From Nonomuraea typhae (GTDB taxonomy: Bacteria; Actinomycetota; Actinomycetes; Streptosporangiales; Streptosporangiaceae): 64,000 nucleotides of DNA. The notes beneath the pieces were generated by a model, which searched no databases, was not told where the DNA came from, and worked only from the letters and a program-made list of their open reading frames with translations. This document shows, in pieces, positions 1 to 64,000 of the stretch. Position 1 is the stretch's first letter. Each line of letters begins with the position of its first letter. The stretch is taken from NCBI RefSeq assembly GCF_009760925.1, contig NZ_VRLV01000023.1, positions 62,001 through 126,000 of the forward strand, read 5' to 3'. A program made the position numbers and the translations under genes.

Positions 1-106
1 TTTCCTGCTCGCGTCGGGACTGGTGCCGCGATAGATCACAGAACGCCGGAGGCCGTTTCCGGTCGTCATCTATACGAGACGGGTCGCACACTGGGAGGGC
101 GGGCAA

Positions 107-967
107 ATGTCGGAAAGGCTCCACATTTCGAGGTGGATCAAGCGAAAAACCTCTACTTATCTCGCGATCACGATGCTACTCCCCCTGGGTTCCGGGCTCG
201 CCGCCCCACAGGTTCGCGCTCAATCCGCCTCCGCTCCCTGGTATTACCGGTGGTCGGGTCTGGTCTTTCATGAGCTTCGAGATTCGTCCGACCCGGACCG
301 GAGATCGACGACGTTCTATTCCGTCGAGGCGAATATCAAGATTCCCTGCCTGCCGGACGACGCGCCACCGGGAATCTACTATGCCTGGGTAGGTCTCGGC
401 GGCATCAATTCCGGGCGCATCATCCGGGCCGGCCTGTCGGCGGAAATGCGGCGGGACGGGAACACCCGGATCAAGACCTACCGTCTGTGGGCCGAATCCA
501 GGGCCGTCCGCTGGTCCTGGAACCCGCCGGCCGCATCGCTGCCGCCGGCGCCGGGCTTCACCCGGGAGCTCGGCGATCAACTGTGCGGTGACGATCCGGG
601 CGTCTTCGTGAAAGTGGACGCCGACGGTTTCCTGAGTTGGGGCGGCGCCAGTCGCCGCAGAATAGGGCCGTCCGTCGCCCATGGCCGGATGCAGACCGCC
701 GAATACATCGTCCAGGCGGCACCTGGTTTCGAAGGGCGCAGAACCGTCGCGTCCGGAAGAATCACCTTCGCCAATGCCTTCATGAACGCGCGCCGGAACA
801 CCGGCCACCTCGCCATCGGCAGAACGGGCTTCAACGCGGGCGGGACCGCATGCACCGACGAGATATGCAAGAGGCTGGTACCCGACGGTGGCCGCCTGCT
901 GGGGCCGCCGGTCAGGGATGAGCAGGGGCAACTGCACGAATCGAGTTTCTCGGTGGTTATTCCGTAG
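107..967 (+). CDS. Secreted G1-peptidase-like (eqolisin-fold) protein
   Basis: Predicted 286-residue exported protein. An ATG follows a GGGAGGG ribosome-binding site. The N-terminus has basic residues (WIKRK) and then a hydrophobic stretch ending near APQVRAQSASA, a plausible signal peptide. The body resembles the glutamic peptidase (G1) beta-sandwich: YYAWVGLGG around residue 90, a later GD/V.V.A strand pair, AEYIV near residue 206 (eqolisins have AEWIV with the catalytic Glu) and ITFANA. The segment where eqolisins carry the catalytic Gln (about ILQTG) reads IIRAG here, so the Gln seems missing. It may be an inactive or altered relative. The family call is from motif memory only. It lies upstream of the Cys-rich lipoprotein on the same strand. 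Confidence 0.55.
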   Translation: MSERLHISRWIKRKTSTYLAITMLLPLGSGLAAPQVRAQSASAPWYYRWSGLVFHELRDSSDPDRRSTTFYSVEANIKIPCLPDDAPPGIYYAWVGLGGINSGRIIRAGLSAEMRRDGNTRIKTYRLWAESRAVRWSWNPPAASLPPAPGFTRELGDQLCGDDPGVFVKVDADGFLSWGGASRRRIGPSVAHGRMQTAEYIVQAAPGFEGRRTVASGRITFANAFMNARRNTGHLAIGRTGFNAGGTACTDEICKRLVPDGGRLLGPPVRDEQGQLHESSFSVVIP

Positions 968-1055
968 TCCGCACGCCGGCCGTACCGCTCGGGAACGCCC
1001 GCCCGCGCGTCAAATCCAGGCCACTTCGTCACCGTCATTTCGGAGCTGGTACGCA

Positions 1056-1835
1056 ATGAGGCGACGCCAACTGCTGGGAATGCTCGCCGGATGCGCGACC
1101 CTACTCGTCACGGGCTGCTCCCCGGCGGCCCGGGCGGCGGCCTCGAAGTATCTGAAAGGAACAGTAAGAGGGACCGGCGAGGTGATAGCCGACCTGGGGA
1201 AGGAACTGGCGAAAGACGCGGCGATCGAGGCCCTCGAGTCCGGCCTGAAATCAGCGCCGAACACCCAAGATATCTGTCCCTACGACTTCCCTCTCGATTG
1301 CGGCGGATACTGCTGCCCGCCGGGAACCGTATGCTGCGGTGGGCGATACTGCGGAATCGCGTGCGGAAAAGGGCGATGCTGCCCGCGGGAAAGCAGATGT
1401 TGCGGCGGCCGTTGCTGCGGCATCGATGGAGTTTGCTGCAACGGCCGCTGCTGTCCCGCCGGGAGTTCGTGTTGCGGCAAGAGCTGCTGTCCCTACCAGA
1501 TCGGCAGCACCTGTTGTAAGGGCGGCGGCTGCTGTCCCCGCGGGGAAACCTGTTGCGGCAGGGGATGCTGTCCCAGCGGCCAAATCTGCTGCCGCGGCGG
1601 TTGCTGCCCCTCCATCGCCATGTGTTGCGGCGGGCGCTGTTGCGAAGGGGTCTGCTGCCGGGGCGTCTGCTGCGCTGCGGGGAGTTCGTGCTGCGGCTCC
1701 AGTTGCTGCTCCTACGGACGGAACGCCACCTGTTGCAAGGGCGGCGGCTGCTGCCCACCGGGGAGAGCGTGCTGCGCGGGCGGCTGCTGCCCGCCCGGAA
1801 CCGTCTGCTGTGGCACCCGATGCTGCTACACCTGA
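1056..1835 (+). CDS. Cys-rich granulin-like lipoprotein
   Basis: 259-residue protein. The start is the ATG at 1056, because it gives a twin-arginine-like leader (MRRRQLLG) followed by a lipobox (LVTGC, lipid Cys21). After a short helical, low-Cys linker, the C-terminal ~185 residues contain 58 cysteines besides Cys21, including 27 CC pairs, in repeats such as CCGGRCC and CCKGGGCCP. Two blocks (GSSCCGKSCC...TCCKGGGCC and GSSCCGSSCC...TCCKGGGCC) look like an internal duplication. The spacing recalls granulin/knottin-type disulfide ladders. It is inferred to be exported, lipid-anchored and heavily disulfide bonded. The next gene encodes a likely dedicated thiol-disulfide system 30 bp downstream. 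Function unknown. Confidence 0.8.
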   Translation: MRRRQLLGMLAGCATLLVTGCSPAARAAASKYLKGTVRGTGEVIADLGKELAKDAAIEALESGLKSAPNTQDICPYDFPLDCGGYCCPPGTVCCGGRYCGIACGKGRCCPRESRCCGGRCCGIDGVCCNGRCCPAGSSCCGKSCCPYQIGSTCCKGGGCCPRGETCCGRGCCPSGQICCRGGCCPSIAMCCGGRCCEGVCCRGVCCAAGSSCCGSSCCSYGRNATCCKGGGCCPPGRACCAGGCCPPGTVCCGTRCCYT

Positions 1836-1865
1836 CCGGTGCGTTCGAGATGAGGAGAAGCGGCT

Positions 1866-3404
1866 GTGGACATCATCCTTTTGCTTGATCGTCTGCTACT
1901 GGCCACGATCTTCGCCTGGTCGGGGCTGGCCAAGCTGGCCGATCGCCCCGGCACGCGCCGGGCGATGCTCGATTTCGGAACCCCCGCCGTTCTGGCCGCC
2001 CCGTCCGCCCTTCTCCTTCCGGTGATCGAGCTCGCCGTCGCCGGATCGCTCATTCCGGCGGCCTCGGCACGGGCGGGCGCGACCGCCGCGCTCACGCTGC
2101 TGGTGGTCTTCACCGTCGTGGTGGGCTACCACGTGGTCCGCGGGCATCCACTCAGCTGCCGATGCTTCGGGCAGTCCGCCTCCGCGCCCGTCGGCTGGCC
2201 GACGATCGCCAGGAATCTCACGCTTTCCGCCATGGCCGGGATCATCGTCGGCTTCGGCACACCCGGCGCGGGCGCCGACGTCTTCGCCTGGATGACGGCG
2301 GCCACCGTCGTCGATCGCGTCGAGCTGGGTACAGGCGGGCTCACCGCCGTACTCTTGGTGCTGGGCGGGGCGATTCTGCTGCGCCAGAACGCGCGTCTGC
2401 TCCGGCGCCTGCACGAGATCGAGGCAAGGCTCGGGACCGAAGGCGCGACGGCGGTGAACACACCGGCCGCGGCCGACTTCCGTATGCGCGCTCCGGCTCT
2501 TCGCCTTCCCGATCTGTCCGGCGACCAGGTCACCCTGGACGACCTCCTCGCCGCCGGCAGCCCCGTCCTGCTCGTCTTCTACGACCCTGAATGCGCGCCC
2601 TGCAACGCGCTCCTGCCGGAGGTCGGCCGCTGGCAGCGCGACCACGCGGATCAGCTGACGCTCGCGGTGATCAGCCGAGGCACACCGGAGGTCAACCGCG
2701 ACAAGGCCGACGAGCATGGAATCGTGCGCCTCCTGCTCCAGCGGGACCAGGAGGCGGCGGAGCCGTACCAGGTGCACGGAACGCCCTGCGCGGTCCTGAT
2801 CCGCGCCGATGGAATCATGCACGAGCCCCCCGCCTGCGGCGAGAAGCACATCCGGGAACTCGTGGCACGAGCAGCCGGCGCGGCGAGCGGCAGCTTCCTC
2901 CCGGTGACCGCCGACGGAAGCGGCGGCCACGCCCTGCCGATGGCGGACGCGCACACGGAACATCTCGCTCCCGAACCGTCAGCCGAACCCCGGGGGCTCC
3001 CGATCGGTGATCCCGCCCCCGCGTTCGCCCTGCCCGATCTCAACGGGCGATCCGTCGACCTCGCCGATCTTCATGGGCGATCGGCACTCCTTCTGTTCTG
3101 GAACCCGGCCTGCGGCTTCTGCGAGCAGATGCTTCCCGATCTCCGAGCCTGGGAGGCGAACGGGGCGCAGGAAGGGCCGGCTCTGGTCGTCATCTCCACG
3201 GGAACCGTCGAGGAGAACCGGGCCATGGGACTGTCCTCGGCCATCCTCCACGATGAGACCTTCGCCGTGGGGCCGCTGTTCGGAGCTCAGGGCACGCCGA
3301 TGGCCGTCGTGGTGGACGCGGAGGGCCGCATCGCCTCCGAGGCCGTGGCAGGAGCGCCTGGCGTCCTGACGTTGCTGACTCGCCCGAACCCGGTCCCGGC
3401 CTGA
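1866..3404 (+). CDS. MauE-type membrane protein fused to two thioredoxin-like domains
   Basis: 512 residues, GTG start with a GAGGAGA site 5-10 nt upstream. Residues 1-175 form several membrane segments of the MauE/DoxX-like methylamine-utilisation family, with a conserved redox pair in SCRCFG (Cys98, Cys100). Two TlpA/AhpC-TSA-type thioredoxin folds follow: the first at about 205-340 has CAPC (Cys243/246) and a cis-Pro loop HGTPC, the second at about 377-505 has CGFC (Cys416/419) and QGTPM. MauE-type proteins support disulfide formation or electron relay in exported proteins. With its position directly after a 59-Cys lipoprotein, this suggests an oxidase/isomerase pair serving that substrate. 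Domain calls are strong; the partnership is inference. Confidence 0.85.
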   Translation: MDIILLLDRLLLATIFAWSGLAKLADRPGTRRAMLDFGTPAVLAAPSALLLPVIELAVAGSLIPAASARAGATAALTLLVVFTVVVGYHVVRGHPLSCRCFGQSASAPVGWPTIARNLTLSAMAGIIVGFGTPGAGADVFAWMTAATVVDRVELGTGGLTAVLLVLGGAILLRQNARLLRRLHEIEARLGTEGATAVNTPAAADFRMRAPALRLPDLSGDQVTLDDLLAAGSPVLLVFYDPECAPCNALLPEVGRWQRDHADQLTLAVISRGTPEVNRDKADEHGIVRLLLQRDQEAAEPYQVHGTPCAVLIRADGIMHEPPACGEKHIRELVARAAGAASGSFLPVTADGSGGHALPMADAHTEHLAPEPSAEPRGLPIGDPAPAFALPDLNGRSVDLADLHGRSALLLFWNPACGFCEQMLPDLRAWEANGAQEGPALVVISTGTVEENRAMGLSSAILHDETFAVGPLFGAQGTPMAVVVDAEGRIASEAVAGAPGVLTLLTRPNPVPA

Positions 3405-3438
3405 GGAGGGCGACCTCGCGGGAAGCAGGGGCGGGTGG

Positions 3439-4531
3439 TCAGAGGAAGAGTTCGGCGATGGCTTCGGGATCCAGGACGCGGGGGGCGAACCGGTACGCCG
3501 GTGGTTCCAGGTCCAGCAGGTGACGGACGAGGTAGTCGAACTGCTTCCTGAACGTGTAGTGCTCGTATCCGATGTACATGTGCTCGGCGCCGGTGACGAT
3601 CTGCAGGTCGAAGTCCTTGCCGTGGGCGATGAGCCGGTCGGCGAAGCGCAGCGTCTGCTCCATCAGGGCCCTGGGGTCGTAGCCGCCGGCGATGAACAGC
3701 AGCTTGCCCTGGAGCTTGTGGGCGGAGCGGGCGTTGGACGCCAGCGCGTAGTCCACCTCGCCCACCGGCCCGTCGATCATCTCCACACAGCCCTGCAGGT
3801 GCGCGTAGTCCACCTCGCCCACCGGCCCGTCGATCATCTCCACACAGCCCTGCAGGTAGGTCGGGTTGTCGTGGTTGCCGGTACGTGAGACGCCGACCTT
3901 GTAGAACTCGGGGTGGTCGGAGGTGACCTGGTTGCGAAGCTCCCCGGTCTTGGTGTCGTACAGGCACAGGTGGCCCCAGCCATCGCGCTGGGAGTACCAC
4001 AGCACCTCCGCCCCGCCGTTGACGACCTTGACGATGGGGAAGGAGTTGATCCGGACCTGGGTGGGATCCACCCGGGTGGGGCCACTCTCGCTCACCAGCG
4101 TCGTCACCTCGCCGGTGACCGGATCCATCCGACGCAGGCTCAGGGTGCGCAGGTCACGGGGCTGGCTCAGGTAGTAGACGGCCGAGCTGTCGTCGGCCCA
4201 CCACAACCAGCGCAGTGTCATCGGCGACAGGACCGTCATCAGCTCCGGCTCGGCCTGCGCCTTGACCACCTGGCCGCCTGGTCGGTGCGGTGGGTCAGCA
4301 CCTTGGCGCCGTCGGGCGACCATGCGGCGCAGATCGGGTATTCGTTCAGCCCGACCGTCTTCAGCAGGGTGTCGTAGTGGTAGTAGTCCAGGCCCACGCC
4401 GTACTCGCGGTCGGCTTCACCGCCGGCAGCGCCCTGACGTCCTTGAGCGCGGCCAGCGATCGCAACGAAGCGATACGCCACCCACCAGGGACGAGCACAC
4501 TCAGCTGACTGCCTTCCTGGACTAGGCTCAT
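3439..4531 (-). pseudogene. Decayed S9 (prolyl oligopeptidase/DPP IV-type) peptidase
   Basis: Reading right to left, fragments of one S9-family peptidase occur in different frames: a start-like piece from 4531, then YGVGLDYYHYDTLLKTVG and YPICAAWSPDGAKVLTHR in a second frame, and from about 4270 a third frame with propeller motifs (SFPIVKVVNGG, LWYSQRDGWGHLCLYD). The chain then jumps from a propeller blade directly to EFYKVGVSRTGNHDNPTY and the C-terminal hydrolase end (KLLFIAGGYDP, GAEHMY). The segment that should carry the nucleophile Ser (G-x-S-x-G) is absent, implying a deletion near 3915. A 57-bp tandem duplication also lies inside. At least two frameshifts plus the deletion make a functional product unlikely. 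Confidence 0.85.
3744..3857. repeat. Perfect 57-bp tandem duplication
   Basis: Positions 3744-3800 and 3801-3857 are identical and adjacent. The unit is 19 codons, so the duplication is in frame; in the decayed S9 peptidase it repeats the peptide LQGCVEMIDGPVGEVDYA. With only two identical copies it is probably a recent slippage or unequal exchange product in a gene no longer under selection. Confidence 0.95.
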
Positions 4532-4612
4532 GACACGGCACCTCGCCCGCATCGTCTGCAACGCCCTCCAGCCCGACATGCTCGCGGCAGCGGCTCGACA
4601 TAGGAGCGACAC

Positions 4613-7336
4613 ATGTCACTGGTGGGCAGGGAGATCGAGCAAGCACGGATTCAACGCCTGCTGACCGATGCACGCGACGACCGCAGCGGCGTCCTGGGCC
4701 TGCGGGGCGCGGCGGGCATCGGGAAATCGGTTCTCCTCGACCACGCCGTGTCGATAGCCGAAGAGGCCGACATGCACGTGGTCCGCGGGGCAGGGGTCGA
4801 GTCCGACTCCGAGCTCGCGTACGGCGGCCTGCACCAGCTCTTGTTCCCTCACTTGGACAGGTTGGACGCCCTCCCCGCTCCCCAGGCCAGGGCACTGCGT
4901 TGCGCCTTCGGCCTGTCCGAGGGAGACGAAGCCAACCGGTTCCTGATCTCCGCCGGCACCCTGTCGTTGCTCGCCGATCTGGCCGAGAAGGCCCCGCTGC
5001 TGTGCGTGGTCGATGACCTGCAGTGGCTCGACCAGGGTTCGGTGGAGGCGCTGCTGTTCGCGGCCCGCCGCTTCGTGGCCGATCCGATCGCGGTGCTGTT
5101 CGCGGTGCGCGAGACGTCGATGCCGTTCGACATCGCGGGTGTCGAGGTCGTGGATCTGCCCGGCCTCGCCGCGCCCGATGCCGCCCGGCTGCTCGACGAG
5201 CACGCACCGGAACTCATCGAACCGGTGCGGGCCAGGGTCCTCGCAGAGTCCGGCGGCAATCCCCTGGCGATCATCGAGCTCGGGTCGTCACGGCTCGCGG
5301 CAGAGGATGCGGACGAGTCCGACCCCGCCGAGCAGGTCGGCCCGCTGCCGGTGACCCGCCGCGTGCAGGAGGCGTTCCGCCACCAGATCGTGGGGCTTCC
5401 CGACCCCGCCCAACGCGCGCTTCTGGTGGCGGCCGCCGACCTGGCGGCGCCTCTGGCGACGATCCTGCACGTGATCGAATCCCTCGGTGGCACCGCCGGC
5501 GACCTGGCGCCCGCCGAACGCGACCGGCTGGTCTGGGTCGGCAGCCGGGTCACGTTCCGCCACCCTTTGGTACGGGCGGCGGCCTACCAGGACGCGCCGC
5601 TGCACCGGCGGATCGAGGTACATCGCGCGTACGCCGAGGCGCTGCGCGCGGACGCCGATGCCGACCGCCGGGCCTGGCACCTCGCTGCCGCCACCATCAC
5701 TCCCGACGAAGCTGTGGCCGCCGAACTGGAAGGCGCGGCGGAGCGGGCCTGGCATCGAGGCGGCGCGATGGCGGTGTCCGCCGCCTACGACCGCGCCGGT
5801 CGGCTCAGTGCCGACCGGGAGCTGAAGGCCCGCCGCATCGCCCGGGCCAGCCAGGCCGCGTTCGATGCCGGCAAGGCCGACCGCGCCGCCCGACTGGCGG
5901 CCGAAGCGCTCTCGCTCACCACCGACCCCGGCGTCCGGGCCGCGGCCATCTATACCCGTGGCGCCGTGGAGTACGAACGCACCTCGCCGCGAGCCGATGC
6001 GGAGCTGACGCTCGAAGCCGCCGCGCTGGTGCGCGACACCGATCCGGAGCACGCCGCGCTCACCCTGTACGAGGCCGCGCACGCCGCCCGGCACGGAGCG
6101 GCGCACGACCTCCTGCAGCGTACGGCGGAGCTGATGCGCGGGTTCACCCCGCCGGAGCACTGGGCACTCGTCGTCGCCGCCCTTCTCGGGTGGGCGGAGC
6201 TCTTCGCCGGACGCCCGGAGCTGGCCGTCGGCCCGATGCGCGCTCTCCACACCGCCATCCGCGGCGGCGGAGACGACCTGACGCATCAGATCACGGCAGG
6301 GTTCGGCGGGCTCATGATCGCCGACGACGACGGCGTCGCCGCCGGGATCGAGGACATGCTGGCCGAGGTGCGGGCCAACGGGGCGCTGGGCTGGGTCCCG
6401 TACACCCTGAACGTGCTCGCGGTGGCGCGGCTGTTGCGCGGCGAGTTCGCCGACGCCCGCGCGTGTGTGGCGGAAGGCGTATCCGTGAGCGACGAGCTCG
6501 GGAACACGACCGAGAGCCTGGCACACCGGTCGGTGGAGGTGTGGTTGCACGCCGTGTCGGGTGACGAGGCACGCTGCCGAGCTCTTGCCGAGGAGGTGCT
6601 CCCGCGAGCCCGAGCCCGGCACCGGGTCAACGCCGAGATCGCGGCCTGGGGTCTCGGCATGCTCGACCTTTCCGCCCGGCGGTTCGGAGAGGCATGCGAC
6701 CGGCTCGAGCGGGTGTCCCGGGGACCCGCAAGCCGCGACCTCCTGGTCCGGGCGGTGCCGGACCTGGTGGAAGCGGCCGTGCGCGCCGGCATGCCGGATC
6801 GCGCCCACGAACCCCTGGCAACGTTCCGCCACTGGGCTGACTGCGTCGACCGCCCGGTCGCCACCGGCCTCGTCCTGCGCTGCCGGGCCTTGCTGGCCGA
6901 CGACGGCGACGCCGATGCGCTGTACGCCGGGGCGCTGCGACTCCACGAGCGGCACGGCGGCCCCTACGAGCACGCCCGTACCCAGCTGGTCTACGGCGAG
7001 TGGCTGCGCCGACGGCGCCGCCGTACCGAGGCCCGCGCCCATCTCTCGGCGGCGGTGTCCGCGTTCGAGCGCCTCGGCGCGCGGCTCTGGGCCGAACGTG
7101 CGCGCGGTGAGCTCGCCGCCTTCGGCGAGCGGGGCGACGAGCCTCAGCGCAGCGGCCCGCTCACCCTGCTGACCCCGCAGGAACTGCAGGTCGTACGGCT
7201 GGCCGCCACCGGCCACACGAACAAGGAGATCGCCGCACAGCTGTTCCTCAGCCCACGGACCGTCGGCCACCACCTCTACAAGGCGTATCCGAAACTCGGC
7301 GTCACCGGTCGCGCCGAGCTGACTGACCTCGTCTAA
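4613..7336 (+). CDS. LAL-type LuxR family transcriptional regulator (AAA ATPase)
   Basis: 907 residues, ATG preceded by AGGAG. The N-terminal ATPase module has Walker A GAAGIGKS (residues 32-39) and Walker B LLCVVDDLQWLD near 125-140, followed by a long helical/TPR-like middle. The last ~65 residues are a LuxR-type helix-turn-helix (LTPQELQVVRLAATGHTNKEI, LSPRTVGHHLYKAYPKLGV). LAL proteins are large ATP-dependent activators; many control secondary metabolism or sugar use. The product is full-length for the family. It is transcribed away from the decayed S9 peptidase and has no clear target next to it. Confidence 0.93.
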   Translation: MSLVGREIEQARIQRLLTDARDDRSGVLGLRGAAGIGKSVLLDHAVSIAEEADMHVVRGAGVESDSELAYGGLHQLLFPHLDRLDALPAPQARALRCAFGLSEGDEANRFLISAGTLSLLADLAEKAPLLCVVDDLQWLDQGSVEALLFAARRFVADPIAVLFAVRETSMPFDIAGVEVVDLPGLAAPDAARLLDEHAPELIEPVRARVLAESGGNPLAIIELGSSRLAAEDADESDPAEQVGPLPVTRRVQEAFRHQIVGLPDPAQRALLVAAADLAAPLATILHVIESLGGTAGDLAPAERDRLVWVGSRVTFRHPLVRAAAYQDAPLHRRIEVHRAYAEALRADADADRRAWHLAAATITPDEAVAAELEGAAERAWHRGGAMAVSAAYDRAGRLSADRELKARRIARASQAAFDAGKADRAARLAAEALSLTTDPGVRAAAIYTRGAVEYERTSPRADAELTLEAAALVRDTDPEHAALTLYEAAHAARHGAAHDLLQRTAELMRGFTPPEHWALVVAALLGWAELFAGRPELAVGPMRALHTAIRGGGDDLTHQITAGFGGLMIADDDGVAAGIEDMLAEVRANGALGWVPYTLNVLAVARLLRGEFADARACVAEGVSVSDELGNTTESLAHRSVEVWLHAVSGDEARCRALAEEVLPRARARHRVNAEIAAWGLGMLDLSARRFGEACDRLERVSRGPASRDLLVRAVPDLVEAAVRAGMPDRAHEPLATFRHWADCVDRPVATGLVLRCRALLADDGDADALYAGALRLHERHGGPYEHARTQLVYGEWLRRRRRRTEARAHLSAAVSAFERLGARLWAERARGELAAFGERGDEPQRSGPLTLLTPQELQVVRLAATGHTNKEIAAQLFLSPRTVGHHLYKAYPKLGVTGRAELTDLV

Positions 7337-7511
7337 TTAGCCCGCCGATGACCGTCATCCGCTGGAGGTTGCCGGCAAAGATCCCGAGTCCGACCTAGGT
7401 AATGTCAGTCATCGGTTCCCGGACACCGGTCACGATGACCGATGCGTCACGGGGGAGCTCCCGCCTAGCGTTCAGACAGCGGCCATTGGCCACAACGACG
7501 AGGAGACGACA

Positions 7512-7880
7512 ATGACGAAGTACTTTCTGAGCCTCCCCCACGACTCCGCCGAGGAGCCGACGATGGAGAGCATGGACCCCGCGGAGCTGCAGCAGGTGAT
7601 AGCCGCGGTCGGTGCGTTCAACACCGCCCTTCAGGAGGCGGGCGCGTTCGTGTCCGCCGGGGGCCTGCAGCCGCCGTCGAACGCGACCACGGTGGATTAC
7701 ACCGGTGACAGCCCCGTACTCACACCGGGCCCCTTCGTCGAGGCCGAGGAGTACCTCGGCGGCTTCTGGATCATCGAGGCCGAAAACGACGACGTCGCGA
7801 TCGAATGGACCAAGCAGGCCTCGCGAGCGCTGCGAAGCAAGATCGAGGTGCGTGCCCTCCAGGAGGGACCCGCCGCCTGA
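7512..7880 (+). CDS. YCII-related (DGPF-type) protein
   Basis: 122 residues, ATG with a GAGGAG site. It starts MTKYFLSLPHD and carries the YCII/DGPF signature (LTPGPFVEAEEYLGGFWIIEA, about residues 75-95), where most homologues read DGPFxExKE. YCII proteins are small ferredoxin-like alpha/beta dimers, often near ECF sigma factors or in biosynthetic clusters; the biochemical role is mostly unknown. Here no sigma factor is adjacent. It stands alone between the LAL regulator and the SGNH hydrolase; the flanking 175 and 200 bp show no gene. Confidence 0.85.
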   Translation: MTKYFLSLPHDSAEEPTMESMDPAELQQVIAAVGAFNTALQEAGAFVSAGGLQPPSNATTVDYTGDSPVLTPGPFVEAEEYLGGFWIIEAENDDVAIEWTKQASRALRSKIEVRALQEGPAA

Positions 7881-8080
7881 CGACGGTCCGGCCCGGCGAC
7901 ACGTCAATGGCCCGAAGGCCGATGCCACGGGAACCGTGCCCGCCGAGCCGCTTACTCCGCGTCCGCGGCCATTCGAGCACTGATCCTGGGTACCGCGGCC
8001 GCCTCCTCCCTGATCCGCGCCGTCGGCGCAGGTACGGCCGGCCGCCACGGTGTCCGTCATGGTCACGACACCGCTGGTCC

Positions 8081-9334
8081 CTACAGACCACTCAGGTCGA
8101 TGGCCGCCGCCATGGCGTTCAGGCCGGCGTCGTTGGGGTGGAGCCAGTCGCCCTGCTGCCCGTCGCGGACGTTGAACTCCGGCCGCAACCGGTCCGGGTC
8201 GGCCGGCGAGCGCAGGGCCTGTTCGAAGTCGGCCACCGCGTCGTACTCGCCGCCGGTCCTGATCCAGGCGTTCACCTGGTCGCGGACCTGCTCCAAGGCG
8301 AACGGCTCCGGGGTGCCGTCCGGGTACAGCCAGGGGTTGCCCTTGAACGGCATGATCGTGCCGCCCACGACCCGGATCCCGCGTGCGCGGGCGAGCCGGA
8401 TCAGCTCGCGGTGTCCCGCGATGATCTGCTGGGCGGTGACCGCCGGTCCGGGGTAGGTGATGTCGTTGATGCCTTCCATCACGATCACCGTGCGCACGCC
8501 CGGCTTGTCGAGCACGTCCCGCTGAAAGCGGGCCAGTCCGCTTTCGCCGAAGAGCGGGTGATCGGCGAGCACCTGGTTGCCCGAGATGCCGCTGTTCAGC
8601 ACGGTCAGCGGCCTGCCCGCCGCGACCAGTCGCTCGGCGAGCTGGTCGGGGTAGCGGTTGTCGGCGTCGGGGGTGGAGCCGGTCCCGTCGGTGACCGAGT
8701 CGCCGAAGGTCACCACCGCGCCGCGAGCGGAGCTGAGCACGTCCACCCCGCTCAGGAAGTACCACGAGGTCGAGGTGCCGGTGAAGGCGGTGCCGCGCGG
8801 ATCGAACCGGTGGTCACCGGAGGCCCGGTAGCTGGTGGCCGAGGAGATGTCGTGGAAGGTGGCCGGCCCGGTCGTCCCCTGGAAGTACAAGGTGACGGCC
8901 AGCCGGTCCAGCGCGCGGATGGGCAGCGGGATGGGGTCGCTGAGCAGTTCCCGCCCGGCCGGGATCACCGTGGAGGGCCGCTGCGAGAAGGTCACCGGGC
9001 GCAGGGTCGCCGGGCGGATGGCCGCCCCGGCCGCGGCCTTGGCCACCGTCGCGCCGCTCACGGTGAGGGGCGCCGTGCCGTACAGGTTGGAGAGCTTGAT
9101 GCGGACGGCGACGCCGGAGCCCGTGAGCCGGACCACCTGGCGCACCGACTGCCGGGCGAAGCCCGCCTGTGACCAGTTGGACGAGCCCGGCAGCCCGCCG
9201 GGCGAGGGCCGCTGCACGGCTGCCGACCAGGCGCCCGTCCAGCGAGGCCCCGCCGTACCGGCCTGAGCTGGGACGGCGGGGGCGACGAGCGCCGCGGCGG
9301 AGACCAGCGCGGCGAGAGTCTTGGCGAAATGCAT
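8081..9334 (-). CDS. Secreted SGNH/GDSL-family hydrolase
   Basis: 417 residues with a signal peptide (MHFAKTLAALVSAAALVAPAVPAQA). A beta-sandwich-like N-terminal domain (about 30-200) precedes the SGNH esterase core. Block I FGDSVTDG supplies the nucleophile Ser213, block II has Gly in NSGISGNQ, block III has Asn in EGINDI, and block V is DWLHPND with the Asp/His pair. Such enzymes are extracellular esterases, lipases or carbohydrate deacetylases; the substrate cannot be told. It is the last gene of a minus-strand operon, 15 bp after the NmrA-like gene. Confidence 0.92.
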   Translation of the reverse strand: MHFAKTLAALVSAAALVAPAVPAQAGTAGPRWTGAWSAAVQRPSPGGLPGSSNWSQAGFARQSVRQVVRLTGSGVAVRIKLSNLYGTAPLTVSGATVAKAAAGAAIRPATLRPVTFSQRPSTVIPAGRELLSDPIPLPIRALDRLAVTLYFQGTTGPATFHDISSATSYRASGDHRFDPRGTAFTGTSTSWYFLSGVDVLSSARGAVVTFGDSVTDGTGSTPDADNRYPDQLAERLVAAGRPLTVLNSGISGNQVLADHPLFGESGLARFQRDVLDKPGVRTVIVMEGINDITYPGPAVTAQQIIAGHRELIRLARARGIRVVGGTIMPFKGNPWLYPDGTPEPFALEQVRDQVNAWIRTGGEYDAVADFEQALRSPADPDRLRPEFNVRDGQQGDWLHPNDAGLNAMAAAIDLSGL

Positions 9335-9349
9335 CAGGAGATCCTTCGA

Positions 9350-10186
9350 TCAGAAGTCGGCGGCGTGGTCGGCGGCCCACTGCGCGTAGGAACGCGGAGG
9401 GTGGCCGGTGATCCGTTCCACGGTGTCGTTGACCTCGGCCGGCTTGCCGACGGTGGCCGCCATGAGGCCGAACAGCGCGTCCAGGAAGGCGGGATCCATG
9501 AAGGCGCTCATCTGCTGGAGCACCGGTCCCGGGTCGAGGTCCTCGGTGCTGAGCGGGCGCCCGAGCACCTGGCCGAGGATGCGGACCTGGTCGGCCTGCG
9601 TGAGCGACTCGGGCCCCGTCAGGCTGTAGGTCTGTCCGGTGTGGCCGTCGCCGGTCAGCGTTGCGACCGCCACGTCCGCGACGTCCAGCTCGTGGATCGC
9701 GCTGAAGGCGGCGTCGATGTACGGCGCGCGGATCACATCGCCGCCGGCCAGCTGCATCGCGAACGTCAACGAGTTGATCGCCGGGAACAGCAACCGCAGC
9801 ACCGTCCATTCCAGGCCCGACTCGCGCACGGCCCGTTCCACGTCACCGTGGTACTGGGCGATCACATCCGGCTGCACGTCGGCACGATCCACGACCGCGC
9901 CGGAGGACAGGAAGACGACCCGCCCGACTCCAGCCTGTCGGGCGGCGGCCAGGAGCGGCGCCGGGTCCATGCCGTACTGCAGGATCAGCAGGATCGCGCG
10001 CACGTCGTGGAGGGCGGCGGGGAGGGTTTCCGGCTTGGTGAGGTCGGCCTGGGCCAGCTCGACACCCTGCGGCAGACCGGCCTGCTCGGGGGTGCGAGTC
10101 AAGGCCCTGACGGGATGGCCGGCGGCGTGCAGGGCTTCGACGGCCTGTCGGCCGAAGTGGGCGGTGGCACCGGTGACCAGATACAT
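9350..10186 (-). CDS. NmrA-like NAD(P)-binding protein (atypical SDR)
   Basis: 278 residues. It begins with a Rossmann nucleotide-binding motif (YLVTGATAHFGRQAVEAL) followed by PVRALTRTPEQ, typical of NmrA/atypical short-chain dehydrogenases that act as NAD(P)H sensors or reductases. The canonical YxxxK catalytic pair is not evident. RBS GAGGAG lies just before the ATG. It is the middle gene of a three-gene operon, 38 bp after the DUF2218-methyltransferase fusion and 15 bp before the SGNH hydrolase. The operon is probably controlled by the divergent ArsR protein. Confidence 0.88.
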   Translation of the reverse strand: MYLVTGATAHFGRQAVEALHAAGHPVRALTRTPEQAGLPQGVELAQADLTKPETLPAALHDVRAILLILQYGMDPAPLLAAARQAGVGRVVFLSSGAVVDRADVQPDVIAQYHGDVERAVRESGLEWTVLRLLFPAINSLTFAMQLAGGDVIRAPYIDAAFSAIHELDVADVAVATLTGDGHTGQTYSLTGPESLTQADQVRILGQVLGRPLSTEDLDPGPVLQQMSAFMDPAFLDALFGLMAATVGKPAEVNDTVERITGHPPRSYAQWAADHAADF

Positions 10187-10224
10187 GAGAACTCCTCTTC
10201 AAGGGTGATCGACAGGGGGGCTGA

Positions 10225-11172
10225 TCAGCGCTTTCTGGCCAGGGTCACGCCGTCGCGGACGGGCAGCATGACCACGTCGAGCCGCTCGTCGTGGGCAAGG
10301 GCATCGTTCACGCGCCGCATCGCCCGGTGGTCGTCGCCCTGGAAGGCCGGGTCGAGGACCCTGCCGCCCAAAAACACGTTGTCAAGGACGAGCAGGCCGC
10401 CGGGGACGAGCCGCGGCACGATCTCCTCGTAGTAGGCGGGATAGCCGGCCTTGTCCGCGTCGACGAAGGCGAAGTCGAAGTCCGGCGTTTCGGGCAGCGC
10501 CCGGAGCGTGTCGAGGGCCGGGCCGATCCGCAGGTCGATGCGGTCATCGACGCCCGCGCGCCGCCAGTACGGCCGGGCGATGGCGGTCCATTCGCTGCTC
10601 ACGTCGCAGGCGAGCAGGTAACCGTCGGACGGCAGAGCGCGGGCGATGCACAGCGCCGAGTAGCCGGTGAACACGCCGACCTCGATGGCCCGGCGGGCGC
10701 CCGAGAGGCGGACCAGCATCTCCAGCAGCGCCCCCTCCGCCGCCGAGACCTGCATCCCGGCGGCGCGCCCTGTCGCCTCTCGCGTCGTTTCGGCCAGTTC
10801 GGTCAGCAGGTCGTCGGCCGGGGTGCAGTGCGCCCGCAGGTAGTCCTCGACGGCCGGGGGGACGATCTGGATGGCGTCGCCGGAGTCCGCCTCGCACCAG
10901 TCGACGCGGATCTCCTCCTGGGTGGCGAAGCGCAGGAGGTGCCGGGTGATGACGTCCTGCACGCCGGTCAGCGAGTCGAGGTCCGCGGCGGCGGCGATCA
11001 GCACGAGTTCGCCCTGGGCGGAGAGCAGCGAGCAGGTGCCGGAGCGGAAGGTGATCGTTCCGCTGCCGACGCCGGTGTGCTCGGCGTCGGCCTTGTGGCC
11101 CATGTGCGAGATCAACTGCTTGGCGTAGCGCTCGGGGCGACTGGTTGCGACGTGTGCTGCTGACAGAGGCAT
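10225..11172 (-). CDS. DUF2218-O-methyltransferase fusion protein
   Basis: 315 residues with two recognisable parts. Residues 1-~100 match the DUF2218 fold (SRPERYAKQLISHMGHKA, then GTITFRSGTCSLLS and a D-x-x-L-x-x-V-x-x-V-I-x-x-H-L-x-R-F segment), usually a free-standing protein. Residues ~115-315 are a class I SAM-dependent O-methyltransferase of the caffeoyl-CoA OMT/catechol type: motif I AIEVGVFTGYSAL, FDFAFVDADKAGY with metal-binding Asp, and GGLLVLDNVFLGG. I know DUF2218 mainly as a single-domain protein, so the fusion is noteworthy. First gene of the operon; its start is 10 bp from a repeated operator. Confidence 0.85.
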   Translation of the reverse strand: MPLSAAHVATSRPERYAKQLISHMGHKADAEHTGVGSGTITFRSGTCSLLSAQGELVLIAAAADLDSLTGVQDVITRHLLRFATQEEIRVDWCEADSGDAIQIVPPAVEDYLRAHCTPADDLLTELAETTREATGRAAGMQVSAAEGALLEMLVRLSGARRAIEVGVFTGYSALCIARALPSDGYLLACDVSSEWTAIARPYWRRAGVDDRIDLRIGPALDTLRALPETPDFDFAFVDADKAGYPAYYEEIVPRLVPGGLLVLDNVFLGGRVLDPAFQGDDHRAMRRVNDALAHDERLDVVMLPVRDGVTLARKR

Positions 11173-11181
11173 ACGAGGTCC

Positions 11182-11272
11182 AAGTATCTAGATTATTCGA
11201 CGCTTTAGGCGCCGGGGCAGTCTGCCAACGGTGCGAGGGGTTTGTCAAAAGCGTCGAAGATCCTGGACACTT
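11182..11272. promoter_or_regulatory. Mirrored 26-bp operator pair between ArsR and the DUF2218-OMT operon
   Basis: 11182-11207 and the reverse complement of 11247-11272 match at 20 of 26 positions, including an identical 11-bp core TTCGACGCTTT. One copy sits 10 bp before the DUF2218-OMT start, the other 5 bp before the ArsR start. The arrangement suggests that the ArsR protein binds both divergent promoters. Neither gene has a strong ribosome-binding site, so both transcripts may be leaderless. Confidence 0.75.
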
Positions 11273-11277
11273 ACTTC

Positions 11278-11814
11278 ATGACCGATGAGCAGCTCCTCGC
11301 CCTGCGCTCATCCGCGCAGTACAAAGCACTCGGCCACCCACTCCGCCACCGCATGGTGAACCTGCTACGCCAGCGCCCCGCTACCCTGAGCGAGCTGACC
11401 ACGGCACTCGACTCCACCAAGGGAACCATCGGCTACCACGTACGCATCCTGCGCGAAGCGGGCCTCGTGCGCCTCGCCGGCACCCGGCAGGTCCGCGGCG
11501 GCACCGAACAACGCTTCGAGCTGATCAGCAAGGGATTCCAGCTCGACGAGGAAACCGGGGCCAGGTTCCTGCACGACGCGGCCCTGGCGGAGATGTCGCC
11601 CGTCCGTCCCGGCGATCCCGGCCACACCGTGCTGCACCACCTCTGGCTCACCCCCGAACAGGCCCGCGCGCTGGCCAAACGGCTCGAAACCTTCGACCAC
11701 GGACACGTCCCGCACAGCGGCGCAGGAGAGCAGGGAACCGAGGCATACGGGCTGCTCCTCAGCCTCTACCGTGCCGACATCCCCCACCTGCCTCCCGACG
11801 ACCACCCGAGCTAG
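11278..11814 (+). CDS. ArsR family winged-helix regulator
   Basis: 178 residues from the ATG at 11278; an in-frame TTG at 11244 or just before would overlap the operator, so I prefer the ATG. A winged helix-turn-helix covers about 10-85: YKALGHPLRHRMVNLLRQRP, then TLSELTTALDSTKGTIGYHVRILREAGLVRL and a wing. No metal-binding Cys cluster (CxC) is present, so a metal sensor role is unlikely. Divergent from the DUF2218-OMT/NmrA/SGNH operon and separated from it by a mirrored operator, so it probably represses that operon and itself. Confidence 0.9.
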   Translation: MTDEQLLALRSSAQYKALGHPLRHRMVNLLRQRPATLSELTTALDSTKGTIGYHVRILREAGLVRLAGTRQVRGGTEQRFELISKGFQLDEETGARFLHDAALAEMSPVRPGDPGHTVLHHLWLTPEQARALAKRLETFDHGHVPHSGAGEQGTEAYGLLLSLYRADIPHLPPDDHPS

Positions 11815-12125
11815 CGCCCTTCGGGCATCGCCTGCGGCGGGGGCCAGGCCCGGGGCAGCCTGAGCGGGCACCAGAACCGCTGGCTGGCCGGGCCGGCGAG
11901 TACGGCTCCCAGTTCGGTGAGCACGGCCAGCATGTCCGCACGCAGCTCGCTGTGATCGGGAACGGTGATCGCCTGGGGGATCGTGTGGTTGAGCGCGTCG
12001 AGCACGAGGTCCTCGGGTGAGTTCCACCGGCGGTAGAGCGACGATCGTGCCGCTGTGGCGCGGGTGGCGATGCCGTCCATGGTCAGCCCACTGACGCCGA
12101 CGGCGGCAACCTCCGCCCGGGAGGC
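11811..12125 (-). pseudogene. 5'-truncated TetR family regulator
   Basis: Reading leftwards, EVAAVGVSGLTMDGIA, then ARSSLYRRWNSPEDLV, is a TetR helix-turn-helix starting in the middle of its first helix, followed by a shortened ligand-domain piece (HSELRADMLAVLTELGAVLAGP). The normal N-terminus and start codon are missing: the homology stops at about 12115-12125, where monooxygenase homology on the opposite strand begins. Another TetR-like start (ATG at 12080) exists but lies inside the HTH. The 3' end overlaps the ArsR stop by 4 bp. Confidence 0.75.
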
Positions 12126-13060
12126 AGCCTCAGTGGCCTGTCGGCCTCGGTGTTCCTCACCCAGCACGGTGTCGACCACCTGGTGGTCGAACGTCACCCG
12201 GGCACCGCCGTACACCCTCGCATCAACGGAGTGAGTCCGCGCTCCATGGAGTTGTTCGACGCAGTGGGGCTGGGAGCGCGGATCCGTACGGCGGGCCGCG
12301 TCGGCGACCAACTCGGGAAGTTCTACGCGGCCGAGTCGCTCGCCGCGGACGACTACCAGCCCTTCGGCGGGCCGGAGGACCCGATTCCCGATCACCTCAG
12401 CCCGACCGGCATGTGCGCATGCGACCAGGACGTCCTGGAACCGATCCTGCGTGACCACCTGGAACGGCGTGGTGCGGACCTGCGGTTCGGCACCGAGTTG
12501 GTCGAGTTCGAGCAGTCGGCCGACGAGGTCGTCGCGACCCTGCGCGAGCGCCGGCGTGATCGAGCACGGGATCAGCATCGTGTTCCGCGCCGACCTCGAA
12601 CCCGCCTTACGCGGTCGCCTGGTGTATGCCGTGTTCGGTGAGTTCGGCACCTTCGTCCGGCGCCGCGAGGACCTGTGGCAGCTGGTTGTCCCGTACGACC
12701 CGGCGACACGGCCTCCGGACACCTGCACCGAACAGCGTTGTCTCGACCTGATCCGGGCCGCGAGCGGGCTGCCCGACATCAACGCCGCCATCGTCACCGT
12801 GCTGCCCCTGGAGATGCGCGCCGAGGTCGCGGACCGGTTCCACCGCGGCCGGGTGTTCCTCTTCGGCGACGCGGCGCACCCCTCCCCACCGGCCGGCGGC
12901 CTCGGCGGCAACCTGTGCATCCAGGACGCCCACGTCGTCCTCGAGCAGGAGGGCCGGCGGCTGTCCACTCTCGACCTAGTCGGGCGGGGGTTCACCGTGC
13001 TCGGCACGCCGACCGCGCTGACCACGACCTCGAGCAGGCCCTCACCCACATACTCAGCCG
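12126..13060 (+). pseudogene. Decayed FAD-dependent aromatic monooxygenase (PheA/TfdB type)
   Basis: Homology starts abruptly with SGLSASVFLTQHGVDHLVVERHPG, lacking the first beta-strand and GxGxxG. It continues through NGVSPRSMELFDAVGL to about 12545, then shifts frame and resumes with IEHGISIVFRADLEPALRGR, through RGRVFLFGDAAHPSPPAGGLGGN (the GD FAD motif) to about 13060. Two-thirds of the middle and C-terminal domains seem shortened. The family hydroxylates phenols or polyketide aromatics, but this copy cannot make a normal enzyme. It abuts the decapitated TetR gene. Confidence 0.85.
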
Positions 13061-13258
13061 GTCAACGACCATCTGACGCGCAGCCGCCCGGCAGCGGCCC
13101 GTCCGAGTCTGCGGCAGCCCCGGCGCGATCCTGCTCGCTCAGCCACGCGTGCTGGACGGGCGCGGTTCACTGCCCTCACCGGTATCCGATGATCTGGCGA
13201 ATCCTCCGAGCGAGCATGGGAAACGTATGGAAACGGCGAGTCGCGTCAGGGGCGGGGC

Positions 13259-13284
13259 GTCGGCCGGGATTGAACCCGGCCGAC
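13259..13284. terminator. Perfect 10-bp hairpin without T tract
   Basis: GTCGGCCGGG and CCCGGCCGAC flank a 6-nt loop (ATTGAA). It could act as a bidirectional terminator between the monooxygenase remnant and the minus-strand gene ending at 13395. No T run follows on either strand. The surrounding 13061-13394 shows no convincing gene. Confidence 0.4.
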
Positions 13285-13394
13285 GATGCGGACCGTCGCG
13301 TCCTTGCCAGAGGAGTGGTCCGTCGTGCGCTCGAGATGGAGGTTGAGAGCCGCGACGGCTGGTGTGGTGGTCCCGCGGAGCGCCAGGTGCTGGG

Positions 13395-13808
13395 TCAGAT
13401 CTCGTCGCCCACGATGTGCACGGTGTAGGCGAGTCGCAGGATCCAGCCGTCCGCGTCGCGCACAGCGAGGTTCGCCCAGACGTCGACGAACGTCGTAGGT
13501 CCGTTCGCGTTCGACAGCCCGAATTCGTCGACGGCCCATCCGGCGTTGCTGGCGACGTTGTCGTTCGCGAACGAGCTGAGCGTTACGAACGGCGCCCAGT
13601 ACACCGGTCGCAACCGCTTCCCCGGCCCCAGCGGCAGGTTGCGGCTCCAGTTGACCCGGAACCGAGTCCATCCCTGGCCTTCGGCGTGGGCGTTGCCGAT
13701 GCCCACCGCACCTGTCAGCACGATGGCGAGCCGGCCAGGCTCCGGTCTCGTGACAACATGATGCAGGGCTGCTTGCTCGCCGGCGATCGGCACGAACTGG
13801 TCGGACAT
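13395..13808 (-). CDS. Hypothetical protein
   Basis: 137 residues; the ATG at 13808 has a good GGAGGTCGTC site. No signal peptide or membrane segment. It is beta-rich, with RFRVNWSRNLPLGPGKRLRPVYWAPF and a C-terminal WILRLAYTVHIVGDEI. I do not recognise the family. A 75-residue single-pass membrane protein lies 23 bp upstream on the same strand, and the two are likely co-transcribed. Confidence 0.75.
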   Translation of the reverse strand: MSDQFVPIAGEQAALHHVVTRPEPGRLAIVLTGAVGIGNAHAEGQGWTRFRVNWSRNLPLGPGKRLRPVYWAPFVTLSSFANDNVASNAGWAVDEFGLSNANGPTTFVDVWANLAVRDADGWILRLAYTVHIVGDEI

Positions 13809-13831
13809 GACGACCTCCAGTGGGGAGCGGC

Positions 13832-14059
13832 TCAGAAGCCGACCTGAGCGAGGATCGCGAGCACGAACGGCCCGGCGAGGACGAGGACCGCGACGACGAT
13901 CAGCAGCGCGATCACGTTGCCGACGCCGCTCGACCCGCCGGACCGGCGTGCCGCGTCGCCTGAATACTGAGCGGCCTGTCGTGCCCGCTCGGCCGCCGAG
14001 GCCGCGTTCTGGTTGGCGTTGTGCTGGGCCTGCCACGAGGAGAGTCCCGGAGTGGTCAT
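13832..14059 (-). CDS. Small single-pass membrane protein
   Basis: 75 residues, ATG at 14059 with GGGAGA upstream. The N-terminal ~45 residues are polar and rich in Ala, Gln and Arg (QAQHNANQNAASAAERARQAA). One transmembrane helix follows (NVIALLIVVAVLVLAGPFVL). It resembles a tail-anchored small protein of unknown role. First gene of a minus-strand pair, divergent from the histidine kinase. Confidence 0.75.
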   Translation of the reverse strand: MTTPGLSSWQAQHNANQNAASAAERARQAAQYSGDAARRSGGSSGVGNVIALLIVVAVLVLAGPFVLAILAQVGF

Positions 14060-14252
14060 GACAATCTCCCTTCGTTCGGATGAGGTCGGATGAGGTTCGA
14101 GGCTGCGTGCCGTCCCGTCCAGGATGGTTCTGCGGCCGGCCCCGGCACCTCCGAGGTAGCCCCAACAGGTTTCCGGGTTTTCCCCCTTCCGCAGCCCGGC
14201 AGGGCTGGCGACACTGCTCGACGTGGAGGCACGCCTGACGAAGGAGATCGGC

Positions 14253-15932
14253 ATGCGCACGTCGGCGATCGCCCTGGCCGTGTTCGGATACGGGCTGTGG
14301 GCGGTGTGGCCGGACCTCGCCTCCGGCGCCGTCGTCGCGGCCCTGCTGCTGACCGGTCAGGTGGCGCTGGCCGTCACTGGTGGGTTGTTCATCGCGGAGG
14401 GGCAGCGCCTGGTCGGGACCCTGTTCGTCGCGGCGGCGTTCGCCGAGCTGACCGCCGATCTGAGCAACCGGGACTGGGGCTGGTACGGCTTCGTGGCAAC
14501 CATGGCGCGGCCGGTTGGGGCGCTGCTGCTCATGACGGTTTTGCTGAGCTACCCTGCCCGGCGCGTCGGCTACCGGGGGTTCGTCTTCGGCGCGAGCGTG
14601 CTGATCCTGGTAGCCAACGTCGCTGACGCGGTCACCTGGAACCCCACGCCGTCCGGCAAGCCGCCGGTGGCCTTCTCCTGGGTGACGCTCTACGACGGTG
14701 GGCTGGAGCAGCGCACCGCCTATGGCGCGTACTGGACGCTGGTGATCGCCGTCGCCGTGGCCGCGCTGGCGCTCGTTGTGCACCGTGCCGTCACCGCGCG
14801 CGGGCTGGAGCGGCGGGAGCTCGTGCCGGTCTTCGTCGCCTCGGCCGTGTACGGCTTCGCGATCCTCTCGAACGCCATCTGGATGGTGCTGCCGTATTTC
14901 ACCGGCGATGGCGATCCGCTCGCCCCCGCCTACGTGCCCGAGGTGGTATGGATCTCCGCGGTGGCCGCGCCGCTGCTTATTCCCGCCGCCTTCCTCGCCG
15001 CGGCGATCCGCCGCCGGCTCGACCGGGCCGCTGTCGCGGACTTGGTGAGCGGCATCGCCCAGCCCGCCACCGTGGAATCGGTGCGCGAGTCCTTGCGCCG
15101 GGCCCTGGCTGATCCGGGCCTGGACCTGTTCACCGGGGATCCGCCCCCCGACGACGGCAGGCTCGGGCTGGAGATCGCCGACAGCGCCGGCCGGCCGCTG
15201 GCCCACGTACGGACCGTGCCCGAGTTGCGCAGGCGCGGCGACGTGGTGACGGCCGCGCTCGGCGCGGCGGCGCTCAGCCTGGAGAACGCCCGCCTCCACA
15301 GCGATCTGCAGGAGCAACTGCGCCACGTCGAGGATTCCCGCGCCAGGATTGTCGAGGCCGGTGTGGCCGAGCGCAGGCGGGTCGAGCGCGACCTGCACGA
15401 CGGTGCCCAGCAGCGGCTGCTGGCGCTGGCCGCGACGCTGGGCCGGCTCAAGACCGTCAGCGGCGACCCCACGGTGCGCGAACTCGTCGACGAGGCACGC
15501 GCCGACCTGCGCAACGCCCTGTCGGAGCTGCGTGACCTGGCCAGGGGCATCCACCCGGCCGTCTTGGAGCAGATCGGCCTGACGGGAGCCATCGAGAGCA
15601 TCACCGAGGCGCTGCCCGTCCCCACCGAGATCCGCATCGCGCCCCTGTCCAGCAGCCCGGCGATCGAGACCACGCTCTACTTCGTCATCTGCGAGGCGCT
15701 CACCAACGCGATCAAGCACGCCGAGGCCCGCCGTATCGCCGTTTCGGTCACCCAGGAGGACGGCGAGATCGTCGCGGCCGTCACCGACGACGGCCGCGGC
15801 GGCGCCACTATGCGGCCGGGCGGCGGCCTGGCCGGCCTGGCCGACCGCGTCGCCGCTCTGGGGGGAACGCTGCACCTCCAGAGCCCGCCACAGGGCGGCA
15901 CCCGGCTGGAAGCCCGGCTGGTGAGCGCATGA
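14253..15932 (+). CDS. NarL-type sensor histidine kinase
   Basis: 559 residues from the ATG at 14253, chosen because AAGGAG sits 6 nt upstream; a GTG at 14223 is the alternative. The N-terminal ~260 residues contain about eight hydrophobic helices. Then come a linker, the HisKA_3 box (VERDLHDGAQQRL, phospho-acceptor His382) and an HATPase domain (ICEALTNAIKHA N-box, VTDDGRGG G1, GLAGLADRVAALGG G2). It overlaps the response regulator by 4 bp (ATGA), so the two form a coupled two-component system. The stimulus is unknown. Confidence 0.93.
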   Translation: MRTSAIALAVFGYGLWAVWPDLASGAVVAALLLTGQVALAVTGGLFIAEGQRLVGTLFVAAAFAELTADLSNRDWGWYGFVATMARPVGALLLMTVLLSYPARRVGYRGFVFGASVLILVANVADAVTWNPTPSGKPPVAFSWVTLYDGGLEQRTAYGAYWTLVIAVAVAALALVVHRAVTARGLERRELVPVFVASAVYGFAILSNAIWMVLPYFTGDGDPLAPAYVPEVVWISAVAAPLLIPAAFLAAAIRRRLDRAAVADLVSGIAQPATVESVRESLRRALADPGLDLFTGDPPPDDGRLGLEIADSAGRPLAHVRTVPELRRRGDVVTAALGAAALSLENARLHSDLQEQLRHVEDSRARIVEAGVAERRRVERDLHDGAQQRLLALAATLGRLKTVSGDPTVRELVDEARADLRNALSELRDLARGIHPAVLEQIGLTGAIESITEALPVPTEIRIAPLSSSPAIETTLYFVICEALTNAIKHAEARRIAVSVTQEDGEIVAAVTDDGRGGATMRPGGGLAGLADRVAALGGTLHLQSPPQGGTRLEARLVSA

Positions 15933-16582
15933 TGCGGGTGATGTTGTGTGACGACTCCACGCTGTTCCGGCGCGGGGTGGCGCTCCTGCTCAAGGGCGTC
16001 GGCGTCGAGGTCACCGGACAGGCCAGAGACGTCGCCGAGCTGACGACCCTGATGCGCGGCCAGGTGCCCGACGCGGTCATCCTCGACATCCGCATGCCGC
16101 CGACCTTCACCGACGAGGGCCTGACGGGCGCGGCCCAGCTGCGCGCCGCCCACCCGCAGCTGGGCGTGCTGGTGCTGTCCACCTACGCGGAGACCGCCTA
16201 CGCGCAGCGGCTGCTGGAGATTGGGCCGCACGGAGTCGGCTACCTGCTCAAGGACCGGGTGGACGACGCCGCCGCGATCCGCGACGCCCTCACCCGGGTG
16301 ATCGACGGCGAGTCGGTCATCGACGGCGAGATCGTCGGCCGGCTGTTCGCCCGCCGCAAGGCCGCCTTCCCGCTCGAACGGCTGACCGAGCGAGAGCGGT
16401 CCGTCCTGACTCTGATGGCCGAAGGCCGATCCAATCAGGCGATCGGCCGACAACTGCACCTCGGCATCAAGACGATCGAAGGCCATATCGCGGCGATCTT
16501 CGCGAAACTGGATCTGGAGTCCGCCCCCGACGACAACAGGCGCGTCCTGGCCGTTCTGGCGTGGATCCGGTCGGTGGCCTAA
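15929..16582 (+). CDS. NarL/FixJ family response regulator
   Basis: 217 residues. Receiver domain with acidic pocket (CDDS, Asp8/9), phospho-acceptor Asp53 in VILDIRMPP, the conserved switch Thr/Ser (VLSTYAE) and Lys in YLLKDRV. A C-terminal LuxR HTH follows (LTERERSVLTLMAEGRSNQAI, IKTIEGHIAAIFAKLDL). Partner of the kinase whose stop codon overlaps its start. No target promoter is obvious nearby. Confidence 0.95.
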   Translation: MMRVMLCDDSTLFRRGVALLLKGVGVEVTGQARDVAELTTLMRGQVPDAVILDIRMPPTFTDEGLTGAAQLRAAHPQLGVLVLSTYAETAYAQRLLEIGPHGVGYLLKDRVDDAAAIRDALTRVIDGESVIDGEIVGRLFARRKAAFPLERLTERERSVLTLMAEGRSNQAIGRQLHLGIKTIEGHIAAIFAKLDLESAPDDNRRVLAVLAWIRSVA

Positions 16583-16655
16583 CCCCGGCCCGACGCTGCG
16601 CCGGCCGGTCGATCATCGCGAGGTGGATCGCCGCTTCGGAGCGGTCGTGCCCGGT

Positions 16656-17027
16656 CTAACAGGCCGCCCATTCATCACGGGCCGCTTCGTTGCCGAGGCC
16701 GGCGTCAGGGAGACTGCAATTCGAGGAGCGGGTTTGATAGGTGTGGCCGATGAGAAAACCGACCGGGCAGTTCGCGTAGGACCGTGTCCCGTAGTTTTTC
16801 CAGGGCCCGTAGGCGGTTTGACGGACGGGCCCGGTCCCGCAGGTGATCTGGACTCTGTGCTGCGAGAGGATAACGAACGGCGTGCACAGCGCATACGCTG
16901 AGCTTCGGTTCACGGCGGTTGAGCTGCACGTAGCCGCAGCGGCGGCCGAAGCGGATTGGGTAATGCCCGTAAGCAGGGCACTCACGGGTAAGGAAGCCAC
17001 GAGAACACGGCTTACTATCCTCATCAT
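16656..17027 (-). CDS. Small secreted protein of unknown function
   Basis: 123 residues from the first of two ATGs (17027), with AGGGGA upstream. A signal peptide (MMRIVSRVLVASLPVSALLTG, cleavage near ASA-AAA) precedes a ~90-residue Cys-containing domain with five or six cysteines (ATCSSTAVN, YALCTP, VQITCGTG, SYANCPVG, SSNCSLP). It ends DEWAAC. I do not recognise the family. It belongs to a group of small exported proteins scattered between 16.6 and 19.6 kb. Confidence 0.7.
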   Translation of the reverse strand: MMRIVSRVLVASLPVSALLTGITQSASAAAAATCSSTAVNRSSAYALCTPFVILSQHRVQITCGTGPVRQTAYGPWKNYGTRSYANCPVGFLIGHTYQTRSSNCSLPDAGLGNEAARDEWAAC

Positions 17028-17260
17028 GGACGGTTCCCCTTTCGGATCCAGCTCCTGGACATGCATCCAATGAATCGCGCGACCTGCCATCAGACCAGCG
17101 GTCCCGCCGGACGGGACAGTCCCGGACACGACATCGTGCTCATAACCTCAGCCCTGCAGCATCGCGATCGGGTCGGCATGAGCAGGCGAACCTCTTCTTG
17201 AGGCGCGCGCTGGGCACCTGCTGGGGCATTGCCTTACCCGGTCCGGCCGGGCGATCCCGA

Positions 17261-17914
17261 TCAGTCGCCGGAGGCGTATGTGCGCTGGATGCCGCGGGCG
17301 GCGGCGAGCACGATCGGCGCGGCGAGCCAGCACAAGTACGCGCCGGTGCTCGTGGTCACGAACGAGATGGGAACGGACACCCCGAAAACTGCGGCCAGGC
17401 AGATGCTGCGCAGCAGGCTCTGGGCGAACACCCGGGGCGGGACCTCCGTGCGGTACAGGTGACGGCGTCGGATCTCCCAGATGATCAGCGCGAACGACGC
17501 GGACGCCAGGACCTGCACGATCGCGTACAGACTGAACCGGGGCGGGAAGGCGCCTTCGGCGGTGATCACCCGGGTCGCGAACGGCATCAGGACCTGCATG
17601 AACAGCCAGGCCAGGGTGAGGGTGGTCAGGCGGCCACCCAACGAGCGGACATACCGGAAGATCTCGTGGTGGGCGCGCCAGTGGGCGGAGATCACCACGA
17701 AGCTGAGTGCGAAGGCCAGGTATTCGTTGCCGTGGGCCCGCACCGAGCTCAGCATGGCGCCGGTGGTGTCGCCGGCGGGAACGGGCAGATCCAGCGCCAG
17801 CAAGGTGAGTGCGATCGCGATCACAGCGTCAACGAACATGGTGAGCCGTTCGGCGGCGACCGCTCGCGTCTGGCCGATCTCGGCGTCGGGGTTGTGGGCG
17901 GCCTGAGTCGTCAT
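17261..17914 (-). CDS. TMEM175/DUF1211 family potassium channel-like membrane protein
   Basis: 217 residues with six hydrophobic helices. The first helix has the family signature (RLTMFVDAVIAIALTLLALDL, compare FSDxVxAIAxTLL of TMEM175), followed by a second conserved ALSFVVISAHWRAHHEIFRYV segment. Bacterial TMEM175 proteins are potassium-leak channels. The first-helix SD pair is VD here, a mild change. A decayed small gene lies just upstream on the same strand and MarR is divergent beyond it. Confidence 0.88.
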   Translation of the reverse strand: MTTQAAHNPDAEIGQTRAVAAERLTMFVDAVIAIALTLLALDLPVPAGDTTGAMLSSVRAHGNEYLAFALSFVVISAHWRAHHEIFRYVRSLGGRLTTLTLAWLFMQVLMPFATRVITAEGAFPPRFSLYAIVQVLASASFALIIWEIRRRHLYRTEVPPRVFAQSLLRSICLAAVFGVSVPISFVTTSTGAYLCWLAAPIVLAAARGIQRTYASGD

Positions 17915-17936
17915 GGTGAGGACAGCTCCCGAAGTG

Positions 17937-18087
17937 TCACAGGGCGGTTTTCGCGGCCGCCCGTCGCCGGGATCGCATGGCCAGGATGATCATGACCGCC
18001 GGGATCAGCAGGTCGCGCGCCGATGGCCGGCACCAGGGTCCAGCCCAGCGGGAAGGCTGACTGGGCGATGGAGGAGAGGTTGTCCAT
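17937..18087 (-). pseudogene. Frameshifted small membrane-protein gene
   Basis: From the ATG at 18087 the frame reads MDNLSSIAQSAFPLGWTLVP, then becomes Pro/His/Gly-rich. Shifting by one base near 18015 restores a hydrophobic tail (RDLLIPAVMIILAMRSRRR) and a stop at 17937. The intact version would be about 50 residues with two hydrophobic segments. One-base frameshift or sequencing error are both possible. Divergent from MarR, with a shared palindrome between. Confidence 0.5.
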
Positions 18088-18103
18088 GACTTTCAGTCTT
18101 ACC

Positions 18104-18119
18104 TGATTAATATTAACCA
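18104..18119. promoter_or_regulatory. Palindromic MarR-type operator candidate
   Basis: TGATTAATATTAACCA contains the perfect 10-bp palindrome TTAATATTAA (18107-18116) in an AT-rich island between MarR and the divergent small gene. MarR proteins typically bind such AT-rich palindromes near their own promoter. Confidence 0.6.
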
Positions 18120-18144
18120 AGCAACAATGGGGTAGGCTGGTGCC

Positions 18145-18630
18145 GTGGATGACGGACTCGCAGATCTGCTGCACCGCGTGGTCATGCTGCTGGGCGAGGC
18201 GGCCCGGCGGCGCGCCGATGACTCCGAGGCTCTGACCTACAGCCAGATACGGCTTCTGGGGACGTTGGAGGACATCGAGCCGGTCACGCAGCATCGGCTC
18301 GCGCAGGCGCTGTCGGTGTCCGACCCGGCCATCAGCCGGGCGCTACGGCCGCTCGAAGCGGATGGCCTGGTGCAGATCACCATCGACCCCGAACACGCGC
18401 GCAGGCGGCTGGTCCGCCTCACCGTGGAAGGCCGGAAAGCCTTCCACGCGGCCGGAAAGCCGCTCTACGACGAGCTACGCGCCGGGCTCGTCGCGGCCGG
18501 CTTCCCCTACGAACGCTACCTCGAGGACACCCTTCGGCTGGCCGAGCTCCTCGCATCCGACCGAGAACACCGCGACGAGCGGCGAAAGGGTCCTGACCGC
18601 GAGCGCACAACGGTGACCGGGCCGGGGTAA
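18145..18630 (+). CDS. MarR family transcriptional regulator
   Basis: 161 residues, GTG start (MDDGLADLLHRVV) with no clear ribosome-binding site, possibly leaderless. Winged HTH: TYSQIRLLGTLEDIEPVTQHRLAQ, then SVSDPAISRALRPLEADGLV and a wing with DPEHARRRLVRLT. The dimer helices flank it. A palindrome lies 26 bp upstream, so it probably regulates itself and the divergent genes (a frameshifted small gene and the TMEM175-like channel). Confidence 0.9.
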   Translation: MDDGLADLLHRVVMLLGEAARRRADDSEALTYSQIRLLGTLEDIEPVTQHRLAQALSVSDPAISRALRPLEADGLVQITIDPEHARRRLVRLTVEGRKAFHAAGKPLYDELRAGLVAAGFPYERYLEDTLRLAELLASDREHRDERRKGPDRERTTVTGPG

Positions 18631-18800
18631 TGCCTGGGCACGGGTGCACACCGGCGATCAGAACCCTCGGCATCAGCTCGACGCGCTACCTCACCGTCAC
18701 GAACCCCGCCGCCTATGGGCGATCGGGACAAGGATGTGTGCTGCACCCGCCGAAGGTGTACGGCCTTGCGAAGACCTGCGCAAGTCCTCGCCCTCCAGCG

Positions 18801-19154
18801 TCAGTATCCGCGCACCCACAACTCGTGGGTGCGCCATTCGCCGGGGCCGGCGACGGTGGTCCAGCAGGTGAAACCGCGCCATGCTCCGCCGTGGACACCG
18901 TCCCATCCCTCGGCAATGCATTGACCGCAGGAGTCGGTGCCGACGAACGCGCGGATGCGAACGAATCCGCTCCTCGGCGGCGTCGCCGTACAACCAAGGC
19001 GGTTGACGGTTACGGTGCTCGCGGGGCGAGACGATGAGTCCAGAGCTGATGCGTTTTCCCGCGCCTGCGCCGGCACCGCGGCGGCGCCCAGTCCGGCGAG
19101 CGTGAGCATGGCCATTGCCAGGATCCGGAAGCCGGCCAAGCGTGTTGTGCGCAT
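18801..19154 (-). CDS. Small secreted protein
   Basis: 117 residues from the ATG at 19154, which has a strong AGGGAGG site. A signal peptide (MRTTRLAGFRILAMAMLTLAG, ending VPAQA) is followed by an ~80-residue domain with four or five Cys (RLGCTAT, TDSCGQCIAEGWDG, GFTCWTT). The TDSCGQCIAEGWDG...W segment recalls the tail of the next secreted protein (GKACAEGWDL), hinting at a distant relationship. Function unknown. Confidence 0.72.
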   Translation of the reverse strand: MRTTRLAGFRILAMAMLTLAGLGAAAVPAQARENASALDSSSRPASTVTVNRLGCTATPPRSGFVRIRAFVGTDSCGQCIAEGWDGVHGGAWRGFTCWTTVAGPGEWRTHELWVRGY

Positions 19155-19178
19155 GGGTTCCTCCCTCACTGTGTGGGT

Positions 19179-19583
19179 TTAGCGAACGTCTTTGCAGGCC
19201 AGCCCGACCGACGCTCCCGTCGGCGGCTGCCGCAGGTCCCAGCCCTCCGCGCAGGCTTTGCCGGCGCCTCGTCCGAGCAGGGTGATGGACGGGTTGGGTT
19301 CAATGTCGGAGTAACGATTGACGCCGGGCCCCCAGATATGGACGTGGCCGAAGAATCCGTGTCCGCTGCCGGTGATGTAGTACTTGGAGGCATTACCCGT
19401 CAGCGTGACGCAGGTCTTGAAGTTGCATCCGTGAGCGTCCTTCAGGGCCGCCTTTTCATCGGCGACAACACGGATACACACCTCGCCGCCGCAGGTGTAT
19501 TCCGCGGCGGCGGCCGGCGGGCTGATCGGCGCCATCGTGGCGGCGGTGATCCCGCCCGCGAGTACCATTGCGGCTATGTTCAT
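19179..19583 (-). CDS. Small secreted protein
   Basis: 134 residues from the ATG at 19583, chosen for its AGGAGGGG site and signal peptide (MNIAAMVLAGGITAATMAP, ending AAAA). The mature part has about six Cys (YTCGGEVCIRV, DAHGCNFKTCVTL, GKACAEGWDL, GLACKDV) and an HGFFGHVHIWGPG stretch. Probably a disulfide-bonded extracellular beta protein. No family recognised. Tail shares an ACAEGWDL-like motif with the neighbouring secreted protein. Confidence 0.72.
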   Translation of the reverse strand: MNIAAMVLAGGITAATMAPISPPAAAAEYTCGGEVCIRVVADEKAALKDAHGCNFKTCVTLTGNASKYYITGSGHGFFGHVHIWGPGVNRYSDIEPNPSITLLGRGAGKACAEGWDLRQPPTGASVGLACKDVR

Positions 19584-19750
19584 CGCGTCCCCTCCTTGTG
19601 TCGCGGCCGCGCCGGCCGACTGAGACCAGCGCACCCCCTGTGTATCGGGCGCCGCATTCACCATGGATTCACAACGCATTCGACGCGATGTGTGTCCGTG
19701 ACCGACGCCCGGCCTGTAACGCTGAGGGACACCTTGCGCGGCCACGGGTC

Positions 19751-20491
19751 TTACTCTCGGAGCAGGCCGAGATGGATCCGGCGGAGTTCGGGGCCAGGCT
19801 CTACGCCGAGTTCGTCGGCCAGGCGCCGACGCAGGTGCGCGTAGCAGGCGAGTGCTTCGGCACGCCGGCCGTACTGGGCCAGCAGGAGGAGGAAGCGGGC
19901 CTGCAGCGGCTCGCGCAGCGGATGACGCTCCGCCAGCTCCGCCACACGCGCCATCATGTCCCAGGAATCTGCGGCACGGTCACCGGCCAAGGCGAGGTCG
20001 ATCCATCGCTCGACCGCGGCCAGGTATGCCTCATGCAAGTACGCCGCCACCGGCCCGCGCAGCCATGCAGAGGGGATCCCTTCCAGCGGCGGGCCGCGCC
20101 ATAACGCCAAAGCCGCCTCCAGCAGCGCCGACTCCCTCGACCTGTCCTGTGCGCTCGCCGCCGTGGCGAGCAACTGCCGGAACCGCATCGTGTCCACCCG
20201 GGCCAGATCGATGTCGAGCTGATAGCCGCCGGGCACGGTGCGGATAACCGCCGAACCGAGCACGCGGCGCAGCCTGGTGACATAGGTCTGCACATCGCGC
20301 CGCACGTTCACTGGGAGATCCTCCCCCCACAAAGCGCGGGCCAGCCGTTCCACCGGTACCGGCTCGCCCGGCCATACGGCCAGCGCGGCCAGCAGTGTGC
20401 GCTGCCGACCGGAGGTCACCTCGACCGCGGTGCTGTCCCGCCGCACCTGAAGCGGCCCCAGAATCGCGACGTGCACCTTTCCCCCGTGCAT
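19751..20491 (-). CDS. SARP family regulator (BTAD domain)
   Basis: 246 residues if it starts at the ATG at 20491 (MHGGKVHVAILGPLQV). An OmpR-type winged HTH (about 5-95: TSGRQRTLLAALAVWPGEPV, VERLARALWGEDLP, VQTYVTRLRRVLG) is followed by a bacterial transcriptional activator (BTAD) TPR domain (~100-246) ending ADELGVEPGPELRRIHLGLL. Short SARP architecture, no ATPase. No heptamer repeats were found beside it, so its target is open. It is one of four SARP-type regulators in the window. Confidence 0.9.
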   Translation of the reverse strand: MHGGKVHVAILGPLQVRRDSTAVEVTSGRQRTLLAALAVWPGEPVPVERLARALWGEDLPVNVRRDVQTYVTRLRRVLGSAVIRTVPGGYQLDIDLARVDTMRFRQLLATAASAQDRSRESALLEAALALWRGPPLEGIPSAWLRGPVAAYLHEAYLAAVERWIDLALAGDRAADSWDMMARVAELAERHPLREPLQARFLLLLAQYGRRAEALACYAHLRRRLADELGVEPGPELRRIHLGLLRE

Positions 20492-21014
20492 ACCGGCTAC
20501 GGTCCCGCACCAGCCCGGCCGGCACATCCGCCCACCGGCTAGCCGGCCTGTGGATCCCCTGGCGTACCCCAGCGTCTGCGAGCAAGGGAGCAGCGGGATT
20601 CCGCGGTAGTCGGTCATACGCCAGCCGGCTTACCGGAGCCAGATATCTCACCTGAAGCACTTACCGGTCCGGCCTGCCATGGAGATCGGCTGCCGGTCAA
20701 TGAAACCCGCGCTCCGCTTGGATCACTCGTTGGATGCGGGCGTGGGGGGTTGGCGCCGATGCCGGCCGCTCAATCGTCGCCGATGTTCCTGTCATGCGGC
20801 CCTCCTCGGCTGGCCCACGTTGAACGTTCGGCCTCCCATGCGGAGTTCCGGTGACGGAGTCGTCCCCATGACGCCTCGGTGCAGAGCCGGCCTGCAGGGC
20901 GCGCTCGGCTGGGGCTGGTGTCCTCCGCGATCGGTATCGGCCTGGCGTGTGGTTCGCTCGCCTCCTGCTGCTCCCGCCGACCTGGCTGACGGCCGGCCCG
21001 CCTTGGAAACAGGG
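20492..21014. other. Intergenic region, no gene seen
   Basis: About 520 bp between the SARP start and the 3' end of the AfsR-like gene. Frames here have no recognisable domain, start site or signal peptide. Nothing supportable seen. Confidence 0.5.
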
Positions 21015-23849
21015 CTAGGCGTTCAGCTTCGTCAGGAGGGCACGGACGTCGGCCGCCTCGGATAGCGAGAGCCGCTCGAAGATGGACAGGGCCTCCGCCA
21101 GGCAGGCTTGGGAGCGGCCCGGCTGCCCCAGGTCCCACAGCGCCTGACCCAGCACGGTCAGCGCCATGCCCTGCCCCCACTCGTCGCCCGACTCCACGAG
21201 CATCGTCAGCGCCTCTTCCGCGCGCTCCAGTGCCCGCTCGGCCATCCCCGCCGCCAGGTACGCCTCCCCCGCCCGGAAAAGCGCGCTTCCCTGCCAGCCG
21301 CGCATCTTCATCCGCGCATACTCGGTGACCGCCGTCTCCAGCTTGAGCACCGCCTCTTCCGGCCGCCCCGCCTCGCACAACACGATGCCGTACTGGTAGG
21401 TGGCGTCGGCGTCGTACTGTCCGTCCCTGAGGTCGAGCATGATCCGCTCAGCCTCGCCGGCGGCTTCGAGCGCCTCGTCGTGACGGCCCACGGCGGACAG
21501 AGCGCGGGCCAGATTGCCGAGCCCGGTGGCGAGGTAGGCCAGGTCGCCGATCGATCGCGAGGTCTCGACCGCCTGCAGGTAGCAGGCCACCGCGGTGGAC
21601 CTCTCACGTCGTTCATTCGCGCAAAGCGCCAACAGGTTGAGCGCTTTCGCGTAGGTTGCCAGGTCGCCGTGCTCGAAGCTGAGGTCGCGGCCGGCCATGC
21701 CGTCGGCCGCGGCGGCGTCATGGCGGTTCCGGTCCACCCGGGTGAGGCCGCGCGTGACCCGGGCGCGAGCGAGCTGAACCTGGTCGCCGCGTTCCTCTGC
21801 CGCGCCGACGAGCAGATCGCCGATCCGTTCGATGCGGGCTGAGTCGGAGTCGAAGCCGAGGATGTCGATGCCCATGTCGAGCAGGACCACGGCCTGGTGC
21901 AGGTCGCACCCGGGGGTGCGGGCGGCCTGCTCGATGCAGCCGAGCAGGCCCTGTTCTTCCTCGTTGATCCAGTCGATGGCGGCGGTGGCGTCGGCGAAGG
22001 GCATTCCCGCCGAACGGGCGGCCGCCAGTGCCGGACGCCGGTCGCCGGGAGTGATCAGTCCCATCGCCGCGCCCGTCGAGGCCAGGTAGAAGTCGAGCAG
22101 CCGGTCGAGGGCGGCCCGCCGTACCTCTGGATCGTCACAGCGGGAACGGGCGTAGATCTTCAGCAGGTCGTGGAAGCGGTAGCGGCCGGGCGAGGGTGAC
22201 TGGAGCATGCTGACGTCGACCAGCCCCTCGCAGATGTCCTCTGCGTCGTGCTCGGGCAGGTCGAGGAGCGCCGCGGCGGCCGCGAGCGGCAGATCCCCTC
22301 CATCCGGTACGGCCAGCAGCCGAAAGGCCCGCGCGTGGGTGTCGTCGAGCTGTTCGTATCCCAGTGTGAACGTGGCCTCGATCGCCAGGTCGCCCGCGCG
22401 CAGCTCGGCCAGCCTGCGCCGCTCGTCGGAGAGGCGGTCGCGCATGCCGGCCACGCTCCAGTTGGGCCGGGCGGCGAGTCTGGCGGCGGCGATCCTGATG
22501 GCCAGCGGCAGGAAGCCGCAGGCGGCGACCAGGTCCATGGCGGCGGGCCGCTCGGCCGCCACACGCGCTTCCCCGGCGATCCTGCCCAGCAGACGCAGCG
22601 CCTCGACGGGGCCGAGCACCTCCAGGTCCATCTGGCGGGCGCCGATGAGGTCGGTCAGCCTGGCCCGGCTGGTGACGATCACACCGCAGAGTGACGAGCC
22701 CGGCATCAGCGGCCGGACCTGTCCGGCGTCCGAGGCGTTGTCGAGCACGACCAGCACCCGCCGGTCGGCGAGCACTGAGCGGTAGAGCGCGGCCCGCTCG
22801 GCGAGGTCTTCCGGCGCCTCGTCCAGGCCGAGCGCGCGCAGGAACGAGCCGAGCACCGTTGCGGGTTCCAGCGGCTCGGCTCCCCATCCGCGCAGGTCCA
22901 CGAAGAGCTGCCCGTCGGGGTAGGAGCCGGCGAGCTGGTGGGCGACGTGCACGGCCAGCGTGGTCTTGCCGACGCCGCCTGCCCCGGCGACCGCCGTGAC
23001 GACCAGGGCGGAGGTCTCGCCGGAGCGCAGCGCGGTCACCATCTCCTCGATCTCGCGCTCGCGGCCGGTGAAGTCGGCCGAGTCGGCGGGTAGCTGCCGT
23101 GGCGCGTGCGTGACCGGCGCGTGGACGGAGCCGGGGCGGGCAGGGGCGCGGCCGAGCTCGGGGTCGGCGCTGATGATGCGCTGGTACAGCTCGGACAACT
23201 CCGGCGAGGGGTCCACGCCGAGTTCGCCGGCCAGCAGCCTGCGGGTGTCGGTGTAGACGCCGATCGCCTCGGCCTGCCGTCCGGCTCGATACAGCGCCAG
23301 CATGAGCAGGCCGCGCAGGCGCTCCCTGGTTGGATGTTCCGCGCACAGGGCGTTCAGCTCGCTGACGGCCTCGGCGTGCCTGCCTTCGTCGAGGTCGGCG
23401 TCGAGGCGGTGTTCGAGCGCGGCGAGCCGTTGCTCGCTCAGGCGGGCGCGCTGGGACTCGGCGAACAGTCCGGAGAGCCCTGCCAGCGGCTCGCCCTGCC
23501 ACAGGGCCAGCGCCTCGGCGTAGCGGCCTTCGCCGTACAACTCGTGAAGCTCGGCGAGGTCGCTCGCACCGGCCCGCAGCGCGTAGCCGTCGCCGATGGA
23601 CCGCAGCGCGTCCGTGCCGAGCACCGCGCGCAGCCGCGAGACGTAGGTGCGCAAGACCTGGGGCGCGGTACGCGGCCGCGTCTGGCCCCACACCGCGTCC
23701 ATGACCTGCTCGCCGCTCACGGCCCTGCCCCCTGCTAGGAGAAGTACGGCCAGCACCAGGCGCTGTTGCGGTGAGCCGAGCTCCAGTTCCTGCCCGCCGC
23801 GCCAGGCCCGCACGGGGCCGAGCAACGAAAAACGCAGGTCTTCGGCCAT
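21015..23849 (-). CDS. AfsR-like SARP-NB-ARC-TPR regulator (copy 1)
   Basis: 944 residues from the ATG at 23849, which has AAAAGG six nt upstream and aligns with the start of its paralogue at 52251. Order: OmpR-type HTH and BTAD (1-~245; FSLLGPVRAWRGG, GELGVDPSPELSELYQ), NB-ARC ATPase (~270-520; Walker A AGGVGKTTLAVHVAH, VLADRRVLVVLDNAS), winged helix region and C-terminal TPR repeats. AfsR-type proteins integrate signals for secondary metabolism and ATP binding tunes them. Very similar to the gene at 52251-55037. Confidence 0.93.
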   Translation of the reverse strand: MAEDLRFSLLGPVRAWRGGQELELGSPQQRLVLAVLLLAGGRAVSGEQVMDAVWGQTRPRTAPQVLRTYVSRLRAVLGTDALRSIGDGYALRAGASDLAELHELYGEGRYAEALALWQGEPLAGLSGLFAESQRARLSEQRLAALEHRLDADLDEGRHAEAVSELNALCAEHPTRERLRGLLMLALYRAGRQAEAIGVYTDTRRLLAGELGVDPSPELSELYQRIISADPELGRAPARPGSVHAPVTHAPRQLPADSADFTGREREIEEMVTALRSGETSALVVTAVAGAGGVGKTTLAVHVAHQLAGSYPDGQLFVDLRGWGAEPLEPATVLGSFLRALGLDEAPEDLAERAALYRSVLADRRVLVVLDNASDAGQVRPLMPGSSLCGVIVTSRARLTDLIGARQMDLEVLGPVEALRLLGRIAGEARVAAERPAAMDLVAACGFLPLAIRIAAARLAARPNWSVAGMRDRLSDERRRLAELRAGDLAIEATFTLGYEQLDDTHARAFRLLAVPDGGDLPLAAAAALLDLPEHDAEDICEGLVDVSMLQSPSPGRYRFHDLLKIYARSRCDDPEVRRAALDRLLDFYLASTGAAMGLITPGDRRPALAAARSAGMPFADATAAIDWINEEEQGLLGCIEQAARTPGCDLHQAVVLLDMGIDILGFDSDSARIERIGDLLVGAAEERGDQVQLARARVTRGLTRVDRNRHDAAAADGMAGRDLSFEHGDLATYAKALNLLALCANERRERSTAVACYLQAVETSRSIGDLAYLATGLGNLARALSAVGRHDEALEAAGEAERIMLDLRDGQYDADATYQYGIVLCEAGRPEEAVLKLETAVTEYARMKMRGWQGSALFRAGEAYLAAGMAERALERAEEALTMLVESGDEWGQGMALTVLGQALWDLGQPGRSQACLAEALSIFERLSLSEAADVRALLTKLNA

Positions 23850-24061
23850 GCCCATCCTTTTCCGGTCAATCCACAGCAGAGGCGATCACTCTACCCAGCT
23901 GAACAGCTCGGAAGAGTGATGAGCAGCGCGGCCAGCCGCTCGGATCGGCGGCGGGTAGCCCAGCATGAACGCCGACGACATGGGCGCCTCGGTGTGGCCG
24001 GAACCCTTCTCGTGCAGGAGCCGGTCGGCGAACTCGGTTTCGCGGGCCGCTTCTTGGCAAT

Positions 24062-24919
24062 CTATGGGGCGGTCAAGGCCGCTTCGATCTCCGCGCCGTT
24101 GCGCTCCAACCACGCCTCTCGCCGCTTGATCTGATCGCCGACGCCCTCCTGCCACATCCGCGCCCAGCCCCCGCCCTGCACCTCGGCGATCTGCTTCATC
24201 GAGAACCACGCCCGCCTTGACCGCAGCACGGCCACCTCGACGAGCCGGCAACGATCCGTATCCGACATCCCGTAGGCGTCGGCGAGGATCCGGCAGCGGC
24301 GCGGCGCATCGACGTCCCGCAGCAGCGGATCGGCGTCGACGGGATCACCCAGCGGAGCCCAATAGAGCATCGCGTTGCACACCTCGTCGACCCTGGAGAC
24401 CGGCTTGGCCATATCGAAGTCGATGAGCGCGGCCGCCTCGCCGTCCCGGAACACGATGTTGTCAGGCGTGAAGTCCATGTGCCCGACCAGCTCGGTCGGA
24501 TAGGACGGTGCGGGCGGCATGTCCGGCGGCTCGCCGAGCTCGCCGAGCCCCGCGAAAGGCCGGACCCCCTCGGGAAGGACGAAACCGGCGGCCGCGTCGT
24601 CGTAGGCCCGGACGAGGCGGCCGACCGAAGCCAGCCGCGCCTCCTCGGCGATCCACGCGGGCCTCGGCCGTCCGGCGACCTCGCCGGCGACGAACGTCAG
24701 CACTTCACGCCCGGCCGCGTCCATACCGAGGAACCTGGGGGCACCCGCGAACCCCACCTCCTCCAGGTGGCGAAGCAAGGCATGGACGAGCGGAGCGTTG
24801 AAGCCGACCGGACGTCGCACTGTGTCGCCGACGCGTACGACCCCCTCGGTGACGTCACCGCCGACCAGCGCGATCTCGGGCTGGGATTCAGCAGGTTCGA
24901 CGTAGGTGGCGGAGCTCAT
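24062..24919 (-). CDS. APH-type phosphotransferase
   Basis: 285 residues, ATG with GAGGGG upstream. Kinase-like fold of the aminoglycoside/choline phosphotransferase family: catalytic loop VGHMDFTPDNIVF (HxDxxxxN) and metal-binding IDFDMA downstream, about residues 145-170. The glycine-rich N-lobe is reduced to VRRPVGFNAPLVHALL. It could phosphorylate an antibiotic or a metabolite; the substrate is not predictable. Stands alone between an AfsR-like regulator and the PKS region. Confidence 0.88.
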   Translation of the reverse strand: MSSATYVEPAESQPEIALVGGDVTEGVVRVGDTVRRPVGFNAPLVHALLRHLEEVGFAGAPRFLGMDAAGREVLTFVAGEVAGRPRPAWIAEEARLASVGRLVRAYDDAAAGFVLPEGVRPFAGLGELGEPPDMPPAPSYPTELVGHMDFTPDNIVFRDGEAAALIDFDMAKPVSRVDEVCNAMLYWAPLGDPVDADPLLRDVDAPRRCRILADAYGMSDTDRCRLVEVAVLRSRRAWFSMKQIAEVQGGGWARMWQEGVGDQIKRREAWLERNGAEIEAALTAP

Positions 24920-25267
24920 GGTGATTACCCCTCATTCGTTTCGGCAGGTGGAGGTGCCGGCGTACACCCCGGATGTGCACCCTTGCTTGGACTCGTTGGG
25001 GGCGTGCCGTCCAGAGCCTCTGCTCGAACGGCTGCAAACGCCCAGGCGGGAATGCTCGTAGGCGAGGTCTGCCGGACCTGCCCTACCGTCCTCGGCACGT
25101 GACCCACCCTGTCAGGATGACGGCTCGTTGCCGAGCGCACACCAATTGAAGGGCTCACATGCCGTCGTAGCCGTATTCTGACGCGATACAGGGTGCGGCC
25201 ACGGCGACCACCGTGGCCGCTGTGACACCGATAAGAGTTCGCGAAACGAAGGCACATTACCAATAGG
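24920..25267. other. Intergenic region, no gene seen
   Basis: 348 bp between the APH gene start and the ferredoxin reductase 3' end. No frame gives a recognisable domain; no hairpin stood out. Confidence 0.45.
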
Positions 25268-26431
25268 TCAGCGCCCAGGTAGAGCTGCTCTCCTGAACTC
25301 TGGCTGACATTCGGTCAGCCGGACGTGCTCACCGATCAGCCGCTTCCCCTCGGCGAACTCCCGCGCCGCGTTGACCGTCTCGACGGCCCGCACGATCCTG
25401 TCGCGCAGATGGAGGACGGCAAGCGCGTCGCCGTCCGCGCGGGTGACGATCTGGGTGCCGCCGGGCAACCCCGCCGTCCGGACCTTGAGCTCGTGCTGGT
25501 CCGACCAGAACCAGGGCACCTCGCCGGGCCGCTCCGGCAGCCCGCACAGGTCGGCCGCCACGGCGCGGGCCTGTTCCAGGGCGCTGGGCACGCTCTCCAG
25601 CCGCAACGCCTCGCCGTACCCCGTCACCGGCCTGCGCGTCACGTCACCGAGCGCGTGCACGGCCGGATCGCCTGTACGGCCCCGCCGGTCGACGAGGATG
25701 CCGTCCTCGCACCCCAGCCCGGCGGCGGCCGCCAGCTCGGCGCGGGGCGCCACTCCGGCTGCCACGAGCACCGCGTCGCAGCGCACGGGAGGGCGCCCGG
25801 CCAGTTCCACCCGCCCGGGCGGCAGGCCGATCACGCGGGCGCCGGTGAGGACGGTGATGCCCGCGGCCACGTGCCGTACGCGCAGGTGCTCGGCCAGCGC
25901 CTCGCCGGCGACCCGGGGCAGCAACCGGCGCTCCGCCTCGATCACCGTGACGTGGCAGCCAAGCCCCTGCGCGCGGGCGGCGACCTCCAGGCCGAGGTAG
26001 CCGCCGCCCACGACGGCCAGCCGCAGGCCGGGCCGCAGCCGCTGGCCGAGGAGCCGGGCGTCGGCCAGGCTGCGCAGCTCCAGGACCTGGCCGAGTTCCT
26101 CGCCCGGGAGGCGGAGTCGCCGGGGCCGGGCGCCGGTGGCGAGGATCAGATTCCGGTACGGCAGGCGGGCGCCGCCGGCCAGCCGCAGCTCACGGCCAGA
26201 CCGGTCGATCCGCACGACTCGGGCACCGAGGACCACCTCGATGGCGTGCCGCCGGTAGAAGGCGTCGGGCCGGAGGGGCACGCACCGGCCGGTCTTGGAC
26301 AGGGGCGGGCGTTCGTAGGGCGGCTCCGCCTCCTCCCCCAGCAGCGTGATGGAGCCGTCGAAGCCCGCGGCGCGCAGCTCGGCGGCGACCGCCACCCCGG
26401 CATGTCCAGTTCCGATCACCACGACCGACAT
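25268..26431 (-). CDS. FAD-dependent ferredoxin/rubredoxin reductase
   Basis: 387 residues. N-terminal FAD Rossmann motif VVVIGTGHAGVAVAAEL, then PYERPPLSK typical of the rhodocoxin/putidaredoxin reductase family. A second NAD(P)H Rossmann fold follows (LAVVGGGYLGLEVA at about 140), then FAD-binding HALGDVT near 275. It would pass electrons from NAD(P)H to a 2Fe-2S ferredoxin; one is encoded at 27645-27974. Divergent from a TetR regulator with mirrored operators 2 bp from its ATG. No ribosome-binding site, so likely leaderless. Confidence 0.93.
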   Translation of the reverse strand: MSVVVIGTGHAGVAVAAELRAAGFDGSITLLGEEAEPPYERPPLSKTGRCVPLRPDAFYRRHAIEVVLGARVVRIDRSGRELRLAGGARLPYRNLILATGARPRRLRLPGEELGQVLELRSLADARLLGQRLRPGLRLAVVGGGYLGLEVAARAQGLGCHVTVIEAERRLLPRVAGEALAEHLRVRHVAAGITVLTGARVIGLPPGRVELAGRPPVRCDAVLVAAGVAPRAELAAAAGLGCEDGILVDRRGRTGDPAVHALGDVTRRPVTGYGEALRLESVPSALEQARAVAADLCGLPERPGEVPWFWSDQHELKVRTAGLPGGTQIVTRADGDALAVLHLRDRIVRAVETVNAAREFAEGKRLIGEHVRLTECQPEFRRAALPGR

Positions 26432-26433
26432 AT

Positions 26434-26503
26434 ACGAGACAGTATCGTATCGATACTGACTTTCAAGTCTGGAAATATGGCTATCGATACGGTACAGTCT
26501 CGT
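26434..26503. promoter_or_regulatory. Mirrored 22-bp operators between the reductase and TetR genes
   Basis: 26434-26455 equals the reverse complement of 26482-26503 at 20 of 22 positions. Both include a GTATCGATAC-like palindrome and end ACGAGAC toward the gene. Each copy lies 2-5 bp from the ATG of one divergent gene, so each promoter has its own copy. Presumably bound by the TetR protein; this is inference. Confidence 0.8.
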
Positions 26504-26508
26504 TCAGC

Positions 26509-27081
26509 ATGAACAGTACGCGAGGCGAGGCCCGGACGAGGGACATCCTGGAAGCGGTGCTCGAACTGCTCGACGAGGTGGGCTACGAGCACCTGACCAT
26601 CGACGCCCTCGCCGCCCGGATGGGCGCGAGCAAGATGACGATCTACCGGCGCTGGCGTGACAAGCGGGAGTTGGTCGCGCAGGCGCTCGCCTCACGCGCC
26701 GCCGACCACCCCGAGCTGCCCGCCGACGCTCCGAGCCTCCGCGACGACCTGCTGGCGCTGGTAAAGCTGGTCGCCGTGATCGTGTCGGCGGAAAGCGTGC
26801 GGGGCTTCGCCAGCCTGGTGGCCGCCGCCCAGCGCGACCCGGTCATCGCCGAGGCGATGCGGGGCGGGGCGCTGGCGCGCCGTCGTGCCGACTGCCGCGA
26901 CGTCATCCAGCGGGCGATCGGCCGCGGCGAGCTGCGCGATCCCGGCCTGGCCGCGGTGCTGTTCGAGCTGATCTTCGGCCACTACCTGGTCAAACACCTG
27001 ATCGAGGGCGACGCGGGCGACGATCATGAGCGGTTCGTCGACACGGTGCTGTTGCCCGTCCTGCTGTCCGGACGACCGTAG
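26509..27081 (+). CDS. TetR family regulator
   Basis: 190 residues. Helix-turn-helix at about 8-58 (TRDILEAVLELLDEVGYEHL, TIDALAARMGASKMTIYRRWRDKRELV) followed by a TetR_C-type ligand domain. Starts with no Shine-Dalgarno site right after an operator, so probably leaderless and self-regulated. Its stop lies 12 bp before the PNPOx-like gene, making a likely operon with that gene and the ferredoxin. Confidence 0.93.
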   Translation: MNSTRGEARTRDILEAVLELLDEVGYEHLTIDALAARMGASKMTIYRRWRDKRELVAQALASRAADHPELPADAPSLRDDLLALVKLVAVIVSAESVRGFASLVAAAQRDPVIAEAMRGGALARRRADCRDVIQRAIGRGELRDPGLAAVLFELIFGHYLVKHLIEGDAGDDHERFVDTVLLPVLLSGRP

Positions 27082-27093
27082 AGGAGGCCCGGG

Positions 27094-27645
27094 ATGGGCT
27101 GGAGCGAGCCGACCGTCGACGAGGTCGAGAAAGCGATCGTGGAACTGCTGGAGCAGGAGAGCGTGGGCGCGCTGGCGACGGTGTCGCCCACGGGTGCCCC
27201 GCTGGCCGCGGCGATGCACTTCGCCGCCGACGGGCTCAAGGTCTACCTGCACACCTACACCTACACCCGCAAGTACGCGGCCGTCCTGGCCGATCCCCGT
27301 GTCAGCTACACCCTGTCGTACCTGCCGCCCGACGGCTTCGCCGGGCGGCTGCTCACCCGCGGCGTCCAGGTGTCGGGCACCGCCACGGTGGTCACCGGGC
27401 AGGACGAGATCGAGCACGCCATCGAGCTCAGCCACCAGCAGTTCGACTGGCTGAAGGAGACCTCCATCTACGACAACTTCCGGCGGGCCGGCGTGGCGCA
27501 CCGGCAGGTCTTCATCCGCGTGGACCCGGTGGAAGCGCTCTGGACCGACAACCGCGTCCGCATGTTGTGGCGCAAGATCGTGAAGTTCACCGCCGACGGG
27601 ACGCATGTGGCCTCGCTCGAACCGTACGAGAACGCGGCGGCGTGA
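27094..27645 (+). CDS. Pyridoxamine 5'-phosphate oxidase-like FMN protein
   Basis: 183 residues, ATG with GGAGG. Split-barrel FMN fold: VGALATVSPTGAPLAAAMHF, then VYLHTYTYTRKYAAVLADPRV and the strand VSGTATVV. These proteins bind flavin or F420 and reduce small molecules or act as haem/flavin utilisation factors. Coupled to the ferredoxin gene by a 1-nt TGATG overlap. With the ferredoxin and reductase, a redox trio is likely; the substrate is unknown. Confidence 0.88.
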   Translation: MGWSEPTVDEVEKAIVELLEQESVGALATVSPTGAPLAAAMHFAADGLKVYLHTYTYTRKYAAVLADPRVSYTLSYLPPDGFAGRLLTRGVQVSGTATVVTGQDEIEHAIELSHQQFDWLKETSIYDNFRRAGVAHRQVFIRVDPVEALWTDNRVRMLWRKIVKFTADGTHVASLEPYENAAA

Positions 27646-27974
27646 TGACCCCCGAGGTCGAGGTGACGTTCATCGGACACGACGGCACCCGGCAGACCGG
27701 CCGGGTGCCGGAGGGCGAATCCCTCATGCGGGCGGCCCTGCTGCTCGACGTCCCGGGCATCCTGGCCGAGTGCGGCGGCATGTGCGCCTGCGCCACCTGC
27801 CACTGCTACATCGAGGACGGCTGGACCGAGCGGCTGGAGCCTCGCTCGGACATGGAGGAGGGCATGCTGCTGGCGGCTCTCGACACCACGCGGGCCAGCC
27901 GGCTGAGCTGCCAGGTCACCCTCACGCGGGAGTTGGCGGGGCTGGTGGTGCGAGTCCCGCCGCGCCAAGCCTGA
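27645..27974 (+). CDS. Adrenodoxin/putidaredoxin-type 2Fe-2S ferredoxin
   Basis: 109 residues. Cluster ligands by pattern: Cys43-x5-Cys49-x2-Cys52 in ECGGMCACATCHCYI and Cys89 in SRLSCQV; two extra Cys (47, 54) occur in the loop. The EGESLMRAALLLDVPGI and YIEDGWTERL segments are family-like. It would shuttle electrons from the 25268-26431 reductase. No P450 or Rieske oxygenase gene is present in this window, so the acceptor is not evident; the PNPOx-like neighbour or a distant enzyme are options. Confidence 0.93.
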   Translation: MTPEVEVTFIGHDGTRQTGRVPEGESLMRAALLLDVPGILAECGGMCACATCHCYIEDGWTERLEPRSDMEEGMLLAALDTTRASRLSCQVTLTRELAGLVVRVPPRQA

Positions 27975-28194
27975 GAGGGCGTCGTCAATCCTCGACCGTC
28001 GCGCATCGCAGAAGACGCGAACTCGCGACGGTCTGATTTTCCGGCCGCCGCGCACCACGTCGACGGCCTGCCGGGGAGCCTTCTCAACCCGACACCCACT
28101 CACCGGCGATCGGAGTCCCCGGATCGGCTTGCGAAGATCAGCCGAGCGTGAACGTCCTGGCGCGGATACGGCGCCGGTTGGGAGGGTGGACCGC

Positions 28195-28557
28195 ATGATG
28201 GAGGACTTGCGGGACGCCGAGCGCCGGCTCCAGGCCGCGCAGCTCGCTGGAGACGTCGAGGCGCTGGATCGGCTGCTGGATGACCGGCTGATCTTTACCT
28301 TCGGCGCGAACGTTGCGACCAAGGCGGACGACCTGGAGCTGCACCGCACCCGGACGCAGGTGCTGACGAAGGTGGCCGAGGAGGAGCTGACCGTGCTCGC
28401 CGATGGGCGCACCGGGGTGACGTGGTTTCTCGGCACCGTCGAAGGGACCCTCTCCGGTGCGCCGTTCGCGGCCAGGATGCGCTACACCCGTACTTGGCTA
28501 TACGGCGAGACGCACGGCTGGCGAATCATCGCCGTGCACGCCAGCACGACCGATTGA
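28195..28557 (+). CDS. NTF2-like (DUF4440/SnoaL-fold) protein
   Basis: 120 residues from the ATG at 28195, which follows GGAGGG. Cone-shaped NTF2 fold signatures: LRDAERRLQAAQLAGDVEALDRLLDDRLIF, then THGWRIIAVHASTTD at the C-terminus, typical of DUF4440. In polyketide clusters such folds act as cyclases (SnoaL) or ketosteroid-isomerase-like enzymes, but DUF4440 proteins occur widely outside them. It stands alone on the KR strand, so a cluster role is possible, not shown. Confidence 0.75.
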   Translation: MMEDLRDAERRLQAAQLAGDVEALDRLLDDRLIFTFGANVATKADDLELHRTRTQVLTKVAEEELTVLADGRTGVTWFLGTVEGTLSGAPFAARMRYTRTWLYGETHGWRIIAVHASTTD

Positions 28558-29018
28558 CCTAGCCGACACGTTGCCCGACGACCGGCCAGCCGGATGGTCG
28601 CCGGCCAGGTTCGACCGCCCCCCGGGGCGGGCCGACGCCGGAAGCCAGGCTATCCCGGCAAGATCAAAGACCGGATCTTGGTATCCCGGCTCCGGCCCAT
28701 GCACGAAGCCAGAGGGGTCAGAGACACCCTCTGACAGACGCCGGCCGAGCACGCGGGCGGCCTTCCCCGGCCAGGTCCGGTGAGGTGGTGCTGGGTCAGG
28801 ATGCCCGCCCGCCTGGGCACAGGACCGCGGAAGCCGCGTGCGGCCCTCAGGGCGCTCTCGACCGCCTCCTCGTCGTGACCGTCGACCTGGCGCCCACCCG
28901 CTTCAGGCCGAGGTCCTCGGGGAGGGCCTGCGAGGCAGGCCGGGTCACCGTAAGGCGGTCCCGGTCCCGGTCCCGGTCCCGGTCCCGGTCGTGGCCGGGT
29001 CGTGGAGGGGCGGGGTTC
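28558..29018. other. Non-coding stretch upstream of the ketoreductase
   Basis: About 460 bp before the SARP boxes. It contains a weak 7-bp hairpin (GTCAGAG and CTCTGAC, 28717-28735), the hexamer tract at 28957, and no convincing gene. The SARP boxes begin at 29019. Confidence 0.45.
28957..28990. repeat. GGTCCC hexamer tandem repeat
   Basis: Five full copies and a partial sixth copy of GGTCCC (34 bp) lie about 30 bp upstream of the ketoreductase SARP boxes. Low-complexity slippage tract; may vary between strains. Not a CRISPR. Confidence 0.9.
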
Positions 29019-29061
29019 TCGATCGGACATCGACCTCGCCTCGAGTCCAGGGGGTCACTCT
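29019..29061 (+). promoter_or_regulatory. SARP-type heptamer array, ketoreductase promoter
   Basis: Heptamers TCGATCG (29019), TCGACCT (29030) and TCGAGTC (29041) are spaced exactly 11 bp. After the last one, 8 bp intervene before CACTCT (29056-29061), a -10-like hexamer. This is the DnrI/ActII-ORF4 binding geometry. The ketoreductase ATG is 30 bp downstream. Confidence 0.8.
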
Positions 29062-29090
29062 CGCCGTAGCTTCGACGAGAGGAGAGGACT

Positions 29091-29861
29091 ATGACGGTCG
29101 CACTGGTCACCGGCGCCACGAGCGGCATCGGCCTGGCCGTGACCTGGAAGCTGGCGGAGCAGGGGGCGCGCTTGTTCGTCTGCGCCCGCGGCAAGGACAG
29201 GGTGGAGGAGCTGGTCGAGCGGCTGCGCGCGGCCGGCCACGAGGCGGACGGCGCCTCCTGTGACGTGCGCTCGGCGCAGGAGATCAGTGCCCTGGTCTCC
29301 GCCGTGGCCGCCCGGTTCGGCGGGGTCGACGTGCTGGTCAACAACGCCGGGCGCAGCGGCGGCGGGCCTACGGCCGAGCTGACCGAGGAACTGTGGAACG
29401 ACGTGATCGAAACCAACCTGACCAGCGTCTTCCTGCTCACCCGGCAGGTGCTCAGGGACGGTGGGATGCTCCAGCGCGGGTGGGGGCGGATCGTCAACAT
29501 CGCCTCGACCGGCGGCAAGCAGGGAGTGGTGCTGGGGGCGCCCTACTCCGCCTCCAAGCACGGCGTCGTCGGCTTCACCAAGGCGCTCGGGCTGGAGCTG
29601 GCCAAGACCGGGGTCACCGTCAACGCGGTCTGCCCGGGCTATGTGGAGACGCCGATGGCCGAGCGGGTGCGCGATGCCTACGCCGGGATCTGGGATATCT
29701 CCTCGCAGGAGGTACTCGCCCGCTTCGAGGCGAAGATCCCGCTGGGCAGGTACGTCACCCCGCAGGAGGTGGCCGGCTTGGTCGGTTACCTGACATCGGA
29801 GGCGGCGGCGCCGATCACCGCGCAGGCGATCAACGTCTGCGGCGGCCTGGGCAACTACTGA
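29091..29861 (+). CDS. Type II PKS C9 ketoreductase (ActIII family SDR)
   Basis: 256 residues, ATG with GAGAGGA upstream. NADPH motif VALVTGATSGIG (4-14), NNAGRSGGG (84-92) as in ActIII, catalytic Asn109, Ser139, Tyr152, Lys156, and the conserved GYVETPMA and C-terminal INVCGGLGNY. ActIII-type enzymes reduce the C9 ketone of the nascent poly-beta-ketone and so direct first-ring folding. Promoter carries SARP boxes. Precedes the didomain aromatase/cyclase with a 14-bp gap, so the two form an operon. Confidence 0.96.
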   Translation: MTVALVTGATSGIGLAVTWKLAEQGARLFVCARGKDRVEELVERLRAAGHEADGASCDVRSAQEISALVSAVAARFGGVDVLVNNAGRSGGGPTAELTEELWNDVIETNLTSVFLLTRQVLRDGGMLQRGWGRIVNIASTGGKQGVVLGAPYSASKHGVVGFTKALGLELAKTGVTVNAVCPGYVETPMAERVRDAYAGIWDISSQEVLARFEAKIPLGRYVTPQEVAGLVGYLTSEAAAPITAQAINVCGGLGNY

Positions 29862-29875
29862 CGACGGAGACGACC

Positions 29876-30811
29876 ATGACCACGACGCACACCGCCGAGC
29901 ACGTCATCGCGATCGAGGCCGAGCCGGGCGAGGTCTACCGGCTCATCGCCGACGTCACCGGCTGGCACCTGCTGTTCGAGCCGACGATCCACGTGGAGCA
30001 CCTGGGCCGCACCGGCCAGGAGGAGCGCTTCCGCATCTGGGCCACCGCCAACGACGGCGTGCTGAGCTGGACCTCCCGCCGGGAGCTGGATGAGGAGGCC
30101 GGGCGCATCCGGTTCTGGCAGGAGGTCTCCCAGCATCCGGTGGAGTCGATGTGGGGCGAGTGGCACTTCGAGCCCGTCGGCGGGGGTACCCGCGTCCGGC
30201 TCCTGCACCACTACCGCGTCGCCGGGGACGACCCGGAGGCCGGCACGTGGGTGGAGCAGGCCGTCGACCGCAACAGCACCAAGGAGCTGAACGCGCTGCG
30301 CGAGGCGGCCGAGCAGGGCGTGGAGCGCACCAGGCTCGGGCTCACCTTCGAGGACACCCTGCGGATCCAGGCGCCCGCCGATCAGGTCTACGACTTCCTC
30401 TACCGGGCCCAGGACTGGCCGCTGCTGCTGCCGCACGTGGCCACCGTCTCGCTGCGCGAGGAGACCCCCGGCCTGCAGGTGCTGGAGATGGAGACCCTCT
30501 CCCCCGACGGCCACCGGCACGCCACCAAGTCGATCCGCGTCTGCTCGCCCAGCGAGTCGATCGTCTACAAGCAGATCCGGGTCCCCGCCCTGCTGACCCT
30601 GCACACCGGCCGCTGGACCGTGCGCGAGGAGGAGCCGGGAACGGTGGCGGTCACCTCACAGCACTCCGTCATGGTCGATCCGGCGGCGATCAGCAGGGTG
30701 CTCGGCGAGTCGGCGGGCGTGGCGGAGGCCCTGGCCTACGCCCGGCGGGCGCTGAGCACCAACAGCCTCACCACCCTGCGGCACGCGAAGGAGACGCTGG
30801 AGCGCCGGTGA
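29876..30811 (+). CDS. Didomain aromatase/cyclase (SRPBCC)
   Basis: 311 residues from the ATG at 29876. Two tandem START/SRPBCC domains: residues ~1-150 (HVIAIEAEPGEVYRLIADV, WHLLFEPTIHVEHL) and ~155-311 (FEDTLRIQAPADQVYDFLYR). Didomain ARO/CYCs act after the C9 ketoreductase to close and aromatise the first ring of reduced type II polyketides. The pairing with an ActIII-type KR fits that rule. The 3' end overlaps the convergent SARP gene by 44 bp (30768-30811). Confidence 0.95.
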   Translation: MTTTHTAEHVIAIEAEPGEVYRLIADVTGWHLLFEPTIHVEHLGRTGQEERFRIWATANDGVLSWTSRRELDEEAGRIRFWQEVSQHPVESMWGEWHFEPVGGGTRVRLLHHYRVAGDDPEAGTWVEQAVDRNSTKELNALREAAEQGVERTRLGLTFEDTLRIQAPADQVYDFLYRAQDWPLLLPHVATVSLREETPGLQVLEMETLSPDGHRHATKSIRVCSPSESIVYKQIRVPALLTLHTGRWTVREEEPGTVAVTSQHSVMVDPAAISRVLGESAGVAEALAYARRALSTNSLTTLRHAKETLERR

Positions 30812-31568
30812 GCTCGGGGACCAGCTCCTCGTGGGGCCGGTCCCCGAGCATCCAGGCGTGCAGGCGCCGGATGTCGTCAGAGGGCTCCAGCCCCAGTTCC
30901 TCGCGGATGGTCAGGCGCAGTTGGCGATACCACTGCAGCGCGTCGTTGCGCCTGCCCGCCTTGTACAGGGCCAGCATGAGCTTGCCGTGCAGCGACTCGT
31001 TGAGCGGATAGCGCGTCGTGAGCCGCTTGAGCTCGCAGACCTGGGCGCCGTAGTCGCCGAGCCGGAGGGCCGCGTCGATGCGGAGCTCCTGCGCGTTCAT
31101 CCGCACTTCCTCCAGGTGTACGGCTTCCGCCCGCAGCAGCGTGCCCTGAGGCGCCCCGGCCAGCGCGTGCTCGCCGATCCACAGGGCGAGGGCCTGGCCG
31201 AGCAGGTTGTGGGCGACCTGCGGCTCCGCGGCCGCCAGCGCGGCCCTGCCCTCCTGGACGAGCCGCTCGAAGCGGAAGGCGTCCACCGCCTGCTCGTCCA
31301 GCCGCAGGGCGTAACCGGCCGCGACCCGCACGATCATCTCCTCGGACAGCATCTTGCGCAGGTGGTAGACGTAGGTCTGCAGGGTCGTCATGGAGCTGAC
31401 GGGCGGGGAGCCCGACCACAGCTCCTCGATGAGCGCCTCGTCCGACAGCGGCCGGTTGGCGGACAGGGCCAGCAGGCTGAGCACCTGCCGCATCTTGGGC
31501 GCGGTCGGCGTGCAGTCGGCGCCGTTCCACTCCACGTGGAGGCTTCCGAGCAGGCGAATCTCGATCAC
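30768..31568 (-). CDS. SARP family pathway activator (BTAD)
   Basis: 266 residues from the GTG at 31568, preceded by GAGGAG; a TTG at 31586 is possible. OmpR-type winged HTH (residues ~1-95: LLGSLHVEWNGADCTPTAPK, RQVLSLLALSANRPL, TLQTYVYHLRKML) and a BTAD domain ending EELGLEPSDDIRRLHAWML. The best candidate to bind the four TCGAGC-type arrays in the locus. Located between the KR/aromatase operon and the ebo remnant. A 44-bp antisense overlap with the aromatase gene may affect both transcripts. Confidence 0.92.
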   Translation of the reverse strand: MIEIRLLGSLHVEWNGADCTPTAPKMRQVLSLLALSANRPLSDEALIEELWSGSPPVSSMTTLQTYVYHLRKMLSEEMIVRVAAGYALRLDEQAVDAFRFERLVQEGRAALAAAEPQVAHNLLGQALALWIGEHALAGAPQGTLLRAEAVHLEEVRMNAQELRIDAALRLGDYGAQVCELKRLTTRYPLNESLHGKLMLALYKAGRRNDALQWYRQLRLTIREELGLEPSDDIRRLHAWMLGDRPHEELVPELTGAPASPSRAAGW

Positions 31569-31589
31569 CAGGTTCTCCTCAGGCAAAGG

Positions 31590-32064
31590 TCGGCTCCAGC
31601 AGCCACGCCTTGACCTCGGTCACGGCGAGGGCCTCGCGGGCCACATCGGAGCGCGAGCACAGCGGGACCGGCGCGTCCAGCTCGCCCGCGGGCAGCCGGC
31701 CATGGCTGCCCGCGCACGTGCGACGGGGTCCAGCGGCACCACGCGCATGGCGTAGCGCAGGCCGAGCCGCTCGCGCGCCAGCGCGATCGCGGCATCAACC
31801 TTGACGAGCGGGTTGGTTGGGCTACCCGGTGGTCGGCGACGGCGCGCGAGGTCCACGGGACGGGATACTCCATGCCGGCCTGGGTGTAGACGTCGAGCGC
31901 CGCGGCGGCGGCCCGCGGCCTGGAGGAGCCGAAGCGCTGCGGCGTCATCGAGTCGTGGCCGGTCTCCCCCACCGCCACTACCCCGTCCTTGACGAGGTAG
32001 CGCGGGAGCACGTCGGCCAGGCGCGGGTCGTGGTCACGGGAATGTGTGGGTCGAAGATGCGCAT
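31590..32064 (-). pseudogene. Decayed TatD-like hydrolase (EboB type)
   Basis: MRIFDPHI (from 32064) is the start of the TatD-like ebo hydrolase, usually followed by metal-binding HxH. The text then jumps in another frame to ADVLPRYLVKDGVVAVGETG and HDSMTP, a conserved middle segment. Further left, frames give unrecognisable pieces such as VDAAIALARERLGLRYAMRV. The gene has lost its metal-ligand core and is frameshifted. EboB belongs to the ebo locus, implicated in trafficking of metabolites in bacteria and algae. Identification is from recalled family motifs. Confidence 0.6.
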
Positions 32065-32411
32065 GCGGCAGTTCCTCCGGGTGGCCGGCAGCTCGGCGAT
32101 CTCAGGGATGTCCGGGAAGTCCTGGATGATGGACCAGACGTCGTCCGGGACGGGCGGCCCGCGGCGTAGTTGGCGGGCGTCGGCGCCGGCTCCCGGCCGG
32201 CCCGCTCGCCCGACCCGGCGACCTGGGCGAGCGGGACCTCGGTGAAAACGCGTGTGAGTACGGCGTGGCGGAAGGCCGGCGGGCTGAGGCGGCGCGCGCC
32301 GTACTCACCGAGAGCGGCGGTGATCAGCGTTGTGCCGTGGGTGCGGATCGCCTCCTCGAGCCGCTTGCGCGCCGCGGGCGGAAGGTGGGGGTCCAGATCT
32401 CTGCTGATCAT
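32062..32411 (-). pseudogene. EboA-like gene, truncated and frameshifted
   Basis: Reads HGTTLITAALGEYGARRL, then SPPAFRHAVLTRVFTEVPLA, VAGSGERA and NYAAGRP. After a one-base shift near 32160 it continues VPDDVWSIIQDFPDIPEI to the start of the TatD-like gene, whose ATG overlaps its end. These are C-terminal EboA features; the N-terminal part (a possible AALAVAFPAARL piece near 32450) is in another frame. EboA is one of the hallmark proteins of the ebo locus. Non-functional as read. Confidence 0.65.
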
Positions 32412-32819
32412 GTGGAGGGGTTCCTCTTGCCGGGTAGTCGGGCGGCGGGGAAGGCGACGGCCAGTGCGGCGAGCCGTTCGCCCGCGCGGGCGGTCAGCGC
32501 CCCTGAAGCAGCGGGAAGGCCGTGGAGGCCGGTGTCCACCGCGCGCCGTACGTTGCGGGCGGACGGATCTGCGTGGCCTGGAGCTGCGCCCGCAGGCCGG
32601 TGCCCGCGTGGACGCCGGCCGGCGGCAGCGCCGCGGCCCTGTGCGCGGGCCGGGCCTCCCGCCGCGGTCGCGGTCACCGCTCCGGTCACCATGAGCGCCG
32701 TGCCCGGCACCGCCGTCGGTCTCCTGCCTGCTCAGCGGGGTGACGGCGGCGGTGTGCAGGGGTCGCCCCGGCCCGGACGTTCGAGAAGCCGGTCGGGGCC
32801 ATCGACGGCGGGCCCGCCA

Positions 32820-33090
32820 AGGTGGCCTTCAGCGCAAGGTCGCAGGCGCGCACGGCGCCGCGGCCACGCCATAGGCCGCCCCGGCGGGCGCGAGAGCGGC
32901 GGCGGTCAACCCCGCAGCCAGGCCCGGGTCACCTCGCCGGACGAGGTGGGCCGCTCCGGGCGCTCGCGGGCGTCCAGTTCCCGGGCCGCGTAGTCGTCGA
33001 GCGCCATCCGGGCCCAGCGCAGGCAGGTCGCCGAGGCCATCCGCACCAGCAGGGCCGGACCCTGCCGGGAGGCGGCCCTTGGGTGCCGGG
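32820..33090 (-). pseudogene. UbiA-like prenyltransferase remnant (EboC type)
   Basis: One frame reads MASATCLRWARMALDDYAAR, ELDARERPERPTSSGEVTRAW, which matches the UbiA motif region of EboC (typically NDYADRELDARERPERPIPSG). The first Asp-rich motif is changed (ND to DD, second Asp to Ala). A shift then gives GLTAAALAPAGAAYGVAAA, a hydrophobic helix. N- and C-terminal parts are lost. The order EboC, EboA, EboB along the minus strand supports a decayed ebo operon. Confidence 0.6.
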
Positions 33091-33415
33091 CGGATCACGC
33101 CAGCTCGGGGATGAGACCGCTGAGCCGGCGCGGTACGCGACGGCCGGCAGACGAGCCAGGTCGAGGACGAGCGGCGCGGCCGGCGAGGAGCCGCAGCCCA
33201 GCCGGGTGAACTGCGTCGTCATCGACCGCCGGGAAACCCTCGAAGGTCAGGTGGTCCCAGCCAGCCGCGTTGTGGCTGTGCACGCCCACTCGACCTGGTA
33301 GTTCAGGGTGGCCTTGCTGACCGCCGGCTCCGGGCCCGCCGGGTGCGCGCCGGGCTGAGGAGGTGGGTCAGGCCGAAACCGCCGGTGCCGCAACGGGGGA
33401 CGTACTGGTGCACGC
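33091..33415. other. Unassigned degenerate stretch upstream of the ebo remnant
   Basis: Short frames such as VHQYVPRCGTGGFGLTHLL and GVHSHNAAGWDHLTFEGFP occur on the minus strand without an intact reading frame. They may be remains of another ebo-linked gene. I cannot assign them. Confidence 0.35.
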
Positions 33416-34759
33416 TCATGTCATCTCCTGCACCAGCGAGGTGGTGTGCGTGGCCGATCGGAACGCCGGCTCGTCGATCACCCGCGCCAGGAAGGACGCG
33501 GTGGTCGCCACGCCCGGCCCGGCCACGCGCAGCTCGGCGAGGGCTCGCCGCATCCTGGCCAGCGCCTGCTCCCGGTCGGGCGCCCAGACCAGCAGCTTGG
33601 CCAGGAGCGAGTCGTAGGTCGGCGGGATGCGGTAGCCGGGGTAGGCGTGGGTGTCCAGCCGGACGAACGGCCCGCCCGGGGCGGCGAACTCGGTCAGCGT
33701 GCCGGGGGCCGGGGCGAAGTCCCGTGCCGGATCCTCGGCGTTGATGCGGGCCTCCAGGCAGGCGCCGCGCAGCACGACGTCCTCCTGCTTGATGGCCAGC
33801 GGAAGCCCCCAGGCGACGCGCAGCTGTTCCTGCACCAGGTCCACCCCGGTGACCATCTCGGTGACCGGGTGCTCGACCTGGATGCGGGTGTTGACTTCCA
33901 TGAAGTAGTAGCCCCCGTCGGGGTCGACGAGGAACTCGAAGGTGCCCGCCCCCACGTAGCCCGCCGCCATCGCCCCGGCGACGGCGCGTTCGCCCATCTC
34001 CCTGGCCACGCCCTCGGGCAGGCTCGGCGCGGGGCTCTCCTCCAGCAGCTTCTGGTGCCTTCGCTGCACGGTGCAGTCGCGCTCGCCCAGGTGGATGACG
34101 TTGCCGTGGCGGTCGGCCAGGATCTGGATCTCTACGTGCCGCGCCCTGGGCAGGTAGCGCTCGGCGTAGACGCGCGGGTCGCCGAAGAGGGCCTGGGCGG
34201 TCGCCCGGGTCTGGCGGTAGGCCCGTGCCAGCTCGTGCTCGCTCCGCACGATCTGCATGCCGCGGCCGCCGCCCCCTGCGGCGGCCTTCAGGATGAGCGG
34301 ATAGCCGGTCCGCCTGGCCAGCCTCGCCGCCTCCTCGGCGCTGCCGAGCGGCTCCAGGCTCCCGGGCAGGAGAGGCAGGCCGGCCTCGGTCATCAGCGTC
34401 CTGGCCGAGACCTTGTCGCCGAGGCGTTCCATCACCTCGGGGGGCGGGCCGATGAAGACGATGCCGTTGTCGTGGCAGACCCGGGCCAGGTCCGGGTCCT
34501 CCGACAGGAAGCCGTAGCCGGGGTGGAGGGCGTCGGCGCCGGTGCGCAGTGCCGCCTCGATCACGGCGGGGATGTAGAGATAGCTCCGCCTGGCCGGAGC
34601 GGGACCGATGCGGACGGCCTCGTCGGCCATGCGCACCACGGCCGAGTCGCGGTCCACGTCGGAGTAGACCGCCACGACCCCGATTCCCAGCTCACGGCAG
34701 GCCCGCGCGACCCGCACCGCGATCTCGCCACGGTTGGCGATCAGTACCCTGTCGAACAC
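33416..34759 (-). CDS. accC: Biotin carboxylase subunit of acetyl-CoA carboxylase
   Basis: 447 residues, GTG start. ATP-grasp biotin carboxylase: FDRVLIANRGEIAVRVARAC, HPGYGFLSED, the glycine-rich KAAAGGGGRGM lid, RHVEIQILAD, ERDCTVQRRHQK and EVNTRIQVEHPVTE. Carboxylates biotin on AccB using ATP and bicarbonate. Last gene of the KS-alpha operon, 2 bp after accB. Length (~450) matches free-standing AccC rather than the fused AccA2-type subunits common in actinomycetes. Confidence 0.97.
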   Translation of the reverse strand: MFDRVLIANRGEIAVRVARACRELGIGVVAVYSDVDRDSAVVRMADEAVRIGPAPARRSYLYIPAVIEAALRTGADALHPGYGFLSEDPDLARVCHDNGIVFIGPPPEVMERLGDKVSARTLMTEAGLPLLPGSLEPLGSAEEAARLARRTGYPLILKAAAGGGGRGMQIVRSEHELARAYRQTRATAQALFGDPRVYAERYLPRARHVEIQILADRHGNVIHLGERDCTVQRRHQKLLEESPAPSLPEGVAREMGERAVAGAMAAGYVGAGTFEFLVDPDGGYYFMEVNTRIQVEHPVTEMVTGVDLVQEQLRVAWGLPLAIKQEDVVLRGACLEARINAEDPARDFAPAPGTLTEFAAPGGPFVRLDTHAYPGYRIPPTYDSLLAKLLVWAPDREQALARMRRALAELRVAGPGVATTASFLARVIDEPAFRSATHTTSLVQEMT

Positions 34760-34761
34760 GG

Positions 34762-35313
34762 CTACCCCACCGGTTCCAGGCTGAGCAGCTGCTCGTCGAA
34801 CTCGACCGGGGCGGCGTCCGGCTTCATGACGCTGACCACCCGGCCGTGGCAGCCGGCTTCCACGGGGATCATCATCTTCATCACCTCGACGATGCCGACC
34901 TGCTGCCCGGGCGCCACCTGGTCGCCTTCCGCGACGAAGGGGGCCGCGCCGGGCTCGGGGGCGAGGTAGAAGACGCCGACCGTGGGCGAGCGCACGAACG
35001 TCAGCTCCCGCTCGGGTTCCGGCGTCGCCGTCAGGGCGGGCTCCTGCGGCATGGCCGGGGCGCCCGGCGGCGTGGCCGTCGGGGCGAGGGTCTGCGGCGC
35101 CGCCGGGGCGGGCGCCGCCACCGTGACCGGCTCCTCCCAGCGCAGTTCGACTGCGACCTCCCCGGCCCGCAGCCGCAGCATGGTCGGCGGCCGGCGCAGC
35201 TCGGACAGCAGGAGGGTGGCGCTGGCGCGCACCGACTCCAGGGCCCGCTCACGCTCCTCACCCCGCCCGTCCCGGGCGAACGCCTCCACCAGCGGGTCGG
35301 TGTCCGCGCTCAT
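34762..35313 (-). CDS. accB: Biotin carboxyl carrier protein
   Basis: 183 residues. An N-terminal ~60-residue region, a Pro/Ala-rich flexible linker (65-100), and a biotinyl domain (~104-183) with [15 protein letters not shown] and the biotin Lys146 in [10 protein letters not shown]. coli-type BCCP layout. Its ATG overlaps the end of the AccD-AccA gene by 4 bp. Carries the carboxyl group between AccC and the carboxyltransferase. Confidence 0.96.
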
Positions 35314-36992
35314 GAGACCAGCACCTCCTCCTGCGCGCCCACCCCGCCGAAGGCCCGATAGCGCCGGTATCGGCGGCGCAGCAGCTCGCCCTCGTCGAGC
35401 GAGGCGAGCGCGCGCAGAGCGCCGGCGCACACCATGCGCAGCCGCTCGGCCGCCGCCAGGTGGTCGGCCGCCGCCCCGCCCTCCGGCTCGCGGATCACGC
35501 CGTCCACGATTCCCAGCTCCAGCAGCGAGCGCGGGTCCACACGGAGCGCGGCAGCGGCCCTCGGAGCGGCGGCCGGGTCGTTCCAGAGAATGGCCGCGCA
35601 GCCCTCCGGGGTGATGACCGAGTAGACGGCGTTCTCCAGGATCAGCACCCGGTCGGCGACGGCCAGGGCCAGGGCGCCGCCGCTGCCGCCCTCGCCGGTG
35701 ATGACGCAGACGACCGGAACGGAGACGCCGGCCAGCAGCCGCAGGTTCTCGGCGATCGCGACCGCCTGCCCGTTCTCCTCCGCGCTCTTACCCGGGTAGG
35801 CGCCCGGCGTGTCCACCAGCGTCAGCACGGGCAGGCCGAGCCGGTCGGCCAGGCGGATGAGCCGGGCGGCTTTGCGGTAGCCCGAGGGGCTGGCCATGCC
35901 GAAGTTGCGCCGCGACAGCTCGGCGGCGTCGTGTCCCTTCTGGTGGCCGATCACCACCAGGGGCAGGCCCTCCAGCCGCCCGATGCCGCCCACGATGGCC
36001 GGGCAGTCGGCCGCGATGCGGTCTCCGCGCAGCTCGTCGAAGTCGTCCAGCACGAGGTGGAAATAGTCGAGAGCCGTGGGCCGCCGCAGGTCCCTCGCCT
36101 GCCGTACGACTTCCCACGGCTCTCGGGCGGGCAGCCGCGCGGCTTCCTCGACCAGCACCTCGCCCGGTGTCGCGGCGGGCGCCTGCGCCGGGCCCGCGGG
36201 CGCGGCCGGCCGGGGCCGCCGGGTGCCCGCCGACAGGATCCTGGCCAGCGTCGGCCGAAGCTCGGAGCGCCGCCTGATCATGTCCACCATGCCGTGTTCC
36301 AGCAGGAATTCGGCGGTCTGGAAGTCGGCGGGAAGCTGTTCGCGGATGGTCTGCTCGATGACCCGGCGACCGGCGAAACCCAGCCGGGCCCGCGGCTCGC
36401 AGACGATCACATCGGTCAGCGTCGCGAAGGAGGCGGCCACCCCGCCGAAGGTGGGATCGGTGACCAGCGAGACGGTCATCAGCCCGGCCTGCTGGAGCGT
36501 GCCGAGGACCTGGCTGGTCTTGGCCATCTGCATGAGCGAGACGGGCCCCTCCTGCATCCGCGCGCCGCCCGAGGCCGTGACGATCAGCAGCGGGAGGTGC
36601 TCGTGGAGCGCGCGCTCGGCGGTCCTGGTGATCATCTCTCCCACTGCGGCGCCGAGGCTGCCGCCCAGGAAGGCGAAGTCCATGACCGCCACCGCCACGG
36701 GCTGGCCCTCGATCCGGCCCCTGGCGCAGAGCACCGCCTCCGTGAGGCCGGTGCGCCGCCGCGCGCGGGCGATCCGGTCGGGGTACGGCAGGCTGTCGAC
36801 GAAGCCCAGGGGGTCGCGCGTCTCCACGGGGAAGTCGAGCAGCTCGGCATCGGGATCCAGCAGCTGCTCCAGGCGCCGGGAAGCGCTGAGCGGGAAGTGG
36901 TGTTCGCACTCCGGGCAGACCTCGAGGTTGCGCTCGATCTTCCTGCCGTACACCAGGTGCCGGCAGCCCGGGCACATGCGCCATTCGCTCAT
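35310..36992 (-). CDS. accDA: AccD-AccA fused carboxyltransferase
   Basis: 560 residues joining both transferase subunits. Residues 1-~265 are AccD: a four-Cys zinc ribbon (Cys7, 10, 26, 29; [13 protein letters not shown]) and [21 protein letters not shown]. After an Ala/Pro linker (~270-290), residues ~295-560 are AccA ([54 protein letters not shown]). Transfers CO2 to acetyl-CoA to make malonyl-CoA. Overlaps the ACP stop and accB start by 4 bp each, so it is translationally coupled to the PKS. Confidence 0.95.
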
Positions 36993-37246
36993 GCGGCTGC
37001 TCCTTGGGCTGCGGTTACCAGCTCGACCAGGCGGCGCGGGGTGTCGGCGGCCAGGAAGGTGTCGTCGGCCAGGATCACGGAGAACTCCTTCTCGATCCGG
37101 GCGGCCGTCTCCAGCAGCGCCAGCGAGTCGTAGCCCAGGTGGCCGAAGGACACGTCGGCGATGTCGGCCACGGAGGTGATCTCCGCGCTCTCCCCCGCCA
37201 CCTGGCTCATGATCCGGACGAGATCGTCTTGGGTGAAGGTGGCCAT
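36989..37246 (-). CDS. Type II PKS acyl carrier protein
   Basis: 85 residues, ATG with AAGGAGA. Four-helix ACP with the phosphopantetheine site Ser41 in [11 protein letters not shown], then [13 protein letters not shown]. Carries the growing poly-beta-ketone. Lies 52 bp after the CLF gene and overlaps the carboxyltransferase by 4 bp. Confidence 0.96.
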
Positions 37247-37298
37247 GATCTTCTCCTTGTCGATGGGGTTCAGCCGGGTCCCGTCGGACCGGCGCGGA

Positions 37299-38549
37299 TC
37301 AGCCGGGTGCTCGCAGGACCACCGCCGCGTTGAAGCCGCCGTGGCCGCGCGCCAGCACCAGGGCGGTGTCGACGCGCGTGGACCTGGCCTCGGTCACCAG
37401 GTCGAGCGCGTACTCCTCGAGCGGCTCGGCGACGTTGACGGTGGGCGGGACGAGGTCGTGCTTGATGCTCAGCAGCGCGGTCGCGAGGTCGAGCGCCGCG
37501 CCTCCGGAGTAGAGGCGGCCCGTCATGGTCTTGGGCGCGGTCACCGGTACGCCGCGCGGGCCGAACACCGCCCGCAGCGCCGCCGCCTCGGAGCTGTCCA
37601 GTTCGGGCACGCCGGCGGCGTCGGCGAAGACCACGTCCACCTCGCCTGGCCGTACCCCGGCGTCGGTGAGGGCCAGCTCGATCGCGCGGGACAGCCCGGG
37701 CGGGCGGCCGGCGCCGGGCTTGGGGTCGAAGGTCGCGGCGTATCCGGCGACCCGCCCGTACGGCCGGCGTCCGGGACGCGGCTCCCGCTCCAGGACGAGG
37801 ATCGCCCCGCCCTCGCCCGGCACGAACCCGTGAGCCTGGCCGCTGAACGGCAGGAAGGCGGCACCCGGATCCTCGGCTGTGCTCACGTGGCCGGTGGTCA
37901 GCTGGGCCACCCACCCCCAGGGGCACAGCGAGCCGTCCACGCCCCCGGTCACGACCAGGGCGGCGCCCTTGCGGAACTGGCGGCGGGCCTGGGCCAGCGC
38001 GTCCAGCCCGCCCGCCTGGTCGGTGACCAGGACGCCGCTGGGTCCGCGCAGGTTGTGCCGGATGGAGATCTGGCCGCTGTTGACCGCGTAGAACCAGGCG
38101 AAGGACTGGTAGGCGCTGACGTGCTCGGGGCCCTTGCTCCAGAGCTTCTCCAGCTCCCGATGGGCGAACTCGAACCCGCCGGAACCCGCCGCCGTCACCA
38201 CCCCCAGCTCCAGTTCGTCGAGGGCGGACAGGTCCGCGCCGGAGTCGGCCAGCGCCTCCTGTGCGGCGACGAGCGCCAGGCGGGTCATGTGGTCGGTCTG
38301 CGGCACCAGCCTGCTGGGCAGGTGCTCGGCGGGGCGGAAGTCCTTGACCTCCCCGGCCAGCCGGGCCGGGTACTGGGCGGGGTCGAAGCGGGTGATCCGC
38401 GCGATGCCCGACCGGCCTTGCACGGTCGCCTCCCAGAACGCCTCCGCGCCGAGCCCGTTGGGCGCCGCCACCCCCAGCCCGGTCACCACCGGGGTTATGG
38501 TGCCGGGCCCTGCCCCCGCCGCCGCACCGGCCCTCATCGGCGCGCTCAC
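37299..38549 (-). CDS. Ketosynthase beta / chain length factor
   Basis: 416 residues, GTG start in a GTGA overlap with the KS-alpha stop. Thiolase fold like KS-alpha, but the nucleophile Cys is replaced: VLVTDQAGG with Gln178, the CLF hallmark needed for malonyl decarboxylation/priming in the KS dimer. Other conserved parts are [50 protein letters not shown] sets the number of extender units; I cannot read the length from sequence alone. Confidence 0.96.
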
Positions 38550-39814
38550 GCCGCCCGCCGATCCGGCCGGGTGAGCACCATGGCGCTCTGGAAGCCGCCG
38601 AAGCCGCTGCCCACGCTCAGCACCGTGTCCACCTGCCGCTCCCGGGCGACCAGCGGCACGTAGTCCAGATCACATTCGGGGTCCGGCTCGTGGAGGTTGG
38701 CGGTCGGCGGCACCAGGCAGTGCTCGATGGCCAGGGCACTGGCCGCGATCTCGATGGAGCCGATCGCCCCGAGCGAGTGCCCGACCATGGACTTGATGGA
38801 GCTGACGGGGGTCTCGTAGGCGTGGGCCCCGAGCGAGAGCTTGAACGCCGCGGTCTCGTGCCGGTCGTTCTGCTTGGTGCCCGAGCCGTGCGCGTTGATG
38901 TAGTCGACCGCCTCGGGGTTCAGCCGTGCCTCGTCGAGCGCGGCGGTGACGGCCGCGGCCATCTCCCGCCCGTCTGGCCGCAGCCCCGTCATGTGGTGGG
39001 CGTTGCACCGGGCGGCGAAGCCCGCCACCTCGGCGTAGATGTGGGCGCCCCGGCGCGTGGCCCGTCCCAGCTCCTCCAGGACGAAGACGGCCGCCCCCTC
39101 CCCCAGGACGAACCCGTTTCTGGTGCGGTCGAAGGGACGTGAGGCCGTCCGCGGATCGTCGTTGCGCGGGGTGGTGGCCTTGATGGCGTCGAAGCAAGCC
39201 AGGGTGATGGGGCTGATCGGCGCGTCGGTGGCGCCGGCGATCATCGCGTCGGCCGAGCCCTCCCTGATCAGCTCGATGGCGTGGCCCACCGCGTCGAGCC
39301 CGGAGGTGCAGCCGGTGGAGACCACCGCCACCGGCCCTTCCGCGCCGGCCGTCCAGGCGACCTCGGCCGCCAGCGAGCTGGGCACGAAGTAGTCGTAGAA
39401 ATGGGGCACGCCGTAGCGGTGGTCGGTCAGCCAGGTGCGGCCCCCGTCACTGATGACCACGTACTCGCGCTCCAGGCTGCGGGTGCACCCGATCGCGCTG
39501 CCGATGCTCACGGCCAGCCGCTCGGGGGCGTACTCGCCCGCCTCCAGCCCGCTGTCCGCGATCGCCTCCCGCGCCGACACGACCGCGAACTGCGCCGCCC
39601 GGTCCATCCGCCTGATCTCCTGCGGAGTCAGGCCGTGCGCGACCGGATCGAAGTCGCACTCGGCGGCCACCTGGGAGCGGAACCTCCCGGGATCGCACTG
39701 TGTGATGGTGCGCGTCGCCGTACGCCCTGAGGAGAGCAGCTCCCAGAACGCCTTGGTGCCGATGCCCTCCGGCGCGACGACGCCGATTCCCGTGATCACC
39801 ACCCGGCGGTTCAT
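38546..39814 (-). CDS. Ketosynthase alpha of minimal type II PKS
   Basis: 422 residues, ATG with GGGAGG upstream. Catalytic Cys169 ([11 protein letters not shown]), His309 ([11 protein letters not shown]) and His346 (MVGHSLGA) at the canonical positions of actinomycete KS-alpha. Condenses malonyl units on the ACP with the CLF partner. First gene of a six-gene minus-strand operon to accC. SARP-type heptamers lie 40-80 bp upstream. Confidence 0.98.
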
Positions 39815-39853
39815 ATGACGCCTCCCATCTCGCGAAATATCGGATTAGCCAGA

Positions 39854-39896
39854 ATCCTTGGCGGATCTGCTCGATCAGGACTCGAGGCTGGCTCGA
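39854..39896 (-). promoter_or_regulatory. SARP-type heptamer array, KS-alpha promoter
   Basis: On the minus strand, heptamers TCGAGCC (39890-39896), TCGAGTC (39879-39885) and TCGAGCA (39868-39874) are spaced exactly 11 bp. AAGGAT (39854-39859) follows 8 bp later as a -10-like hexamer. A fourth TCGAGTC at 39945-39951 is a further 55 bp (5x11) upstream. These are the closest matches in the window to the DnrI/ActII-ORF4 consensus TCGAGC. Confidence 0.85.
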
Positions 39897-39996
39897 AAGT
39901 GGAAGGCCATGGATTTTCCCTGCCGATTTACCGCCAATTAGGCTGACTCGAAAGTGGAAGAGGTCGCGGATTTTCCTGCCGGTTTACCGCCCATTA
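39886..39996. repeat. Imperfect tandem repeat, 55/56 bp, upstream of KS-alpha
   Basis: 39886-39940 and 39941-39996 are adjacent near-copies sharing CTCGAAAGTGGAAG, GATTTTCC, TGCCG and TTTACCGCC. Each copy includes one SARP heptamer in the same phase. The duplication probably added a distal SARP site; the remaining 330 bp to 40328 hold no gene. Confidence 0.85.
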
Positions 39997-40200
39997 GTTC
40001 CCCCGTCCCTATTCGGGACGGCGCTCCGGCGGGAAAATGGAGGCGGGTTACAAGCCGACGTCGGCTCATCTATGGCGCGGGTGAGGCCGTTAATTAGTTT
40101 GGTCGCCGGGCGCTGCTTCAAGGGCCGCACGGCGTTGCCCACAGCCCCACGAGACGGGCAGGGCGCAAGAAGGGCACGGGCCGCGGCAGGGGCAACCACC

Positions 40201-40220
40201 GGCCGGCCTGCACGCCGGCC
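40201..40220 (-). terminator. Hairpin after the MBL cyclase-like gene
   Basis: GGCCGGC and GCCGGCC flank CTGCAC: a 7-bp GC stem with a 6-nt loop about 110 bp past the MBL stop. No T run. A weak factor-independent terminator candidate. Confidence 0.35.
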
Positions 40221-40328
40221 CGCCGGCTACAGGCCCTGACCAGCCAGAAGGTCGTCATCCGCACCGGCCAGGCCGTCCTCGCCGAACCCGGGACGACCTG
40301 ACACCGCAAACCCCTTCCGGCTCAGCCC

Positions 40329-41240
40329 TCACGCATGGCACTCGGGCAAGCGACCGTGGTACTCGACGAGTTCTCCAAATATCGCCACGACGTCGAGCGG
40401 GCTGCCAGGAGCCAGTCCGCGCTCTTCCGCATAGGCCCGATGAAGGTTGGCCACCAGCCGCTCCGCCTCGTTCAGCTCGCCGAAAGGCCCGGGACCGGCG
40501 CAACGGGCCAGTTCCAGCGGCGTCAGCCCGGCCGCCACCCCCTCCTTGGCCAGCCCCTGCAGCCATCGCAGGTAGGCGGCGTTGGCCTCGAGCACCTCCG
40601 GCCCGCTCACCGGCCCGTGCCCGGGCACCACCGTGACCGGATCCAGCGCGCGCAGCCGCTCCAGCGCCTCCAGGCTCCCCTGGACCGATCCCATGAGCAC
40701 GAACGGCGTCGCGCCGGCGAAGACCAGGTCACCGGCGAACAGCACCCGCGAGCGCGGCAGCCAGGCCACGGTGTCGCCGACGGTGTGCGCCGGGCCCAGA
40801 TGGTGCAGGCGGAGCTCGAGGTCGCCGACGTGGAGACCGGTCTCGCCCGACAACGCCACGGTCGGCGCCCGCAGTTCGATCCGCCCCCACTCCACCCCCG
40901 GCCAGAGCCCCTGCAGGGCCAGGCCGGTGGCGAGCACCTCGTCCCGTGTACGGCGGTGCGCGAGCACCGTGGCCTGCGGCCCGAAGACGAAGTTGCCGAA
41001 GACGTGGTCACCGTGGAAGTGGGTGTTGACGATGGTGTCCGGCACCGCGGGGGTGACCGAGGCGATCGCCGCGCGCAGGGCCTCGGCCCTGGCCTGCGTC
41101 GCCGCGGTGTCGATCACGGTCACGGTGTGCTCGCCAACGACGAATCCGGCGTTGTTGAGGCACCAGCCGCCGTCGGGCTGCTCGTAGGCGTAAACGTCGC
41201 CCGCCACCTCGATCAGGCGGGGCTCACCGGCGAATGACAT
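40329..41240 (-). CDS. ActIV-like metallo-beta-lactamase-fold cyclase/hydrolase
   Basis: 303 residues. Metal site THFHGDHVFGN (His74, His76, Asp78, His79), further AHTVGDTVAWLP (His/Asp region), LFAGDLVFAG and VVPGHGPVSG. Closely resembles the MBL-fold proteins in type II PKS clusters such as ActIV, a bifunctional cyclase/thioesterase for the second ring. Could alternatively be a general MBL hydrolase. Divergent from the SRPBCC-hydrolase gene; a SARP-like pair of heptamers sits just upstream, suggesting joint control. Confidence 0.85.
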   Translation of the reverse strand: MSFAGEPRLIEVAGDVYAYEQPDGGWCLNNAGFVVGEHTVTVIDTAATQARAEALRAAIASVTPAVPDTIVNTHFHGDHVFGNFVFGPQATVLAHRRTRDEVLATGLALQGLWPGVEWGRIELRAPTVALSGETGLHVGDLELRLHHLGPAHTVGDTVAWLPRSRVLFAGDLVFAGATPFVLMGSVQGSLEALERLRALDPVTVVPGHGPVSGPEVLEANAAYLRWLQGLAKEGVAAGLTPLELARCAGPGPFGELNEAERLVANLHRAYAEERGLAPGSPLDVVAIFGELVEYHGRLPECHA

Positions 41241-41247
41241 GGGACCG

Positions 41248-41279
41248 ACTGTCCCCCCGCCGTCTTGAGTCGTGCTCGA
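41248..41279 (-). promoter_or_regulatory. SARP-like heptamer pair, MBL promoter
   Basis: On the minus strand TCGAGCA (41273-41279) and TCAAGAC (41262-41268) lie 11 bp apart. Eight bp further GACAGT (41248-41253) fits a -10 hexamer only 7 bp from the ATG, so the transcript would be nearly leaderless. The second heptamer departs from TCGA, so support is moderate. Confidence 0.55.
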
Positions 41280-41320
41280 AGCGCGCCTGCCGTACCCGGA
41301 AGACGGACCCCGTCACCCCT

Positions 41321-41363
41321 TCGACCGGACCTCCAGAGGATCTCGAGTGGCGGCGCCGACACT
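41321..41363 (+). promoter_or_regulatory. SARP-type heptamer array, SRPBCC-hydrolase promoter
   Basis: TCGACCG (41321), TCCAGAG (41332, degenerate) and TCGAGTG (41343) follow an 11-bp period; 8 bp later GACACT (41358-41363) is -10-like. The ATG is at 41404. Same geometry as the KR and KS-alpha arrays. Confidence 0.7.
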
Positions 41364-41403
41364 GCGGCTGACAACCGACGCGTCCGAATTCGAGGTCCCA
41401 TCC

Positions 41404-42972
41404 ATGCACACTGTCGAGAACTCGATCGTCGTCAGGAGCCCGTCGGCTCGCGTGTACGAGGCCTGCACCGACCTGGACCGATGGCCGCGGATCTTCAGCT
41501 CCGTCCAGTCGATGACGCACACCACCGTCGGCGACGGCGAGGTCATCATGGAAATGCGGGTCATCAACGACCTGGGCGAGAACGTCGTGCGCTCGCACCG
41601 CTACTACAACGCGGCGCAGACCTACATCGGCTTCGAGATGCTCTCCCTGCCTCCCGCGATCGCGATGATGAACGGGAGCTGGCAGGTCAAGCCGGACGAG
41701 GCGGGCGCCCGGCTGGAGATCAAGCACCACTTCATCCCCGAGGAGGGCATCGAGGTCACCGCCCAGGAACTGGCCGCGACCATCCACAGCACCACCGAAC
41801 GGGTGCTGGGAGAGCTGCGCGACTACCTGGAGCGCGGGGAGTCCGAGGATCTGCGCGACGCCTACGGCGCGCGGACCGAGGCCAACGGCATCACCGCGGA
41901 GACCTTCGAGAACTGCGAGCTGTTCTTCAGCCGGCTGGGCCTGACCGGGCTCGACTGGGGCGACATCACCCTGGTGCTGAAGGACCTGCGCAAGGTCAGC
42001 ACCTTCGAGGACTGGGACGACTGGCACACCCGCTGGACCGCGCGAGGCGAGCATTACGAGCGCCGCGCGGACGAGGCGGTGGCCGGCGGCTTCCCGGAGA
42101 CCGCCAGGTACGCCTTCCGCCGGGCCGCAGCCTGCCACCACTTCGCCGAGTTCATGTACTTCGACGCCCCGGAGAAGAAGAACGCCAGCCGGGCCAGGGT
42201 GACCGAGGTCTTCGAGCGTGGCCTGCCGTACCTGAAGGAGACCGTGCGGCCGTTCACCGTCCCCTACGGCGACCTGGAGCTGCCCGGCTATCTGCTGGCG
42301 CCGGAGGGTGCGGGGCCGTGGCCGACGGTCATCCTGATCAACGGCCTCGACGCGGCCAAGGAGGTCGAGCTCTACGCCTTCGCCCGGGAGTTCCTGGCCC
42401 GCGGCATGGCGGCCGTCGTGTTCGACGGGCCGGGGCAGGGGCTGCTGCTGGGCCACACCCCGATGGCCGTCGACTTCGAGCGTGTCGTGGCGGCGGTGCT
42501 GGAGGAGGTCAACAAGCAGCCGGAGGTGGACCGCGACCGGATGGGCATCTTCGGGGTGAGCTACGGCGGTTACCTCGCCGCGCGCGCCGCCGCGCTGGTG
42601 CCCGGTTTCAAAGCCTGCGTCAACCTCTCCGGCGGCTACGACCACGACACCTTCCACGACCTCAACGTCATGGTGCGCAAGGACTTCCGCTTCGTCTTCG
42701 AGATGCCCGATGACGACGCGATGGCCGAGCTCGCCAAGACCTCGCTGAACCTCAGGGACGTGCCACCGCTGAGCGTGCCGCTGCTGGCCATCCACGGCGA
42801 GCTCGACTCCATCATCCCGATGGAGTCGTGCGAGCGCATGCTGGAGTGGGCGGCCGGGCAGACCGAGCTCATCCGATACCCCGGGGAGCGGCACGTCGCC
42901 ACCAACTACTTCAACGACTTCATCCCGCGCTTCTGCGACTGGATGGGCGCCAGGCTCGGGGCGACGGGCTGA
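41404..42972 (+). CDS. SRPBCC cyclase domain fused to alpha/beta-hydrolase
   Basis: 522 residues from the ATG at 41404, with GAGG upstream. Residues 1-~145 are a single SRPBCC aromatase/cyclase-like domain (VENSIVVRSPSARVYEACTD). Residues ~190-522 resemble the dihydroxypseudooxynicotine-hydrolase/FrsA group: a helical cap (WHTRW, AACHHFAEFMYF) and a Ser hydrolase with Ser386 (GVSYGGY), Asp468 (HGELDSI), His497 (GERHVATNYF) and an oxyanion INGLDAAKE/DGPGQG. The relatives cleave C-C or C-O bonds. In a polyketide locus it may fold a ring and release or trim the chain. Confidence 0.88.
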   Translation: MHTVENSIVVRSPSARVYEACTDLDRWPRIFSSVQSMTHTTVGDGEVIMEMRVINDLGENVVRSHRYYNAAQTYIGFEMLSLPPAIAMMNGSWQVKPDEAGARLEIKHHFIPEEGIEVTAQELAATIHSTTERVLGELRDYLERGESEDLRDAYGARTEANGITAETFENCELFFSRLGLTGLDWGDITLVLKDLRKVSTFEDWDDWHTRWTARGEHYERRADEAVAGGFPETARYAFRRAAACHHFAEFMYFDAPEKKNASRARVTEVFERGLPYLKETVRPFTVPYGDLELPGYLLAPEGAGPWPTVILINGLDAAKEVELYAFAREFLARGMAAVVFDGPGQGLLLGHTPMAVDFERVVAAVLEEVNKQPEVDRDRMGIFGVSYGGYLAARAAALVPGFKACVNLSGGYDHDTFHDLNVMVRKDFRFVFEMPDDDAMAELAKTSLNLRDVPPLSVPLLAIHGELDSIIPMESCERMLEWAAGQTELIRYPGERHVATNYFNDFIPRFCDWMGARLGATG

Positions 42973-42995
42973 GTCACGCCGCCCGCCCCCGGACG

Positions 42996-43032
42996 ACGAC
43001 GCCGGCGACCTGCCCCCGGTCGCCGGCGTCGT
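42996..43032. terminator. Perfect 14-bp hairpin between convergent genes
   Basis: ACGACGCCGGCGAC (42996-43009) pairs perfectly with GTCGCCGGCGTCGT (43019-43032) around a 9-nt loop. It lies between the converging SRPBCC-hydrolase and histidine kinase genes and very likely terminates both. No T tract, as is common in GC-rich actinomycetes. Confidence 0.8.
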
Positions 43033-43063
43033 TCGTGTCATCCACCAGGAAGAACCCGGATGC

Positions 43064-43795
43064 TCATGCGGCCCTCCTGGGCAGGACGGCCCGCACGAGC
43101 GTGCCGGACTCGGGGGCGGGCAGCACCACGCAGTAGCCGCTGGCCTCCGCCGCCCGCTGCTCCATGGAGTCCAGGCCCATGCCGCGTCGCGCGCCGGGCA
43201 GGGAGGGCGGGCCGATGCCGTCGTCGTCCAGCTCCAGCACCAGGTGCTGCTCGTCGACGACCAGCCGGAGCCGGACGTGCTGGGCGGCGGCGTGCTTGAG
43301 CGCGTTGGTCAGGCCCTCCTTGGCGATGCGGTAGGCGGCCCGCTCGGTGGTCCACGGCAGGTCCAGCTGGTCGCTGGGCACATCGGCGGTGACCGCGACC
43401 CCCGTGCCGCTGAGCCCGGCGGCCAGGCGCACCAGCGCCCCGCCCAGCTTGCCCTGCTCCAGATCCCATGGGTGGGCGTCGTCGATGACCCGGCGGATCT
43501 CACCCATTAGGCGGCCGGCCTCGGCCGCCGCCTCCAAGACCAGCTGGCGGGCAGCCGGATGGTCGGCCACCCGCTCCGCCACCGTGAACAGGCGCAACCG
43601 CAGGCCGGCCAGGGTGGGACCCAGATCGTCGTGGAGATCACGGTGGAGGCGGCGCCGCTCCTCGCGCACGGCCTGCGCGCATTCGCACTCGCAGGCCGAC
43701 GCGGCGGCGAGCTGTAGCGCGTCGGCGAACCTGCGCCACCAGCCCGCGATTCCCGGCCGCACAGGGGGTGTCCAGGTCTGGAGCTCCGCCCCCAC
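43064..43795 (-). CDS. Soluble NarL-type histidine kinase, orphan
   Basis: 243 residues if the GTG at 43795 is used (AAAGGG upstream); the frame is open to about 43897 and the start is uncertain. HisKA_3 box RRRLHRDLHDDLGPTLAGL (His55 in this numbering), HATPase N-box KEGLTNALKHAAAQ, D-box ELDDDGIG and GMGLDSMEQRA. No membrane segment and no input domain; ACECECA is Cys-rich, perhaps redox or metal related. No response regulator is adjacent. Follows the FAD oxidoreductase on the same strand. Confidence 0.75.
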   Translation of the reverse strand: MGAELQTWTPPVRPGIAGWWRRFADALQLAAASACECECAQAVREERRRLHRDLHDDLGPTLAGLRLRLFTVAERVADHPAARQLVLEAAAEAGRLMGEIRRVIDDAHPWDLEQGKLGGALVRLAAGLSGTGVAVTADVPSDQLDLPWTTERAAYRIAKEGLTNALKHAAAQHVRLRLVVDEQHLVLELDDDGIGPPSLPGARRGMGLDSMEQRAAEASGYCVVLPAPESGTLVRAVLPRRAA

Positions 43796-43923
43796 TTTGC
43801 GCCCTTTCTCGTCGCACGTTTCCTGCTGCACTGAACAAGCTATTGGCGCCTGGCTTGACCTTGATAAGAGATAGAACTCAAGGGCGCACCTCAACATCGC
43901 GCCCGGTGAGTAACTCCGGAACA

Positions 43924-45459
43924 TTAGTCCCCCATGCCGAGACCCAAATCGCTCAGAATGCATTGGGCCGCCGCTCTCCCGCCACCCGTGATTCCGGAAC
44001 CCGGGTGCGTGGAAGGCCCCACGAGATACAGCGACTCCGCCGGCAACCGGTACCCCATATTCGGCAACGGCCGGTATCCCAGGAATTGGAAGATCTGGCT
44101 GCCGAAATGTCCCGGGTCGCCTTTCGGCCACGCGGCGTTGAAACGCTCGCTCTCGTCCGGGCCGTGCACGACGTGGTCCAGCACCTTCGACCAGCTCATG
44201 TTGGTGGTCAGCGCGCAGAAGGCCGTGAAGGACTCCTCGAAGACCTCCCGCCAGCTGCCCGAGGCAAGCTCGGCCGGGACGAAGCTGAGCAGGTAGAGGG
44301 TGTGCCTGCCCTCCGGCGCCCGCGACGGGTCCCACACGCTGGCCACCCCGATGCTCGGCATCATCGAGGCCGGCCGGCCGTACTTGAGCCCGTCGAAAGC
44401 CTGGCGCAGCTCCGGCAGAGGCAGGCAGACCTCCTGGAGCCCGGCGGAGGTGGCTTCGGGGCCGGCGCGGAAGATCGGCGCCTCGGCGAGCGCGAGGTGG
44501 CCGACCAGCAGCACGAAGCCGGCGGGCTTGAGCCGGTCGACCTTGCGCTGCCAGTCGGCGCCGAAGCGGTGCTCGACCAGCTCGGGGATCTGCGCGATGT
44601 TGAGGTTGGCCACCACCGCCTTGCGCGCCCGCAGCACCTCACCCGAGGCCAGCCGTACCCCGCCGGCCCGCTCCCCCTCGAACAGGATGCGCTCGACCGG
44701 CGCGTTGGTGCTGATCACACCGCCGTAAGAGGCCAGCGCCCGGGCGGTGGCCGCCGTGAGCGCCCCGGAGCCGCCCACGGCGAAGCCGAGCCCATAGCGG
44801 TGGATCAGCGGCACCATGATCATGAGGAAGGCGCCGGTGCCGCCTTCCTCGGGCGCGGCCAGGATCTCCGAGACCCAGCGCGCCAGCGCCGCCTTGACCT
44901 TGTCGTGCTCGAACCACTCCTGAGCCACCTCCAGGTGACTCATCAGCAGCACGCGCAGCACCTCCTGGCCGAGCTCGCTCTGGTCGAGCTGGGCGAACAT
45001 GGCGCCCAGCGGCGGCGGAGGCGCGAAGAAGCCGCCCAGGAGCATGTCGAGCACGGGGTCGGCGAACTCGAAGAAGCGCAGGTAGTTGTCGGCGTCGCGC
45101 GGGCTGATCCGGGCGATGGACTCGGCCGTCTTGCGCACGTCGCGGTAGAAGCAGATGGAGTCCCCGTCCGGGAAGACGACGGAGATGCAGGGGTCGGGAT
45201 AGACGTAGCGCAGCCCGTGCCTCGACAGCAGGCCCAGTTCGTCGTCGCGGACGAGCGGGCTGGCCTGGATGAAGATGTGCGCGATGGCGTGCAGGTCGTG
45301 GTGGAAGCCGGGCAGGGTCACCTCCTGGGTGACCGCGCCCCCGCCCACGTACTCCTTGGCCTCAAGGACCAGCACGTCCAGCCCGGCCTTGGCCAGGTAG
45401 GCGGCGGTCGTCAGCCCGTTGTGCCCGCCCCCGACCACGATGACGTCGTGCTCAGCCAT
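43924..45459 (-). CDS. Phytoene-desaturase-like FAD oxidoreductase
   Basis: 511 residues from the ATG at 45459; a GTG at 45471 is possible. FAD motif VIVVGGGHNGLTTAAYLAKAG with ERIL/EAKEYVGGGAV, and C-terminal YLVGPSTHPGSGITGGGRAA, typical of the CrtI/all-trans-retinol-dehydrogenase-like NAD(P)/FAD family. Such enzymes dehydrogenate or isomerise lipophilic substrates. In this locus it probably oxidises the polyketide or a pigment. The stop of the SDR gene lies 13 bp upstream of the start, so they are likely co-transcribed. Confidence 0.9.
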   Translation of the reverse strand: MAEHDVIVVGGGHNGLTTAAYLAKAGLDVLVLEAKEYVGGGAVTQEVTLPGFHHDLHAIAHIFIQASPLVRDDELGLLSRHGLRYVYPDPCISVVFPDGDSICFYRDVRKTAESIARISPRDADNYLRFFEFADPVLDMLLGGFFAPPPPLGAMFAQLDQSELGQEVLRVLLMSHLEVAQEWFEHDKVKAALARWVSEILAAPEEGGTGAFLMIMVPLIHRYGLGFAVGGSGALTAATARALASYGGVISTNAPVERILFEGERAGGVRLASGEVLRARKAVVANLNIAQIPELVEHRFGADWQRKVDRLKPAGFVLLVGHLALAEAPIFRAGPEATSAGLQEVCLPLPELRQAFDGLKYGRPASMMPSIGVASVWDPSRAPEGRHTLYLLSFVPAELASGSWREVFEESFTAFCALTTNMSWSKVLDHVVHGPDESERFNAAWPKGDPGHFGSQIFQFLGYRPLPNMGYRLPAESLYLVGPSTHPGSGITGGGRAAAQCILSDLGLGMGD

Positions 45460-45472
45460 GGCCCCGTCCACC

Positions 45473-46228
45473 TCAGCCCGCCCGGCCCAGCTGGTAGCCG
45501 CCGTCGACGTCCCAGACCGAGCCGGTCACATAAGGACTGGCCGCCGAGTCCAGGAGGGTGAGGATCGGCTCGGCGACCTCCTCGGGCTGCCCGAGCCGCT
45601 TGACCACATTGGTGGCGATCACCGACTCCTCCAGCCCGGTCACGATCTCGGCGGCCGCCCGCAGGCCGGGGGTGTCGACGATGCCCGCGCAGACGGCGTT
45701 GACCCGCACGCCCAGCGGGCCGAGCTCGGCGGCCCAGGTGGGGACCAGATAGTGCAGCGCCGCCTTGGTCGCGCCGTAGATGCCGAGCCCCGGCGCGGGC
45801 TTGCGGGCGATGGAGGAGGTCACCAGGACGGCGGCGGCCGACTCGCTCTTGGCCAGAACCGGCGCGGCCACGCTCATGAGCGCGATCGTCCCGCGCAGGT
45901 TGACCGCGAGCAGGCGATCGACCACCTCCAGCGGCTGGTCCGCCACCCCGCCGGGGATCAGGATCCCGGCGTTGCAGACCAGCAGGTCCAGGCTGCCGTG
46001 GGTGTCCACCGCACGCTCGACGGCGCGCCGGGCGGTCTCCTCCTCCGCCATGTCGCCGCTCACCCACGACACGCGCGGGCCGAGCCGTACCGCCGCGGAC
46101 TGAAGCGGGAACGTGCGCCGCGCCGTGAGCACGACGTTGGCGCCCTGGACTGCCAGGGCCTTGGCCACGGCGTAGCCGATGCCCTCGCTGGCGCCGGTGA
46201 CCAGCGCGGTCTTTCCCTCGAATCGCAT
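45473..46228 (-). CDS. Short-chain dehydrogenase/reductase
   Basis: 251 residues from the ATG at 46228 with GAGGGG upstream; the earlier in-frame GTG (46243) sits inside the ribosome-binding site. Motifs: TGASEGIGYAVAKAL, CNAG, Ser of TSSIARKPAPGLG, YGATK, PGxxxT-like CAGIVDTPGL, and the C-terminal DVDGGYQL. A tailoring ketoreductase or dehydrogenase of the polyketide is the likely job. Operon with the four-helix membrane gene upstream and the FAD oxidoreductase downstream. Confidence 0.93.
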   Translation of the reverse strand: MRFEGKTALVTGASEGIGYAVAKALAVQGANVVLTARRTFPLQSAAVRLGPRVSWVSGDMAEEETARRAVERAVDTHGSLDLLVCNAGILIPGGVADQPLEVVDRLLAVNLRGTIALMSVAAPVLAKSESAAAVLVTSSIARKPAPGLGIYGATKAALHYLVPTWAAELGPLGVRVNAVCAGIVDTPGLRAAAEIVTGLEESVIATNVVKRLGQPEEVAEPILTLLDSAASPYVTGSVWDVDGGYQLGRAG

Positions 46229-46239
46229 CTCGTGTCCCC

Positions 46240-46716
46240 TCACTCGGCCCGGCCGGGAGCGCCGGCCAGGACGCGCGGCTTTCGGCGGATGCGGCCCGTC
46301 AGCCGCAAGCCGTCGCGGAAGTTAAGGCTGACCAGGGTGATGTTGACCCCGCCGCCGATGAACTCGACCATCTGGATCAGATAGAACGTGGTGCCGAAGG
46401 AGCCGTCGGCGGCCATGCGCTGCAGCACGATCGCGCATGGGACCAGGACGCCCAGGCCGATGACGGCGGTGACGGCGATGCGCTTCTGCTTGGTCTTGAT
46501 CGCCGGCCCGCGGGCCTTGCCGGCGAGCACGCGGCCGGAGCCGCCGGTCGCCGCCATGCTGAGGACCAGCACGACGACGCCGATCAGGATCGCCGTCTTG
46601 ACGGTCGAGATCAGCCGATGATCGCCGATGAGCTCGGCGACCACGGAGGAGAGCATGAACAGTGCGATGAGCGCCAGTGCCAGCGCCCCGAACGCGGCGT
46701 GCATCCGCCTTTTCAC
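46240..46716 (-). CDS. Four-helix membrane protein of unknown function
   Basis: 158 residues; GTG at 46716 overlaps the MarR stop by 1 nt (TAGTG) and has GGGAGG 5 nt upstream. Four hydrophobic helices: AAFGALALALIALFMLSSVV, TAILIGVVVLVLSMAA, IAVTAVIGLGVLVPCAIVL and a C-terminal TTFYLIQMVEFIGGGVNITL. Charged loops RGPAIKTKQKR and RIRRKPR. I do not know this family; position suggests a membrane component for the PKS tailoring group or a MarR-controlled protein. Confidence 0.8.
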   Translation of the reverse strand: MKRRMHAAFGALALALIALFMLSSVVAELIGDHRLISTVKTAILIGVVVLVLSMAATGGSGRVLAGKARGPAIKTKQKRIAVTAVIGLGVLVPCAIVLQRMAADGSFGTTFYLIQMVEFIGGGVNITLVSLNFRDGLRLTGRIRRKPRVLAGAPGRAE

Positions 46717-47174
46717 TACTGCCTCCCGAGGGCTCCGGTCATATCGAGGTTTCGGTCGATCTGACCGAGGATGCGTTTGAAGAGATTCAGGTCGTCTTCC
46801 ACGAGCCCCTCCAGGACCCGCTCGAGCAGGGACTCCGCCAGCGGCACCAGCTGATCGCGGAGCTTGGCGCCTTCGGTCGTGGCGTAGATGCGGTAGGTCC
46901 GCCGGTCGTGCTCGTCCTGCCGCCGGTGGATGAGCCCGTCGCGTTCCAGCACCTCGATCATGCGGGTGACGTTGGTCTTGTCCTTGAAGGTCAGCTCGGC
47001 CAGCTGGACCTGTGACAGACCGCCCTGCTCCCACACCCTGTTGAGCAAAGCCCACTGCTCGGCGGTCACCGGGTGCCCGTGCAGGCGGAACTCCCGCTGC
47101 AGGGCGCGCTTGAGGTTCACCGCCGTGCGGTTGATGAGGAACCCGACCGACTCGTCCAGAACGAAGTGCGTCAT
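46716..47174 (-). CDS. MarR family regulator
   Basis: 152 residues. Dimer helix, then winged HTH: VTAEQWALLNRVWEQGGL, SQVQLAELTFKDKTNVTRMIEVLERDGLIHR and wing DEHDRRTYRIYAT. First gene of a minus-strand unit with the membrane protein, SDR and FAD oxidoreductase. Probably senses a cluster intermediate. Repeats in the upstream region are candidate sites. Confidence 0.92.
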   Translation of the reverse strand: MTHFVLDESVGFLINRTAVNLKRALQREFRLHGHPVTAEQWALLNRVWEQGGLSQVQLAELTFKDKTNVTRMIEVLERDGLIHRRQDEHDRRTYRIYATTEGAKLRDQLVPLAESLLERVLEGLVEDDLNLFKRILGQIDRNLDMTGALGRQ

Positions 47175-47197
47175 CTAACCTTCACTAACTGGTGGTC

Positions 47198-47223
47198 ATA
47201 GCAACCGTGGATATAGCAACTAT
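47198..47223. promoter_or_regulatory. Repeat motif upstream of MarR
   Basis: ATAGCAAC occurs at 47198-47205 and again at 47213-47220 (15 bp apart); the second forms ATAG-CAA-CTAT with the next bases. AT-richer than surroundings. A MarR operator candidate. Confidence 0.5.
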
Positions 47224-47278
47224 TGGACCGTAGGCCGCCCGGACGCGTGACGTCAAGGCTTCACCGACGCGAGAAGCC

Positions 47279-47560
47279 ATCGAGACGCCTCTGCTGATCC
47301 TCCGGCTGGCCGACACGGTGCCGGCCCGGCGGCCGATCACCGTCCGGGACCTGCTCAGCTCACGTGCCCGAGGGGAAGATCGGCCGGTTCCCCGCGCTGT
47401 ATGCCCCCAACCCGCAGAGTGGCGAGTTCCACGTGTGGGACGAGCCGGTGGGCGGACGCTGGAGCTCGCCGCCGGCCTTCCAGGGCAGCGGCGGGGACCT
47501 CGTCTCCACCGCGGACGACTACCGCGCCTACTTCCAGATGCCTTGCCGTCCGGGGAACGC
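47279..47560 (+). pseudogene. Beta-lactamase (serine hydrolase)-family remnant
   Basis: ETPLLILRLADTVPARRPITVRDLLSS matches the region before the conserved HxxSHxxG/GYSN part of class C beta-lactamase-like proteins. After a frame change near 47365 comes KIGRFPALYAPN, VWDEPVGGRWSSPPAFQGSGGDLVSTADDYRAY. The SxxK and YxN motifs are lost by internal deletion. The stop is beyond the loss of homology. It cannot be functional. Confidence 0.7.
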
Positions 47561-47562
47561 GG

Positions 47563-48147
47563 TTACGGGGTGTGCGCGGCGCGCCGGCGCTGTTTGTCGC
47601 GGTAGCGGCGGGCCTTCACGATGCTGCCGCAGCCGCGCATGCTGCACCAGCGCGCCGTGCGGTTGCGCGACTCGTCGTAGAACAGCCATCGGCACTCGGG
47701 GTTGTCGCACGACTTCAGCCGCGTCCACGTCTTCGTGAGCACGGCCTCGTGCACGGCGGCCGCGAGCGCGGCGATGACGCCCCCGGCCCCGTCCTCGCTT
47801 GGCCGGTTGGAGGCGACCAAAGAGCCATGCCGCACGTCGAGACGGACGGAGGCGGCGTGCGGCGCGGTGAGATCGTTGAACGCATCGACGACCTCGCGAG
47901 GCGGCTGCTCACCCATGGTGTTGGCCGCGGCCATCTCGCGCAGGGCATCACGGAGGTTCCGTAGCGCCGACAGGTCGCGTGCGGTTATCGGCCGGCCCTT
48001 GCTCAGCATCCCCTCAGCGGCCAGCCAGGCGGTGGCGGCTTCCACGTCGGCCAGGGCGTCGCGGCCGTTGTAGATGTCGTGGGTGTCCACGAACCGGCGT
48101 ACCGATTCCAGCGCGCCGGGCGCCGCGTTGCCGGGATCGTCGTTCAC
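47563..48147 (-). CDS. CGNR zinc-finger (ABATE-type) protein
   Basis: 194 residues, GTG start with AAGGAGG upstream. An N-terminal ABATE-like helical domain (VRRFVDTHDIYNGRDALAD, LRNLRDALREMAAA) and a C-terminal treble-clef zinc ribbon CDNPECRWLFYDESRN, WCSMRGCGSIVKARRYRDKQ. The usual CGNR reads CGSI here, a small deviation. Thought to be a DNA/RNA-binding stress regulator; the target is unknown. The gene ends 3 bp from the decayed beta-lactamase gene. Confidence 0.88.
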   Translation of the reverse strand: MNDDPGNAAPGALESVRRFVDTHDIYNGRDALADVEAATAWLAAEGMLSKGRPITARDLSALRNLRDALREMAAANTMGEQPPREVVDAFNDLTAPHAASVRLDVRHGSLVASNRPSEDGAGGVIAALAAAVHEAVLTKTWTRLKSCDNPECRWLFYDESRNRTARWCSMRGCGSIVKARRYRDKQRRRAAHTP

Positions 48148-48289
48148 GTTGAAGCCTCCTTGGCCGCGCCCTCATCACCATCGTATGCCACTTGACGGTA
48201 ACGACCTCATGTGCTTAACGTCACCACTGTAGCTCTTTTGAAGGTGACGCCCGAGAGGGGCTGCGAACCCGGAAGGAAGAGGCGCCCAC

Positions 48290-48641
48290 ATGACGGGATT
48301 CACGACGGCACCGCTCACCCTCGAGACCAGGAAGGACTTCGAGCAGGTCATGGGCTCGAACGGGGGCGCGCGCGGATGCTGGTGCATGCACTCGGCTGCA
48401 GGCGAAGATGATCGGCGCCGCGTGCGATTTCGCCGCCGAGAACGGGCAGCACGTCGTCGAAGGCTTCCCCGTCGATCCCGGGCCAGGACAGGTCGCGGGC
48501 GCGGACAATGCGATGACCGGCATCGCATCGGCCTTCCGCGAAGCCGGGTTCACCGAGGTGGCCCGCCGCAAGAAGGACCGCCCGGCGATGCGCCGCATCG
48601 CCGCCGACGGCTCGATTCCTCGACGCGGTCCCGGTAGGTGA
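48290..48641 (+). pseudogene. GNAT acetyltransferase remnant
   Basis: The start reads MTGFTTAPLTLETRKDFEQVMGSNGGARGCWCMH, then jumps frame near 48400 to IGAACDFAAENGQHVVEGFPVDP, GIASAFREAGFTEVARRKK. The acetyl-CoA binding motif (Q/RxxGxG/A) between them is deleted. Family identification is good; frame disruption and missing core make it a remnant. Confidence 0.7.
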
Positions 48642-48710
48642 TGCGAGGTCGCCGCGTCCGGTCCTTCACACCCAACTGCTCGATGTCTACGGCCACCGTA
48701 CGGCAGGCCG

Positions 48711-49169
48711 TCATGCGCGCGAGCCCTGCCGCCAGAGCGAGACCACCGCGACGAGCCCGGCCAGGCAGGGCAGCAGGGTGAGCACCCCGAACGTGGGCGG
48801 TACGACGACGTCGTAGGGCGCCCCGCCCAGCGTGAGGGTCACCAGTGACATCAGGACGGCGAGGCCGAGGGCGGCGGTCGAGCCGATGCGGGCCCACCGC
48901 CTCCCCTTGCGGACGGCCCGGATGGTCACCAGCCAGCAGATGATGCCCAGCACCCCGGTGATGCCGAGGAAGAGCGCGATCGCGTTCCGGTCGCCCGCTA
49001 TCTGGCCGGGACTCCACGCGGGGTAGGCGTCGCGCACGTGGCGAGTCAGCGTGTCGACGGTGAGAATGTCCGCCAGCGGCGCCAGCGTGGCGACGATCGT
49101 CAGCGCCAGCCCTGCGTACATCGCGGCCGGGCGGCGGGCTCCAGCCGGACGGTTCCTGATCGTGCTCAT
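48711..49169 (-). CDS. Four-helix membrane protein
   Basis: 152 residues from the ATG at 49169 with GGGAGC upstream. Four hydrophobic segments (MYAGLALTIVATLAPLADIL, AIALFLGITGVLGIICWLVTI, TAALGLAVLMSLVTLTLGG, VLTLLPCLAGLVAVVSLW). Motif VRKGRRWARIGST between helices 2 and 3 resembles small actinobacterial membrane proteins of unknown role. Divergent from TetR with paired operators, so probably its target. Confidence 0.78.
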   Translation of the reverse strand: MSTIRNRPAGARRPAAMYAGLALTIVATLAPLADILTVDTLTRHVRDAYPAWSPGQIAGDRNAIALFLGITGVLGIICWLVTIRAVRKGRRWARIGSTAALGLAVLMSLVTLTLGGAPYDVVVPPTFGVLTLLPCLAGLVAVVSLWRQGSRA

Positions 49170-49188
49170 GACGTGCTCCCTTCCAAAT

Positions 49189-49233
49189 CCTACGCTGTAG
49201 GTTTTCGTGGACACGCTAAATTCTACGGCGTAG
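49189..49233. promoter_or_regulatory. Two CTACG/CGTAG palindromes, TetR operator candidates
   Basis: CCTACGCTGTAGG (49189-49201) and CTACGGCGTAG (49223-49233) are near-identical small palindromes between the membrane-protein gene and divergent TetR. Their centres are about 33 bp apart. Probably TetR binding sites. Confidence 0.7.
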
Positions 49234-49258
49234 GTTTGGCAAGCGAGAGGAGCGGACG

Positions 49259-49930
49259 ATGGCCAGACGCTCGCAGGGCACCTCGGCAGGTCTCGACCGC
49301 GGCCGCATCGCCGCGGCGGCCCTCGCGCTCGTCGACCGCGACGGTCTCGAACGGTTCGGGGTACGGCGGCTCGCCGAGGAACTGGGCGTCGACCCGATGT
49401 CGATCTATCACCACATCAAAGGCAAGGCGGCGCTGCTGGACGCGGTGTCCGAGGCCGTTCTCTCCGAGGTCGACGGCGCCGCGGGCGGCACCCGAGGCGG
49501 CTGGGAGGAAGTCTCACGACGTACGGCACACGCCTACCGCGACATGGCCTACCGGCACCCCGAGGTGGTACCACTGCTGGCCACGCGCGCCCAGACCTCG
49601 GCGGCGGCGATCCGCTCCCTGGAGCGACTGGTCGCCGCGATGCGCGCGGACGGGCTGCCCGACCAGGTGGTCGCCGACGCGCCGCTCACCCTGTTCGGCT
49701 TCCTCAACGGATACCTGCTGGCGGTCCTCAACGGCGAGGCCGGAGCCGGCCCGCCGCCGCTGGACCCGGCCGACTACCCGACGATGAGCTCCCTGGCTTC
49801 CCTGCAGGCCGGCTTCGGCTCGGCGGAGGAGTTCGACCGGATGCTCGACACCGTCCTCGCCGGAATTCGGGACGGCGCCGGCCGGCAGCGAACCCGGCGA
49901 GAGCGACCGACGACGCGCGAGCCCGGCTGA
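49259..49930 (+). CDS. TetR family regulator (TetR_C domain)
   Basis: 223 residues. HTH (LDRGRIAAAALALVDRDGLERF, VRRLAEELGVDPMSIYHHIKGKAAL) of the tetracycline-repressor-like subfamily, followed by a C-terminal ligand domain (LFGFLNGYLLAVL). The ATG is preceded by GAGAGGAGCG. Paired palindromes upstream suggest repression of itself and the divergent membrane gene. Confidence 0.93.
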   Translation: MARRSQGTSAGLDRGRIAAAALALVDRDGLERFGVRRLAEELGVDPMSIYHHIKGKAALLDAVSEAVLSEVDGAAGGTRGGWEEVSRRTAHAYRDMAYRHPEVVPLLATRAQTSAAAIRSLERLVAAMRADGLPDQVVADAPLTLFGFLNGYLLAVLNGEAGAGPPPLDPADYPTMSSLASLQAGFGSAEEFDRMLDTVLAGIRDGAGRQRTRRERPTTREPG

Positions 49931-50046
49931 GGGCGGTGACGGGTGAGGTAGCCGGTCTCGCCGGTCGATCGCGAGCACGCGTGCGCTAGATCACACCTGG
50001 CCTTGCGGAGACGCGGCGTCGTCCTAAGCCGGCACGGGCGGAATGG

Positions 50047-50406
50047 TCATTCCTGGATCCTCCTGCACACGCCGCCCGTCCGGCCCGTGGCGCTGGCGCC
50101 GCTTGCATCGGTGACGGCGATCTGGACATCGAAGGACCGGCCCACCACGCAGCCGACCCGCAAGGTGGATGAGTCTCTGAAGAAGGGCTGTTCCACTCCG
50201 TTGACCTTCCACGTGATGCCGAACGGCGGCGTCCCGTCGATCGTCGCGGTGCAGACGATGAGAGCGGCACCGGAGTCGCAGTCGAAGTAGGAGATGCCGG
50301 CGGTCCTCGACGAGAAGTCCGCGGCGACGGCGGGCGCGGCTCCCGTGAACAGACCTCCGACTACTGCGGCCAGCAGCATGAAGATGGCTATGGTTCGTCG
50401 GCGCAT
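50047..50406 (-). CDS. Small secreted Ig-like protein
   Basis: 119 residues. Signal peptide (MRRRTIAIFMLLAAVVGGLF, ending PAVA), then a ~90-residue beta domain with Cys (YFDCDSG, VCTATIDG, RVGCVVG, GGVCRR), DGTPPFGITWKVNGV and SFDVQIAVTDASGASATG, as in Ig-like folds. Unknown function. Resembles the other small exported proteins of the window in size and Cys content. Confidence 0.75.
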   Translation of the reverse strand: MRRRTIAIFMLLAAVVGGLFTGAAPAVAADFSSRTAGISYFDCDSGAALIVCTATIDGTPPFGITWKVNGVEQPFFRDSSTLRVGCVVGRSFDVQIAVTDASGASATGRTGGVCRRIQE

Positions 50407-50588
50407 CTGATCTCCTCATCAGGTAGATGCTGGTTGATGGTGAGTTGTCCTCGATGGACGACGTAAGTACTACGCTCGCCGGGCATTCACGGATCACCGA
50501 TTCCAGCACCCGCCCTGGGGCTTCAACACGCCCGAAACCATGGGGACCGGTTCCGCCGACCCGTAGGCCGACGGAACCGCTACGCGGG

Positions 50589-50753
50589 TTAGATCTCGTA
50601 GCAGATGCGCTCGTTGCTGCAGCTCTGGATGGTGACGCCGCCGCGCTCACCTGCGGTGTCGGCCTGGGCCGGAGCCGAGGCGAGCGTCAGCGCGCCGCCG
50701 ACGGCCACGGTGGTGAGGGCTGAGGCGACGAGCAGCTTGACCTTGCTGGTCAT
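50589..50753 (-). CDS. 54-residue secreted peptide
   Basis: Short gene found by reading the minus strand: ATG at 50753 with AGGAAG upstream. Signal peptide MTSKVKLLVASALTTVAVGG, ALTLASAPAQA, then a ~23-residue mature part DTAGERGGVTIQSCSNERIC with Tyr-Glu-Ile at the end and two Cys five residues apart that could form a small loop. No family recognised. Clear signal peptide and ribosome-binding site support expression. Confidence 0.65.
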   Translation of the reverse strand: MTSKVKLLVASALTTVAVGGALTLASAPAQADTAGERGGVTIQSCSNERICYEI

Positions 50754-50964
50754 GGAGTCTTCCTATCTGTTCCGGCCACCCCGGTCGGGTGGCTCGGAGT
50801 CAGCTGACACCCGCCCCATTGATGGGACATCGACACTCATGCCGGCCGGCGTCAGGACGGCGTCGCGGCGCCGTCATGGCGGCGTGAAGACGGCTGTCCA
50901 GGGCGTTTAGCTGACATTTAGGTCGCGGCTTCATCGACGAGCACGGCTGATCATCATAGGGATC

Positions 50965-51861
50965 TCAAGATTCCGGCAAAGACGCCTTCTCACGCTGGAA
51001 ATGCCACAACAGCATCGACGGCGTCCCCGCGATCGCCGCGTGCGCCGCCTCGGGCGCCAGGTCGCGCAGGGCCCACGGCCACACATCCCACGACTGCAGA
51101 ACCTCGCTTCGCTCGCCGGGCCGGCCCGGCGGGTGCAGGGGCTCCTCGCACCGCCGTACCCGGAGTCCGGCCGCGAGCGCGGCTCGCAGGTAGTCGCCGA
51201 CCAGGTGGCGGTAGGTGGCCACCCGTCCCGGACGGCCGTCGGGCAGCCGCACCGGCGGGACCACCCCCAGGGCCACGCCCTCGGGATGGATGTCGGCCAG
51301 CACCAGATGCCCGCCAGGCCGCAGCACCCGGGCGAATTCGGCCAGCGTCGGGCCCAGCGCGGGCACATGTGTCAACGCCAACGAGCAGACCACCAGGTCA
51401 ACGGACTCGTCGGGCATGGGCAGCGACGACAGGTCCCCCAGCTCGAACTCCGCCTGCGGCGCCCGCAGGCGGGCCCGCTCCAGCATGTCGGGCGAGCTGT
51501 CCAGGCCGCGCACCCGATGGCCGCGCCCGGCCAGATACGCTGCGATCCTGCCGGTGCCGCACGCCGCGTCCAGAGCGTCGCCGACCGGCAGCGCGTCGAC
51601 GATCTCCCTGATGAAGGGCTCGTCGAGGTCGAACGAAGCGTTGGGCCCGTCGTAGGTCTGCGCCCAGATCCGGTAACCCTCCACGGTATCCACGGAGGCG
51701 ACCTCGACAGCGGCGCCGGAAAGGGAGTCGCCGTCGAGGAACGTGCGAATCTCGGCCAGGCGCCTTTCGATGAACGCGCGGTCGTGCTCGCCGGCGTAGG
51801 CCCGCATCAGCGCGATGCCCTCAAGTCCGAGCACGTACGCCAGAGGATGCTCGTAGATCAC
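50965..51861 (-). CDS. Class I SAM-dependent methyltransferase
   Basis: 298 residues. A ~70-residue N-terminal extension (HPLAYVLGLEGIALMRAYAG) precedes the Methyltransf_11-type fold: motif I ALDAACGTGRIAAYLAGRG, acidic GLDSSPDML, motif II DLVVCSLALTHVP, and RVLRPGGHLVLADIHPEG. Substrate unknown. The N-terminal helical extension is unlike plain type-11 proteins. Flanked by a small secreted peptide gene and a second AfsR-like gene. Confidence 0.9.
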   Translation of the reverse strand: MIYEHPLAYVLGLEGIALMRAYAGEHDRAFIERRLAEIRTFLDGDSLSGAAVEVASVDTVEGYRIWAQTYDGPNASFDLDEPFIREIVDALPVGDALDAACGTGRIAAYLAGRGHRVRGLDSSPDMLERARLRAPQAEFELGDLSSLPMPDESVDLVVCSLALTHVPALGPTLAEFARVLRPGGHLVLADIHPEGVALGVVPPVRLPDGRPGRVATYRHLVGDYLRAALAAGLRVRRCEEPLHPPGRPGERSEVLQSWDVWPWALRDLAPEAAHAAIAGTPSMLLWHFQREKASLPES

Positions 51862-52250
51862 CGCGACACGCTAACGGCGGCCGCTGCGGGCAGGCTACCG
51901 AATTTCCCCTCAGGGACACGATGCGGGCGTGGAGGGCGGTGAGCGCATTCCGGTAGGCGCCGACCGGGTAGAACTCACCCAACCCCCGCAGGCCGGTTGC
52001 CGGGTCCTCATGGTCAGGGCCGGCGGGATCGTGAAGGCGGTGAACACCGCGCCGCCGATCTGCTGCATGACGCGCACCTGTTTCCCTGATCGCCGCGGTC
52101 GCCTGGGCCGCGGAGCGAACCCCGGCGCAGGGCGAGCACCTGCCGGCCGTCATGCTCGACGGACTCCGGCAGCCGACCGTGGAATGCCGTAATTCAGCTG
52201 GGCGGTAGGGTGATCGTCCTTGCCGTGAAGGATGACGGGGGTGCGCGGGC
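51862..52250. other. Intergenic region, no gene seen
   Basis: About 390 bp between the methyltransferase start and the AfsR-like gene. Minus-strand frame has MQQIGGAVFTAFTIPPALTM, a hydrophobic piece that I could not assign. Nothing else supportable. Confidence 0.4.
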
Positions 52251-55037
52251 ATGGGCGATGACCTCGGGTTTTCGGTGCTTGGCCCGGTGCGGGCCTGGCG
52301 TGGTGGCCGGGAGTTGGAGCTCGGCTCGCCGCAGCAGCGCCTGGTGCTGGCCGTACTCCTGCTCGCCGAAGGCAGGACCGTCAGCGGCGACCAGCTCATG
52401 GACGCGGTGTGGGGTCAAGAGCTCCCGCGTACCGCGGCCAATGTGCTGCGCACCTATATCTCGCGGTTGCGTGCGGTGCTGGGGGCGGAGGTGGTGGTGT
52501 CCGTTGGCGATGGTTATGCGGTGCGGGCGGGCTCGTGTGATGTCACCGAGCTGCGGATGCTGTACGGCGAAGGCCGCTACGCCGAGGCGCTGGCCCTGTG
52601 GCAGGGCGAGCCGCTGGCCGGCCTCGGCGGCGACTACGCCGAGGCCCAGCGCGCCCGTCTGACCGAGCAGCGGCTGACCGCCCTCGAACACCGCCTCGGC
52701 CAGGATCTCGACGAAGGCAAGGACGCCGTGGTGGTCTCCGAGCTGACCGCCCTGTGCGCCGAGCACCCGACCAGGGAGCGGCTGCGCGCCCTGCTCATGC
52801 TCGCCCTCTACCGCACCGGACGGCAGGCCGAGGCCATCGGCGTCTACACCGACACCCGCAGGCTGCTGGCCGACGAACTCGGCGTGGACCCCTCGCCCGG
52901 CCTGGCCGAGCTCTACCGGCAGATCATCAGCGCCGACCCGGCTCTCGGCCGGGCCCCCATCCGGCAGAGAGCCGCCGCCACGCCGGCCGCCCAGCACGTT
53001 CCGCGGCAGCTGCCCGCCGACGTGGCCGACTTCACCGGCCGCGAGGGCGAGGTGGAGGCGATGGTGGAGGCGCTGCGCTCCGGGGAGACCTCGGCGCTGG
53101 TGGTCTCCGCGGTGGCGGGCACGGGCGGGGTGGGCAAGACCACGCTGGCCGTGCACGTGGCCCACCGGCTGGCCGGGGACTACGCGGACGGGCAGTTGTT
53201 CGTCGACCTGCGCGGCTCGGGCGCCGAGCCGCTGGAGGCCGAGCTGGTGCTCGGTTCGTTCCTGCGCGCGCTGGGCGTGGAGGAGGCGCCGGAGGAACCG
53301 GCCGAGCGGGCGGCGCTGTATCGCTCGATGCTGGCCGATCGCCGGGTGCTGGTGGTGCTCGACAACGCGGCCGGGGTGGCTCAGGTGGGGCCCTTGCTGC
53401 CCGGCTCGGCCACCTGTGGCGTGCTGGTCACCAGCCGGGCCCGGCTGAGCGGGCTGACCGGCGCCCGCCAGGTGGATCTGGAGGTGCTGGGGCCGGTGGC
53501 GGCGTTGCGGCTGTTCACCGGGATCGTGGGTGAGCAGCGGGCGACGGCCGAGCGGGGAGCTGCGATGGAACTGGTCGCGGCGTGCGGGTTTCTGCCGCTG
53601 GCGATCAGGATCGCCGCCGCCCGGCTGGCCGCCAGGCCCAACTGGAGCGTGGCCGGCATGTGCGACCGGCTCTCCGACGAGCGGCGCAGGCTGGCCGAGT
53701 TGCGCGCGGGCGACCTGGCGATCGAGGCCACGTTCGCGCTGAGCTACGACCAGCTCGATGAGGCGCATGCACGGGCCTTCCGGCTGCTGGCCGTACCGGA
53801 TTGTGCGGATGTGTCGCTGCAGGCCGCGGCCGCGCTGCTGGATCTGCCCGAGCAGGAGGCGGAGGCGCTCTGTGAGGCGCTGGTCGACGTCAGCATGCTC
53901 GAGTCGCTCTCGCCCGGCCGCTACCGCTTCCACGACCTGCTGCGCGTGTTCGCCAGGAGCCGGGTCGAGCCCGGCGCCGACGCGGCGCTCGACCGGCTGC
54001 TCGATTACTCCGCCGCCGCCGTCGCCAACCGCTTCCGCTCGCTGTTCCCCGGCGACCTGCGCGCCGAGCTGCTGCCCACCGGCGCGTGCGAGGCCGCCTT
54101 CGATCCCGCCGAGACCGACGCCCTGCTGTCGGTCGTACGGCAGGCCGCCACGCGAGACCACGCCGACCGCTACCGGCTGGCCTGGATCGTGGACATGCTG
54201 ACGGACGTCGCACCCGAGTCGGTGGCCTTCCGGCACACCCTCGACCTCCTGGTCGCGCGGGCCGCAGCCGAGCCGCGGGCCGAGGGCCTGGCCCGCTACC
54301 TCCGGTCGACCCTGTCCTCGGCCGATCGCGAGGCGCGGCGGTCCGACGCCCTGGCGGCCAGCGATCTGGCCCAAGGCGACCCCTACGTGACGGCCGCCAC
54401 CACCGCCTCCCTCGGCGTCCATGCCTACGACGACGGCGACTACCAGACCTCGGTCGAGCTCATCAGGCGGGGCGTGGACATCTTCGCCGGCCGCGGCGAC
54501 AGGGGCGCCCAGGCTCTCTGGCTCGGCATGCTGGCCCGCTCACTCGCCGCCGCGGACGAGCCCGGCCAGGCCGTGGAGGCGGCCAGATCGGCCTACCGGG
54601 TCCACGCCGAGCTCGGCGGCGGCACCCCGCGGCACCCGTGGGCGCCCTACCAGCTCGCGGTCACGTTGCAGGCCGTGGGTTCGCTCGACGAGGCGTTGCG
54701 CATGTACGAGACCGCGGTCACGGGTTTCCGTGAGATCGGCGAGCTCGACTGGATCGGCACCGCCGGCACCCGCATGGCCGACATCCACCTCACCCTGGGC
54801 GATCACGCACGCGCCCTCGAACTCGCCGAGCAGGGCCTGGCCGCGCTGCGCGAAGCCGACGACGAGCACTGGCAGGGCAAGGCCCTGATGATCCTCGGCC
54901 GGGCCCTCACCGCCACCGGCCAGCAGGAACGCGGTCACGCCTGCTACACGGAAGCGCTGGAGATCTTCGATCGCCTCTCCCTGCCGGAGGCCGACGACGT
55001 GCGCACCCTGCTGGCCGCGGTGCACGCACAGCTGTGA
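52251..55037 (+). CDS. AfsR-like SARP-NB-ARC-TPR regulator (copy 2)
   Basis: 928 residues. Same order as copy 1: OmpR HTH/BTAD (MGDDLGFSVLGPVRAWRGG; DELGVDPSPGLAELYRQIIS), NB-ARC (TGGVGKTTLAVHVAHRLAG; MLADRRVLVVLDNAAG) and C-terminal TPR repeats. Copies 1 and 2 match over long blocks of the first ~600 residues and diverge in the TPR part, suggesting duplication with the sensing region changing. No adjacent target gene is obvious. Confidence 0.93.
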   Translation: MGDDLGFSVLGPVRAWRGGRELELGSPQQRLVLAVLLLAEGRTVSGDQLMDAVWGQELPRTAANVLRTYISRLRAVLGAEVVVSVGDGYAVRAGSCDVTELRMLYGEGRYAEALALWQGEPLAGLGGDYAEAQRARLTEQRLTALEHRLGQDLDEGKDAVVVSELTALCAEHPTRERLRALLMLALYRTGRQAEAIGVYTDTRRLLADELGVDPSPGLAELYRQIISADPALGRAPIRQRAAATPAAQHVPRQLPADVADFTGREGEVEAMVEALRSGETSALVVSAVAGTGGVGKTTLAVHVAHRLAGDYADGQLFVDLRGSGAEPLEAELVLGSFLRALGVEEAPEEPAERAALYRSMLADRRVLVVLDNAAGVAQVGPLLPGSATCGVLVTSRARLSGLTGARQVDLEVLGPVAALRLFTGIVGEQRATAERGAAMELVAACGFLPLAIRIAAARLAARPNWSVAGMCDRLSDERRRLAELRAGDLAIEATFALSYDQLDEAHARAFRLLAVPDCADVSLQAAAALLDLPEQEAEALCEALVDVSMLESLSPGRYRFHDLLRVFARSRVEPGADAALDRLLDYSAAAVANRFRSLFPGDLRAELLPTGACEAAFDPAETDALLSVVRQAATRDHADRYRLAWIVDMLTDVAPESVAFRHTLDLLVARAAAEPRAEGLARYLRSTLSSADREARRSDALAASDLAQGDPYVTAATTASLGVHAYDDGDYQTSVELIRRGVDIFAGRGDRGAQALWLGMLARSLAAADEPGQAVEAARSAYRVHAELGGGTPRHPWAPYQLAVTLQAVGSLDEALRMYETAVTGFREIGELDWIGTAGTRMADIHLTLGDHARALELAEQGLAALREADDEHWQGKALMILGRALTATGQQERGHACYTEALEIFDRLSLPEADDVRTLLAAVHAQL

Positions 55038-55064
55038 CCTTGACGGATGGGCCGGGGCCTCACG

Positions 55065-55208
55065 TCAGCAGCCGAAGCCGCCTACGTTGGTGCCGATCGC
55101 GATCGTGTTGCGGCAGTAGTACGAGCCGGCGTCGGGGCCGGAGGACAGCTTGATGACGCCGTCGCCGGATCCCTGCCCGGTGCATCCCTGACCGAGGAGA
55201 TCGTCCCC
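55065..55208 (-). pseudogene. C-terminal remnant of a small secreted protein
   Basis: Minus-strand frame reads LGQGCTGQGSGDGVIKLSSG, PDAGSYYCRNTIAIGTNVGG and ends FGC-stop at 55065. Pattern of Cys and Gly/Ser-rich strands resembles tails of small exported proteins. No start or signal peptide in frame; upstream is the MDR gene end. Low certainty. Confidence 0.35.
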
Positions 55209-55220
55209 CGGACGGTGCGT

Positions 55221-56126
55221 TCAGAAGATGAGCGCGATCTTCCCGTTCAGGCTCCCCCGCCGGAAGTGCTCGTGCGCGGCTTTCACGTTCTGCACGGCGT
55301 ACTGCGCGTCGACCCGGATCTTCAGCCGCCCGCCGTCGACGGCCGCGGCGAGTTCGGCGAGTCCACGGCCGTCTTCGCGTACCTGGTTGACCGTCGTGCG
55401 CACCCCGCGATGCGACAGGTCGGGTACGGGCCCGGCCTGCGTGGCGATCGAGGCGTACCTGCCGCCATCGGCCACGGCGTCGGTGACGAAGGCGCCGAAG
55501 GTGTCGAAGACGGCGTCGTAGCCGCCCGTCGGCAGGGTGGTCCGGTCGGTGGTGGCGTGATCGGCTCCCAGCTCCCGCACCTGCTCGATCTGCGACTGCC
55601 TGGACACCAGCGCGTCCACCTGCGCTCCGCGAGCACGCGCGAGCTGCACGGCGAGTCCGCCGGCGGCTCCCGCCGCACCCGTCACCAGGAGTTTGTCTCC
55701 TTGGCCGATCTGCAGCCAGTCCAGAGTCTGCAACGCGGTCAGTCCCGGCAGGGGCACGGTCGCCGCCTCGACCAGGCTGACCGACGAGGGGGCCGCGGCG
55801 ATGGAAGCAGCCGGGATGGCGACCAGGTCGGCCCATGAGCCGCGCCCGGTCGCCAGCTGGTGCGACATGCCGAACACCCGATCGCCGGCGGACAGCCCGC
55901 TCGTGCCCGGGTTGACGACGATCCCCGCGAGTTCCCAGCCCAGCGTCATCGGCAACGGTGGTGTGCCTTCACCTATGGCCCCTTCCCGGGTCTTGTCATC
56001 GACCGGGTTGATGGCGGAGGCGATGACCCGCACCAGCACCTCGCCCTCGAGCGGCCGTGGTTCCGGCGCGTCGGCCAGCGCCAGCACGTCAAGATCTCCA
56101 AAGTGTTCGATCCGCAAGGCCCGCAT
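55221..56126 (-). CDS. MDR family NADP-dependent oxidoreductase
   Basis: 301 residues. Quinone-oxidoreductase-type GroES fold (MRALRIEHFGDLDVLALADA, SAINPVDDKTREG, GWELAGIV) and Rossmann AVQ motif LVTGAAGAAGGLAVQLARARGA. The zinc-binding Cys/His residues of alcohol dehydrogenases are absent. Probably reduces quinones or enones. Ends QYAVQNVKAAHEHFRRGSLN-GKIALIF, a normal family C-terminus. Confidence 0.92.
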   Translation of the reverse strand: MRALRIEHFGDLDVLALADAPEPRPLEGEVLVRVIASAINPVDDKTREGAIGEGTPPLPMTLGWELAGIVVNPGTSGLSAGDRVFGMSHQLATGRGSWADLVAIPAASIAAAPSSVSLVEAATVPLPGLTALQTLDWLQIGQGDKLLVTGAAGAAGGLAVQLARARGAQVDALVSRQSQIEQVRELGADHATTDRTTLPTGGYDAVFDTFGAFVTDAVADGGRYASIATQAGPVPDLSHRGVRTTVNQVREDGRGLAELAAAVDGGRLKIRVDAQYAVQNVKAAHEHFRRGSLNGKIALIF

Positions 56127-56231
56127 GTCCCACGCTCCCCAGAGTCAACATGTTCGATGAGCGTCCAACACTAACGCTGGTCTGCCGCGGCGCGGGCAGT
56201 GAGGTGCGGCGGCCCTGGGCGTTCGTGCCGC

Positions 56232-57110
56232 TCAGGTGTTCGGCCAGAGGACGAACAGGGGATAGGCACGCCGGCTGGGCCGGTCACCGATCTCCTTGAT
56301 CGCCGCACGGATCTCGTGCAGGTGCCCGACGGTCAGGTGCAGGGGAGGCTCGTCGGGCTGGTAGGTGGTGCGGACCGGGTAGTCCACGCCTGGCTGCCTG
56401 GTCATCTCGATGTGGCAGCCGAGCACGTGGGTGACCGGCCAGCGCTCGGAGAAGTCGATCAGGCGGTCGATGGTCCGGGCGAAGGCCGGCCAGTCCTGGA
56501 TGTAGAGACGGCCGGGGTAGACCGTGTCGCCGGTGAGCAGGAATCCGGTCCACCGGTCGTAGAACGTCACCGCCGCCTCGTGGTGGCCCGGGGTGGCCAG
56601 GCACTCCAGCACCCGGCCGCCCAGGTCGACCCGCGCCACGGCATCGGGATCCTCGCTGAACCCGAAGTACTCCCAGGCGGTGGCCAGGTCCGCGCCGACC
56701 ACCGTGGTGCCGGGGCGGCCGGCGAACTGATCGTCGCCCGCGATGTGGTCGCCGTGCGGGTGGGTGTGCAGGACCAGCAGGTGGTAGTCCTCGCGGGGGT
56801 GGCGGGCGAGCCAGCCGGCGACGAGCTCGTCGACCACCCGGCGCAAGGGGAAGAACTCAGCGGATGCCGTGGCGCCGGTGTCGATCAGCACCGCACGCGC
56901 ATTGCCCATCAGCAGGAACAGGAACGGCGCCTCATAGTTGATCGCCATGTTCTGCCGCAGGATGAACGTGTGCTCGTCGTACGCGTGGAGCTGGATGTCC
57001 GGATCGGTGTTGTGCTTGGCCGACGGTGAGCCGTGAATCCATCGGATGTCCAGCGCACCAGGCTGCGGAGTCGCTCCGGTGAAATCGACCGGGGCCGTGC
57101 CTGCATCCAT
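56232..57110 (-). CDS. Metallo-beta-lactamase-fold hydrolase
   Basis: 292 residues from the ATG at 57110 with AGGAGA upstream. Metal motif HTHPHGDHIAGD (HxHxDH), CLATPGHHEAAVTFYDRWTG, FLLTGDTVYPGRL, and later HVLGCHIEM. Glyoxalase II/lactonase-like group; substrate unknown. N-terminal ~60 residues have no enzymatic signature. It is separate from the ActIV-like enzyme of the PKS locus. Confidence 0.9.
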   Translation of the reverse strand: MDAGTAPVDFTGATPQPGALDIRWIHGSPSAKHNTDPDIQLHAYDEHTFILRQNMAINYEAPFLFLLMGNARAVLIDTGATASAEFFPLRRVVDELVAGWLARHPREDYHLLVLHTHPHGDHIAGDDQFAGRPGTTVVGADLATAWEYFGFSEDPDAVARVDLGGRVLECLATPGHHEAAVTFYDRWTGFLLTGDTVYPGRLYIQDWPAFARTIDRLIDFSERWPVTHVLGCHIEMTRQPGVDYPVRTTYQPDEPPLHLTVGHLHEIRAAIKEIGDRPSRRAYPLFVLWPNT

Positions 57111-57288
57111 GAGGTCTCCTTCGAGTGCGTCGTCTTTGCAGGCCGGGTACGGCGCACGTCTCGTCCGGGGCAAGCACTCGCGGGCTTCCACGGCGAAACT
57201 AGCACGGCCCCGGGGAGGAGCGACGAGGTGCTCCCCCGTCTGAAACAGGAGAGGGACCCGGCCGACGTCTACCAGGAGCTCGGCCCTC

Positions 57289-58851
57289 TCAGGGGACGAT
57301 CTCGAATGCCGGAGGCTTGAGGTCCTTGAGGCAGCCGGTGTTCGGGGCCGCGGGGGCGCCGAAGAAGGAGACGGTGATGGACTGGGCGCACTTCGACGTG
57401 GCGAAGACCACGTGGGGTTCGTAGGGCACCGTGACGACGGTGGCTCGAGACAGGGTGCGGGCCACGTACCGGCCGTTCTCGGCGCCGGTCTGGGAGTCGA
57501 AGCCGCCCGACAGGACGAGCGTGGGGATGTCGCTCCGGGTGACGTCCCGGATCGAGCGCGGGGCGGCGGGGACGTCCCAGGCCGCGCAGTCCGATCGGAG
57601 GAAGGTCAGCTGCGGGGCCTGGGCCAGGACCGAGCGGGGGAAGGCCGGGAACGCGGCCTGGCCGCCCCGCATGGCTTCCGCCTCGCTTTCGTACGGCACC
57701 CACTCCCTGCAGAACACGCCGTAGGCGAGGCCGTGGGAGACGCGGCCGAAGGTCCGCGGGTCGATCCTGCCGCCCGCCCACTGCTCGGCGATCCGCCGAG
57801 GTTTGCCGTGGGCCAGTTCGTCGAGGGAGCGGGGGACGCCGGGGGCCACGTGGGTGGCGGAGGTCAGCCAGTTGACCAGCGCTCCGCCGTCCAGGACGAC
57901 CTTGACCGGGTTCGGGCTGCCGGGGGGCGTGACGGTGGTGGTCACCGGCTTGGCCTCCAGCTCGCGGACCAGGCGGTCGAAGGTGGCGGACAGGTTCGGG
58001 TAGCGGCGCTTGCACGCGGGCTGCTCCGCGCAGGCCCTGAACAGGCCGTCGAAGCCCTGCCGGGCGCTGCTCCAGGTCAGCGCCGATCCTGCCGTGGACG
58101 GCGGCAGGATGCCGTCGATGCCGACCGAGCGGATTCCCTCCGGGTGGTCGCGCATGTAGACGAGAGCGAGGTGGGTGCCGTACGAGATGCCGAACACGTT
58201 CCATTGGCGAAGGTTGAGCGTGCGGCGCAGGTCGGCGTAGTCGGCCGCGCTCTCGATGTCGTCGTAGGCGGCGAGGTCGGCGCCGCGGCCCGCCAGTTGG
58301 TCGCGGCAGCTCCGGGTCGCCTCGACGTGCCGGCGCTCGGTGGCCGGGGCGTCGTGGACCAGGCCGACGACGCGCGCGTTGAACTCGTCGATGGTGCGGC
58401 AGGTGAGCACCGGGTCGGCCGAGTACGTCCCCCGCTGGGACATGAAGATCACGTCCCGGTCGCGGTTCAGGCCGCCGTCGATCGCCATCTTCGCCTCGCC
58501 GACGGCGTCGTCGCCGGGCCCGCCGGCGAGCCACACGATCGGGTCGGGTTCCGGCTCGCCGGCCGCCGCCGCCACGATCGCGACACTGAGGGTGATCGTG
58601 CGGCTGTCCCGTTTGGTGCGGTTCTCGGGCACGGTGAGCGTTCCGCAGCGAGCACCTTCGAGTACGGCGAGCGGCTCCGGCGTCCGCGGGCAAGGGCCCG
58701 GCTCGAATCGGGCCTCGCCGACCGTCCGGGCGATCGTGCCGGGCGTCTCCTCCTGCGCGTTCGCCGGAGCCGTGAGCAGACCGGTGAGGAGGATCCCGGT
58801 CGCCGCCGCGGACGACCTGGTCCCCAACCGTCGTGCGGGTGACCGTGCCAT
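57289..58851 (-). CDS. Secreted TAP-type alpha/beta hydrolase (full length)
   Basis: 520 residues, ATG with GGAGGACAG. Signal peptide ends ANAQE. Motifs of the tripeptidyl-aminopeptidase family: CGTLTVPENR, IVWLAGGPGDDA (oxyanion), NVFGISYGTHLAL (nucleophile Ser), IDGILPP, FDSQTGAENGRYVARTL and catalytic His near VTVPYEPHVV, with C-terminal TAP domain Cys pairs (RSDCAAW, TSKCAQS, NTGCLKD). A secreted exopeptidase or esterase. Head-to-tail with a truncated paralogue. Confidence 0.9.
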   Translation of the reverse strand: MARSPARRLGTRSSAAATGILLTGLLTAPANAQEETPGTIARTVGEARFEPGPCPRTPEPLAVLEGARCGTLTVPENRTKRDSRTITLSVAIVAAAAGEPEPDPIVWLAGGPGDDAVGEAKMAIDGGLNRDRDVIFMSQRGTYSADPVLTCRTIDEFNARVVGLVHDAPATERRHVEATRSCRDQLAGRGADLAAYDDIESAADYADLRRTLNLRQWNVFGISYGTHLALVYMRDHPEGIRSVGIDGILPPSTAGSALTWSSARQGFDGLFRACAEQPACKRRYPNLSATFDRLVRELEAKPVTTTVTPPGSPNPVKVVLDGGALVNWLTSATHVAPGVPRSLDELAHGKPRRIAEQWAGGRIDPRTFGRVSHGLAYGVFCREWVPYESEAEAMRGGQAAFPAFPRSVLAQAPQLTFLRSDCAAWDVPAAPRSIRDVTRSDIPTLVLSGGFDSQTGAENGRYVARTLSRATVVTVPYEPHVVFATSKCAQSITVSFFGAPAAPNTGCLKDLKPPAFEIVP

Positions 58852-58863
58852 CTGTCCTCCCAG

Positions 58864-59967
58864 TCACTTCGGGGTGATCGTGAACGGTTCCCACCTGAGC
58901 CCCGCCACGCAGCCGGTGTCGGGCGCGGCCGGGCGGGCGAGGAAGGACGCCAGCACCTTCTGCGCGCAGGGCGACTGCGGGACCGCCCAGTGCCCGATTC
59001 CGGGCACCGCCACGACGGTCGAGCGGGACAGCGTGCGGGCCGTCCTGCGCGCCCAGCCGGCCCCGGTCTTCATGTCGAACGTCCCGTTGATGAAGAGCAC
59101 CGGCACCGACTGGACGGTAGGCACCCGTTGTACGGCGGTGCGGTCCGGGACGTTCCAGATCCGGCACAGCCGATCCTGGAAGGCGAGCTGAGGCGCCTGG
59201 GCCTGGACCGCCTCCGGCCAGCCGGGGAACGCTTCGCGGCCCGCCTTCAGCACGTCGGAAGGCGAGTGACCCGGCACCCATTCGCTGCACACCACCGACT
59301 GCGTCAGACCGTGGGCGATCTGGCCGGCCACCTGGATCGCACCGGCGGCCCGGGCACGGGCGAAGCGCTCAGGACGCCCGCGGCCGAGTTCGTCGATCGC
59401 CGCCGGGACGTCGGCGAGCGGGATCGACTTGGCCACCAGCACGTTCAGGAGTGCGCCGCCGTCGAGGACGACCTTCACCGGGTCTCCGCCCTGCGGCGGC
59501 CGGGCGTTCAGCGTCAGTGGCCGGGCCGCCAGCTTGCGCACCTGCTCGTTCAGGGTCCGCTCGAGGTCCGGGTACCGGTTCTTGCAGCGCGGCTCGGCCG
59601 TACAGGCTTGGTAGAGGTTGTCGAGCCCCTCGCGGGCGCTGTGCCAGGCGAACGGCAGGGAGACGGACTGCGGCGGGGCGACCGAGTCGAGCGCCACCGC
59701 GCGGATGCCCTGAGGGTGCCGGCGCAGGTAGGTGAGGGCCAGGTCGCTGCCGTAGGAGTGGCCGTAGACGTTCCACTGCTCGATGCCCAGTGCCGTGCGC
59801 AGGTCGGCGAAGTCGGCGGCGTTCTGGGTGCTGTTGTAGGCGCTCAGGTCGGTGCCGCCGGCTGCCAGGCGGTCCCGGCAGCGTGCCGGGGCGGTTGGGG
59901 CGGGGCCCAGGAGCGTCACAAAGGTCAGAGCGGCTCCTGCCGCCGGCGCCCCGAGGTGAACTGCCAT
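58864..59967 (-). CDS. TAP-type alpha/beta hydrolase, N-terminally shortened paralogue
   Basis: 367 residues versus 520 in its neighbour. A signal peptide-like start (MAVHLGAPAAGAALTFVTLL) is joined directly to RCRDRLAAGGTDLSAYNSTQ, which aligns with residues ~172 onward of the paralogue. The ~130 residues that include CGTLTVPENR and the oxyanion WLAGGPG are missing in frame. The Ser (NVYGHSYGSDLAL), Asp (NGTFDMKTG) and His (VPGIGHWAV) triad region remains. May be impaired; could also be a real shorter enzyme. Confidence 0.8.
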   Translation of the reverse strand: MAVHLGAPAAGAALTFVTLLGPAPTAPARCRDRLAAGGTDLSAYNSTQNAADFADLRTALGIEQWNVYGHSYGSDLALTYLRRHPQGIRAVALDSVAPPQSVSLPFAWHSAREGLDNLYQACTAEPRCKNRYPDLERTLNEQVRKLAARPLTLNARPPQGGDPVKVVLDGGALLNVLVAKSIPLADVPAAIDELGRGRPERFARARAAGAIQVAGQIAHGLTQSVVCSEWVPGHSPSDVLKAGREAFPGWPEAVQAQAPQLAFQDRLCRIWNVPDRTAVQRVPTVQSVPVLFINGTFDMKTGAGWARRTARTLSRSTVVAVPGIGHWAVPQSPCAQKVLASFLARPAAPDTGCVAGLRWEPFTITPK

Positions 59968-60123
59968 AGGATCCCGTTCCTCTGCCGATCGACGGCTGCC
60001 CCACCGGACGAGGCCCCGGCGGTGTTGGCGGAACGTACATAATCCATGTTACCGGAGGTCCGAAAACTCGACTGCGGTCTCAGGCCGCCGGTTCGTGAGG
60101 CCGTTCCAGCAGGTCGCCATTCC

Positions 60124-63100
60124 TCACGGGGACGCGAGCCCGGGAAGGCCGAGACTGACCAGCCCGAGGTCCGTGGCGACGACGATCTCCGATTCCCCCG
60201 TGAACGCGATCCCCAGTGGCCGCGCGGCCAGATCGATGACCAGCGGCCGCGAGCCTTCCACGTCGTCCCAGATCCGCACCGTGAGATCGTCCGCGCCCGA
60301 GACGATCACGTTCCGGTGGCCGGCCCTGCCCAGGGCGATGGCGTTGACCGCGCCGCCGTGGCCGGTGAGCGGCGCGCGCAGCGGTCGCCCCGCCGCGGCG
60401 TCCCACAGCCGGACCGTCGCGTCGGCGCCACCGGAGACGACGACGTCGCGACCGTGCAGAGAGCCGAGGACGACGGCGTCGACGGCCCCGTCATGGCCGG
60501 TGAGCGGCGCGCACGACAGCCGGCCGGCCTGCGGATCCCAGATCCGCACGGTCGCGTCGGCGCCGGACGAGACGACGAGCGTCCGTCCGCCGGCCGTGCC
60601 GATCGCCACCGACCGCACCGGCCCCCGGTGCCCGCTGAACGGATCCCCGGCGGGCGCGCCGGTCAAGGCATCCCATAAGCGCACGCTCCGGTCGTCGCCG
60701 CCGGAGACGATGACGGCACGGTCGTGGATCCGGCCGATCGCCACCGCGTTGACCGAACCGTCGTGCCCGGTGATCGGCTCGGCCTGCGCCGTACCCGTCT
60801 CGAGATCCCAGACCCGCACGGTCGCATCCGCCGATCCCGAGACCACGACCTCGCGCCCCGCGACCCGGCCCAGCGCCACGGACTGAACCCAGCCGCCGTG
60901 CCCGAGCAACGGATCGCCCAGCGGCACACCGGTCACGGCATCCCAGACCCGCACGGTCCGGTCATCGGAGCAGGAGACCACCCGGGCCCGCCCGGCGAAG
61001 CGGCCCGCGGCCAAGCCGTTGACGGCGCCGACGTGGCCGGTGAACGGCTTGCCCACGCGGACGCCGGACAGCGCGTCGCGTACGTGGAGGGTCGCGTCCG
61101 CCGAGCCGGAGACGACGAGCGCACGATCCCCGGCCCGGCCGAGGGCCACCGCGCGGACCACGTCGGCGTGGCCGTGATAGGTCCTGCCGACGGGTTCGTC
61201 CCCGCTGAGGTCCCAGACGCGCACGGTCGCGTCGGCCGCTCCCGACGCCACGACGGTACGGCCGGCGACGTCGCCGATCACGACGGCGGTCACCGCGCCC
61301 TCGTGCCCGTGCCAGGGCCGGCCCAGGCTCGCCCCGGTGCCCGCGTCCCACAGCCGGATCGTGTGATCCTCGGAACCGGACACGATCACGGCCCGGCCGC
61401 GGAGCACGCCGATGGCGACGGAGAGCACCCAGTCGGTGTGCCCGGCCAGCGGCTCGCCGATCGGCGCCCCGGTCGTCACGTCCCAGAGCCGCACGGTGGC
61501 GTCGGCCGCCCCGGAGACCACGACGGCGCGCGAGCCGATCCTGCCCACCGCGACCGTGCGAACCGCCCCGGTATGACCGGTGAGGGGCGCGCCCAGCGGC
61601 CCGTTGGCCCGCGCGTCCCACACCCGCACGGTCGCGTCGGCGCCGCCCGACACGACCACCGCGCGCCGCGACGCCCAGCCGATGGCCACGGCGTGCACGG
61701 CGCCGCGATGCCCGATGAACGGCCTCGCGAACGCGCCGCCGGAGACCGCGTCCCAGAGCCGGACCGTGCCGTCGGCCGAGCCGGAGACGATCACCGGGCG
61801 CTCGGTCACGCGGCCGACGGCGACCGACCGCACCCCGAGCGTGTGGCCGATGAGCGGATCCCCGACCGGAGCCCCGGTGACCGCGTCCCACCTGCGGATC
61901 TTCGCGTCCGCCGAACCGGACACGACGATGGCCCGCTCGTCCGCCCGGCCGATGGCGACCGCGTTGACGCTGCCGCCGTGCCCGGTGAACGGATCGTCGA
62001 CGGGCGAGGCGAAGGGCGCGTCCCAGATCCGCACCGTGGCGTCGGCGGAGCCTGAGACGATCATGGTACGGCCGGCCGCCCCGCTCACCGCCACCGACCG
62101 CACCCAGCCGCTGTGACCGGCCAGCGGCTCGCCGATCGGCAGGCCGGTGGCGGCCTCCCACAGGCGCACGGTCGCATCAGCGGAGCCGGAGACGATGACG
62201 CTCCGCCCGTCGAACCTGCCGATGCCGACCGCGTTCACCGCGCCGCCGTGCGCGTTCATGGCGGCGCCGACGGGCCGGCCCGTCACGGTGTCCCACAACC
62301 GCACCGTGTGATCGGCGGAACCGGAGACCACCACGGCCCGCCCGTCGATCTCCCCCAGCGCCAAGGCGGTGACCGTGTCACCGTGACCGGCCAGGCACCC
62401 CCGCGTGAGCAGGCCCGTCACCGCGTCGCGGATCCGGATCCGCCCGTCGGCCGAGCCGGTGAGCAGCGCGGTGCGGCCGTCGATCTCGCCGATGGCCAGC
62501 GCGCGGATCGCACCGCCTGGTCCCTCCAGGGGGTCGCCCAGGCAAGTGCCGCCTGCCAGGTCCCACATCCGGATGACGCCCGTGGAACTGCCCGCCACCG
62601 CGATCGGGTGGCCGTGGACCACGCCGATGGCGACGGCCTCGACCGATCCCGGCCGCCGGAAGAACGGGTCGTCGATCGCCATCGCCGCTCCGGTGCCGAC
62701 CTCCCAGAACCGCACCTTGCCGTCCGCTCCCCCGGTCACCACGATCCCGCGACCGCCCACCTCCGTGATGGCGATGGCGCGCACGCCGCCGACGTGGGCC
62801 GGCTCCGCGCCCATGAGCTCGGGCGCGGCGGAGGTCGCGTTCCAGACGCGCACCGCGCCGGCCTCGTCGCCCGAGACGATCACGTCGCGGTCGCCGATCC
62901 GCCCGAACGCCACCGCGTTCACCCCGCCGGCGTGGCCGGTGAGCGCCTGATGCGGCGGCTGGAGCCGCCACGACGCCCACTTCGTCTCCCAGGCCAGCGG
63001 CAGCCCGCTCGCGTTGATCGCATCGGCGAGCTCGGGCGCCCTGGCGCAGCGCGCGGCGAGCTGGAGATAGGCCAGATGATGGAGATCGGGACTGGCCGCG

Positions 63101-63255
63101 AGCCGGCCGGCCGCCCGGCGGAAGGCATCCATCGCTGCACGTTCCGGTATCGCCACGTTGCGGCCGGATGAATGACGCGCGTTTGACGCGGCGATTCGGA
63201 CCGCTGTCAGCAGCCGTTGCAGATTGCTCACCAAGGCATCCAGTTGATCGGGCAC
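60124..63255 (-). CDS. WD40-repeat protein with 21 repeats
   Basis: 1043 residues, GTG start uncertain. Residues 1-~105 are helical without a known domain (LVSNLQRLLTAVRIAAS, LHHLAYLQLAARCARAPEL). The rest is a run of about 45-residue WD40 repeats: GH...V.AVA.G......VIVSGSADATVRLWD. I count 20 complete and one partial repeat (about 21), the number needed for three 7-bladed propellers. Many repeats are alike. A scaffold or sensor role is likely; no enzyme domain is visible, unlike many bacterial WD40 fusions. Confidence 0.88.
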   Translation of the reverse strand: MPDQLDALVSNLQRLLTAVRIAASNARHSSGRNVAIPERAAMDAFRRAAGRLAASPDLHHLAYLQLAARCARAPELADAINASGLPLAWETKWASWRLQPPHQALTGHAGGVNAVAFGRIGDRDVIVSGDEAGAVRVWNATSAAPELMGAEPAHVGGVRAIAITEVGGRGIVVTGGADGKVRFWEVGTGAAMAIDDPFFRRPGSVEAVAIGVVHGHPIAVAGSSTGVIRMWDLAGGTCLGDPLEGPGGAIRALAIGEIDGRTALLTGSADGRIRIRDAVTGLLTRGCLAGHGDTVTALALGEIDGRAVVVSGSADHTVRLWDTVTGRPVGAAMNAHGGAVNAVGIGRFDGRSVIVSGSADATVRLWEAATGLPIGEPLAGHSGWVRSVAVSGAAGRTMIVSGSADATVRIWDAPFASPVDDPFTGHGGSVNAVAIGRADERAIVVSGSADAKIRRWDAVTGAPVGDPLIGHTLGVRSVAVGRVTERPVIVSGSADGTVRLWDAVSGGAFARPFIGHRGAVHAVAIGWASRRAVVVSGGADATVRVWDARANGPLGAPLTGHTGAVRTVAVGRIGSRAVVVSGAADATVRLWDVTTGAPIGEPLAGHTDWVLSVAIGVLRGRAVIVSGSEDHTIRLWDAGTGASLGRPWHGHEGAVTAVVIGDVAGRTVVASGAADATVRVWDLSGDEPVGRTYHGHADVVRAVALGRAGDRALVVSGSADATLHVRDALSGVRVGKPFTGHVGAVNGLAAGRFAGRARVVSCSDDRTVRVWDAVTGVPLGDPLLGHGGWVQSVALGRVAGREVVVSGSADATVRVWDLETGTAQAEPITGHDGSVNAVAIGRIHDRAVIVSGGDDRSVRLWDALTGAPAGDPFSGHRGPVRSVAIGTAGGRTLVVSSGADATVRIWDPQAGRLSCAPLTGHDGAVDAVVLGSLHGRDVVVSGGADATVRLWDAAAGRPLRAPLTGHGGAVNAIALGRAGHRNVIVSGADDLTVRIWDDVEGSRPLVIDLAARPLGIAFTGESEIVVATDLGLVSLGLPGLASP

Positions 63256-63571
63256 CGGACCGCACGGCGACGCGGCAGCTGGGTCGTGTGCTTGTTACGG
63301 TCCATTCGCCCATCCAGTAACTGTGTGCCAGAAATTCAGCTATGTCTGCAGCGGGGCGCCATGAGATGCATAGTTGACTCTACAGAAACAAAGCGTCGCC
63401 TGCACCCATCAATGCATGATTGCCATCCGCTTAAACATGAGTCGCATACACGGATTGCGATCGAGTCAAATGAATGATCTCCGCTCGACCGCGGGGTGAC
63501 CCACTGCTATCGTTTGGCCGGATATTTGCCCCCGGCGAGTACGACGGCACTCAATCCGTGGAGGTTCGCAA
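63256..63571. other. Intergenic AT-richer region
   Basis: 316 bp, AT-richer than neighbours between the WD40 gene start and RidA. Holds promoter-like sequence but no recognised repeat or gene. Confidence 0.45.
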
Positions 63572-63955
63572 ATGGCGCACACGACTTTCTCGGGCGACTC
63601 GATGCCGCGGGTGCTCGGCCACTACTCCCCCGCGGTCGGCTCCGGCAACCTGCTGTTCCTCGCCGCACAGGGCGGCATCGACCAGGAGACCGGGCGGCGG
63701 GTGGAGGGAGATTTCGCCGCCGAGTGCCGCCAGACGATAGCCAACCTCAGGCAGGCGCTACGGGGATGCGGCGCCGACCTCACCGACGTCGTCCGGACCA
63801 CCGTCTTCTACACCGACCTCGCCAACCTGGAGGCCATCAACGAGGTCTACCGGGAGACGTTTCCCGCGGATCCGCCGGCGAGATCCGCGGTGATCGTGCA
63901 GCTGCCCGGTGGCATGCGGGTTTCCATCGACGCCATCGCCGTACTGCCGGACTGA
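63572..63955 (+). CDS. ridA: RidA/YjgF family protein
   Basis: 127 residues, ATG with GGAGG upstream. RidA fold motifs: FLAAQGGIDQETG, TIANLRQALRGCGADLTDVVRTTVFYTDL, and PARSAVIVQLP with the substrate-binding Arg. RidA hydrolyses reactive enamine/imine intermediates. Where E. coli RidA has Glu120 (KIEIEAIA), this protein has Ser (VSIDAIA), so deaminase activity may differ; other Rid subfamilies also vary here. Complete gene ending before the window edge. Confidence 0.92.
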   Translation: MAHTTFSGDSMPRVLGHYSPAVGSGNLLFLAAQGGIDQETGRRVEGDFAAECRQTIANLRQALRGCGADLTDVVRTTVFYTDLANLEAINEVYRETFPADPPARSAVIVQLPGGMRVSIDAIAVLPD

Positions 63956-64000
63956 CGTCTCATTCACCCGTGTCGAGCCGATCGAGGTCCCGGGCGACCC

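Follow-up and report, generated by a model that had tools for sequence, protein, structure and literature searches.

The window analysed here is a 64,000-nucleotide stretch of the Nonomuraea typhae genome (contig NZ_VRLV01000023.1), and near its start two genes lie directly beside each other on the forward strand, separated by a gap of 30 bp (1836–1865). The first gene (1056–1835) encodes P0001, a Cys-rich predicted lipoprotein of 259 aa and the presumed folding substrate, and the second (1866–3404), which begins with a GTG codon, encodes P0002, a membrane protein of 512 aa that joins a MauE domain to two thioredoxin domains and is the presumed oxidoreductase of the pair. Putative ribosome-binding sites can be read from the sequence on the same strand, GGAG (1042–1045) lying 10 bp upstream of the first ATG of the P0001 gene and AGGAG (1853–1857) lying 8 bp upstream of the P0002 start. 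An RNA-family search of window positions 1–8000 and a promoter/terminator scan of 900–4600 returned nothing.

The N-terminus of P0001, MRRRQLLGMLAG, begins with a signal peptide predicted by eye (1056–1118; MRRRQLLGMLAGCATLLVTGC), which contains the Tat-like stretch RRRQLL and, at aa 17–21, a lipobox, LVTGC, of the kind that defines bacterial lipoproteins and predicts lipidation at Cys21. RRRQLL is compatible with the twin-arginine motif and makes P0001 a candidate Tat substrate; the Tat-signal model PF10518 gave no match to the protein. Counted on the translation, P0001 contains 60 Cys, of which 58, an even number, follow the lipobox Cys21, and 27 CC pairs, in agreement with the sequence-only reading. 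The Cys array (1275–1832, forward strand) is mostly a CC-x5-CC-x3 repeat with a period of 12, in which CC-to-CC spacings of 5 (11 of 26) and 7 (10 of 26) mostly alternate. P0001 was unmatched in Pfam at E<=10 and in NCBIfam at E<=1, and a PDB search gave matches at E 0.75–0.82 at best. Among these is granulin (PDB 2jyt), which has a similar CC-rich repeat, but the match is not significant (E 0.82), and assignment of P0001 to granulin or another known Cys-rich family was rejected. The repeat resembles that of an Acidobacteria protein encoded beside a P0002 relative (locus L084) beyond the placement of Cys residues alone (z 7.0 with Cys positions fixed).

The description of the second gene as a MauE domain with Cys98 and Cys100 joined to two thioredoxin domains with CAPC and CGFC motifs also holds. 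The MauE membrane domain (1872–2246, aa 3–127) scores 88.7 bits against PF07291, over the curated cut-off of 27, and contains the Cys98-x-Cys100 motif (2157–2165), which places P0002 in this family; C-x-C is also found in Paracoccus MauE. The first thioredoxin domain (approximately 2490–2873) is MauD-like and carries CAPC at 2592–2603 (aa 243–246), and the second (approximately 2997–3380) is AhpC-TSA/ResA-like, with a PF00578 match at aa 380–490 and CGFC at 3111–3122 (aa 416–419). In a 36-row alignment of the P0002 family, C98, C100, C243 and C246 are invariant, and C416 and C419 are present in at least 90% of rows. MauD (TIGR02661) is the best NCBIfam match of the first thioredoxin domain (aa 166–324), but its 89.4 bits lie under the equivalog cut-off of 188.6, so that P0002 is MauD-like rather than a MauD equivalog. 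Both thioredoxin regions match ResA-type structures (TlpA/ResA chains); thioredoxins of this type stand alone, whereas those of P0002 are joined to MauE.

A search for the same gene pair across actinomycete genomes had been suggested, and the exact P0001/P0002 pair was not found elsewhere in the genomes searched. No close relative of P0001 was present among the other 58 relatives, the protein was absent from the other 35 same-genus genomes searched, and a pattern search of genome contigs gave 140 matches, none of which was confirmed as a close relative. Plasmids matched neither P0001 nor window positions 1–3500. Weak matches (E 3e-4 to 7e-3) occurred in 6 of 393 other genomes of the class, and inspection of four of these revealed a CC-rich protein-like ORF in one only (G542), around which no P0002 match was detected in 19.5 kb of sequence. 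Related CC-rich proteins that lack a P0002 match within 19.5 kb are known from G542 and L046. What does recur is the association of P0002 relatives, of which many were detected, with diverse Cys-rich proteins. A genome scan detected 80 loci with such relatives, 77 of them with a called gene, and in 34 of the 77 the relative is fused to or adjoins a Cys-rich or leader-bearing protein, these counts resting on mechanical ORFs, chance ORFs included, because gene calling missed Cys-rich genes in GC-rich loci. Same-strand Cys-rich ORFs, as defined by thresholds fixed after the first loci were seen, are present in 24 of 140 bins in the first kilobase of flank around P0002-type genes versus 7 of 505 bins at 1–6 kb (Fisher p 1.5e-11). 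In a Rubrobacter contig, a Cys-rich reading frame immediately precedes the gene of a full-length P0002 relative (46–49% identity), so that the gene order is that seen here. Export genes also appear in this setting, since TatA adjoins the gene in one locus (L075) and TatA and TatC do so in another (L077); the combination of TatA and TatC is seen beside the pair of Ktedonobacter.

Most partner proteins share a leader. A Tat-type leader (FDxL...RR) is present on the partner in 25 of 34 loci, and MauA of methylamine dehydrogenase has the same leader; that of Paracoccus MauA was found at E 0.0016 among 13,839 segments by models not built on MauA. Among 11 strong leader matches in 8 genomes, 10 lie at most 2 kb from an over-cut-off MauE match. 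One leader-bearing protein (L189) has a single Cys. P0001 itself lacks the FDxL segment, leader models give no match at its place, and in its own genome only two weak partial matches were obtained, both away from P0001 (150 of 564 candidates scored). The number of Cys residues is even in 30 of the 33 partners examined and in 23 of 26 in a strict set (p 4e-5), compared with 79 even and 92 odd among other ORFs, which favours full disulfide pairing. Six of 25 scanned partner-type proteins match Pfam families of disulfide-rich folds, namely STIG1 (three), disintegrin-like, PLA2G12 and CBM14; no signal peptide is visible on the CBM14 neighbour (L032).

The sequence-only reading knew of no described system of this composition. 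The mau operon of Paracoccus denitrificans is a precedent, in that PF07291 MauE, a MauD-like thioredoxin and a Cys-rich exported substrate are encoded in one operon; otherwise the pair is apparently undescribed. Compared with the mau system, P0002 joins MauE and a MauD-like domain in one protein and adds a second thioredoxin domain. P0001 differs from MauA in lacking a PF02975 match and the FDxL segment common to MauA and most partners, in having a lipobox, and in having 58 rather than 12 Cys; Paracoccus MauA matches both PF02975 and TIGR02659, whereas P0001 is unmatched in Pfam and NCBIfam. A second kind of relative is seen in six records, Streptomyces and Mycobacterium simulans among them, in which MauE-thioredoxin is fused to a 14-Cys domain behind an RR signal. 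As in P0001, three of the six combine an RR signal with a lipobox and lack FDxL. Unlike the pair described here, the fusions carry a single thioredoxin domain and have the substrate attached, and by eye their Cys domain does not resemble P0001. The profile of this fused domain matched nothing in the PDB at E<=10, and its identification as a methylamine dehydrogenase light chain was rejected. PMC7794033, with reference to van der Palen 1997, mentions the speculation that MauE makes disulfides in the beta-subunit, and calls the exact function of MauD unclear. It also reports mauE in three candidate RiPP families of Streptomyces detected by decRiPPter, in which every cluster has a precursor with 8 or more Cys, and suggests a role of the MauE homologue in precursor modification. 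A MauE homologue encoded near a Cys-rich protein is common to those clusters and the present locus; the former, as described there, hold candidate precursors and are putatively biosynthetic, whereas a lipoprotein and a MauE-thioredoxin-thioredoxin protein are found here, with no recognised modifying enzymes nearby.

We consider that P0001 and P0002 are a substrate lipoprotein and its dedicated oxidative-folding enzyme, with a probability of about 0.75 judging from gene content and comparison. P0001 would be exported, probably via Tat, lipidated at Cys21 and anchored on the external side of the membrane, where its remaining 58 Cys may form about 29 disulfides. P0002, which presumably shares its transcript, would act as its dedicated thiol oxidoreductase, with both thioredoxin domains exchanging disulfides with the unfolded P0001 array and the MauE domain handing electrons on via Cys98/Cys100 to what is presumably an acceptor in the membrane. 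In effect, P0002 would merge MauE with a MauD-like domain and add another thioredoxin domain, with P0001 in place of MauA, and the folded product is probably a rigid surface protein. The idea of a substrate with a dedicated folding machine, already put forward in the sequence-only reading, gains from relatives that adjoin or are fused to Cys-rich proteins beyond distance expectation, from even Cys counts and from the MauA-like leader, while the want of a close P0001 relative and the loci without such a neighbour weigh against it, as do the missing FDxL leader of P0001, the CC-rich proteins of G542 and L046 that lie apart from any P0002 match, the single-Cys protein of L189 and the L032 neighbour with no visible signal peptide.

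These loci bear on another explanation, in which P0002 acts as a general-purpose thiol oxidoreductase outside the cytoplasm, either with an incidental place beside the P0001 gene or with many substrates. No Cys-rich or leader-bearing neighbour is present in 28 of the 77 loci despite at least 1.5 kb of sequence on both sides, which suggests that the enzyme can often do without a substrate encoded nearby. In Dictyobacter, the enzyme gene and that of a 12-Cys protein with the leader are on different contigs, and nine MauE matches are present in the N. typhae genome. Such a generalist is nevertheless unlikely, given the strong distance dependence of Cys-rich ORFs, the fusions and the 30-bp gap here. 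Its distribution also speaks against it, with P0002 matches at E<=1e-12 in only 3 of 341 family genomes, own genome included, although almost all relatives (57 of 59) have single-domain matches at E<=1e-3.

The direction of the reaction could also be reversed, with P0001 as a metallothionein-like binder of soft metals via free thiols and P0002 as a TlpA/ResA-type reductase that keeps these thiols reduced outside the cell. TlpA/ResA-type thioredoxins are mostly reductants, several of those matched by the P0002 regions among them, and 58 Cys in fewer than 190 residues would suit thiolate clusters. Thiolate clusters, however, do not require the even Cys numbers of P0001 and its counterparts, the matches to disulfide-rich folds point the other way, and MauA, which shares the leader of most partners, is a disulfide-bonded protein, all of which renders a reductive role quite improbable. 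Less probable by far is a RiPP-like cluster with P0001 as a large precursor cut up after oxidation. The decRiPPter candidate clusters reported in PMC7794033 fit such a role, as do a PqqD domain on one P0002 relative (L058), a PqqD-like stretch just under cut-off that precedes the Cys-rich partner in L133, and another MauE locus of the N. typhae genome, which adjoins an MvdD-type ATP-grasp gene. P0001, however, is 259 aa long and has a lipobox, and no RiPP-type enzyme was recognised among the genes inspected in window positions 1–7336 or, by eye, upstream.

Under the preferred reading of a substrate and its dedicated oxidase, the cassette would be a widespread, apparently undescribed generalisation of MauA/MauE/MauD, with P0001 read as the lipoprotein form of the MauE-linked partner, without the FDxL leader. 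More tentatively, and at somewhat less than even odds, a portable leader-addressed oxidative-folding system may exist across bacteria, in which the FDxL-RR leader seen on MauA is an address tag that routes Cys-rich proteins via Tat to an oxidase of the MauE-thioredoxin type, so that bacteria can produce disulfide-rich proteins of kinds typical of eukaryotes (STIG1, disintegrin-like, PLA2, chitin-binding); methylamine dehydrogenase maturation would then be a specialised offshoot and P0001/P0002 a lipoprotein branch that has lost the tag. MauE and MauD, so far seen mostly as helpers of a single enzyme, would gain a general role in the dedicated oxidative folding of very Cys-rich exported proteins. 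This reading predicts which bacterial genes belong together and supplies a testable leader motif, while simple two-gene pairs make the old question of MauE/MauD function directly testable, and such cassettes are possible tools for making disulfide-rich proteins in bacteria.

The gene upstream of the pair (107–967) had been proposed as a G1-peptidase-like processing partner, and this proposal was abandoned, as was membership of the gene in the system. It was unmatched among Pfam families and PDB chains at E<=10, a whole-genome search with PF01828 (Peptidase_A4), the family of G1 (glutamic) peptidases, gave no match at its place, and no significant homologue was detected in the P0002-type loci compared (best E 0.67). 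Apart from its own genome, one of 150 family genomes gave a match (E 0.007), which is interrupted by three internal stops.

The gene P0001 (1056–1835) encodes a Cys-rich protein of 259 aa, in which a short signal with the lipobox LVTGC at its end is followed by 58 Cys and 27 CC pairs. The next gene, P0002 (1866–3404), begins after a gap of 30 bp and encodes a membrane protein in which a MauE domain is joined to two thioredoxin domains, as the sequence-only reading had correctly described for both genes. The first thioredoxin domain is MauD-like with a score under the MauD cut-off, and both thioredoxin regions matched ResA-type structures. In a 36-row alignment, Cys98, Cys100, Cys243, and Cys246 of P0002 are invariant and Cys416/Cys419 nearly so. 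The best reading of P0002 is that a single chain combines MauE, a MauD-like domain, and one extra thioredoxin domain, with P0001 serving as the private substrate of this protein. Directly upstream of the pair, 107–967 (+) encodes a 286-aa protein with, by eye, a hydrophobic N-terminal stretch, for which a family search recognized none. Downstream lies an incomplete prolyl oligopeptidase/dipeptidyl peptidase IV gene (3439–4323, −) with partial PF00326 and PF00930, in which a 57-bp tandem duplication was seen by eye at about 3744–3857, and 4613–7336 (+) encodes a large regulator of the LuxR type that contains an AAA_16 ATPase domain.

Relatives of P0002 were collected by scanning a four-sequence alignment against genome contigs, and of 90 loci that were confirmed, the best 80 carry record titles of Chloroflexi, Acidobacteria, Actinobacteria, Gemmatimonadetes, Nitrospira, Alpha- and Deltaproteobacteria, and one Thermaerobacter. 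Three of the 80 had no called gene, and the tally is based on the other 77. The earlier proposal of a substrate beside its dedicated folding machine gained support from relatives of the enzyme in other genomes, although this exact pair was not found there: P0001 was absent from the other 58 related genomes searched, while a Cys-rich or leader-bearing protein (hereafter, partner) adjoins or is fused to the P0002 relative at 34 of the 77 loci, including weak cases with the partner on the opposite strand (L081, L095, L125), with only 5 Cys (L126), with 10–20 Cys at below 5% Cys (L121, L125, L134), with a short ORF and a leader-bearing protein at 3.4 kb distance (L098), or with a broken frame (L086). 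Another 28 loci, with at least 1.5 kb available on both sides, have no such partner, and 15 have no partner and incomplete flanks. Judged by length and coordinates, L087 and L047 are one contig, as are L147 and L061, and each of these two contigs is therefore represented twice among the loci. A mechanical count of Cys-rich ORFs (at least 9 Cys and at least 6.5% Cys, thresholds fixed after the first loci had been seen) found same-strand ORFs within the first kilobase in 14/74 upstream and 10/66 downstream flanks vs 7/505 kilobase bins at 1–6 kb (Fisher p 1.5e-11), and opposite-strand ORFs in the first kilobase in 5/74 and 3/66, respectively. In a Rubrobacter relative, which is 46–49% identical to P0002 almost from end to end, a Cys-rich frame lies immediately 5', the gene order of the window; because the contig sequence interrupts this frame with an internal stop, it was left out of the parity count below.

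The partner sequences differ widely from one another, and 6 of 25 partner-type proteins scanned had a Pfam match above cut-off. The families matched were STIG1 (L093, L095, and L109 partners), group XII phospholipase A2 (L062 partner), chitin-binding CBM14 (an ORF 3' of the enzyme gene in L032), and Disintegrin, which strongly matched a 650-aa ORF with 80 Cys (L061, 4323–6275) in seven stretches (E 1.7e-34). The CC repeat of P0001 scored 434 against the 76-Cys L084 partner vs a mean of 313 (z 7.0) when every Cys was kept in place and the remaining residues were shuffled; for the other five partners compared in this way, z ranged from 1.8 to 6.5. Tandem CC-rich ORFs with 46 and 50 Cys were also seen at L046 (7503–10124, G542), with no P0002 match in the 19.5 kb of sequence covered, and there may be a second route to CC-rich proteins.

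Many partners begin with the pattern xFDxLxxxLAxxxSRRxxLxxL followed by a hydrophobic stretch. Two sets of 11 leaders served to build leader profiles, and a locus was always scored with the set from which it was absent; E<=0.01 was reached by 36 of 13,839 open segments, which represent 34 distinct genes and include copies (L052/L063 and L061/L147, so that L061 was not truly held out). All these genes encode at least 6 Cys except two, L086 (broken frame) and L126. A leader match was present at 25 of the 34 partner loci, with models partly trained on the same leaders. MauA of Paracoccus denitrificans, the leader of which reads MLGNFRFDDMVEKLSRRVAGQTSRR in the annotated record, was among the held-out matches (E 0.0016). 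An 18-row model including MauA was then searched against eight whole genomes selected for holding the enzyme, five of which supplied rows. Among the candidates scored, at most 150 per genome, 11 strong matches (E<1e-6) were obtained, 10 of them less than 2 kb from an above-cut-off MauE match, one of which, in Microvirga, resembles by eye a true MauA with MauD and MauE; the eleventh is a 12-Cys Dictyobacter protein on a separate contig. Outside the model rows, 5 of 6 strong matches adjoin MauE. The remaining 31 listed matches (E 2.7e-4 to 0.1) start at model position 8 or later, in the region common to Tat signals in general; inspection by eye showed no above-cut-off MauE match near any of them in the eight genomes. 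At L075, TatA directly follows the enzyme gene, and in Ktedonobacter racemifer (L077, 4686–8761) three small leader proteins (6, 6, and 12 Cys) are followed in succession by a MauE-thioredoxin-thioredoxin gene, TatA, and TatC. These neighbors support, but do not prove, a Tat route for partner export.

A protein in which every Cys is paired in a disulfide must have an even number of Cys. After removal of the leader and lipobox Cys, 30 of 33 hand-picked partners have an even number; in a strict set of one protein per locus, from which seven doubtful proteins, every one even, were removed, the figure was 23/26 (p 4e-5), or 21/26 with the leader kept (p 0.0012). Comparison ORFs with at least 9 Cys from the same loci, largely chance frames, gave 79 even and 92 odd. 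Outside the 33 were L086 (broken frame), L087 (internal stop), L096 (contig end), L061 (copy), L126 (5 Cys), L131, L139, the L032 CBM14 neighbor, L187, L182, and two more 8-Cys leader proteins of L134. Even counts are found in P0001 (58), MauA (12), the L037 protein of the same genome (18), and six fused domains (14 each). The latter belong to fusions of MauE, one thioredoxin domain, an RR signal, and the 14-Cys domain in Streptomyces (L039, L129, L132), Mycobacterium simulans (L135), and two further genomes (L065, L067). A Caballeronia plasmid has a double-thioredoxin gene and then a separate 14-Cys homologue of the fused domain. Unlike most partners, P0001 lacks the FDxL segment and carries a lipoprotein signal; the same is true of three of the six fused forms, in which a lipobox is present. 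Because of the parity, the disulfide folds among partners, and the MauA parallel, P0002 would oxidize rather than reduce; at the surface, P0001 might, as a guess, be a rigid coat or binding protein. A PqqD domain (PF05402, 55.6 bits) is fused to the MauE-thioredoxin protein at L058 (6371–7888), and the L133 partner starts with a PqqD-like stretch slightly below cut-off.

The P0001/P0002 pair is uncommon among relatives. Single-domain matches to P0002 (E<=1e-3) occur in 57/59 relatives; with the own genome counted, only 3/341 genomes of the family reach E<=1e-12 and 11/396 of the phylum E<=1e-15. Among the candidates scored in this phylum sample, at most 18 per genome, leader matches (E<=1e-5) were obtained in 3/396 genomes, each of which belongs to those 11 (chance 1.6e-5), one of them, G953, having supplied a row of the leader model; the four leader matches include a protein with a single Cys (L189) and one with 32 (L187). 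According to PMC7794033, which cites van der Palen 1997 regarding MauE and MauD, mauE is present in three Streptomyces candidate RiPP families whose precursors contain at least 8 Cys; beyond it, no description of MauE-thioredoxin cassettes with Cys-rich partners was found in the literature searched, mostly outside subscription journals.

The 11.4-Mb genome itself has nine MauE matches, eight above cut-off. At about 145 kb on contig C15, a further MauE locus (L037, 6126–7700) adjoins a thioredoxin-like gene of weak likeness, below the Pfam cut-off, and the 18-Cys protein, which has an RR leader and no match to methylamine dehydrogenase light chain. At about 132 kb on contig C16, beyond the right end of the window, MauE and thioredoxin genes (L036, 5205–8552) adjoin genes for an MvdD-type ATP-grasp protein and a ClpP-like protease as well as a small 6-Cys ORF, which together look like a RiPP cluster.
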